Below are positions 1 through 34,835 of a stretch of DNA of 34,835 nucleotides, piece by piece (within the stretch, counting starts at the first letter, position 1; the number at the start of each line of letters is the position of its first letter). Below the pieces are notes generated by a model, which was given only the letters and a program-made list of their open reading frames with translations, made no database searches and was not told where the DNA came from. This stretch comes from Actinomycetota bacterium (GTDB taxonomy: Bacteria; Actinomycetota; Actinomycetes; Nanopelagicales; Nanopelagicaceae): NCBI GenBank assembly GCA_016870895.1, contig VGAA01000007.1, positions 1 through 34,835 on the forward strand, read 5' to 3'. The position numbers were made by a program, and so were the translations under genes.

Positions 1-723
1 GCAGCCGCCAAAGCAAACCCTGGAGTTAAGTTTGCAATTGTTGATGGCGGATCAGGTGGCGCTAACCTGAAAGGAATCACTTTTAAAACAGATGAAAATT
101 CATTTATTGCAGGCTACATGGCAGCAGCCATGAGCAAGACTGGCAAAGTCGGAACCTACGGCGGAATTCCAATTCCTCCAGTAACGATCTTTATGGAAGG
201 CTACGCAAATGGTGTAGCTCATTACAATCTAATTAAGAACAAGAATGTTCAGGTATTGGGTTGGAATACAGAGACTAAGACCGGAACTTTCCTAGGTGGT
301 TTTGATGACACAACTAAAGCTCTACAGACATCAATCTCATTAGAGCAACAGGGAGCAGATTTCATCTTCCCAGTTGCCGGTGGAATGCAAGCAACAACAG
401 CTGCAAATAGCCAAAAAACTAATAAATCAAGTGTCATTTGGGTAGATGCAAAAGTAATGAATACTGGCAAGCAATATGCAAATGTAACTCCAGTGTCAGT
501 TGTTAAGGGCCTAGCAGAAGGTGTACTGGCTACCGTAAAGGAAGCTTATGATGGCAAGTTCACAAGCAAAGAGTATGTTGGAACAATGGCTAACAAAGGT
601 GTATCTATTGCACTAACTCCAGCTTGGAACAACAAAATCCCAGCAAAACTTATAGCTGAAATTAATCAGCTATCAAAAGATGTTGCTGCTGGAAAAATTA
701 TTGCTCTAGATCCAGTTCAGTAA
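1..723 (+). CDS. BMP-family nucleoside-binding protein of an ABC transporter (5' partial)
   Basis: The frame is open from base 1, so the ORF-track start at 118 is an internal Met and the N-terminus with its lipoprotein signal lies outside the window. The visible 240 residues fit the C-terminal part of the BMP/Med family of substrate-binding lipoproteins (PF02608): a KFAIVDGG strand, a FIAGYMAA helix, GTYGGIPIPPV, and GADFIFPVAGG. Family members bind purine or pyrimidine nucleosides outside the membrane. The following ATPase and two permeases complete the transporter, and nucleoside-degrading genes come next, so nucleosides are the likely ligand. The gene ends 14 bases before a strong hairpin terminator, which should make it more abundant than the membrane parts. 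Confidence 0.9.
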   Translation, partial: AAAKANPGVKFAIVDGGSGGANLKGITFKTDENSFIAGYMAAAMSKTGKVGTYGGIPIPPVTIFMEGYANGVAHYNLIKNKNVQVLGWNTETKTGTFLGGFDDTTKALQTSISLEQQGADFIFPVAGGMQATTAANSQKTNKSSVIWVDAKVMNTGKQYANVTPVSVVKGLAEGVLATVKEAYDGKFTSKEYVGTMANKGVSIALTPAWNNKIPAKLIAEINQLSKDVAAGKIIALDPVQ

Positions 724-737
724 TAAGTTAACAAATT

Positions 738-773
738 ACTGGGTAGGTTAGAAATTAACCTACCCAGTTTTTA
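738..773 (+). terminator. Strong intrinsic terminator after the binding-protein gene
   Basis: A perfect 13-bp inverted repeat, ACTGGGTAGGTTA / TAACCTACCCAGT, is separated by a 5-base loop GAAAT and followed at once by a run of five T. It lies between the binding-protein stop and the ATPase start, with no obvious promoter after it. The expected effect is partial termination, so the transporter genes downstream are made at a lower level than the binding protein. It is the only convincing intrinsic terminator I found in the window. Confidence 0.9.
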
Positions 774-796
774 ATTTAAAAAAGGCCAGAGGAAAT

Positions 797-2290
797 ATGT
801 CGATTGAATTAAAAGGCATTACAAAGAAGTTTGGTGCCTTAGTTGCTAATGACTCTATCGACTTAAAAGTTGCACGTGGTGAAATCCATGCAATTCTTGG
901 TGAAAATGGTGCCGGCAAGTCAACGCTTATGAATATTGTTTATGGTTTGGTAAATGCTGACTCTGGAAAAGTATTAGTCGAAGATAAAGAAGTAATAATT
1001 AATGAGCCCGCAGATGCTCTTAAATATGGCATTGGGATGGTACATCAGCATTTTATGCTTATCCCAGTATTTACTGTTGCAGAAAATATTGCCTTAGGGC
1101 GCGAGCAATCTAAAGGTGGATTTTTATCACTAGATGAGATTAAGAAGAAGATTAAATTACTAGCAGAAGAATTCAAATTTGATATTGATCCTGATTCATT
1201 AATTGAAAATTTACCCGTTGGAGTTCAACAGCGCGTAGAGATTATTAAAGCTCTAATTTATGATGCAAAAGTTTTAATTTTAGATGAGCCAACAGCAGTG
1301 CTCACTCCACAAGAAACTGATGAGCTATTGAGCATAATGCGAACATTAAAAAGTAAGGGAACTTCCATAATATTTATTACCCATAAGCTGCGTGAAGTTC
1401 AAGACGTAGCCGACAAAATCACGATAATTAGACTCGGAAAAGTTGTTAATACCGTAGCTTCTAATACTTCTCAGGAGGAGCTAGCGAGCATGATGGTAGG
1501 TAGGCAGGTTGATCTAGCCCCAAACAAGACCGAGGTTAAGCCCGGCAAAATAATTTTAGATATAAATAATTTAAGTGTTTCAAATTCTCTTGGCAGAAAA
1601 ATTATTGACTCTCTTTCATTACAGGTAAGAGCAGGAGAAATACTGGCTATTGCAGGCGTACAAGGAAATGGCCAATCAGAATTAGCTCGAGCAATAGTAA
1701 ATTTAGAAGATCATGTATCAGGCTCAATCAAGTTAGACCAGAAGGAAATTTTAGGAATAACTGTGCAAGATTCTTTGCGAGCAGGTATCGCCTACATTCC
1801 CGAATCCAGAGAGTTAGATGGCTTAATTAGCAGTTTTAGTATTGTGGAGAATTTGATTTTAGATGTGCACGACATATCTCCGGCAGCTAAAAAGGGTCGG
1901 TTAAATCCAGATTACATAAATGATAATTCTGCTAAGTTGGTAAATGAGTTTGATATTAGAGCGCAGAGTATCTTTGATCCCGCTTCATCACTGTCAGGTG
2001 GTAATAAGCAAAAAGTTGTTCTAGCTCGAGAGTTATCTAGAGAGGTTAAGCTTGTTGTTGCATCTCAACCGACACGAGGACTAGATGTCGGTTCAATTGA
2101 GTTTGTTTATGAGAAGTTACTAGCCGAACGTAGTGCTAACCGAGCCATTCTTTTACTTAGTAGCGAGCTTGATGAAGTACTTGAATTAGCAGATCGTATA
2201 GCAGTTATATACAAGGGAGAAATTGTAGGTGAAGTAGGATCGGATGTTTCTAGAGAGAAACTGGGATTAATGATGGCTGGCATAAAGTAA
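797..2290 (+). CDS. Nucleoside ABC transporter, double ATPase subunit
   Basis: This 497-aa protein has two fused ABC cassettes, as in the YufO/NupO and RbsA-like ATPases. The N-terminal cassette has Walker A GENGAGKST (about residue 36), a signature-like LPVGVQQRVEI and Walker B LILDEPTAVLTP. The C-terminal cassette has a degenerate Walker A (GVQGNGQSEL), an intact signature LSGGNKQKVVLAREL and a weak Walker B (VVASQPTRGLD). This asymmetry is normal for the family, so only one site is likely fully active. A GAGGA Shine-Dalgarno lies just before the ATG. The stop overlaps the next start as TAATG. It powers import through the two permeases that follow. Confidence 0.95.
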   Translation: MSIELKGITKKFGALVANDSIDLKVARGEIHAILGENGAGKSTLMNIVYGLVNADSGKVLVEDKEVIINEPADALKYGIGMVHQHFMLIPVFTVAENIALGREQSKGGFLSLDEIKKKIKLLAEEFKFDIDPDSLIENLPVGVQQRVEIIKALIYDAKVLILDEPTAVLTPQETDELLSIMRTLKSKGTSIIFITHKLREVQDVADKITIIRLGKVVNTVASNTSQEELASMMVGRQVDLAPNKTEVKPGKIILDINNLSVSNSLGRKIIDSLSLQVRAGEILAIAGVQGNGQSELARAIVNLEDHVSGSIKLDQKEILGITVQDSLRAGIAYIPESRELDGLISSFSIVENLILDVHDISPAAKKGRLNPDYINDNSAKLVNEFDIRAQSIFDPASSLSGGNKQKVVLARELSREVKLVVASQPTRGLDVGSIEFVYEKLLAERSANRAILLLSSELDEVLELADRIAVIYKGEIVGEVGSDVSREKLGLMMAGIK

Positions 2291-3462
2291 TGAAACAATT
2301 TTTATTTAGTCTTCGAAGAGTGACATTACTACCAGCACTATCATTTATTTTTGCATTTTTTATAGGTGGCATAATAATTGTTATTTCTGATCCAATTATT
2401 ATGGCTCAACTTAATTCTCCTGGAAAATTTTTAACATCCGCCGGAGCTAGAATTGGTAATTCCTACTTAGCGATTTTTCAAGGATCTATTTATGATGTTA
2501 ACTTAGCAAGAGAATCTGGAGTGATCCGAGGTTTTTATCCATTATCCGAAACTATTGTCACCTCAATCCCATTAATTTTTGCAGGATTAGCTGTTGCGCT
2601 AGCATTTCGAGCAGGATTATTTAATATTGGAGCACAGGGTCAATTTATATTTGGAGCCATTGGAGCTTCATATGTCGGATTTAATTTTGAAATGTCACCA
2701 TTAATTCATGTTCCACTCGTTTTATTAGCTGGAATAATATGTGGTGGAATTTTTGGTGGCATCGTAGGTTTACTGAAAGCAAAAACTGGTGCTCACGAAG
2801 TAATCGTTACAATCATGCTTAACTATGTAGCGGCCTTATTTATTCTTTGGCTACTTAAAACTTCAGTGTTTTTACGGCCAGAGCGGTTTGATCCTATTGC
2901 CCCAGATGTCAATCCAAGTGCACGCTTACCAAAATTACTTGGCGCAGATTTGCGTTTACACTTAGGAATATTTATAGCGTTAGTAGTGACTTATTTTGTG
3001 TGGTGGCTACTAAATCGGAGCACACTTGGATTTAAATTCCGTGCAGTTGGTGCTAATGCAAGTGCTGCAAAGACAGCGGGAATTTCAGTGCCATTAGTCA
3101 CAACCATATCTATGTTTATTTGTGGAGGTTTAGCTGGGCTTGGTGGTGCAGTACATTTAATTGGAACTGAGTATGCCTTAACTGCCGGAGTTGCAGGCAG
3201 TATTGGTTTTGATGCAATAACTGTGGCACTTCTGGGGCAGGCAGCACCAATTGGAACTTTATTTGGAGCTCTTTTGTTTGGTGCATTACAAACAGGAGGT
3301 CGAACATTACTTTCAAATACGGGAACCCCTTCCGAAATTATTCAAGTAATTCAAGCTTTAATTGTCTTATTCATCGCTGCACCTGCATTATTGAAGATGG
3401 TGTTTAGATTAAAGAAGAGCGTAGAGTCTAAATCAATGGCAGCAAAAGGTTGGAACGGCTAA
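2290..3462 (+). CDS. Nucleoside ABC transporter permease 1
   Basis: A 390-aa multi-spanning membrane protein of the BPD_transp_2 type (YufP/NupP-like). The N-terminus has one hydrophobic helix (ALSFIFAFFIGGIIIVI), and a bundle of helices begins near residue 90 (SIPLIFAGLAVALAFRAGLFNIGAQGQ). FRAGLFNIGAQGQ is the usual conserved stretch of this family. The cytoplasmic EAA-like loop lies around LGFKFRAVGANASAAKTAGI. The start overlaps the ATPase stop by one base (TAATG), which implies translational coupling. It pairs with the next gene to form the membrane channel. Confidence 0.93.
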   Translation: MKQFLFSLRRVTLLPALSFIFAFFIGGIIIVISDPIIMAQLNSPGKFLTSAGARIGNSYLAIFQGSIYDVNLARESGVIRGFYPLSETIVTSIPLIFAGLAVALAFRAGLFNIGAQGQFIFGAIGASYVGFNFEMSPLIHVPLVLLAGIICGGIFGGIVGLLKAKTGAHEVIVTIMLNYVAALFILWLLKTSVFLRPERFDPIAPDVNPSARLPKLLGADLRLHLGIFIALVVTYFVWWLLNRSTLGFKFRAVGANASAAKTAGISVPLVTTISMFICGGLAGLGGAVHLIGTEYALTAGVAGSIGFDAITVALLGQAAPIGTLFGALLFGALQTGGRTLLSNTGTPSEIIQVIQALIVLFIAAPALLKMVFRLKKSVESKSMAAKGWNG

Positions 3463-4718
3463 TGTCACAATTGAATGCATTACAGAAGCGAAGACAAAGT
3501 GGTGTCGTAACTATGGCGATACTGCTAGTTATATTTACCTTCATTTTTTATGTAACTTCATCCAGGGTAGAGCCAGTTATATACAGTTTCTATTTAGGTG
3601 ATGAATGGAAGTTAATTAGCGAATGGGAAATTGGCTCTAAATCTGGGGTTATGATTTTTCTTATATTTGCCTTAATCGGTGTGACCATTTCCTTTATCCA
3701 ATTTAAAAATAATAAGAAAATAACTTTAGGAAGTTTGATGTTTGGTTTTGGTTCCATAATGGCATTTTTGAGCTGGGCAGCTGCTGGAAAATTTATACCA
3801 CTAACAGGGTTACTTCAGGCAGCAGTTTTATTAGCCGTTCCACTTATCTTTGGCTCAATGGCTGGGCTACTTTGTGAGAAATCTGGTGTCATAAATATTG
3901 CTATTGAAGGTCAATTGCTCTTCTCTGCATTTGTTTCAGCAGTAGTTGCTAGCCTTTCCCAAAATTTGATTTTGGGATTAATCTCTGCACCAATTGCAGG
4001 TGCACTAGTATCTTGGATTCTGGCTTACTTCTCTATTAAATTCCAAGTAGACCAGGTAATTTTAGGATTTGTTATTAATGTATTAGTCCTAGGATTAACA
4101 AACTTTTTTTACACCGTATTGCTTGTGCCTTATGAAAGTACTTGGAATGCTGCTGGAAGTTTCTCAGCAATTCCAATTCCAGTTTTATCAAAAATTCCCG
4201 TTATTGGTCCGATTTTGTTTAACCAAACTATCATTGTCTATTTAATGTATCTGATAGTTACAGTCATTCAAATAGCTCTTTTCAAATCAAAATGGGGCCT
4301 AAGAACTCGCGCTGTTGGTGAACTACCAATTGCGGCCGATAGCGTAGGAATCGATGTTAATAAATTAAGGTTTCGAAATGTACTTATTGCAGGAGCAGTA
4401 GCGGGAGTCGGTGGTGCTGTTTTCACAATAGGTGCAGTTGGAGTTTTCTCACAATCCATGACTGCAGGCGCAGGCTTTATTGCACTTGCATGTTTAATAT
4501 TTGGAAAGTGGAGTCCTAAGGGAGCCTTTATAGCAGCATTGTTCTTTGGCTTTACCAATAGCTTACAAAGTAATTTATCAATTGCTGGAGTGCCAATTCC
4601 ATCAGAATTTATGTTGATGATTCCATATATTGCGACAATAATTGCAGTCTCAGGACTAATAGGGCGGGTTCGTGCGCCAGCAGCTGATGGAATCCCATAT
4701 CTCCGCGGTACAAAATAA
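3462..4718 (+). CDS. Nucleoside ABC transporter permease 2
   Basis: A multi-spanning permease (YufQ/NupQ-like) with the family motif LLCEKSGVINIAIEGQLL and a coupling-helix region WGLRTRAVGELPIAADSVGID. The ORF track starts at 3450, but the ATG at 3462 forms the same TAATG stop-start overlap seen for the preceding pair, so I prefer 3462 (MSQLNAL), giving 418 aa. About ten hydrophobic segments are visible. It forms a heterodimer with permease 1. The stop codon TAA is part of the left arm of an inverted repeat that reaches into the cdd start. Confidence 0.93.
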   Translation: MSQLNALQKRRQSGVVTMAILLVIFTFIFYVTSSRVEPVIYSFYLGDEWKLISEWEIGSKSGVMIFLIFALIGVTISFIQFKNNKKITLGSLMFGFGSIMAFLSWAAAGKFIPLTGLLQAAVLLAVPLIFGSMAGLLCEKSGVINIAIEGQLLFSAFVSAVVASLSQNLILGLISAPIAGALVSWILAYFSIKFQVDQVILGFVINVLVLGLTNFFYTVLLVPYESTWNAAGSFSAIPIPVLSKIPVIGPILFNQTIIVYLMYLIVTVIQIALFKSKWGLRTRAVGELPIAADSVGIDVNKLRFRNVLIAGAVAGVGGAVFTIGAVGVFSQSMTAGAGFIALACLIFGKWSPKGAFIAALFFGFTNSLQSNLSIAGVPIPSEFMLMIPYIATIIAVSGLIGRVRAPAADGIPYLRGTK

Positions 4719-4756
4719 TCAATATTCATAGGACAATTACCCCATGAATATTGATT
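4717..4756 (+). promoter_or_regulatory. Perfect 13-bp hairpin enclosing the cdd start codon
   Basis: The left arm AATCAATATTCAT (4717-4729) is the exact reverse complement of ATGAATATTGATT (4744-4756). The 14-base loop is AGGACAATTACCCC. The right arm starts on the ATG of cdd, so in RNA the start codon and the next three codons would be paired, while the only Shine-Dalgarno-like AGGA sits at the loop edge. The left arm overlaps the permease stop codon. A role in controlling cdd-deoA-add translation is inference. The repeat could instead be a binding site for a dimeric DNA-binding protein. Confidence 0.7.
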
Positions 4757-5130
4757 GGGAAAAACTCCATAGCGCCGCTAAAGAGGTAATGAAAAATGCA
4801 TATGCACCATATTCTAATTTTAAAGTTGGGGTGGCTGCATTAGTTGATGATGGACGAATAGTCGTTGGTTGTAATAGCGAGAATGCAAGTTATGGTGTTG
4901 GTTTATGTGCAGAGTGCGGCTTAATTTCAAGTCTGACGGCATCAGGTGGTGGAAGATTAATTGCAACAGTTTGTGTTGATAAAAATGGAGAGTATTTATC
5001 TCCCTGTGGAAGGTGCAGACAACTTCTATTTGAGCACGGTGGCAATGAAATGTTATTTATGACTCCAGATGGTCCAAAAAAGTTCTCTACCTTACTTCCT
5101 TGGGCATTTGGCCCCGAGGATCTTAAATAG
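4744..5130 (+). CDS. cdd: Cytidine deaminase
   Basis: A 128-aa protein, the size of the small tetrameric cytidine deaminases. It converts cytidine and deoxycytidine to uridine and deoxyuridine. The zinc site is intact: CAEC (Cys ligand and proton-shuttle Glu, about residues 57-60) and PCGRC (two Cys ligands, about 87-91). The substrate-side motif NSENASYG and the N-terminal YAPYSNFKVG are also present. It follows the nucleoside permease by 25 bases, and its TAG stop abuts the deoA ATG, so it acts on imported nucleosides ahead of phosphorolysis. Its start codon lies in a perfect inverted repeat. Confidence 0.97.
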   Translation: MNIDWEKLHSAAKEVMKNAYAPYSNFKVGVAALVDDGRIVVGCNSENASYGVGLCAECGLISSLTASGGGRLIATVCVDKNGEYLSPCGRCRQLLFEHGGNEMLFMTPDGPKKFSTLLPWAFGPEDLK

Positions 5131-6426
5131 ATGAGTGCAAAATTTACGGCCGTAGAAATTATTTCAGCAAAAAGAGATAAGCAAGAATTAAGTGATGACC
5201 AAATTGATTGGACAATAGAGGCTTATACCAAAGGAATAATCGCTGATGAACAAATGTCAGCATTATTGATGGCAATTTTATTAAACGGCATGAACAACCG
5301 TGAAATTTTTAGATGGACTGATGCGATGATCGCAAGCGGTGAAAAGATGAATTGGTCAATGTTGGATAGACCAACAGTGGATAAGCACTCAACGGGTGGA
5401 GTTGGTGACAAAATCACTCTTCCGCTAGCACCTTTAGTCGCAGCTTGTGGAGCTGCGGTACCACAACTTTCAGGTCGGGGGCTTGGTCATACTGGTGGCA
5501 CACTTGATAAATTAGAATCAATTAAGGGTTGGAAAGCAAGTATTTCTAATCAGGAAATGTTAAAAGTAATACAAGAATGTGGTGCAGTAATTTGTGCCGC
5601 AGGAAGTGGCTTAGCTCCAGCTGATAAAAAACTTTATGCACTTCGTGATGTCACCGGTACTGTGCAAGCTATTCCACTTATTGCCTCATCGATTATGAGT
5701 AAAAAAATCGCTGAAGGTACCCAAGCTCTGATTTTGGATGTTAAAACTGGCTCAGGTGCCTTTATGAGCGAGCCAAAAGATGCAGGGCTGTTAGCTAGGA
5801 CAATGGTGGATTTAGGCAAACGTGCCGGAGTTGAAACCAGGGCTTTAGTTACAGCAATGGATGTACCGCTAGGGCTAACAGTGGGTAACTCGCTTGAAAT
5901 TCGAGAAACTATAGAGGTCCTTTCTGGAGGTGGGCCAAGTGATGTTGTTGAGTTAACTTTAATTTTGGCAAATGAGATGTTAGATGCTGCCAAAGTTAAG
6001 CCTAAAGTTGACCCAGCTACAGCTTTAAAAAATGGCGCAGCTATGGATGTATGGCGCAGAATGATTAAAGCGCAAGGTGGAGATCTAAGTGCTCCACTTC
6101 CTATAGCTAGAGAAAAATTTGAAGTTAAGGCTGCAACTTCTGGAAAACTTTTAACATTAGATGCTCTGAAAGTCGGAGTTAGTGCTTGGCGGCTGGGTGC
6201 TGGCAGACAAAAACAAGGAGATACACTTCAACTCGGTGCTGGAATTGAAATACATGCAAAGCCAGGGGATTTAGTTAAGGAAGGCCAAAGTATTTTGACT
6301 CTACATTCAGATGAAACCTCAAGGTTTGATCGAGCTAATGAGGTTTTATCTGAAGCGTTTACTATTGGTTTAAAAAATCAAAAGATTAATCGCCTACCAC
6401 TTATTATTGAAAGAATTGAGGGTTAA
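5131..6426 (+). CDS. deoA: Thymidine (pyrimidine-nucleoside) phosphorylase
   Basis: A 431-aa member of the thymidine/pyrimidine nucleoside phosphorylase family, which splits (deoxy)uridine or thymidine with phosphate to give base and (deoxy)ribose-1-phosphate. Phosphate-site KHSTGGVGDK is near residue 85. The family signature SGRGLGHTGGTLDKLES follows near residue 113, and LILDVKTGSGAFM near 200. The C-terminal domain ends with the usual biotinyl-like fold region. The ATG directly follows the cdd stop with no gap, and add follows with no gap, so the three genes form one operon. Sequence alone does not separate thymidine-only from broader pyrimidine specificity. Confidence 0.95.
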   Translation: MSAKFTAVEIISAKRDKQELSDDQIDWTIEAYTKGIIADEQMSALLMAILLNGMNNREIFRWTDAMIASGEKMNWSMLDRPTVDKHSTGGVGDKITLPLAPLVAACGAAVPQLSGRGLGHTGGTLDKLESIKGWKASISNQEMLKVIQECGAVICAAGSGLAPADKKLYALRDVTGTVQAIPLIASSIMSKKIAEGTQALILDVKTGSGAFMSEPKDAGLLARTMVDLGKRAGVETRALVTAMDVPLGLTVGNSLEIRETIEVLSGGGPSDVVELTLILANEMLDAAKVKPKVDPATALKNGAAMDVWRRMIKAQGGDLSAPLPIAREKFEVKAATSGKLLTLDALKVGVSAWRLGAGRQKQGDTLQLGAGIEIHAKPGDLVKEGQSILTLHSDETSRFDRANEVLSEAFTIGLKNQKINRLPLIIERIEG

Positions 6427-7521
6427 GTGTCACTTTTAAACACGCCATCACAGGATCAAATCAAGAGATTACCAAAGGCATTACTGCACGATCATTTAGA
6501 TGGCGGTTTAAGGCCACAAACTTTAATTGAAATTGCTGATCGTATTGGTTATAAAAAACTACCTACTAATGATCCAATTGAATTAGCAAAGTGGTTTGAA
6601 GATTCTTGTAACTCCGGTTCACTCGTTAGATATCTTGAAACCTTTGCGCACACAATTGCAGTTATGCAAACAAGAGAAGGAATTATTCAAGTTGCACGAG
6701 AATCTGTTATTGATTTAGCAAGAGATGGTGTTGTCTACGCTGAAGTTAGAGGAGCACCTGAGTTACTAACTGAACAAGGTTTAACTTCAGATCAAGTGGT
6801 TGAGGCTACGCTTGAGGGTTTCAAGCAAGGAATGTCTGAGGCACAAAGAGAAGGAAATACGATTAGAGTTGAATCTTTACTTTGTGGAATGCGTCAAAGT
6901 AATAGATCAATGGAAGCAGCTAAAGCCGTAGTCAAGTATCGAGGGCAGGGTGTTGTTGGATTTGATATAGCGGGGCCAGAAGATGGTTTTCCACCGATAA
7001 ATCAACTTCAAGAGTTTGAGTTCTTAAAAAAGGAAAATGCACATTTCACCATTCATGCTGGCGAAGCATTTGGATTACCCTCTATTTGGCAGGCAGTTCA
7101 GATTTGTGGTGCTGAAAGAATTGGCCATGGGGTAAGAATCGTGGAAGATATTGATTTCTCATCAAAAGAACCAAAATTAGGACTTCTATCTAGATATATT
7201 CGTGACCGAAGAATTGCACTTGAGCTGTGCCCAACCTCCAATCTTCAAACAGGTATCGCAAAAATTTACTCAGATCATCCAATTGGAAAGCTAGCTAAGT
7301 TAAAATTTCATGTTACGTTAAATACTGATAATCGATTAATGAGTAATACATCTATGAGCCATGAGATGCAAGAATGTGTAAAATCTTTTGGTTGGACTTT
7401 TGCAGATCTACAAGCAGTCACAGTTAATGCTTTAGAGAGCTCATTTATTGACCACGAAGATAAGCTTGAAATTATTGAGAAAACTGTAAAACCGGCATAC
7501 TCTAAAATATCTGCCGAGTAG
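6427..7521 (+). CDS. add: Adenosine deaminase
   Basis: A 364-aa adenosine deaminase (adenosine/deoxyadenosine to inosine/deoxyinosine). The GTG start follows the deoA TAA directly. Zinc and catalytic motifs are in order: HDHLDGG near residue 20, HAGEAFG near 210, the conserved GHGVRI near 235, ELCPTSN near 265 and NTDNRLMS near 295. The NTDNR form in place of NTDDP is typical of actinobacterial enzymes. Its inosine product suits the purine nucleoside phosphorylase encoded on the other strand, whose purine site looks 6-oxopurine specific. The stop abuts the stop of the convergent gene with no spacer. Confidence 0.96.
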   Translation: MSLLNTPSQDQIKRLPKALLHDHLDGGLRPQTLIEIADRIGYKKLPTNDPIELAKWFEDSCNSGSLVRYLETFAHTIAVMQTREGIIQVARESVIDLARDGVVYAEVRGAPELLTEQGLTSDQVVEATLEGFKQGMSEAQREGNTIRVESLLCGMRQSNRSMEAAKAVVKYRGQGVVGFDIAGPEDGFPPINQLQEFEFLKKENAHFTIHAGEAFGLPSIWQAVQICGAERIGHGVRIVEDIDFSSKEPKLGLLSRYIRDRRIALELCPTSNLQTGIAKIYSDHPIGKLAKLKFHVTLNTDNRLMSNTSMSHEMQECVKSFGWTFADLQAVTVNALESSFIDHEDKLEIIEKTVKPAYSKISAE

Positions 7522-8364
7522 CTATATTCCTATTGGATGCCAAACAGTTTTTTGCTCCATAAAGCTTAAAATTCTTTCAGGGTGGTTAATAGGCGTAAAT
7601 CTATGAATTCTCTTCAGATTTTCTGCGCCTAGTAATTTTAATTCCTCTTCTTGTTTTTTGGATAGCCCTGCAGCATCAATACCGTCAATCTCCATATGCG
7701 AGCCAACCCACGGTGACAGTTCTGATGTTTTTCCAGTCAAGATATTTACCACTCCGGCAGGTAAGTCACTCGTAGAAAGTACCTCTCCTAAAGTAATTGC
7801 TGGCAGGGGATAATTTTCGCTTGCAATTAAAATTGCAGTGTTACCACCGGCAATAATCGGAGCTAAAGTTCTAACTGCGCCAAGTAATGAAGGCTTATTT
7901 TCAGCAAATACTGCAATAACACCAAGTGATTCAGGAGTTGTAAAGTTATAAAAAGGGCCAGAGACCTGATTTAAAGACCCAGTCACTGATGAAAGTTTGT
8001 CACACCATCCTGAGTACCAAACCCAGGTATCGATTGCTTCTTCAACCTGAGCGGCGGCTGCTTTGCTACTTAAACCTTCAAGGGCGCATATTTCAGAAAC
8101 AAATTGTTCACTTCGACCCTGCATAATTTCAGCGATACGGTACAAAATCTGGCCTCTATTAAATGATGTGGCATTAGACCAGCCAAGATATGAATTTTTA
8201 GCCGCTACAACACTTTCTCTTAAATCTTTTCGAGAAGCCATTGCAGGATTTGCTAGGAATTTTTTATCAGCACCTTTTACTTCATAAACTCTGCCTGATT
8301 CACTTCGAGGGAATGCACCAGCTATAAATAACTTATATGTCTTATGCACATCTATCCGGCTCAT
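7522..8364 (-). CDS. Half-length aldehyde dehydrogenase-like protein without catalytic residues
   Basis: This 280-aa protein matches the N-terminal NAD-binding half of an aldehyde dehydrogenase: SFNRGQILYRIAEIMQ, ESLGVIAVFAENKPSLLGAVRTLAPIIAGGNTAIL and LPAGVVNILTG are clear. After about residue 215 the similarity ends, so the catalytic Glu (ELGG) and Cys (GQxC) are absent. It overlaps the full-length dehydrogenase upstream by four bases (ATGA), so the two are co-translated. This layout resembles the two-domain ALDH16 family, in which a catalytic ALDH is followed by a non-catalytic ALDH-like domain, here as two genes. The partner role is inference; the reading frame is intact, so it is not treated as a pseudogene. 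Confidence 0.8.
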   Translation of the reverse strand: MSRIDVHKTYKLFIAGAFPRSESGRVYEVKGADKKFLANPAMASRKDLRESVVAAKNSYLGWSNATSFNRGQILYRIAEIMQGRSEQFVSEICALEGLSSKAAAAQVEEAIDTWVWYSGWCDKLSSVTGSLNQVSGPFYNFTTPESLGVIAVFAENKPSLLGAVRTLAPIIAGGNTAILIASENYPLPAITLGEVLSTSDLPAGVVNILTGKTSELSPWVGSHMEIDGIDAAGLSKKQEEELKLLGAENLKRIHRFTPINHPERILSFMEQKTVWHPIGI

Positions 8365-9815
8365 TTTTTAACCTTTGATTCGGAGGTCAAATACCCTGCT
8401 AGTCCATGGCGTCCACCTTCACGCCCCCAGCCAGATTCCTTATAACCACCAAATGGGCTAGCAGGATCAAATTTATTAAATGTATTACTCCAAATAACAC
8501 CAGCCTTTAATTTCTGGGCAGCCCAAAGAATCTTTGATCCTTTATCGCTCCAGATTCCAGCTGATAACCCATACATCGTGTTGTTTGCCTTTTCTATCGC
8601 CTCGGCCGGTGTTCTAAAAGTTAAAACTGACAAGACAGGACCAAAAATCTCTTCTCTTGCGATTCGATGAGCTTGTGAAACTCCAGTAAAAATCGTTGGG
8701 GCCATCCAAAAGCCTTTAGTAGGCAATTTGCATTCAGCAGACCACCGCTGAGCACCTTCTGCATCACCTGTATTACTTATTTCTTTTATTCGCTTTAATT
8801 GTTCAGCAGAGTTGATTGCTCCAAGGTCAGTATTTTTATCCATAGGGTCACCGACCCGAATCAAACTCATTCTTTTTTTCAATTTCTCTACTACTTCATC
8901 AGCAATATTCTCTTGTAGCAATAACCTAGAGCCAGCACAGCAGACATGACCTTGATTAAAGAAAATTCCATTTACTATTCCCTCAACAGCCTCATCAAAA
9001 GCAGCATCTTCAAAAACTATGTTTGCTGCTTTACCACCTAACTCAAGAGTGGCACTTTTATTGGTGGCTGCGATTGATCTTGCAATTGCTTTACCAACCT
9101 CTGTTGAACCAGTGAACGCAATTTTATTGATATCTGGATGATTTACTAGAGCTGCTCCCGTAATTCCATCTCCAGTAATAATATTTACTACACCATCTGG
9201 TAATCCTGCTTGTTGGCAAACTTCGGCAAATAAAAGCGCAGTTAACGGAGTGGTTTCGGCTGGTTTTAACACAACAGTATTTCCTGCAGCTAATGCTGGC
9301 GCAATTTTCCATGAGAGCATAAGTAATGGAAAATTCCAAGGAATTATCTGACCTACAACTCCAAGTGCCTTTGGTTTACTCCCGACTCCGGCATATTCCA
9401 ATTTGTCGGCCCAGCCTGCATGGTAGAAAAAGTGTGCAGCGGCTAGTGGAATATCAGTATCTCTTGATTCCCTAATAGGCTTGCCATTATCCAAGGTCTC
9501 CACAACAGCAAATTCACGGGCTCGTTCTTGTAAAATTCTTGCAATTCGGTATAAATATTTACCACGTTCTTTAGCCGGCATTTTTGACCAAATTTTTGTA
9601 TAGGCGGATCTAGCAGTTTTTACTGCTAAATCAATATCTAATTTATCGGCATAAGCAATCTTTGCCAGCACCTCTTCTGTAGCTGGATTTATCGTGTCGA
9701 AACTCTTTCCCTTTTTTGCTTTAACAAATTTACCGCCGATAAATAGATCATATGAGGCAGCAATTTTTGCAATTTCCTTGGATTCAGGAGCACTTGCATA
9801 TTCAAATTCGCTCAT
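8361..9815 (-). CDS. NAD(P)-dependent aldehyde dehydrogenase
   Basis: A complete 484-aa aldehyde dehydrogenase that oxidises an aldehyde to its acid. Motifs in order are IIPWNFPLLMLSWKIAPALAAGNTVVLKPAE, the Rossmann FTGSTEVGK, the catalytic Glu in LELGGKAANIVF and the catalytic Cys in NQGHVCCAGSR, with EEIFGPVLSV and PFGGYKESGWGREGG near the end. It starts 7 bases after deoC, so the natural substrate is probably acetaldehyde released from deoxyribose-5-phosphate. The stop overlaps the start of the half-length ALDH-like gene. Cofactor and exact substrate cannot be read from the sequence. Confidence 0.93.
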   Translation of the reverse strand: MSEFEYASAPESKEIAKIAASYDLFIGGKFVKAKKGKSFDTINPATEEVLAKIAYADKLDIDLAVKTARSAYTKIWSKMPAKERGKYLYRIARILQERAREFAVVETLDNGKPIRESRDTDIPLAAAHFFYHAGWADKLEYAGVGSKPKALGVVGQIIPWNFPLLMLSWKIAPALAAGNTVVLKPAETTPLTALLFAEVCQQAGLPDGVVNIITGDGITGAALVNHPDINKIAFTGSTEVGKAIARSIAATNKSATLELGGKAANIVFEDAAFDEAVEGIVNGIFFNQGHVCCAGSRLLLQENIADEVVEKLKKRMSLIRVGDPMDKNTDLGAINSAEQLKRIKEISNTGDAEGAQRWSAECKLPTKGFWMAPTIFTGVSQAHRIAREEIFGPVLSVLTFRTPAEAIEKANNTMYGLSAGIWSDKGSKILWAAQKLKAGVIWSNTFNKFDPASPFGGYKESGWGREGGRHGLAGYLTSESKVKK

Positions 9816-9822
9816 GACCCAC

Positions 9823-10758
9823 CTAATCCATAGTTACGTAATTAGCACTAGCGTAGTGCCCAGTACGCATTTTCATTCGCTGCATTAATAGGTCATTTAA
9901 TAACGCGCTAGCCCCAATTCTAAACAAGCTAGGGGTAAGCCAGTCTGGCCCAGCAGTTTCATTCACAAGTACTAGTTGCTTAATTGCATCCTTAGTTGTT
10001 CGAATTCCACCAGCAGGCTTTACGCCAATTTTTAATCCGGTAAGTGCGAAATAATCACGCACTGCCTCTAACATAACTAAAACTACGGGCGCTGTGGCTG
10101 CGGGTGCAACTTTTCCAGTACTAGTCTTAATAAAGTCAGCCCCAGCTAACATAGCAATAAATGATGCTTTTCTAACATTGTCGTACGTCACTAATTCACC
10201 GGTTTCAAATATTACTTTTAGGTGGGCCTTATTCCCACAAAGTTCTTTAATAATCTTTATTTCTTCAAAGACTTGGCTAATTTTTCCAGCAAGAAAAGCG
10301 CCACGGTCAATAACCATATCGATCTCAGTAGCACCAGCATTTAGAGCATCTAGGGTGTCCTGCTTTTTAACCTCCATAGAGGCTCGACCAGAAGGAAAGG
10401 CAGTGGAGACTGCAGCAACGGGAATATGTTTTCCGCCAATTAAATCCAACTCAGCTCTAGCAACCTTGACCATATCGTTGTAAACACAAATTGCTCCGAC
10501 AGATGGAACTGTTAAATCAGTTGGATCAGGCCTTACGGCCTTAGCGCATAGCGCTTTAACTTTTCCAGGCGTATCAGCACCTTCTAAAGTAGTTAGATCA
10601 ACCATACTAATAGCCATATCGATTGCCCAAGCTTTGCTCGTAGTTTTTATACTTCGAGTAGCCAACATTGTGGCTCGAGCTTCCACTCCCACTTGATCAA
10701 CTGGAGGTAAATCATCTAAAAAATCTTTTAGTGATTTCTCACTTCCATCTACAATCAT
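9823..10758 (-). CDS. deoC: Deoxyribose-phosphate aldolase
   Basis: A 311-aa class I aldolase that splits 2-deoxyribose-5-phosphate into glyceraldehyde-3-phosphate and acetaldehyde. The Schiff-base lysine is in FIKTSTGK (about residue 213) and the second active-site lysine in KPAGGIRT. The catalytic Asp region is EIDMVIDRG, with KVIFETGELV between. It is longer than the roughly 250-aa E. coli enzyme because of an N-terminal extension, as in many actinobacterial and eukaryotic forms. The start overlaps the mutase stop by four bases. It consumes the deoxy-sugar phosphate from the upstream phosphorylase and mutase. Confidence 0.96.
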   Translation of the reverse strand: MIVDGSEKSLKDFLDDLPPVDQVGVEARATMLATRSIKTTSKAWAIDMAISMVDLTTLEGADTPGKVKALCAKAVRPDPTDLTVPSVGAICVYNDMVKVARAELDLIGGKHIPVAAVSTAFPSGRASMEVKKQDTLDALNAGATEIDMVIDRGAFLAGKISQVFEEIKIIKELCGNKAHLKVIFETGELVTYDNVRKASFIAMLAGADFIKTSTGKVAPAATAPVVLVMLEAVRDYFALTGLKIGVKPAGGIRTTKDAIKQLVLVNETAGPDWLTPSLFRIGASALLNDLLMQRMKMRTGHYASANYVTMD

Positions 10759-12368
10759 GACAGTACTTTAGTCAAAACTTCTTTAATTTGCGATATCAAT
10801 TCCAAAGATTTACTTTTATTTGATTTAACTACCTCGATGTAACACTTCAATTTTGGTTCAGTACCACTTGGCCTAATTATTACTCTAATTTCACCTGAGT
10901 ATCTGAGTCTGATTCCAGTAGTTTTTAGATCTTTGGACTGATTTAAGTCTTCAACAGATTCGATTTTATAGCCAGCAAGATCAGAGGGTGGATCACTAAT
11001 AATTTTGCTTAGTAATTTATTTATCTGCGCCAGATCATCGACGCGCACAGATATCTGATCTGTAGCATGAAATCCAAATTCAACTCCAATATCATCTAAA
11101 TAATCATCAAAACTTTTACCTTTATTTTTTAATTCATCGATTAACTGCGCTATTAGTACCGCTGCACTTATGCCATCTTTATCATTTACGACCTCAGGGT
11201 CGACGCAATACCCAAGTGCCTCTTCGTAGCCAAACGCTAGATTTGGGATTTTTGAAATCCATTTAAAACCAGTAAGTGTTTCAAAAAAGTTGATTTGATT
11301 ATGCTTGGCTATTTTACTCAAAAGTGTAGATGATACTAAGGAATTTGCCATTGATTTATTTTTAAGGTTATGAGAATCAATCAAGTATTTACCAAGTGCG
11401 GTGCCTACTTCATCACCACGGACGGTGCGCCAGTTGCCATTTGAGCTTTTAACTGCGATTGCACATCTATCAGCATCAGGATCATTAGCAATTACTAAAT
11501 CAGCTTCGACATCTTTTGCATATTTAATTGCCAAATCCATAACTCCTGGCTCTTCTGGATTTGGAAACTTGGTAGTTGGAAAATTTGGGTCCGGATTTTT
11601 TTGTTCATTAACCATAATAGGGTTTGAAAATTTAGCAAGCTTTAATACTTTCATAAATATTTCAGCGCCTACACCATGAAGAGGGGTATAAACTATTTTT
11701 AAATTATTTGGCTTATGAACTAGAGATGCAACAGATTCAATATACTCATTAATTAGACCCTCTTCTACAATTTGAATATCTGTTGATCGACTTGGACTTA
11801 GGTCAGCATTAGATATTTCATCTGAAATTTCCTGATCTACTGGTGAAATTATTTGAGATCCAGAGTATGAAATTCCATTTACATCACCACCTAAATAAAC
11901 TTTATATCCATTATCCGTTGCGGGATTATGGCTGGCAGTAACCATAATTCCAACATCAACTTTTAGTCTTTTTACCGCAAAAGCAAGTACTGGCGTTGGT
12001 AATTCTCGGGGTAGTACATAAGTCCTCATTCCGGCGCCTGCAAGTATCTCAGCGCTATCTTGAGCAAATTCGATTGATCCAAATCTTGCATCTCTACCAA
12101 TTACGACTGATTTTAAATTATTTTTTTTCATAAACTTAGCAATTCCTGCAGCAGCTCTAGAAACAACTGCTCTGTTCATACAGGATGGACCAGGGCCTAG
12201 AGGCCCTCGCAATCCAGCAGTGCCAAATTGCAAAAAACCACTGAAGCAGCGATTTAATTCTTTTTCATTACCCTCTTTTAACCAAGTACTCAGTTGTTCA
12301 GCTGTTTTTTTGTCTGGATCGTGCTTTATCCAATTTTCTACTTCGAATTTTAATTGCTCTGAAATCAC
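10755..12368 (-). CDS. Phosphohexomutase-family enzyme, probably phosphopentomutase/phosphoglucomutase
   Basis: A 537-aa alpha-D-phosphohexomutase superfamily protein. The phosphoserine loop is TASHNPATDNGYKVY, the metal loop NDPDADRCAI, the sugar-binding loop GYEEALGY and the phosphate loop RPSGTEPKLKCYIE. This is the PGM2/PgcA-like group, annotated pmmB in mycobacteria, where it also neighbours deoD. Lying between a nucleoside phosphorylase and deoC, with four-base overlaps on both sides, it most likely moves phosphate from C1 to C5 of ribose and deoxyribose. Glucose-1-phosphate activity is possible too. Confidence 0.88.
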   Translation of the reverse strand: MISEQLKFEVENWIKHDPDKKTAEQLSTWLKEGNEKELNRCFSGFLQFGTAGLRGPLGPGPSCMNRAVVSRAAAGIAKFMKKNNLKSVVIGRDARFGSIEFAQDSAEILAGAGMRTYVLPRELPTPVLAFAVKRLKVDVGIMVTASHNPATDNGYKVYLGGDVNGISYSGSQIISPVDQEISDEISNADLSPSRSTDIQIVEEGLINEYIESVASLVHKPNNLKIVYTPLHGVGAEIFMKVLKLAKFSNPIMVNEQKNPDPNFPTTKFPNPEEPGVMDLAIKYAKDVEADLVIANDPDADRCAIAVKSSNGNWRTVRGDEVGTALGKYLIDSHNLKNKSMANSLVSSTLLSKIAKHNQINFFETLTGFKWISKIPNLAFGYEEALGYCVDPEVVNDKDGISAAVLIAQLIDELKNKGKSFDDYLDDIGVEFGFHATDQISVRVDDLAQINKLLSKIISDPPSDLAGYKIESVEDLNQSKDLKTTGIRLRYSGEIRVIIRPSGTEPKLKCYIEVVKSNKSKSLELISQIKEVLTKVLS

Positions 12369-13174
12369 AACTTAGGAAGCACCTTAGCTAAAAGTTTTCC
12401 CATTCGATCAGCTGCAGCTTTTCCAGCAGCAATTACCTCTGCATGATTTAGTTTTTCACCAGTCACTCCAGCAGCAGCATTAGTAACTAAGGAAATTGCG
12501 AGAATTTGCGCCCCTAATGCATGCGCTGCAATTGCCTCTGGAACAGTTGACATGCCTACAAGGTCTGCTCCCATTGTTCTCATCATTCGTATTTCCGCAG
12601 GTGTCTCGTAAGCAGGACCGCGCCAATGTACATACACACCCTCTTCAAGTGAAGGATCTTCAGCTTTTACAAGCTCTCTCAATTTTTTGCTATATAAGTC
12701 CATTAAATCTACAAAATCCGCGCCGATAAGTGGTGAAGCGGCGGTTAAAGAAATATGATCTTTAATAATTACTGGTTGCCCAACCTTGTAACCAGTATTG
12801 ATCCCACCACATGCATTAGTTAAAACAATAGTGCGGCACCCAGCTTTTACTGCTGTCCTAACCGCATGCGCAACTGGCTCCATACCTGAACCTTCATAAA
12901 GATGAGTTCTACCCAGAAATACTAAAGCTTTTACAGAGTTTTCTAAATCGTAAGAGCGTACTTTCCCACCATGACCGGTAACTGTAGGAGCAGGAAAACC
13001 CGGTAAATCTGTAACTGCGAATTCATGTGTAGGTGTACCTAAGGCCTCCGCAGCAGATACCCATCCAGAACCCATTATTAATGCAACATCATGTTTATTT
13101 TTTTTAGTTATCTTACTAATTCCTTTGGCGGCTTTTTCGGCGGTGCCAATTGGGTCTTTATGAAGTTTGCTCAT
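12365..13174 (-). CDS. Purine-nucleoside phosphorylase (trimeric type)
   Basis: A 269-aa PNP of the trimeric family, splitting inosine and guanosine and their deoxy forms with phosphate. Motifs are IMGSGW near residue 33, GRTHLYEG near 90, TNACGGIN near 120 and GPAYETPAEIRMMRTMGADLVGMSTVPE near 185-212. The conserved VTNAAAG has the Asn that in this family selects 6-oxopurines, which fits with adenosine being deaminated first by Add. It is first gene of a five-gene operon with four-base overlaps. A TAAGTT box lies exactly 6 bases before the ATG, so the mRNA is probably leaderless. Confidence 0.95.
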   Translation of the reverse strand: MSKLHKDPIGTAEKAAKGISKITKKNKHDVALIMGSGWVSAAEALGTPTHEFAVTDLPGFPAPTVTGHGGKVRSYDLENSVKALVFLGRTHLYEGSGMEPVAHAVRTAVKAGCRTIVLTNACGGINTGYKVGQPVIIKDHISLTAASPLIGADFVDLMDLYSKKLRELVKAEDPSLEEGVYVHWRGPAYETPAEIRMMRTMGADLVGMSTVPEAIAAHALGAQILAISLVTNAAAGVTGEKLNHAEVIAAGKAAADRMGKLLAKVLPKL

Positions 13175-13186
13175 TAGGTAAACTTA
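13175..13186 (-). promoter_or_regulatory. Leaderless-type -10 box of the purine phosphorylase operon
   Basis: On the minus strand, TAAGTT is followed by 6 bases (TACCTA) and then the ATG. This places the expected transcription start on the start codon. The box lies in the 21-base gap behind maf, so the operon has its own promoter and need not be read through from maf. Confidence 0.6.
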
Positions 13187-13195
13187 TCGTAAATA

Positions 13196-13795
13196 CTAAG
13201 TATTTTTAATATCAAGCCAGCTATAACCAAGTGATATAACCATTTCTCGAAGTAATGGAAGCGATAGACCAATTATTCCGCTTGGATCACCTTCTATCCG
13301 CTTAATAAATGGTGCACTCAACCCGTCAAGTGTGAATCCTCCAGCAACATTTAAAGGTTCACCAGAATCAACATAATCCAAAATTTCTTGCTCTGAAATT
13401 AAAGCAAATTCCACCTGGGCAGTTGAAACTCTGTGTTCCTCCTTGCCACTTTTAGTATCGATAAGGCAGTGCCCAGTATGTAGATAACCAATTTTTCCAC
13501 TAAGTTCTCTACTCCTTAAGATTGCAAATTCACGAGTAATTGGCTTACCTAAGGACTTTCCATTGAATTCAAATGTTGAGTCACAACCAATTATTAAAGA
13601 AGGCCCTGAGGCATCATTTTTAACTGCATGAGCTTTGAGAATAGCCAATCTACTTACTAATTCTTTAGGGGATAAGGATGCAAACTCCTCAGACTCTTCA
13701 TCAACTTCACTTACCTTAACTATTGGCCTAATCCCTGCGCTCTCTAAAAGCCTTAATCGGGAGGGAGATGATGATGCAAGGATAATCTGAGTCAT
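13196..13795 (-). CDS. maf: Maf-family nucleotide pyrophosphatase
   Basis: A Maf/YhdE-type protein that hydrolyses non-canonical nucleoside triphosphates. Family motifs are IILASSSPSRLRLLESAG at the N-terminus, VDEE, IIGCDST (the base for catalysis), GKPITR and EIDxYxxSGEP-like EILDYVDSGEPLNVAGGF. The ORF track begins at 13828, but the family N-terminus is the Met at 13795 (MTQIILAS), giving 199 aa; the longer form would overlap the divergent gene. Only 20 bases separate it from that gene, so both promoters overlap. Confidence 0.92.
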   Translation of the reverse strand: MTQIILASSSPSRLRLLESAGIRPIVKVSEVDEESEEFASLSPKELVSRLAILKAHAVKNDASGPSLIIGCDSTFEFNGKSLGKPITREFAILRSRELSGKIGYLHTGHCLIDTKSGKEEHRVSTAQVEFALISEQEILDYVDSGEPLNVAGGFTLDGLSAPFIKRIEGDPSGIIGLSLPLLREMVISLGYSWLDIKNT

Positions 13796-13799
13796 ATTA

Positions 13800-13809
13800 A
13801 AGGTAACCT
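13800..13809. promoter_or_regulatory. Overlapping divergent -10 boxes of maf and the PurK-like gene
   Basis: The 20-base gap between maf and the PurK-like gene contains the near-palindrome AAGGTAACCTT. On the plus strand TAACCT lies exactly 6 bases before the ATG at 13816. On the minus strand TACCTT lies 4 bases before the maf ATG. Both genes would be leaderless, and the two polymerases would compete for the same bases. The minus-strand assignment is the weaker of the two. Confidence 0.5.
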
Positions 13810-13815
13810 TATTAC

Positions 13816-14637
13816 ATGTCATTCCCAATTATTGGCTTAATTGCAGACGATTTAACCCTAACTAGCTTCACAGATGAGGCCAATAAGCTGGGTGTCACTA
13901 TTAATTTCTCTGCCAAAAAATTTGAAACCGATCAATTAGTAGAATTCAGCAAGCTATGTGATGTTTTGTGTATAGAGCCGAACCATATTTCTTTATCAGC
14001 ACTTAAAACTATTCAAAGGTCTGGAGTATTAACTTACCCTCCGATTCAGGCAATTGAACAATTAGCTACGATTCAAAAACATCAACCAGCGAATGAGATG
14101 TACTCCATTTTGGTCGCTCGTTCAGGCCATGCACAAGTTTCAACTTGGCCAATTTCATTAATTTCAGGAAATATTTCAATAACTCCAGTTCCGGGTATGA
14201 GTGAAGAGCTAGCGAGCAGAATTCAATTATCGGTAATTAAATTAGCTGGAGAAATTGGACTCGTAGGGGCAGTCGAACTTATTGTTGATGCAGATGACTT
14301 TACCAAACTAATATCTATAAATTGGCTAAATCCTGTTGTCCAAGATAATTTAAGTGTTGGCTCAATTACTAGCTATGCCGAACAATTTCTTAGAGCGGTA
14401 TTAGATTTACCCCTTGGAAGCACAGAAGTCTTAAGATCATATACAGTCTCTGGATCTTTAATAACGGATGCGAATAGTAATGATTACCGGCCTTATTTAC
14501 ACCTAATGGCAAGAAATCCGAATTTAAAGTTCAATCAAGCAACAAAGAGAGTGTCTGTAATTGGTGATAACGTAGAAAACTTATTGACAGAAATCATTCA
14601 TGCACAGCAGTACTTCAGTGGAGAAATTAAAGAATAA
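13816..14637 (+). CDS. Degenerate PurK-like protein lacking the ATP-grasp core
   Basis: This 273-aa protein follows the framework of N5-carboxyaminoimidazole ribonucleotide synthase (PurK, usually 350-390 aa) but is about 85-100 aa short. Residues 45-82 resemble the PurK pre-ATP-grasp domain (DVLCIEPNHISLSALKTI, then TYPPIQAIEQLA). The next PurK-like block begins at MYSILVARSG (95-104), so the ATP-binding half between them is gone. PGMSEEL, LAGEIGLVGAVELIV and QFLRAVLDLPLGS still match. The usual NELAPRPHNSGHW is replaced by NWLNPVVQDNLSV, and the N-terminal glycine loop is missing. It should not be able to bind ATP or carboxylate AIR. The frame is intact and has its own leaderless-type promoter. 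Confidence 0.7.
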   Translation: MSFPIIGLIADDLTLTSFTDEANKLGVTINFSAKKFETDQLVEFSKLCDVLCIEPNHISLSALKTIQRSGVLTYPPIQAIEQLATIQKHQPANEMYSILVARSGHAQVSTWPISLISGNISITPVPGMSEELASRIQLSVIKLAGEIGLVGAVELIVDADDFTKLISINWLNPVVQDNLSVGSITSYAEQFLRAVLDLPLGSTEVLRSYTVSGSLITDANSNDYRPYLHLMARNPNLKFNQATKRVSVIGDNVENLLTEIIHAQQYFSGEIKE

Positions 14638-15030
14638 TTATTTTTTACCATATTCAATCGCGGGGCAACGATTCATTACCGTGTATAAGCCAGCATTTTT
14701 AGCACGTAGTATCGCAGAATCATCAATAACATCGAGTTGCAACCAGACACCTTTAGCACCAATTAAAATAGCTTCATCAACAATAGGTCCAACATGACTT
14801 GAATTTACAAAGATATCAACTACATCTATTGAAGATTTCACTTCAGAAAGTGATGCGTAACCCTTTTGACCATGTACGGTCTCAGCTTTTGGATGTATAG
14901 GAATTACCGTATGTCCTTTTTCAATCAAAACTTTGGCCACTTTATATGCTGCTCGTTCAGAATTATTACTTAGGCCAACAACCGCCCATATTTTTAAATC
15001 TAATAACTCATTAACATCTTGGCTAGACAT
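14638..15030 (-). CDS. CoA-binding domain protein (YccU-like)
   Basis: A 130-aa single-domain Rossmann-type protein of the CoA_binding_2 family. Visible signatures are IWAVVGLSNNSERAAYKVAKVL, VIPIHPKAETVHGQKGYASL, DVVDIFVNSSHVGPIVDEAI, GAKGVWLQLDVID and the C-terminal VMNRCPAIEY, where the MxRCP motif is typical. The molecular role of the family is unknown beyond likely CoA or nucleotide binding. It overlaps the ugd stop by eight bases and is the last gene of that unit. Its stop abuts the stop of the convergent PurK-like gene without a spacer. Confidence 0.88.
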   Translation of the reverse strand: MSSQDVNELLDLKIWAVVGLSNNSERAAYKVAKVLIEKGHTVIPIHPKAETVHGQKGYASLSEVKSSIDVVDIFVNSSHVGPIVDEAILIGAKGVWLQLDVIDDSAILRAKNAGLYTVMNRCPAIEYGKK

Positions 15031-16336
15031 GAGTTCTACCCAAAGCTCTAAACTTCCACCCTGCTTTTAGCCATAATTCTCGATCTAAAGCATTTCTGCC
15101 ATCAATAATGATTGCATTTTGGACTAGAGCTTTAGCATTTACAGGATCTATCTCTCGATAAATTTTCCACTCAGTTAGGTGTAAAACAATATTTGAGCCT
15201 TGAAGAGTTTCATTGATGCCTTCAGAAAACTTTAGTGCAGGAAAACGTTTCTGAGCATTCTCAATTGCTTTGGGATCATGTACGGTGACAATTGCTCCAG
15301 CAGCTTGGATTTGAGCTGCAATATCAAGTGCTGGAGAATCCCTAACATCATCGCTGTCTGGCTTGAATGCTGCACCAAGAATTGAAACTTTCTTACCTTG
15401 TAAATTATTTGCCAAATCTTTTCTAACTAATTCAATAATTCTTTGCCGAGCACGAAGATTAATTTCATCAATTTCTTTCAAGAATTTAACTGCTTGTTGA
15501 GCCCCAAGCTCTTCTGCCCGTGCCATGAAGGCTCGAATATCTTTTGGAAGGCACCCACCACCAAAGCCAATGCCTGCCTGTAAAAATCTATTTCCGATTC
15601 TTGGGTCATATCCAATGGCTTTTGCTAGTACGGTTACATCACCACCTGCTGCTTCACAGACTTCAGCCATAGCATTTATTAATGAAATTTTTGTTGCAAG
15701 AAAAGAGTTAGCCGCAACTTTAACAAGTTCAGAAGTTGGTAAATCCGCTCTAACCCAAGGAGTACCTTCTTTTAGATTTATTGCATAGACTTTTTTAAGT
15801 ATTTCTTCGGCATTATCATTAGTAACTCCAACTACTAAGCGATTAGGTTTTAATGTATCTTCGACCGCAAAGCCCTCGCGTAGAAATTCTGGATTCCACG
15901 CTAAATCAGATTTAGGATTTATTTCGATTAATCTATTTCTTAATTTTTCGGCAGTTCCTACTGGAACAGTAGATTTGCCAACAACTAACGCTCCAATCTT
16001 TACAATTTTAGCTACAGATTCTAATGCTGCATTTACATAAGTTAAATCAGCTGCAATACCACCTTTAACTTGGGGAGTGCCTACGCAAATAAAATGAACA
16101 TCACAATCAGTCAAGTCATTAATATCTTTTGTGAAAGTTAATCTTCTAGACTTAATTTGCTTATCTAGTAATTCCTCAAGATCAGGCTCATAGAACGGAA
16201 CTTTTCCTTTGCTTAGTAAATCTATTTTGCTTTGTTCGGTATCAAAGCCAATTACCTGAAAACCCATACTTGCCATGCAGGCTGCATGAGTAGCACCAAG
16301 GTATCCAGTCCCGATTACGGAAAGCTTTAAAGTCAT
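15023..16336 (-). CDS. UDP-glucose 6-dehydrogenase
   Basis: A 437-aa UDP-glucose/GDP-mannose dehydrogenase family enzyme, making UDP-glucuronate for cell-surface glycans with two NAD+. The N-terminal Rossmann motif is VIGTGYLGATHA (residues 7-18). FLREGFAVED (151-160) and the catalytic Cys262 in GFGGGCLPKDIRAF identify the UDP-glucose type. The C-terminal domain has LGAAFKPDSDDVRDSPA. The neighbours are an LCP ligase and a GT2, consistent with wall or capsule polymer synthesis. TAGGCT lies exactly 6 bases before the ATG, giving it its own leaderless-type promoter behind the LCP gene. Confidence 0.94.
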   Translation of the reverse strand: MTLKLSVIGTGYLGATHAACMASMGFQVIGFDTEQSKIDLLSKGKVPFYEPDLEELLDKQIKSRRLTFTKDINDLTDCDVHFICVGTPQVKGGIAADLTYVNAALESVAKIVKIGALVVGKSTVPVGTAEKLRNRLIEINPKSDLAWNPEFLREGFAVEDTLKPNRLVVGVTNDNAEEILKKVYAINLKEGTPWVRADLPTSELVKVAANSFLATKISLINAMAEVCEAAGGDVTVLAKAIGYDPRIGNRFLQAGIGFGGGCLPKDIRAFMARAEELGAQQAVKFLKEIDEINLRARQRIIELVRKDLANNLQGKKVSILGAAFKPDSDDVRDSPALDIAAQIQAAGAIVTVHDPKAIENAQKRFPALKFSEGINETLQGSNIVLHLTEWKIYREIDPVNAKALVQNAIIIDGRNALDRELWLKAGWKFRALGRTHV

Positions 16337-16348
16337 ATAGAAAGCCTA
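16337..16348 (-). promoter_or_regulatory. Leaderless-type -10 box of the UDP-glucose dehydrogenase gene
   Basis: On the minus strand TAGGCT is followed by TTCTAT (6 bases) and then the ATG. The box fills most of the 17-base gap after the LCP gene stop. Confidence 0.55.
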
Positions 16349-16353
16349 TCTAA

Positions 16354-17454
16354 TTAGCGGCAAATGTTATCTTGTGCTGTACGGGTCTCAAACTTATCAA
16401 TTATTTTCGGTCTTTCTAATTTTGTAGAGGAAGGAGAAGGGGAGGGCACTACCTCATCAACCACGGCGCGATCTTCTCGCAATCTTTCCCACAATTCTGG
16501 AGCAAGCACCGGATCCCATAAAACAGATGCAGTGACACCGTTTGCATTGTAATAAAGGTCAGAGAGTGGAACAGTTAAAGTTCTAACATTTGAAGCCGAA
16601 AGCGACTTAAGTTGTTTTGCCAATACAATCATGTCAGAGCTACTTAAGCCTTCATCAGTTGTGACTGCAGAAAGTGCTGAGTTTAGAAAGCTTGTCATTG
16701 TTATTGGATTAAGCAATACGCCCATGCTTGTAGCCTTTTTTACCACAGAAGAAATGAACGCCTGTTGTCTTTGCATTCTTCCGATATCACCAAGTCCATC
16801 AAACTCTCTAGTTCTTACATATTTAAGTGCGTCTATTCCATTTAGCGTATGAACTCCAGCCGGAAGTACTAAATGACTCTTAGAATCATTAATATCTTTT
16901 TTAGTACAGACTTCAATTCCACCCAAAGAATCTACCATTCGAGCAAAGCCTACAAAGTTAATTTCAACATAATGATCTATTTTTAAATCTGTCATTTGCT
17001 CAAGAGTTCTAATTAAAAGCGATGCACCTCCCCAGTTAAAAGATGAATTTAACTTTGAGTATGACGCTGGAATTATTTTTCCTTGACTATTTAAATGTTC
17101 AGGAATCAGTGCATAAGAATCGCGCGGTATTGAAACAAGTACAGCTTTGTCCCTGGACTTAGAGATGTGAACAAGCAGCATTGTGTCTGATCTTTTACCC
17201 GCTGCTGTTTTTATCGAGCCAACTCTTAAAGCTTTTTGTTCAGCTCTAGTTAGGCCTTCGCGGGTGTCAGATCCAACAATTAAATAGTTAATTGCCGAAG
17301 ACTTTTTATTTGGCCTATTATCTAATCCGGCAAATACATCAATTTTCTCTATTGAAGCGGTCACGGTAGTGAATGCAAGAGCACTAACGGCAGAAATCGA
17401 TAATATTGCGATAGAGATTCCAGTTATGATTCTGACACTACGAGCGGATTTCAT
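16354..17454 (-). CDS. LytR-CpsA-Psr (LCP) family cell-wall glycopolymer ligase
   Basis: A 366-aa LCP protein that transfers lipid-linked glycopolymers to peptidoglycan on the outer face of the membrane. One N-terminal transmembrane helix (IITGISIAILSISAVSALAF, about residues 9-28) anchors the extracellular LCP domain. Domain landmarks are YLIVGSDTREGL, GKRSDTMLLVHI, VLVSIPRDSYALIP, KLNSSFNWGG, FARMVDSLGGIEVC and LKYVRTREFDGLGDIGRMQRQQ, with the conserved Arg and Asp residues present. The tail contains a Ser/Pro stretch. Next to UDP-glucose dehydrogenase and a GT2, it belongs to an envelope polysaccharide group. Confidence 0.94.
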   Translation of the reverse strand: MKSARSVRIITGISIAILSISAVSALAFTTVTASIEKIDVFAGLDNRPNKKSSAINYLIVGSDTREGLTRAEQKALRVGSIKTAAGKRSDTMLLVHISKSRDKAVLVSIPRDSYALIPEHLNSQGKIIPASYSKLNSSFNWGGASLLIRTLEQMTDLKIDHYVEINFVGFARMVDSLGGIEVCTKKDINDSKSHLVLPAGVHTLNGIDALKYVRTREFDGLGDIGRMQRQQAFISSVVKKATSMGVLLNPITMTSFLNSALSAVTTDEGLSSSDMIVLAKQLKSLSASNVRTLTVPLSDLYYNANGVTASVLWDPVLAPELWERLREDRAVVDEVVPSPSPSSTKLERPKIIDKFETRTAQDNICR

Positions 17455-17467
17455 CTTCTTATCCTAG

Positions 17468-17473
17468 ATTATA
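17468..17473 (-). promoter_or_regulatory. Consensus -10 box of the LCP gene
   Basis: The minus strand shows a perfect TATAAT 13 bases before the LCP ATG. Transcription would start about 7 bases before the start codon, giving a very short leader. No convincing -35 is seen. Confidence 0.5.
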
Positions 17474-17505
17474 GGCATTGAAATTTCGCTCTAGAAATAA
17501 TGATG

Positions 17506-17511
17506 AGGAGG
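17506..17511 (+). promoter_or_regulatory. Shine-Dalgarno that sets the glycosyltransferase start
   Basis: A perfect AGGAGG lies inside the first codons of the ORF-track gene that starts at 17500. It therefore points to the ATG at 17515 (3-base spacing) or, with better 6-base spacing, the in-frame GTG at 17518. Confidence 0.7.
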
Positions 17512-17514
17512 ATT

Positions 17515-18492
17515 ATGGTGGAAACATCACTACCTGAGGTTTCGGTAATCCTGCCCCTTCTCAATGAAGAGCAAAATTTGACTAACTGTATCTCAGCAAT
17601 CCTTAATCAAGATTATGTTGGAAAAATTGAGGTAATTTTGGCGTTAGGGCCATCAAAAGATAAAACCAATGAGATAGCCAGAAGATTACAATTAACTGAT
17701 AGTAGAATTAAATTAGTTGAAAATCCTTCAGGACAAACAGCTACTGGCTTGAACTTGGCAATCGCTAAATCTAATTATGAAATAATTAGTCGTATCGATG
17801 GTCATTCTGAAATAGGCAAAGATTATATTTCAAGTGCAATTAAAATAATGCAAAAAACAAATGCCGTAAATGTTGGCGGAGTAATGCATGCAGATGGTAA
17901 TCAGGGTTTGCAAAGAGTTATTGCACTTGCTATGAGGTCAAAATTAGGTGTTGGTCCCTCCAAGTTCCATACTGGAGGAGGCGCTGGTGAGTCGGACACT
18001 GTTTATCTTGGTACCTTCAAAAAGTCAGCAATCCTTAAGGCCGGGGGATTTGATGAGCGATATATAAGAGCTCAGGATTGGGAGCTAAATTATCGCCTTC
18101 GCAAAAATGGTGGATTAATTTGGTTTGATCCCAAACTGATAGTTACCTACCGGCCAAGAAATTCAATTATAAAATTAGCAAAGCAGTATTTTCAATATGG
18201 TAGGTGGCGAAGAGTTGTATCAAGGCAATATAAAGAAACTGTAAATTATCGGTATCTTGCTCCACCATTTACTTTAGTTGCAACAACTATTTCAATAATT
18301 CTTTCGGTATTTTTTAATCCAATTTTTATTATTCCAACTTTAATTTATTTGATAATAATTTCTATAGGTAGTCTAGTAATTGGTAAAAGCTTTTTCGAGA
18401 AATTACTTATGCCAAGTGTGTTATTAGTAATGCACATGTCTTGGGGCCTAGGCTTTATAACTTCTTCAAAAAAACTTTTTAAATCTAGTTAG
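17515..18492 (+). CDS. Membrane-anchored family 2 glycosyltransferase
   Basis: A GT-A fold glycosyltransferase of about 325 aa, resembling ExoA-type enzymes. The N-terminal nucleotide-binding strand is VSVILPLLNEEQNL, followed by an acceptor/metal region ISRIDGHSEI and the catalytic-side motif QDWELNYRLRKNGG. The last 90 residues hold hydrophobic helices (FTLVATTISIILSVFF, IIPTLIYLIIISIG, LLMPSVLLVMHMSW), so it works at the inner face of the membrane. The ORF-track start at 17500 is unlikely because AGGAGG lies within it. It is divergent from the LCP gene, consistent with envelope polymer synthesis. The 3' end overlaps the convergent dapD by eight bases. Donor sugar is unknown. Confidence 0.88.
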   Translation: MVETSLPEVSVILPLLNEEQNLTNCISAILNQDYVGKIEVILALGPSKDKTNEIARRLQLTDSRIKLVENPSGQTATGLNLAIAKSNYEIISRIDGHSEIGKDYISSAIKIMQKTNAVNVGGVMHADGNQGLQRVIALAMRSKLGVGPSKFHTGGGAGESDTVYLGTFKKSAILKAGGFDERYIRAQDWELNYRLRKNGGLIWFDPKLIVTYRPRNSIIKLAKQYFQYGRWRRVVSRQYKETVNYRYLAPPFTLVATTISIILSVFFNPIFIIPTLIYLIIISIGSLVIGKSFFEKLLMPSVLLVMHMSWGLGFITSSKKLFKSS

Positions 18493-19417
18493 AATGAAGT
18501 ACTGAATTTAAGCCAGCCCAAGTACCAGTTTTAGGTAGTGCCTCAAGACTGCCAGTTTGAGAGTTTCTTCTAAACAGCAAATTACTTGCCTTATTGAGTT
18601 CTTTTGCTTTAACTATTGTTCCATCTGGTAATGTAATTTTGGATCCAGCAGTTATGTAAACTCCAGCCTCTACAATGCAATCATCGCCTAGGCTTATTCC
18701 AATTCCTGAGTTAGCTCCCAGCAGAGTCCTTTTCCCAATAGAAATTACCTCCTTTCCACCACCGCTTAAAGTTCCCATGATGGATGCACCGCCACCAATA
18801 TCACTTCCATCATCAACCGTAACGCCTGCACTAATGCGACCTTCAACCATCGATTTACCTAATGTACCAGCATTGAAATTTACAAACCCTTCATGCATGA
18901 TTGTTGTTCCAGGTGATAAATAAGCGCCCAGGCGAACGCGATCACCGTCTGCAATTCTCACACCATCAGGAATTACATAGTCAATCATTCTTGGAAATTT
19001 ATCAATTGAGTAAACAGTCAAATTCCCATATTTATTTTGTAGTTTAATTCTGACCTCTGAAAAACTATCAACATCACAAGGACCAGCTGAAGTCCAGACA
19101 ACATTTGAAAGCAATCCAAAAATACCATCTAAATTTAATTCATTTGGCTTGATTAATCTATGTGAAAGAAGGTGTAAGCGTAGATAAACATCAATTGCAT
19201 CCTTTGGCTTATCAGATAAATCAATTTTTAATTCAACAGAAATTTTCTTTACTTTACGAATTTCATCAATTCCAATTTGTGCTGCTAAATCTGAATTAAG
19301 ATGACTATTTGTTAATTCACCCAGCCCTAAGGAATAAAAAAAACAATCAAGCACTTGGCCTGAACTATTCTGTGTGGCTACTCCAAAGCCAAAAGCGAAG
19401 TTTTTATCGGTACTCAT
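18485..19417 (-). CDS. dapD: 2,3,4,5-tetrahydropyridine-2,6-dicarboxylate N-succinyltransferase
   Basis: A 310-aa DapD of the actinobacterial type. It succinylates tetrahydrodipicolinate on the route to meso-diaminopimelate and lysine. The N-terminal half is the divergent helical domain. From about residue 150 a left-handed beta-helix follows with hexapeptide repeats (VIPDGVRIADGDRVRLGAYL, TTIMHEGFVNFNAG, SAGVTVDDGSDIGGGASI, IGKRTLLGANSGIGI), and MHEGFVNFNAGT is characteristic of the family. The dapC gene later in the window supplies the next transamination. dapE, which commonly neighbours dapD in relatives, is not here. A TACATT box sits 6 bases before the ATG. Confidence 0.94.
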   Translation of the reverse strand: MSTDKNFAFGFGVATQNSSGQVLDCFFYSLGLGELTNSHLNSDLAAQIGIDEIRKVKKISVELKIDLSDKPKDAIDVYLRLHLLSHRLIKPNELNLDGIFGLLSNVVWTSAGPCDVDSFSEVRIKLQNKYGNLTVYSIDKFPRMIDYVIPDGVRIADGDRVRLGAYLSPGTTIMHEGFVNFNAGTLGKSMVEGRISAGVTVDDGSDIGGGASIMGTLSGGGKEVISIGKRTLLGANSGIGISLGDDCIVEAGVYITAGSKITLPDGTIVKAKELNKASNLLFRRNSQTGSLEALPKTGTWAGLNSVLHSN

Positions 19418-19429
19418 TACTCAAATGTA
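19418..19429 (-). promoter_or_regulatory. Leaderless-type -10 box of dapD
   Basis: The minus strand reads TACATT, then TGAGTA (6 bases), then the dapD ATG. The box faces away from the LOG-gene promoter 20 bases further on, so each -10 lies about where the -35 of the other would be. Confidence 0.55.
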
Positions 19430-19449
19430 TCAAAATCTTGCCAAGGTAA

Positions 19450-19461
19450 TAGACTAATTTC
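19450..19461 (+). promoter_or_regulatory. Leaderless-type -10 box of the LOG-family gene
   Basis: TAGACT is followed by AATTTC (6 bases) and the ATG at 19462. No Shine-Dalgarno is present in the 44-base divergent gap. The same hexamer TAGACT with 6-base spacing recurs before the tetR gene. Confidence 0.6.
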
Positions 19462-20001
19462 ATGAGAGTATCTGTTTTCTGTTCATCTGCACCTAATATT
19501 CCAATAACTTCTCTTGATTTAGCATTTGAAATTGGAAAGGCAATTGGCGAGCAGGGATGGGATTTAGTTTGGGGTGGCGGTAAAGCCTCAATGATGGGGC
19601 AAGTAGCAAAAGGTGCAAGATCAGTTGGAGCAAAAACAATTGGGGTGATCCCTGAGCTATTAATTAATCTTGAATTTGAGGATAAAGAGGCAACTCAGAT
19701 GCATGTAGTTAATGATATGAGAGCGAGAAAAGCGAAAATTGAAGAATTATCGGATGCATTTATAGCATTGCCGGGCGGAATCGGAACGCTTGAAGAATTT
19801 TTTGAGATCTGGGTTGGTAGCTATTTAAAATTTCACCAAAAACCAATTGCAATATGTGACCCAATAGGAGTTTATGATCCACTTAGGTTGGCATTAGATC
19901 ACCTATCTACTCACAATTTTATGAAGGCTGGTCAACACGAGTTGGTTGTATGGTGTAAAGATATCCCCGCAACTTTAGATGCAATAAGGATTCGAAAATA
20001 A
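19462..20001 (+). CDS. LOG/TIGR00730 family Rossmann-fold protein
   Basis: A 179-aa protein of the lysine-decarboxylase-like LOG family. Diagnostic motifs are VWGGGKASMMGQVAKGA (phosphate-binding, residues 35-51), MRARKAKIEELSDAFIALPGG and PGGIGTLEEFFE, the last being the PGGxGTxxE signature. Characterised members are cytokinin-type nucleoside 5'-monophosphate phosphoribohydrolases, cutting base from nucleotide monophosphate; the annotation lysine decarboxylase is misleading. In mycobacteria a relative lies near dapD, as here. The stop abuts the next start, so it is the first gene of a two-gene unit. Confidence 0.92.
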   Translation: MRVSVFCSSAPNIPITSLDLAFEIGKAIGEQGWDLVWGGGKASMMGQVAKGARSVGAKTIGVIPELLINLEFEDKEATQMHVVNDMRARKAKIEELSDAFIALPGGIGTLEEFFEIWVGSYLKFHQKPIAICDPIGVYDPLRLALDHLSTHNFMKAGQHELVVWCKDIPATLDAIRIRK

Positions 20002-20463
20002 ATGAGAAAACTTTCACATCTAGAGCTAAACATTAAAATTGATAGACCCCTTGAATCAGTTTGGAATTCTCTAGTTGATTGGCGTAGTCAAAGTGAATGG
20101 ATGTTGCAAACGAAAGTTTGGTCTGAATTGGATCAGGATCGGACCATTAAAAATGGTAAAGGCGTCCTAATTTTTGCTTTCACTGGATTATTTCCTAAAC
20201 TTTATCCTAAGTTGCGGTTAGGTATTTTAGATACAATGGAAATTACAGCGTTTAAGCCGCCAGTATTATGCGAAGTAGTTCATATTGGTCGTGTAATAAG
20301 AGGTACTGGACGATTCAAATTAATAAAAACCAAAAAGGGAACTATTTTTAATTGGCAGGAAAATTTAATTGCCCCAGCTATTTTTTTGATAGTAATGAAA
20401 CCTGTATTATTACTGGGAGTTTGGCTCTCATTACGCAGATTTGCAAGGCTACTTACACGTTAA
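20002..20463 (+). CDS. SRPBCC (START-like) domain protein
   Basis: A 153-aa protein of the polyketide cyclase/dehydrase type SRPBCC fold. The N-terminal strand and helix ELNIKIDRPLESVWNSLVDWRSQSEWM is the recognisable part, followed by beta strands ending in GTGRFKLIKTKKGTIFNWQENL. The C-terminus is a long hydrophobic helix (PAIFLIVMKPVLLLGVWLSL) with a basic end. The fold usually binds a lipid or other hydrophobic ligand; the ligand here is unknown. The ATG directly follows the LOG-family stop codon, so the two are translated from one transcript. Confidence 0.8.
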   Translation: MRKLSHLELNIKIDRPLESVWNSLVDWRSQSEWMLQTKVWSELDQDRTIKNGKGVLIFAFTGLFPKLYPKLRLGILDTMEITAFKPPVLCEVVHIGRVIRGTGRFKLIKTKKGTIFNWQENLIAPAIFLIVMKPVLLLGVWLSLRRFARLLTR

Positions 20464-20488
20464 TACGAATAGTTTTCCTACAGCGCGC

Positions 20489-20500
20489 TAACCTTATTCC
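20489..20500 (+). promoter_or_regulatory. Leaderless-type -10 box of the sigma-4-like gene
   Basis: TAACCT is followed by TATTCC (6 bases) and the ATG at 20501. The ten-base string TAACCTTATT is the same as before the PurK-like gene, which also starts 6 bases after the box. Confidence 0.55.
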
Positions 20501-20710
20501 ATGAGCTCAGGTGGCAAAGAAAAGACGATTGCGGAATTAATATCTACCTTGCCTGAAGAAGAGCGGCTAATTTTGACTTTACATTTAGTTAATATGGTGA
20601 GTACCACACACATAGCCGAGAAACTCGGTGTCCCAGAAAGGGCAGTTATTTCGGTTATTGCAAGTGGTAAATCCCGCCTAATCGCAATGATTTCTAAAGG
20701 TAATTTATAG
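20501..20710 (+). CDS. Orphan sigma-70 region 4-like HTH protein
   Basis: A 69-aa protein that resembles the region 4 helix-turn-helix of ECF sigma factors and nothing else. LPEEERLILTLHLVNMVS (17-34) matches the first helices, THIAEKLGVPERAVISVIASGKSRL (36-60) the HTH. Region 2, needed to bind core polymerase and the -10 box, is absent. I prefer this strand over the 103-aa antisense ORF because of this domain match and because of the TAACCT box 6 bases before the ATG. It may be a stand-alone DNA-binding regulator. In mycobacteria this neighbourhood holds sigE, which is missing here. Confidence 0.7.
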   Translation: MSSGGKEKTIAELISTLPEEERLILTLHLVNMVSTTHIAEKLGVPERAVISVIASGKSRLIAMISKGNL

Positions 20711-20775
20711 GATTTCCCACAAGTGCAAATATCAGGGATAATTACGCCTCTAGTTGGAATCCAATTAGTTGTATA

Positions 20776-20780
20776 GGGAG
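20776..20780 (+). promoter_or_regulatory. Shine-Dalgarno that sets the DUF3117 start
   Basis: GGGAG lies 6 bases before the ATG at 20787 (MAAMKPRTG). This rejects the ORF-track start at 20769, which would put the site inside the gene. Confidence 0.75.
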
Positions 20781-20786
20781 ACCCAA

Positions 20787-20966
20787 ATGGCCGCAATGAA
20801 ACCAAGAACTGGTGATGGTCCTATGGAGGTAACTAAAGAGGCTCGTTCGATGGTAATGCGAATCCCTCTTGAAGGTGGCGGAAGACTTGTAGTTGAATTA
20901 AATATTGAAGAGGCTACTAACCTAGGAAATGTATTACAAGCCGCAGTCGCATTAGTAAAAAAGTAA
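20787..20966 (+). CDS. DUF3117 family small protein
   Basis: A 59-aa protein beginning MAAMKPRTGDGPMEVTKE, with RSMVMRIPLEGGGRLVVELNIEEATNLGNVL. This is the highly conserved actinobacterial DUF3117 family (Rv1211-type, usually 55-60 aa). Function is unknown. The ORF-track start (MYRETQ) is rejected: the family begins at MAAMKPR and GGGAG sits before that ATG. It is one of the few genes here with a clear Shine-Dalgarno, which suggests a real 5' leader. Confidence 0.93.
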   Translation: MAAMKPRTGDGPMEVTKEARSMVMRIPLEGGGRLVVELNIEEATNLGNVLQAAVALVKK

Positions 20967-20991
20967 TACTGACCTTAGTTTAATCAGGATC

Positions 20992-22485
20992 ATGAATCCT
21001 AAATCTTTTGATTTATATCCAAAACTTCAAAATTTAAGTATTGAAGATACAGATTTGTCAGAAATAACTGCAGTTGCAATTCCTGTGGTCAATGATGATC
21101 AAGTTAAGGTAATAGAGAATAATTTAGTTAGAAGTCTTATAAATCTAACTAAACTTGATTTTAAAGTTGAGCTTTCAAAGTGGACGGAATTTTCTGGTAA
21201 AGCTGGCGAAATTATTGAGATTCCACTTGCTAGTGGGAATTTGAATCGAATTTATCTAGTTGGCGTTGGTGCTCAAAATTCAGATGACATAAGAAAAGCA
21301 TCCACAGCTCTCGGAAGAAAAGTAAAAAATACGGATACTCAATTGCTTGTTTATCTAACCTCAGATAGTAAATTGATCACAGTAGCTGCAACTGCGCTAG
21401 TTCTTTCTAATTATCAATTTTTACTTAAAACTGAACAAAAAGATAAAAAACCGACATTCATTTTATACGGAAATTTTTTAGAAGAAGTTGAAAAAGCCGA
21501 TATATTGGCTAGTGCAGTCTGGCAAGCACGCGATTTAATTCATACCCCATCCAACATTAAGAACCCACAGTGGCTAGCTAAACAGGCGACATCTCTTGTT
21601 TCGTCGGCAAAGAGTTCAAGCCTTTCAATTGCAGTTAAATCTGGCAATGCAATTAAAGACTTTGGTGGATTAAATGCTGTTGGAAACTCTTCACCAAACC
21701 CGGGTCCAAGGTTGATTGAAGTTCGCTATGCACCTAAAGGTTCAGGTAATTGGCCGCATGTTGTACTAGTAGGAAAAGGAATAACGTTTGATACGGGTGG
21801 GGTTTCACTTAAGCGCCCTTACGAAAGTATGGTTGGTATGAAGAGCGATATGGCAGGTGCAGCCGCGGTATTAGTGGCAACTGTTGCTATGGCCAGAATT
21901 AAACCCAAAGTTAAAGTAACGGCGCTGCTTATGACTGCAGAAAATTCATTATCTGCAACATCACAGCGCCCCTCTGATGTTATAAAGCAATTTGGTGGCA
22001 CCACAGTTGAAGTTCTGAATACAGATGCAGAAGGACGTTTAGTCTTGGCAGATGGCTTAGCTTATGCTGATTTGAAGTTAGACCCAGATTATTTAGTTGA
22101 TCTAGCAACACTTACCGGAGCTGCAACTTTGGGTCTAGGGCGTCAACATGCTGCTATGTATACTAGAAATAAATCTCTTGCTAAGAAGTTCACAGAAATA
22201 GGTGAAAAAATAGGTGAAAGAGTTTGGCACATGCCTTTAGTTGATGATTACACACCAGCGCTTGAAAGTGATGTTGCAGACATAAATCACTTGGCTGATA
22301 AGTTTGATTTTTCAGCAGGCTCCATTACCGCTGCGCTATTTCTAGAGAATTTTGTTGGTAAGCGTAATTGGATTCACCTTGATATAGCAGGAACAGGTAG
22401 ATCTGAAACTGACTCAGGTGAAAACATCAAGGGTGGTACTGGATTTGGTTCTAGACTTTTAATTGAATGGTTGAAAACATTTTGA
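20992..22485 (+). CDS. pepA: Leucyl aminopeptidase (M17)
   Basis: A 497-aa M17 family aminopeptidase that trims N-terminal residues from peptides. The N-terminal regulatory domain spans about residues 1-170. The C-terminal catalytic domain shows GKGITFDTGGVSLKRPYESMVGMKSDMAGAAAV, with the metal-binding Lys and Asp, and the signature NTDAEGRLVLADGLAYA. The C-terminal WIHLDIAGTG is also standard. It starts 25 bases after DUF3117, with a TTTAAT box 7 bases before the ATG as a possible own promoter. The next gene overlaps its 3' end. Confidence 0.96.
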   Translation: MNPKSFDLYPKLQNLSIEDTDLSEITAVAIPVVNDDQVKVIENNLVRSLINLTKLDFKVELSKWTEFSGKAGEIIEIPLASGNLNRIYLVGVGAQNSDDIRKASTALGRKVKNTDTQLLVYLTSDSKLITVAATALVLSNYQFLLKTEQKDKKPTFILYGNFLEEVEKADILASAVWQARDLIHTPSNIKNPQWLAKQATSLVSSAKSSSLSIAVKSGNAIKDFGGLNAVGNSSPNPGPRLIEVRYAPKGSGNWPHVVLVGKGITFDTGGVSLKRPYESMVGMKSDMAGAAAVLVATVAMARIKPKVKVTALLMTAENSLSATSQRPSDVIKQFGGTTVEVLNTDAEGRLVLADGLAYADLKLDPDYLVDLATLTGAATLGLGRQHAAMYTRNKSLAKKFTEIGEKIGERVWHMPLVDDYTPALESDVADINHLADKFDFSAGSITAALFLENFVGKRNWIHLDIAGTGRSETDSGENIKGGTGFGSRLLIEWLKTF

Positions 22486-23123
22486 ACCAATCAAACTCTC
22501 CAAGAGGAGATATGCATTCTTACTCTGAAGGTTATGCGCACGAGGATTACTTTATGCAACTTGCTCGACGTAATGGTGAAGAGGTTGGCGCATCAGATCC
22601 AACGCCAGCTGTAGGAAATTACATTAAATTTATAACAAAACTTTTAAACTCAAAATCAGTTGTAGAAATCGGAACCGGGTCAGGTGTCGGTGGACTATGG
22701 GTTCTACAAGGGATTAGCCCAGATGGTGTTTTGACCACAATTGACTCTGAACGCGAGCATTCAAGGTTGGCAAGATCGATTTTTGAAGAGGCTGGTATTT
22801 CTGCAGCAAAATATAGAATTATTACTGGAAAACTAATTGAAGTTATTGGAAAACTTGCAGATAACTCATATGAGATAGTAGTAATAAGGCCAGCACTAGA
22901 TTTGTTCGATATGGTTCAAGAGTCTTACAGATTACTCAAGCCCGGAGGAGTATTAATAATTGATCAAGTATTAAGTAATGGAAAGGTAGTTGATCCAACT
23001 CAACGTGATCCTGAGAGTATTGCTAGAAGGGCTGTAGTTAAAGTCATGAAAGATGATCAAAGGTGGTCATCATCAGTAATTCCAGTTGGCGCTGGGGTAT
23101 TAGTAGCCAATAAACTTGCTTAA
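22467..23123 (+). CDS. Class I SAM-dependent O-methyltransferase
   Basis: A 218-aa protein of the Methyltransf_3 (catechol/caffeoyl-CoA-like) family. The SAM-binding motif is VVEIGTGSGVGGLWVLQG, followed by GVLTTIDSEREHSRLA. The later LLKPGGVLIIDQVL and C-terminal GAGVLVANK match the fold. In mycobacteria the orthologue (Rv1220c type) sits near sigE and htrA, as here near htrA. The start is uncertain: 22467 overlaps pepA by 19 bases. The ATG at 22512 has GGAG only two bases before it, and a TTG at 22482 is also possible. The substrate is unknown. Confidence 0.88.
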   Translation: MVENILNQSNSPRGDMHSYSEGYAHEDYFMQLARRNGEEVGASDPTPAVGNYIKFITKLLNSKSVVEIGTGSGVGGLWVLQGISPDGVLTTIDSEREHSRLARSIFEEAGISAAKYRIITGKLIEVIGKLADNSYEIVVIRPALDLFDMVQESYRLLKPGGVLIIDQVLSNGKVVDPTQRDPESIARRAVVKVMKDDQRWSSSVIPVGAGVLVANKLA

Positions 23124-24248
23124 ATGAAAGAGCCATTAAACACCCCTTGGTGGCAACCTGCTGTAGAAAAGCAGCCCAGAATTTATATACAAAAGAGAAA
23201 TAATTCATCAATCATAGTTTTAGTTGTAGTTGTAAGTTTAATTGCTGGTGCGATAGGTGCGACTATTGGTCGAAACACCACAGATAATCTTGGAGCGAAT
23301 TTAGTTCAAACAGAAAATGTTGTAGAACGAGCCCCTGGCTCAATTTCAGCTCTTGCAGCCAGGCTAATTCCCGCCGTGGTCTCAATATCAGTTAATGGCT
23401 CGGGCGGATCAGGAACTGGCTCTGGCTTTTTTCTTGATAGTGATGGATATATTTTGACTAATAACCATGTTGTTGAGTCTGCAGCAAAAAGTGGACGAAT
23501 CACAGTTGAAACTTCTGATAGTAAAAAGTTTCCAGCCAAACTAATTGGCAGAGATAATTCATATGATTTGGCTGTTTTAAAAATAAATGTTCAGGCTGCT
23601 CCCACCTTACAATTAGGAAATAGTGATCAAGTTTTAGTTGGTGATGCAGTGATTGCAATAGGGTCACCGCTTGGCCTTTCCGGAACTGTTACAGCGGGAA
23701 TTATTAGCTCTAAGAATAGAGCTGTAACAACAGGAAATGGATTTGGTGAATCTTCGTTTATCAACGCACTACAAACCGATGCTGCCATTAATCCTGGAAA
23801 TTCTGGTGGACCATTAGTAGATTTGACTGGTGCAGTAATTGGAGTTAACTCAGCGATTGCGACATTGGGCGTGAGCTCACAGGCAGGATCAATTGGTTTG
23901 GGTTTTGCAATTCCAATCAATCAGGCCAAGAAGACTGCAGAGCAGTTAATAAAAACTGGCTTTTCAACTTACCCAATCATGGGCATTTCTGTTGATACGC
24001 AATTTACTGGAACTGGTGCATTAATCTCGAGTGAATCAGCCGGTATCACTCCTGGAGGGCCAGCTGATAAAGCAGGATTGCGCAAAGGCGACATTATTAT
24101 TTCCCTAGATGGAGCTGAAATAGAAAATTCAGATGAATTAATTGTAGTAATTAGAAGCAAAAATATTGGCGATAAAGTTAAAGTTAAATTTAAGCGGAAC
24201 AATATAACTAGAGAAGTAGATGTAGTTTTAGCTGCATCTAAGAAATAA
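23124..24248 (+). CDS. HtrA-like membrane-anchored serine protease with PDZ domain
   Basis: A 374-aa trypsin-like protease for envelope protein quality control. A transmembrane helix at about residues 29-49 follows a short cytoplasmic tail. The catalytic triad is intact: His115 in TNNHVVE, Asp148 in SYDLAVLK, Ser227 in NPGNSGGPLVD. A single C-terminal PDZ domain contains GGPADKAGLRKGDIIISLDG. The ATG directly follows the methyltransferase stop. The neighbours tatB and mrp match the mycobacterial htrA cluster, but the sigma factor and anti-sigma genes usually found just before it are absent. Confidence 0.95.
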   Translation: MKEPLNTPWWQPAVEKQPRIYIQKRNNSSIIVLVVVVSLIAGAIGATIGRNTTDNLGANLVQTENVVERAPGSISALAARLIPAVVSISVNGSGGSGTGSGFFLDSDGYILTNNHVVESAAKSGRITVETSDSKKFPAKLIGRDNSYDLAVLKINVQAAPTLQLGNSDQVLVGDAVIAIGSPLGLSGTVTAGIISSKNRAVTTGNGFGESSFINALQTDAAINPGNSGGPLVDLTGAVIGVNSAIATLGVSSQAGSIGLGFAIPINQAKKTAEQLIKTGFSTYPIMGISVDTQFTGTGALISSESAGITPGGPADKAGLRKGDIIISLDGAEIENSDELIVVIRSKNIGDKVKVKFKRNNITREVDVVLAASKK

Positions 24249-24252
24249 GAAT

Positions 24253-24549
24253 ATGTTTAATTTGGGTGCTGGTGAGGTAATTGGACTTTTTATAATAGGA
24301 ATTGTTTTGGTAGGGCCAGATCGTTTACCAAATATTGCTGCAGATGCTGCGCGATTTTTAGTTAAAGCGAAGAAAATGGCACAAAGTGCAACAAATGAGT
24401 TGAAAGACAATTTAGGGCCAGGATATGAGGATCTGCAAGTTAAAGATCTAAATCCAAAAACCTTTATTAAAAAACATATTGGTGATGTAATTGATAAGAA
24501 TGATTTTGATGTTAAACCAAAGCCTAAAATTGATCCGGATCTGCTATGA
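24253..24549 (+). CDS. tatB: Sec-independent (Tat) translocase subunit TatB
   Basis: A 98-aa protein with the TatA/B architecture: a short N-terminal transmembrane helix (GEVIGLFIIGIVLVGPDRLP, with the Glu and Gly-Pro hinge) and an amphipathic helix (AADAARFLVKAKKMAQSATNEL), then a charged tail. The VGPDRLP hinge favours TatB over TatA. It helps receive folded twin-arginine substrates. It starts 4 bases after htrA, and its stop overlaps the mrp ATG (ATGA). TatA and TatC are not in the window. Confidence 0.9.
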   Translation: MFNLGAGEVIGLFIIGIVLVGPDRLPNIAADAARFLVKAKKMAQSATNELKDNLGPGYEDLQVKDLNPKTFIKKHIGDVIDKNDFDVKPKPKIDPDLL

Positions 24550-25661
24550 GCACTATTGAAGCAATAAATCTAGCCTTGAACAAGGTGATAGATCCAGAAT
24601 TGCATAAACCGCTTCCTGAGCTTGGCATGGTTGAATCTGTTGATTTTGACTCAGGCCTAGCTAAATTAAAAATTCTATTAACAATTTCTGGCTGCCCTAT
24701 GAAAGATAGATTAAAAAGCGATATTAAGAATTCTCTTGAAGGTATAAAGGAAATAACTGAGGTTGAGATTATTTTCGGAGTTATGAATGAAGAGCAACGA
24801 AATAATGTGAAAAAAATAATCCGCGGAGATAGAGAAAAATTCATTCCTTTTGCCCAACCCGATTCCCTAACTAGAGTAATCGGAATAGCATCAGGCAAGG
24901 GCGGAGTTGGAAAGTCTTCTGTAACTGTAAATCTTGCAGTTGCTGCAGCTGCTAGAGGTTTAAAAGTTGGAATCTTGGATGCAGATGTTTATGGTCATTC
25001 AATTCCTAGACTCATGGGAATTTTAGATAAGCGACCCACTGCAATTGATCAAACATTTATTCCAGTTGAAAACTATGGCGTAAAAGTTGTATCTATGGAG
25101 ATGTTTAAGCCAGAGCGATCAGATCCTGTTGCATATCGAGGACCGTTATTACATAGAGTTCTAGAGCAATTATTAAGCGATGCATACTGGGGAGATCTAG
25201 ATTTACTTTTATTGGATTTACCCCCAGGTACTGGCGATATTGCGATATCTCTTGGACAACTAATTCCTAATTCTGAAATCATCGTTGTCACTACTCCTCA
25301 GATTGCGGCAGCTGAAGTAGCAGAACGTGCTGGTCGCATAGCTCATCAAATTAAACAACCAGTAATCGGTGTAATTGAAAATATGTCAGATAGTGAATGC
25401 GTTAAGTGCGGGGAGAAGCTTTCAGTTTTTGGTAGTGGGGGAGGCGAAGAAACTACGCGCAGATTAAGCCAACTTGTTGGTTCAGATGTACCACTACTTT
25501 CTAAAATACCTTTTGATGCTCAACTACGTGAAGGTGGGGACGAAGGAAGTCCTATCGTCTTATCTGATGAAAAATACAAGAAGATATTTGATGAAATACT
25601 GGATCAAATAATAGTAAGGCCGAAGTCTTTAGTTGGAGTTCGCTTAAATATCAATACTTAA
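24546..25661 (+). CDS. Mrp/NBP35-type ATPase, iron-sulfur cluster carrier
   Basis: A 371-aa protein with an N-terminal MIP18/DUF59 domain (about 1-85, with TISGCPM) and a deviant-Walker P-loop domain starting GKGGVGKS (117-124). Further motifs are GILDADVYGHSIPRLMG, LLLDLPPGTGD and ENMSDSECVKC, the last carrying the CxxC that in this family binds a bridging Fe-S cluster. It transfers clusters to apoproteins such as the ferredoxin encoded later. It overlaps tatB by four bases. Its stop overlaps that of the convergent DUF1003 gene (shared TTAA). Confidence 0.95.
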   Translation: MSTIEAINLALNKVIDPELHKPLPELGMVESVDFDSGLAKLKILLTISGCPMKDRLKSDIKNSLEGIKEITEVEIIFGVMNEEQRNNVKKIIRGDREKFIPFAQPDSLTRVIGIASGKGGVGKSSVTVNLAVAAAARGLKVGILDADVYGHSIPRLMGILDKRPTAIDQTFIPVENYGVKVVSMEMFKPERSDPVAYRGPLLHRVLEQLLSDAYWGDLDLLLLDLPPGTGDIAISLGQLIPNSEIIVVTTPQIAAAEVAERAGRIAHQIKQPVIGVIENMSDSECVKCGEKLSVFGSGGGEETTRRLSQLVGSDVPLLSKIPFDAQLREGGDEGSPIVLSDEKYKKIFDEILDQIIVRPKSLVGVRLNINT

Positions 25662-26119
25662 TTTTTCTTATTCAGTTTCTTTACAATTTCTTCAATCGCA
25701 TCCGTTAACTGTGTATGTAAGTAATCTCGATTCGTAACCTCACTCAATGCAGTCCTTAAACTGGCTAATTCACGGGTTAGGTATTGAGTATCAGCCATGT
25801 TTCGCTCATCACGTTCGCGGTCTTCGTTACCTTGAATTCGGTCTCTATCCGCCTGCCTATTCTGAGCCAGCAGAATAAGCGGTGCTGCATAAGATGCTTG
25901 CAATGAAAGCAGAAGCGTTAAAAATATAAATGGGTAATGGTCAAATTTAAGATCTTCAGGAGCGAGTGAATTCCAGATAATCCAGAAAAAAACAAAAGCT
26001 GTCATGAATACCAAGAATGTTGCAGTCCCCAAAAACCTTGCGAATTTTTCAGACCAGCGACCAAATGCTTCTGCAACTGTTGAATCAGTAGTTAAAACTA
26101 TTGGCTCAGTGGTCATCAT
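25658..26119 (-). CDS. DUF1003 family membrane protein
   Basis: A 153-aa protein with the DUF1003 core: two transmembrane helices (TATFLVFMTAFVFFWIIWNS and PFIFLTLLLSLQASYAAPLILLAQNRQ), the second ending in the family motif AAPLILLAQNRQADRDR. A charged, probably coiled-coil tail follows. In actinobacteria the family commonly neighbours mrp and a magnesium transporter; no transporter is here. Function is unknown. The start is either of two adjacent ATGs; GGTGG just before them is a weak Shine-Dalgarno. It is convergent with mrp. Confidence 0.9.
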   Translation of the reverse strand: MMTTEPIVLTTDSTVAEAFGRWSEKFARFLGTATFLVFMTAFVFFWIIWNSLAPEDLKFDHYPFIFLTLLLSLQASYAAPLILLAQNRQADRDRIQGNEDRERDERNMADTQYLTRELASLRTALSEVTNRDYLHTQLTDAIEEIVKKLNKKN

Positions 26120-26212
26120 TCCACCAGTTGGAACAATTCCTGGAATTAATGGTCTACTATTTGGTTGTGCATTATTTGTTATTAAATCTAGTTAAGAAAC
26201 TTCTCAACTAAA

Positions 26213-27058
26213 ATGATAGATTTACATACTCATACAAATTTTAGTGATGGTACCGATACCCCAACTGAATTAGTGAATAAAGCCATGGCAGCCGGAATTA
26301 CGACTCTTGCTTTAACTGATCATGACACAATAAGTGGATGGGATGAAGCAATAGGTGCATTGCGTCCCGGTCTATCGCTAGTTCTAGGTGCAGAAATATC
26401 TTGTCAAACTACTGATGGGATCAGTGTTCACATACTGGGCTTGCTTTTTGATCCTACACATAATGAATTGATCAAAACTTTAGAAAATACTAGAGATAAT
26501 CGGCATGGTCGAATGGAAAAAATTATCCGGCGTATTAATGAGGCGGGTATTGATATCTCTATGGCAGATGTACTAGAACAACTGTCAGATGGTGCAACAC
26601 TTGGTAGGCCTCATCTTGCTGATGCATTGGTAAAAAAAGGAGTTGTAGCAAGCCGCGACGAGGCATTCACAAAAATGTTGCATAACTCCTCAAAATACTA
26701 CGTACCCCACTATTCGCCATCACCTGAGGACGCTATTAAATTAATTAAAGCAGCTGGTGGTGTAGCTGTAATAGCCCACCCGATGGCTTCGCATAGAGGA
26801 AGAGTCATATCAGTTGAGACATTTGGTTCGATTATTCAATCAGGTTTGGATGGGATTGAAATAGATCATAGAGATCACACCCCTGATGAAAAGGTGAGCT
26901 TAATTAATTTAGCTAGGGAGTTTGACCTAGTTATGACTGGTTCAAGTGATTACCACGGCAATGGAAAACTCAATATTTTGGGCGAATACACCACAATTCC
27001 AGATCAGTGGGAGAAATTAGAATCTAAAGCTAATGCTAGGAGAGTTGTTTCTATTTAA
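26213..27058 (+). CDS. PHP-domain phosphoesterase (RNase AM/TrpH-like)
   Basis: A 281-aa PHP-domain protein starting MIDLHTHTNFSDGT, with LTDHDT near residue 40, a Glu in LGAEISC, HILGLLFD, VIAHPMA near 190 and GSSDYHG near 245. These carry the His, Asp and Glu ligands of the trinuclear metal site. Characterised relatives (E. coli TrpH/RnaAM, Chromobacterium Cv1693) hydrolyse 3',5'-nucleoside bisphosphates or trim RNA 5' ends. No Shine-Dalgarno or clear -10 box precedes it. Its stop overlaps the convergent DUF3107 stop. Confidence 0.9.
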   Translation: MIDLHTHTNFSDGTDTPTELVNKAMAAGITTLALTDHDTISGWDEAIGALRPGLSLVLGAEISCQTTDGISVHILGLLFDPTHNELIKTLENTRDNRHGRMEKIIRRINEAGIDISMADVLEQLSDGATLGRPHLADALVKKGVVASRDEAFTKMLHNSSKYYVPHYSPSPEDAIKLIKAAGGVAVIAHPMASHRGRVISVETFGSIIQSGLDGIEIDHRDHTPDEKVSLINLAREFDLVMTGSSDYHGNGKLNILGEYTTIPDQWEKLESKANARRVVSI

Positions 27059-27315
27059 TTGGCAAATCCAACACGACGATCAATTGATTCACCTACTTCA
27101 ATATAACTGATTTTATTAGCTGGTACTAAAAACTCTCTCCCTTTTGAATCACTAAGTGAGAGTACGGAAGATGATTTAATAGCCTCATTCACTTTTTCGA
27201 TAACTTCAGATTGAGTACTTACACATTCAATATTTATCTCATGAGTTGAGTCTGAGATACCAATTTTTACCTCGGTGCGAGATGTCCCTTTACCTGATGC
27301 TTTTGCCGTAGCCAT
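27055..27315 (-). CDS. DUF3107 family protein
   Basis: An 86-aa protein with the DUF3107 pattern: VKIGISDSTHEINIE, a central helix, LSLSDSKGREFLVPANKISYIEVGE and a C-terminal RRVGFAN. In mycobacteria the homologue (Rv3208A) sits beside a TetR gene (Rv3208), as here. Function is unknown. TAAGGT lies exactly 6 bases before the ATG, a leaderless-type promoter. It shares its TTAA stop region with the convergent PHP gene. The first ten residues are a Lys/Ser/Gly-rich extension compared with the core family. Confidence 0.9.
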   Translation of the reverse strand: MATAKASGKGTSRTEVKIGISDSTHEINIECVSTQSEVIEKVNEAIKSSSVLSLSDSKGREFLVPANKISYIEVGESIDRRVGFAN

Positions 27316-27327
27316 ACCCCAACCTTA
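27316..27327 (-). promoter_or_regulatory. Leaderless-type -10 box of the DUF3107 gene
   Basis: The minus strand reads TAAGGT, TGGGGT (6 bases), then the ATG. Confidence 0.55.
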
Positions 27328-27352
27328 TCTATTCCATTACAACTATGCGAAT

Positions 27353-27961
27353 TTAGGATTTTGATTTAGGGAATCCTGAGATTCCTCGCCAGATTAGATT
27401 CATTACCAACTCTGTGGCTCTTGTGCGATTGATTTTGCCATCTCGATCTAGCCAATGACGTGCGGTAGTTTGTACCGTTCCGATAATACCTACAGCCAGC
27501 ATCATTGATTCTTCTTTACCTAAACCAGTATCAATAGAGATTACAGCACTAACTGCTGCTGCACAGTCATAAGTCATGCGATTTAATCTTTCACGAACTT
27601 GGGGTTCAAGATTCATATCACTTTCAAATAATAGTCTGAAGGCTTCACCTTCAGAATCTATAAATCCAAAGTATGCATCAACAGTTGCTGCAACTCTGGA
27701 AGAGTTTTCTCGATTAGATGCAATAGCTTTTTGAATTGCAAATACTAAAGAGTCGATATGTAGGTCCAAGACTGCCAAATATAAATCTAGCTTGGATGGA
27801 AAATGTTGGTATAGAACTGGCTTGCTTACCTGAGCCTTATCAGCGATCTCATCCATAGCAGCGGAGTGATAACCGGCGACAGTAAAAACCTCAAGTGCGG
27901 CAATTAGTAATTGTGCCCTGCGCTCATCTCTAGGCAGGCGATTGGATTTCTCATCAGCCAT
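27353..27961 (-). CDS. TetR-family transcriptional regulator
   Basis: A 202-aa TetR-family protein. The N-terminal HTH is textbook: RRAQLLIAALEVFTVAGYHSAAMDEIADKAQVSKPVLYQHFPSKLDLYLAVL (about 11-62). The remaining helices form the ligand and dimer domain. It is close to the Rv3208 type, which also neighbours DUF3107. It is divergent from mshB across a 60-base region that holds an 18-base palindrome over both putative -35 sites. Control of its own gene and mshB is therefore likely, by inference. Its start codon follows TAGACT by 6 bases. Confidence 0.93.
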   Translation of the reverse strand: MADEKSNRLPRDERRAQLLIAALEVFTVAGYHSAAMDEIADKAQVSKPVLYQHFPSKLDLYLAVLDLHIDSLVFAIQKAIASNRENSSRVAATVDAYFGFIDSEGEAFRLLFESDMNLEPQVRERLNRMTYDCAAAVSAVISIDTGLGKEESMMLAVGIIGTVQTTARHWLDRDGKINRTRATELVMNLIWRGISGFPKSKS

Positions 27962-27997
27962 TGTTTAAGTCTAATCACTATATTGTTAAATTGTCAG
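27962..27997 (-). promoter_or_regulatory. Leaderless promoter of tetR
   Basis: On the minus strand CTGACA (27997-27992) is followed after 18 bases by TAGACT (27973-27968), then TAAACA (6 bases) and the ATG. The -35 hexamer lies in the centre of an inverted repeat. Confidence 0.6.
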
Positions 27998-28003
27998 ATT
28001 TAA
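27986..28003. promoter_or_regulatory. Candidate TetR operator between tetR and mshB
   Basis: TTAAATTGTCAGATTTAA has 6-base arms TTAAAT/ATTTAA around 6 bases. It covers the -35 hexamers of both divergent promoters, so a bound dimer would block both. Its size and position are typical of TetR-family autoregulatory sites, but binding is untested. Confidence 0.5.
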
Positions 28004-28027
28004 TACTTTCCCAGTTATATTGTGCGA
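27991..28027 (+). promoter_or_regulatory. Leaderless promoter of mshB
   Basis: TTGTCA (27991-27996) and TATATT (28016-28021) are 19 bases apart. Six bases after the -10 box lies the GTG at 28028, while the ORF-track GTG at 28022 abuts the box and would fall before the expected transcription start. Confidence 0.5.
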
Positions 28028-28894
28028 GTGAATGCATCAAAAAGATTGTTACTAGTGCACGCTCATCCAGATGATGAGACTATAAATAATGGTGCAACTA
28101 TGGCCAAGTATGCTGCAGAGGGCGTACAAGTCACATTAGTAACCTGTACACGTGGTGAAGAGGGCGAAGTATTAGTTGAAAGTCTGGCTAACTTAGCCAG
28201 TAGTAAAGATGACAAATTGGGTGAACATCGCGAAATCGAATTAAAGAATGCCATGGTGCACCTTGGGGTAAGGGATTTTAGATTTCTAGGATCACCAAAT
28301 AAAAAGTGGCGTGATAGCGGAATGATTGGAACTGTCCAAAATGAACGCAAAGATGTGTTTTGGCAGGCAGATTTAACTGAAGCCGCTCAAGAACTCGTAA
28401 AGATTATTTTAGAGGTCAAACCTCAAGTACTAATCACTTATGATGAATTTGGTGGCTATGGTCACCCTGATCATATAAAGGCAAATCAAGTTGCAATGTT
28501 GGCTGCAGAGCTCGCATCAAATCAAGGTTGGAAAATCAACAAGATATATTGGAATACAATGCCAAAATCTGTAATCCAAATGGGTATCGATAAAATGAAA
28601 GAGGTGGGCTCGAGTTTCTTTGGGGCTGATAGCGCAGAAGATTTACCTTTTGCAAAGCCAGATGAATTAGTAACCTCAGTTATAAAAGCTCCAGATTATG
28701 TTAATCAGAAATTAGAGGCAATGAAGGCGCACCAAACCCAAATTGCAATAGATGGTCCATTTTTTGCGCTTTCAAATAATTTAGGGTTATCAGTTTGGGC
28801 TGATGAATACTACACACTAGTTAAAGGTGAAAAATCAAAACCATATGATGAATCTGGTCGCGAAATAGATTTATTTTCTGGGATAACACTATGA
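28028..28894 (+). CDS. mshB: Mycothiol biosynthesis deacetylase MshB
   Basis: A PIG-L family zinc hydrolase of about 288 aa. It deacetylates GlcNAc-inositol, the second committed step of mycothiol synthesis. The zinc motif AHPDDE is near residue 12, with the family's TCTRGEEGEV, and YDEFGGYGHPDHI supplies the later His ligand. KAHQTQI near the C-terminus is also typical of MshB. The ORF track uses GTG 28022, but the GTG at 28028 fits the leaderless spacing. Mycobacterial mshB is likewise followed by a small membrane protein and then fdxA/dapC. It may be controlled by the divergent TetR. Mca-like amidase activity is an alternative. Confidence 0.9.
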   Translation: MNASKRLLLVHAHPDDETINNGATMAKYAAEGVQVTLVTCTRGEEGEVLVESLANLASSKDDKLGEHREIELKNAMVHLGVRDFRFLGSPNKKWRDSGMIGTVQNERKDVFWQADLTEAAQELVKIILEVKPQVLITYDEFGGYGHPDHIKANQVAMLAAELASNQGWKINKIYWNTMPKSVIQMGIDKMKEVGSSFFGADSAEDLPFAKPDELVTSVIKAPDYVNQKLEAMKAHQTQIAIDGPFFALSNNLGLSVWADEYYTLVKGEKSKPYDESGREIDLFSGITL

Positions 28895-29214
28895 GTATGT
28901 TTAACTCTATTTGCATGGGCTTGATAGTTGGGTTTAGTTCGGTATTACTACATAACCTCTACTCACCATTTGGGTTAATTGCCGCATTATTGTTAGCTTT
29001 TGTAGGCCTAAGAGGGATAGGTCAGTTATATTTTTTTCGACGATATCAAGTTATCTTTAGTTTAACTTGGCTGCTTGTAGCGATTAGAGCTGGATCACCC
29101 GGCTTAGCAGATGAAATTTTGGTTTACGGTAATACATCTGGAAACATTTTTTTACTTGGTGGTTTAGTAGTATTGTTATTTGGGTTAATTACACCAAAAT
29201 CATTGAATCGCTAA
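28891..29214 (+). CDS. Small membrane protein, DUF6113-like
   Basis: A 107-aa integral membrane protein with three or four hydrophobic segments (ICMGLIVGFSSVLLHNLY, LIAALLLAFVGLRGIGQLYFF, VIFSLTWLLVAIRAG, NIFLLGGLVVLLFGLIT). Position right after mshB, with a four-base overlap, matches the small DUF6113-type protein that follows mshB in other actinobacteria (Rv1171 type). Function is unknown. Its stop overlaps that of the convergent cysS by four bases. Confidence 0.8.
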   Translation: MSMFNSICMGLIVGFSSVLLHNLYSPFGLIAALLLAFVGLRGIGQLYFFRRYQVIFSLTWLLVAIRAGSPGLADEILVYGNTSGNIFLLGGLVVLLFGLITPKSLNR

Positions 29215-30623
29215 ATTAACCAATCCCAACTCTGACCATCTTTTCCGTCTTTTACCAAGATATCATTTTCTGCTAATAAGTCCCGCAGGCGATCGCTTTC
29301 AGCAAAGTCACCCATACTTCTAGCTTTTGCCCGCCTTGAAAGTAGTTCATTTAGATGGCTAGGTATTTCAGCTTTACTTGAGGAGGAGTTAAGTAAAGCT
29401 AAACCAAACAAAACATCCAACTCTTTAAAGACCTCAAATTTTGTGCCATCACTTAAATCTTGAGATTTTTCAATCTTTCTTAGTTTTTGAAGTGCTCGTG
29501 GTGTATCTAAATCATCAGTTAGATCGGTGATAATTTCATGAACCATTTGTTTAACCTCAGGTAGGTTTATTTCCTTGCTACTTTGCCAAACTTGGATTTT
29601 ATCGCGCCATCGCTTAATAGTTTGGTGTGCTGCTTTAAGGCTATCCCAACTTAAATCCATTTGACTACGATAACGATTTTCAAGAAAGCATAATCTTAAG
29701 GAGAGCGGATCTAAATTACGATCTAATAAATCTGAAACTAAAATTACATTTCCTGCACTTTTAGCCATTTTTCGGCCCTCAAATAACAAATGTTCTCCGT
29801 GTACCCAAAGCGAAACTGCCTCCTTATCAATCGCGCAGTTTGACTGTGCCCGCTCATTTTCATGATGTGGAAATCGAAGATCTATTCCACCTAGGTGTAA
29901 ATCAACAAAATTATTTAAGTAATGCAACGACATAGCTGAGCATTCAATATGCCAACCTGGAAAACCTTTCCCCCACGGTGAATTCCAAATCATTTCAGTT
30001 CTATTTTCAGCTGCTTTCCAAAGAGCCCAGTCTGCATGAAAACGCTTGGCACCATCCTCGGTGTACTCAAACCTATGCCCTGGCTTTAGTGAGTCAAGGC
30101 GATTTCCACTTATTGCACCATAACCTGCAAATGATTGCGCTGAGAAATAAACGCAGTTATCACTTCCAACATATGCATGACCCTTTGTTATCAATTTACT
30201 TATTAGATCATGCATAAGGTCAATACATTCGCTAGCTTTAGGATAGTTATCGGCTGGATTAATATTTAACAGTTTTAAATCTGAATGAAATCTAGCCTCA
30301 TATATTTTTGCAATCTCATACGGGTCTTTAGATTCCTTTTTCGCCTGGGCTAACATTTTATCTTCAATAAAATCCTCTGACATGTGCCCTACATCAGTAA
30401 TATTCTGGATGAATTTAATTTTATATCCGATAAATTTTGCTAACCTAATAACTATGTCAGATAGTAAAAATGTTCGCATATTTCCAACATGTGCATCACG
30501 ATAAACTGTTGGACCACAGCCATAAATTCTTAGAATTTCTCCATCACTACTTGTTAGCGGCATAAGTTGCCTACTTTTTGTATCAAATAATCTAATTTCG
30601 TAATTTGTAGTTGATGATTTCAT
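29211..30623 (-). CDS. Cysteinyl-tRNA ligase family protein (KMAKS variant)
   Basis: A 470-aa class I synthetase of the CysS family. HIGH is HVGN within YGCGPTVYRDAHVGNMRT. Zinc ligands are the Cys of YGCG, Cys in GWHIECSAM and the His/Glu of FPHHENE. The KMSKS loop reads KMAKSAGN. The C-terminal region RRAKARSMGDFAESDRLRDLL...WDWL is the CysS tail, which MshC (about 410 aa) lacks, so I favour tRNA charging over mycothiol ligase even though mshB is next door. The HVGN.RTFLLSD and KMLAQAKKE pattern suggests a divergent actinobacterial CysS subgroup; whether it is the only CysS is unknown. Confidence 0.83.
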   Translation of the reverse strand: MKSSTTNYEIRLFDTKSRQLMPLTSSDGEILRIYGCGPTVYRDAHVGNMRTFLLSDIVIRLAKFIGYKIKFIQNITDVGHMSEDFIEDKMLAQAKKESKDPYEIAKIYEARFHSDLKLLNINPADNYPKASECIDLMHDLISKLITKGHAYVGSDNCVYFSAQSFAGYGAISGNRLDSLKPGHRFEYTEDGAKRFHADWALWKAAENRTEMIWNSPWGKGFPGWHIECSAMSLHYLNNFVDLHLGGIDLRFPHHENERAQSNCAIDKEAVSLWVHGEHLLFEGRKMAKSAGNVILVSDLLDRNLDPLSLRLCFLENRYRSQMDLSWDSLKAAHQTIKRWRDKIQVWQSSKEINLPEVKQMVHEIITDLTDDLDTPRALQKLRKIEKSQDLSDGTKFEVFKELDVLFGLALLNSSSSKAEIPSHLNELLSRRAKARSMGDFAESDRLRDLLAENDILVKDGKDGQSWDWLI

Positions 30624-30802
30624 TTATTTGGTACTACCTTCCATACCGCTATCTTTGCTGGATCGAAGGTGGCTAGCGAACCATCTTTTTTGCGTACTGT
30701 GTTTTCGCTCTCCAATACCCCCAAAATGTCGCGAAAACCCCCATCAGCTTCATGCATGCGGATGCTTACCCGCTGGCCAATTTGGGCCGCTGATGGCTGC
30801 AT
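30620..30802 (-). CDS. 60-aa protein resembling the N-terminal domain of an actinobacterial GNAT protein
   Basis: A 60-aa protein with GQRVSIRMHEADGGFRDILGVLESENTVRKKDGSLATFDPAKIAVWKVVP. The pattern (GxRVxIR, D-I-LG-L, T-x-DG, P-x-x-I/V-x-x-W/KxVP) is that of the small beta-barrel domain found at the N-terminus of GNAT acetyltransferases encoded next to fdxA in other actinobacteria. Here the acetyltransferase domain is absent. A perfect AGGAGG 6 bases before the ATG shows it is a translated gene. Its stop overlaps the cysS start by four bases. Family assignment is from memory of the pattern. Confidence 0.65.
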   Translation of the reverse strand: MQPSAAQIGQRVSIRMHEADGGFRDILGVLESENTVRKKDGSLATFDPAKIAVWKVVPNK

Positions 30803-30808
30803 ATGGTG

Positions 30809-30814
30809 CCTCCT
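30809..30814 (-). promoter_or_regulatory. Consensus Shine-Dalgarno of the 60-aa gene
   Basis: The minus strand reads AGGAGG, 6 bases, ATG. It is one of the best ribosome sites in the window and supports the reality of this short gene and the cysS unit behind it. Confidence 0.75.
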
Positions 30815-30859
30815 ATTAAACTAATACTAAAGATCATCAGAGTTGATGGCAGTATTCTC

Positions 30860-30873
30860 CACCTAACTAGGTG
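30860..30873. promoter_or_regulatory. 14-base palindrome upstream of fdxA
   Basis: CACCTA-AC-TAGGTG is a perfect 6-2-6 inverted repeat in the 91-base divergent region, 20 bases before the fdxA start. It could be an operator or a small leader hairpin; no matching regulator is identified. Confidence 0.35.
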
Positions 30874-30893
30874 AAATAACTGTAAGGAGTAGC

Positions 30894-31214
30894 GTGACCT
30901 ACATAATTGCTCAACCATGTGTTGATGTGAAGGATAAGTCCTGTATCGAAGAGTGCCCAGTTGATTGCATATATGAGGGCGATCGAATGCTTTATATCCA
31001 ACCTGATGAGTGTGTTGATTGCGGAGCTTGTGAACCAGTTTGCCCAGTTGAGGCAATTTACTATGAGGATGATGTTCCTACACAGTGGAAAAATTACAGT
31101 GAGGTAAATAGTAAGTTCTTTATAGAGATTGGTTCTCCTGGCGGTGCGGCTAAATTAGGAGCGATTGGTAAAGATCATGAGGTCGTCGCAGCTCTTCCAC
31201 CACAAGAGAAATAA
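30894..31214 (+). CDS. fdxA: 7-Fe ferredoxin FdxA
   Basis: A 106-aa bacterial ferredoxin with the FdxA/FdxC pattern. Cys 9, 17 and 50 suit the [3Fe-4S] cluster and Cys 21, 40, 43 and 46 the [4Fe-4S] cluster, with an extra Cys25, as in mycobacterial 7-Fe ferredoxins. The C-terminal extension of about 45 residues is usual. It is a low-potential electron carrier in the cytoplasm. The GTG start has AAGGAG 4 bases before it. The dapC gene follows within 6 bases, an arrangement kept in Mycobacterium (fdxC-Rv1178). Confidence 0.95.
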   Translation: MTYIIAQPCVDVKDKSCIEECPVDCIYEGDRMLYIQPDECVDCGACEPVCPVEAIYYEDDVPTQWKNYSEVNSKFFIEIGSPGGAAKLGAIGKDHEVVAALPPQEK

Positions 31215-31220
31215 GTTTTT

Positions 31221-32267
31221 CTGAAACTGCCAGATTTCCCATGGGATCTTTTGGCGCCCTACGGTGAAAAAGCAAAACAGTATCCAGGCGGTTTTATTGA
31301 TCTGTCACAAGGAACACCAGTCGACGCTACGCCAAAGTTTATTCAAGAGGCATTAAACCAAGCGAGTAATTCGCCAAGTTATCCATTAACTGCTGGAAGT
31401 GTGCAATTAAAGGAAGCGATAAAACATTGGGCTATCTCCACTCTAGGTGCAACTGGTGAGTTTGATGTTCTACCAGTGATTGGTTCAAAAGAGTTTGTTG
31501 CGCTATTACCGACTTTTTTGCAAAGTAAGAGAGTTTTATACCCACAAATTGCATACCCAACATATTTAGTTGGCGCTCTACTTGCGTCAGCACAAGCTAC
31601 TGCAGTTGGTAGTAAGGCAGCAGACTGGCCGAAGGCAGATCTTGCCTGGATTAACTCACCAGCAAATCCAACTGGGCAGGTTCTTAGTGATTCTCAGATA
31701 TCAGCGGTCATTAATTGGGGCAGAGCCAATAATGCGGTCATTGCAAGTGATGAGTGCTATTTATCATTTTCAGATCAAGCTAAATCTATTTTGGCCTTAA
31801 CTGAAGGTGAAAACACTGGAATTTTGGCGGTGCACTCGCTTTCTAAGCGATCTAATATGGCCGGATATAGAGCCGCCTTTGTAATTGGCGATAAAAAGTT
31901 AATCGATCAAATTAGGCAGATCCGAAAGCATGCTGGATTAATGGTGCCTGGGCCAATACAACATGCAATGATTGCTGCACTCTCTGATGACAACCATGCA
32001 AAAGAGCAGGCCCACCGCTATACAAGCAGAAGAGCTAAGTTAATTAATGTATTAACTAATGCTGGCTTCACTATTGAATATAGCCAGGCTGGACTATATG
32101 TATGGTGCAGTAAAAATGAGGATTGCTATAAAACCGTTGATTGGTTTGCTCAACTTGGAATTTTGGTTACCCCAGGAAGTTTTTATGGTAGTGATAATTT
32201 TGTAAGAATTGCTTTAACCGCTCATGATCAAGACATAGATAAAGTTGTTGAAAGACTGGCATTATGA
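31221..32267 (+). CDS. dapC: N-succinyldiaminopimelate aminotransferase
   Basis: A fold-type I PLP aminotransferase of about 348 aa, the transaminase step of the succinylase lysine/DAP pathway started by DapD. Landmarks are LPDFPWDLLAPY and PGGFIDLSQGTPVD at the N-terminus, WINSPANPTGQ, IASDECYLSF and the PLP lysine in SLSKRSNMAGYRAAF. The ORF track starts at TTG 31251, but the LPxFPWD block conserved in actinobacterial DapC lies upstream in frame. The fdxA stop TAA (31212-31214) limits the start to a CTG, most likely 31221. It overlaps the next gene by four bases. Confidence 0.88.
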   Translation: MKLPDFPWDLLAPYGEKAKQYPGGFIDLSQGTPVDATPKFIQEALNQASNSPSYPLTAGSVQLKEAIKHWAISTLGATGEFDVLPVIGSKEFVALLPTFLQSKRVLYPQIAYPTYLVGALLASAQATAVGSKAADWPKADLAWINSPANPTGQVLSDSQISAVINWGRANNAVIASDECYLSFSDQAKSILALTEGENTGILAVHSLSKRSNMAGYRAAFVIGDKKLIDQIRQIRKHAGLMVPGPIQHAMIAALSDDNHAKEQAHRYTSRRAKLINVLTNAGFTIEYSQAGLYVWCSKNEDCYKTVDWFAQLGILVTPGSFYGSDNFVRIALTAHDQDIDKVVERLAL

Positions 32268-33235
32268 AGATCAGTGCAATTTTATTAGTTGGCGGCAGAG
32301 GAACTCGACTCTTGCCCTTAACACTACAAACACCTAAGCCGATGCTTGAGGTAGCTGGAGTGCCATTTACTGAACACCAAATTAGAAAAGCAGCCCAGGC
32401 TGGTATAAGCGAGATTGTGCTTGCCACCTCATACAAGGCTGAGTTATTTGAACCCTATTTTGGCAATGGCGAAATATTTGGCATAAAAATTAAGTATGCA
32501 GTTGAGAGTAGCGCCCTAGGCACAGCAGGTGGCATCAGACATGCTGCAAAATTATTAGATCCTTGCGACCTAGTTGTGATCTTTAATGGCGATGTGTTGG
32601 GTGCCCATGATTTAAAAAAACAGATTCAATTTCATCAAGAACATCAGGCCGATGTCAGCTTATATTTAACTGAGGTAGATGATGCTAGAGCTTATGGCTG
32701 TGTTGAATTAGAGAGTAATAATCAGGTTAAATCATTTTTAGAAAAAATGGATAACCCAATTAGTAACCTAATTAACGCAGGTTGTTATATTTTTAAATCT
32801 GAAGTAATACAGCAGATTCCAGTAGACCAGGTAGTCAGTGTGGAGCGCCAAACCTTTCCAGAACTACTTAAAGCAGGAGCACAGGTATTTGGTTATTTAG
32901 ATAACTCATATTGGCTAGATATTGGAACGCCGGCAGCTTTAGTTAAAGCTTCAGCAGATTTAATTATGGGCAAAGTTTTCTCTCCAGCCACGCCAAAGCA
33001 TGAAGGGGAGTACCTTGCAGCAGCTGATTCAAGCATCGATACTTCCGCTAGGGTGGAAAAGGGAAGTTATATTGCACCTAATGTAATTATTGAGAGTAAT
33101 TGTCAGATTACTGGTTCTATAATTGGTAGGGGTGCAAAGATTGGTGCAGATTGCAAAATTATTGACTCGATAATCGCACCAAATACCCAAATTTCCGCAG
33201 GAATGATCGTAAATTCCAATTATTTAGGTTTTTAA
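32264..33235 (+). CDS. Mannose-1-phosphate guanylyltransferase-like nucleotidyltransferase
   Basis: A 323-aa sugar-nucleotide pyrophosphorylase. The N-terminal GT-A-like domain has LLVGGRGTRLLPLTLQTPKPM (nucleotide and catalytic Lys region), then NGDVLG with the metal Asp, and NAGCYIF. The C-terminal part has hexapeptide repeats (SARVEKGSYIAPNVIIESNCQITGSIIGRGAKIG) forming a left-handed beta-helix. This resembles the mycobacterial Rv3264c (ManB) protein, which also lies near whiB2, so GDP-mannose formation for glycans is likely. Glucose-1-phosphate or heptose-phosphate specificity cannot be excluded. The ATG overlaps the dapC stop. Confidence 0.87.
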   Translation: MKISAILLVGGRGTRLLPLTLQTPKPMLEVAGVPFTEHQIRKAAQAGISEIVLATSYKAELFEPYFGNGEIFGIKIKYAVESSALGTAGGIRHAAKLLDPCDLVVIFNGDVLGAHDLKKQIQFHQEHQADVSLYLTEVDDARAYGCVELESNNQVKSFLEKMDNPISNLINAGCYIFKSEVIQQIPVDQVVSVERQTFPELLKAGAQVFGYLDNSYWLDIGTPAALVKASADLIMGKVFSPATPKHEGEYLAAADSSIDTSARVEKGSYIAPNVIIESNCQITGSIIGRGAKIGADCKIIDSIIAPNTQISAGMIVNSNYLGF

Positions 33236-33259
33236 CCCCACAGATCTACCAGTATCGAC

Positions 33260-33288
33260 TTGACTTATTAGAGTTACAAGCGTGTAAT
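33260..33288 (+). promoter_or_regulatory. Consensus-like promoter of whiB
   Basis: TTGACT (33260-33265) and TGTAAT (33283-33288) are separated by 17 bases, each one mismatch from consensus. The expected transcription start near 33295 gives a leader of about 60 bases with AAGGAG 4 bases before the ATG. This is the only gene here with a full sigma-70-type -35/-10 pair plus a leader and a Shine-Dalgarno. Confidence 0.65.
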
Positions 33289-33356
33289 TATCTTATTGCG
33301 GGCACACCCTGGCCCCTGAAGCATTCACAGGTTACTTACTAGGTTTAAGGAGAAAG

Positions 33357-33623
33357 ATGTCAGATCAACGTGCAGAGCTTTCAGCTCTTATTGTTTCTTC
33401 AGAACAACTCTCATGGCAGGAGCGAGCGCTATGCGCTCAAACCGATCCAGAGGCCTTCTTTCCTGAGAAGGGCGGCTCAACCCGTGAGGCGAAAAGAGTT
33501 TGCCTATCCTGTGATGTTCGCTCTAAATGCCTGGAGTATGCCCTCGCCCATGATGAGCGGTTTGGTATCTGGGGCGGATTATCTGAACGTGAACGCCGCC
33601 GTTTAAAGCGCCGCAGCGCTTAA
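33357..33623 (+). CDS. WhiB-family iron-sulfur transcription factor (WhiB2/WhmD-like)
   Basis: An 88-aa WhiB-like protein. The four cluster-binding cysteines are Cys26, Cys49, Cys52 and Cys58 (C-x22-C-x2-C-x5-C). The turn motif GIWGG (70-74) and the basic tail ERERRRLKRRS follow. FFPEKGGSTREAK between the first two Cys fits WhiB2/WhmD, and mycobacterial whiB2 also lies near manB and wall-polymer genes. WhiB proteins bind sigma region 4 of the main sigma factor. In WhiB2 relatives the role is cell division and septation. The 3' end contains the -10 box of the next gene. Confidence 0.95.
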   Translation: MSDQRAELSALIVSSEQLSWQERALCAQTDPEAFFPEKGGSTREAKRVCLSCDVRSKCLEYALAHDERFGIWGGLSERERRRLKRRSA

Positions 33624-33631
33624 AATAGCGG
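33621..33631 (+). promoter_or_regulatory. Candidate -10 box on the whiB stop codon
   Basis: TAAAAT contains the whiB stop TAA and lies 5 bases before the GTG of the next gene. It is close to the leaderless pattern of the window. The hairpin AAGCGC-CGCA-GCGCTT just before it has no T-run. Confidence 0.4.
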
Positions 33632-34835
33632 GTGGCTGAAAAGCAAAGCACTCAAGCACAGGTTAAAGACCAGCATGTAACAGCAATTCTTGTTACACAT
33701 AATGGTGTTACCTGGTTAAGTGAGGTGGTCGCTGCCCTCTCATCCCAAAAGCGATTGCCAGATCAAATTATTGCCGTTGATAATGGTTCAATTGATGGCT
33801 CAGTCAAATTACTAAGCAATGCTGGTATCCCAGTTATTAAACAATCTAAAAGTGCTGGTTTTGGATCAGCGGTAGCTGCAGCTGTTGCTAAATTGCCAAT
33901 TGTTGATAAACAAATCAATAATCAAGAAACTAATGAATGGTTATGGATAATTCATGATGATTGCGCACCAGATAAATTAGCGTTAGCAAAATTATTAGAA
34001 GCGGTAGTAGAACGACCACAGGTTGGAATTGCTGGTCCTAAAATTCTAGGTTGGTATGACCGCAAACATATTTTAGAAGCTGGAATTAGCATTACAGAAA
34101 ATGGCACACGTTGGAGTGGGTTAGAGGATAGAGAGCATGATCAAGGCCAACATGATGAGGTAAAAAATGTTTTAGCGGTTAGCAGTGCGGGTATGTTAAT
34201 TAAGCGAGGTGTCTTTGAAGAGTTAGGTGGTTTTGACCCTAGCCTTGAGTTGTTTAGAGATGATGTTGATTTAGGTTGGCGGGCAAATATTGCTGGCCAC
34301 TCAGTTATCTGTGTGGGTGAGGCGATTTTATATCATGCCCAGGCATCCTCTTCAGAACGAAGAGAAATCGATGTCAAAGATGCGATCTTGCATCGGCCAT
34401 TATTACTTGATCGTCGAAATGCCGCCTTTGTTTTACTAGCTAATTCAAGCTGGTGGATTCTGCCTTGGGTTGCGCTGCAACTCTTGTTTACCTCAATTGG
34501 TAGATCAATTATTTACTTGCTCGCAAAATTACCTGGTTATGCAGCCGATGAAATTGCAGCTATTGGGTTGTTAATCTTCAAACCAGCAGATTTAATCAAA
34601 TCCCGGCGATATCGAAAGAAAAATAAGGTGTTATCTGCTCGGGTAATTAAACAATTTATCCCTGCTAGATCAACACAATTACGGGCCAGCCTGGAGGGAA
34701 TTTCAACTTCAATCTCTAAAGCATTTAAGTCAAAAAATACCCAACAAAGTTCTACTCAAGTTAAGAGTTATTCAGATATCGGCATTATTGATGAGAGCTT
34801 TGATGAATTAGAGTTTGTTGAAGGAAAGAGTTTTG
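33632..34835 (+). CDS. Family 2 glycosyltransferase (3' partial)
   Basis: This gene is missing from the ORF track because it has no stop in the window. The frame from GTG 33632 stays open to the end (401 codons). It encodes VTAILVTHNGVTWL, AVDNGSIDGS, IHDDCAPD (DxD-like metal site), a conserved VSSAGMLIKRGVFEELGGFDP and FRDDVDLGWR with the catalytic acidic residue, as in GT2 rhamnosyl- or galactofuranosyl-type enzymes. Hydrophobic segments begin near residue 270 (WWILPWVALQLLFTSIG). Large GT2 proteins with a membrane part commonly lie near whiB in actinobacteria. Donor and acceptor are unknown. Confidence 0.88.
   Translation, partial: MAEKQSTQAQVKDQHVTAILVTHNGVTWLSEVVAALSSQKRLPDQIIAVDNGSIDGSVKLLSNAGIPVIKQSKSAGFGSAVAAAVAKLPIVDKQINNQETNEWLWIIHDDCAPDKLALAKLLEAVVERPQVGIAGPKILGWYDRKHILEAGISITENGTRWSGLEDREHDQGQHDEVKNVLAVSSAGMLIKRGVFEELGGFDPSLELFRDDVDLGWRANIAGHSVICVGEAILYHAQASSSERREIDVKDAILHRPLLLDRRNAAFVLLANSSWWILPWVALQLLFTSIGRSIIYLLAKLPGYAADEIAAIGLLIFKPADLIKSRRYRKKNKVLSARVIKQFIPARSTQLRASLEGISTSISKAFKSKNTQQSSTQVKSYSDIGIIDESFDELEFVEGKSF

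Follow-up and report, generated by a model that had tools for sequence, protein, structure and literature searches.

The junction between an ABC transporter permease gene and the cytidine deaminase gene cdd carries a real, genus-specific cis element, an inverted repeat that starts in the permease stop codon and ends inside the first codons of cdd. With moderate confidence, slightly better than even, we read this repeat as a cis-acting RNA hairpin that couples translation of cdd, and of the abutting deoA and add, to translation of the permease by RNA unfolding. The window, by which we mean the whole stretch of 34,835 nucleotides that was analyzed, belongs to the genus Candidatus Nanopelagicus (acI-B), and the relatives compared with it include Candidatus Nanopelagicus and BACL4.

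The operon and its junctions

The operon runs in the order BMP-type binding protein, ATPase, permease, permease, cdd, deoA, and add (Table 1). The junctions from the ATPase gene to add measure about -4 to 0 nt, with the single exception of the permease-cdd junction at +25. The NCBIfam matches of the transporter genes are to a "putative B6" transporter and fall below cut-off; we infer the substrate of the transporter from the linked enzymes. In several genomes (L211-L215), a second BMP-like gene is found between trpS and the binding-protein gene of the operon, and it is absent in G030 (L213).

Table 1. Positions of the hairpin and of the surrounding genes in the window.
Feature	Positions	Strand	Basis
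ABC transporter permease gene, upstream partner (stop TAA, 4716-4718)	3462..4718	+	ORF; NCBIfam best match ABC_B6_perm_1, below cut-off
Permease stop codon, at the hairpin base; -28 to -26 of cdd in 21/23 genus members	4716..4718	+	
Left arm of the perfect inverted repeat; reaches 4732 in the extended repeat	4717..4729	+	
Shine-Dalgarno-like AGGA (AGGAG in most relatives); GG pairs with CC of the right side	4730..4733	+	
Hairpin loop ACAATTAC; AATTA (4735-4739) invariant in 20 congeners	4733..4740	+	
CCC, right-hand inner part of the extended stem; 4741-4742 paired to GG 4731-4732	4741..4743	+	
Right arm, from the cdd start codon through codon 4 to the first base of codon 5	4744..4756	+	
cdd, cytidine deaminase (gated gene in the proposal)	4744..5130	+	NCBIfam PRK05578 above cut-off, E 6e-53
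deoA, thymidine/pyrimidine phosphorylase; begins right after the cdd stop	5131..6426	+	
add, adenosine deaminase; begins right after the deoA stop	6427..7521	+	

A second structure lies between the binding-protein and ATPase genes, where a perfect 13-bp hairpin (738-768) is followed by a T run. It is kept in relatives with arms that have changed yet remain complementary (GGGTAGGTTA/TAACCTACCC and GGGTGAGTTA/TAACTCACCC), and its counterpart in L034, GGATGAGTTA/TAACCCATCC, contains one G-U pair. This hairpin looks like an attenuating terminator or a 3'-end stabilizer, either of which would allow the binding protein to be made in excess over the other operon products.

The inverted repeat at the cdd start

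(i) Repeat and fold. The arms AATCAATATTCAT and ATGAATATTGATT are exact reverse complements of 13 bp around a 14-nt loop, and the right arm begins on the A of the cdd ATG and comprises nucleotides 1 to 13 of the gene, exactly as first described. The left arm begins within the permease stop codon, a feature that the initial annotation did not notice. The repeat can be extended (4717-4732/4741-4756) to 16-nt arms that are 94% complementary and enclose an 8-nt loop. The AGGA motif sits at the loop edge, as had been claimed, with its GG paired to CC, and the base preceding the cdd ATG is C or T across species.

The initial annotation considered such a repeat unlikely to be due to chance, and the background estimates bear this out. 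From Markov-1 resamples, 0.020 perfect repeats of at least 13 bp with a loop of 3 to 30 nt are expected per window, compared to two observed, namely, the repeat at the cdd start and the terminator-like hairpin mentioned above. Taken together, the window and 400 kb of a relative contain nine perfect repeats of at least 12 bp, and only the one at cdd straddles a start codon. The predicted RNA fold of the junction encloses the cdd start codon and ribosome site, with an AUG pairing of 0.98 and a z-score of -3.65, and none of 200 shuffles was equally stable. In a comparison of folding energies (from -30 to +16) over 421 sampled gene starts, taken from the window and 20 stretches of 20 kb of one relative (G001) with a home-made gene finder that may have misplaced some of the starts, cdd of that relative ranked first (-19.7 kcal/mol) and cdd of the window third (-16.6 kcal/mol), against a mean of -5.9.

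Several other readings of the site were discarded. An intrinsic terminator is not apparent, as on the + strand the stem is AT-rich and is followed by GGGAAAAA, without a U tract, and the site is not among the terminators listed on this strand. Continuation of the permease frame through the spacer is contradicted by a stop codon conserved in 21 of the 23 genus members. Last, the antisense ORF starting with MNID that had been pointed out exists in the window, but it is not conserved, its ATG (CAT on the + strand) being CGT in most relatives, and we rejected it on this account.

(ii) Conservation. The cdd gene is present in 23 of the 25 genomes of the genus, and in 21 of these 23 the permease stop is located exactly 25 nt before the cdd ATG. 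Along the 22 aligned junctions, 85% of 374 cells can pair in the register of the window repeat, compared to 30 to 52% when the arms are slid by 1 to 3 positions. The same hairpin was predicted independently by RNAalifold, with two pairs in which both bases have changed (UA to CG at columns 9/42 and UA to AU at columns 13/38). These are compensatory changes of the kind that the initial annotation had proposed to look for, but covariation as a whole does not rise above that of shuffles, 30 of 500 of which reached the observed pairing and 51 of 500 the covariation score (permutation P of 0.08). Power is low here because the protein start M-[E/N/D]-I-x-W leaves the right arm hardly any freedom to vary, and the evidence for the stem therefore consists of conserved complementarity and not of clear covariation.

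Of the genomes compared, just the window and its near-twin G042 have the perfect repeat. The AUG is predicted to be at least 0.93 paired at 37 C in 11 of the 23 species; 5 others (L006, L008, L009, L012, and L013) favor a competing pairing between the left arm and GAGAATTA that masks the Shine-Dalgarno side, and in the remaining 7 neither of the two helices is strong. The element has been lost in L004. The permease frame of L018 (G053) stops 4 nt short of cdd. In this genome (about 200-262), AATGAAT at the cdd start codon pairs with another left arm of 7 nt, ATTCATT, possibly a re-evolution of occlusion. Another pairing, of GGTAAT at the permease end with ATTACC in the loop and right side, was rejected by eye, as it is broken in the window and in L014/L020.

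Outside the genus, the same gene order is found with permease and cdd joined by an overlap (TAATG or ATGA) or by a few bases, and these genera lack the repeat because they have no spacer. The initial annotation had named relatives of the same gene order as the place where its reading could fail, and their testimony is divided: the register is kept across the genus, but the other genera do not have the repeat, L004 has lost it, and in roughly half of the congeners the fold is weaker or has a competitor.

Proposed translational coupling by RNA unfolding

The repeat is nonrandom, is anchored at the start codon, and keeps its register throughout the genus. Its most plausible role is therefore that of a translational control element between the transporter and the catabolic genes, which agrees with one of the roles initially suggested for it. 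In its closed form, the hairpin hides the cdd start codon and part of the Shine-Dalgarno sequence and would thereby inhibit initiation in the cell. A ribosome finishing the permease would open it. Judging by ribosome footprints in general, a ribosome with the permease stop codon in its A site should cover about -31 to -16 in the coordinates of the cdd ATG and would thus lie over the left arm. With the left arm covered, the right arm, the ATG, and the AGGA would become single stranded, and initiation at cdd would be possible. The fold starts exactly at the permease stop codon, and therefore cdd is probably made only just after the permease has been translated. No gap separates deoA or add from the stop before it, so that the hairpin could also gate the whole catabolic block.

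Blocking the left arm in the fold model reduced the AUG pairing of the window from 0.98 to 0.42 and, averaged over the 23 species, made the ribosome site cheaper to open (5.1 instead of 16.8 kcal/mol). Removal of one arm gives part of this drop directly, and we thus take the result as consistent with coupling and not as proof of it. In several species without a strongly paired AUG, the pairing of the AUG is not diminished by blocking the left arm.

The RNA-unfolding model of coupling is documented, also for positive spacings, with coupling seen at +23 to +52 nt, although it usually weakens with spacing (PMC12548453). The kind of mechanism is known. What coupling leaves unexplained is the conserved loop, as an invariant loop is not needed for it, and this counts against coupling as the full explanation.

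The conserved spacer and other explanations

(i) A possible bound factor. The spacer from -20 to -2 surpasses every other 19-nt stretch of the permease end and cdd in conservation, with an identity of 0.91 compared to 0.47 at four-fold sites (20 species), and AATTA at -9 to -5 is invariant in these 20 species. By comparison, within one set of genomes the identity over -20 to -1 is 0.93 for cdd and only 0.43 for the leader of the ATPase gene in the same operon. An invariant loop is demanded by neither the stem nor the Shine-Dalgarno core, and spacer and loop together are more conserved than the stem alone needs, hinting at a bound factor. A trans-acting factor, such as a catabolic enzyme or another RNA-binding protein, might bind the hairpin and its loop, stabilize the closed form, and repress cdd-deoA-add. 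The conservation of spacer and loop favors such a translational operator, as does the occurrence of the element once per genome, which local control predicts, and phage coat protein at the replicase start offers a working analogy (PMC10610835). We nevertheless regard it as unlikely, as there is no candidate binder and the Shine-Dalgarno sequence accounts for part of the conservation. In addition, no Rfam cis-regulatory RNA matched the window above its gathering score, and around the site only chance-level matches appeared. As a wider and equally tentative proposal, the site could be a genus-specific cis-regulatory RNA that combines the start-codon stem, the competing Shine-Dalgarno stem, and an invariant AAUUA loop bound by a putative factor. 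If true, a streamlined freshwater bacterium would control nucleoside catabolism within the operon, at the level of translation.

(ii) A possible DNA site. A transcription regulator acting at an internal cdd promoter could also recognize the dyad, which has AATT exactly at its center and a strongly conserved left arm and center. This is improbable, as conservation is asymmetric about the dyad (-11 is invariant and -4 variable) and the inner columns exchange A and G opposite U, a change that keeps RNA pairing and breaks DNA symmetry. No promoter-like match was obtained at the site, and an internal cdd promoter was accordingly dismissed. The regulator site suggested in the initial annotation is likewise not supported as a multisite regulon operator, as each genome has only one convincing copy of the core, and six genomes share no second copy within 3 mismatches.

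(iii) A possible switch between two helices. The left arm (A) has two potential partners, the start codon (A:C) and the Shine-Dalgarno/loop segment (A:B, TAATTTTC/GAGAATTA), and a signal might set the balance between the two helices. A:B is the dominant form predicted for the five species listed above and A:C for ten others, and A:B pairs 78% of cells in register versus 26 to 64% when slid. However, A:B shows no covariation (0 double changes), a single form is predicted in most species, and there is no ligand pocket. Both helices mask part of the initiation site, and therefore no ON state is evident, which leaves a switch of this kind about as improbable as the DNA site.

(iv) The hypothesis of no structural function. 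The left arm could be kept just for ribosome binding, with its complementarity inherited by descent, as the weak covariation and the weak predicted folding in about half of the genus would allow. The rarity of such repeats in the resamples and the extreme fold among the 421 gene starts speak against this explanation, and the ribosome site of the ATPase gene in the same operon is not conserved in the same way, so we consider it a little more doubtful still.

(v) Temperature. Although a start-codon hairpin is the usual form of RNA thermometers, the temperature response contemplated initially, taken here as an opening of cdd translation by warming, is very improbable, as the helix does not melt in the physiological range and the AUG stays at least 0.94 paired in the window and 1.00 paired in G001 from 5 to 55 C, far above lake temperatures.

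Significance and comparison with known systems

Actinobacteria of the acI lineage rank among the most abundant bacteria of fresh water and express their transporters strongly (PMC5574706). Our search of the literature on regulation in Nanopelagicus, including the balance of uptake and catabolism within an acI operon, returned nothing. The conserved 25-nt element replaces the overlap of the neighboring genera and makes this balance testable. Under the coupling reading, it also provides a natural comparison of the same gene pair coupled in two ways, by overlap in other genera and by a hairpin in Nanopelagicus.

RNA thermometers of the fourU and ROSE types place a stem over the ribosome site, as is the case at cdd. 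The cdd stem differs from them in that it does not melt in the physiological range and has no Rfam match.

The loop of the cdd hairpin resembles the AUUA-type loop of the MS2-type replicase operator. In this operator, too, the 5' end of the gene folds together with the untranslated nucleotides before it into a hairpin whose stem includes the start codon, and its short purine-rich left side is similar to that of the cdd hairpin (PMC10610835). We do not claim homology, as the cdd hairpin has a longer stem and an 8-nt loop, is located on a bacterial chromosome, and has no known binding protein.

Among the closest parallels to the coupling that we propose are rpmI-rplT, phage f1 VII-IX, and MS2 coat-lysis, in which an inhibitory structure also covers the downstream ribosome site and the upstream gene ends at or in the structure (PMC12548453). 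Compared to these RNA-unfolding systems, the coupling predicted for cdd would work at a spacing fixed at 25 nt, through a helix that starts in the stop codon itself and with a spacer and loop that are unusually conserved.
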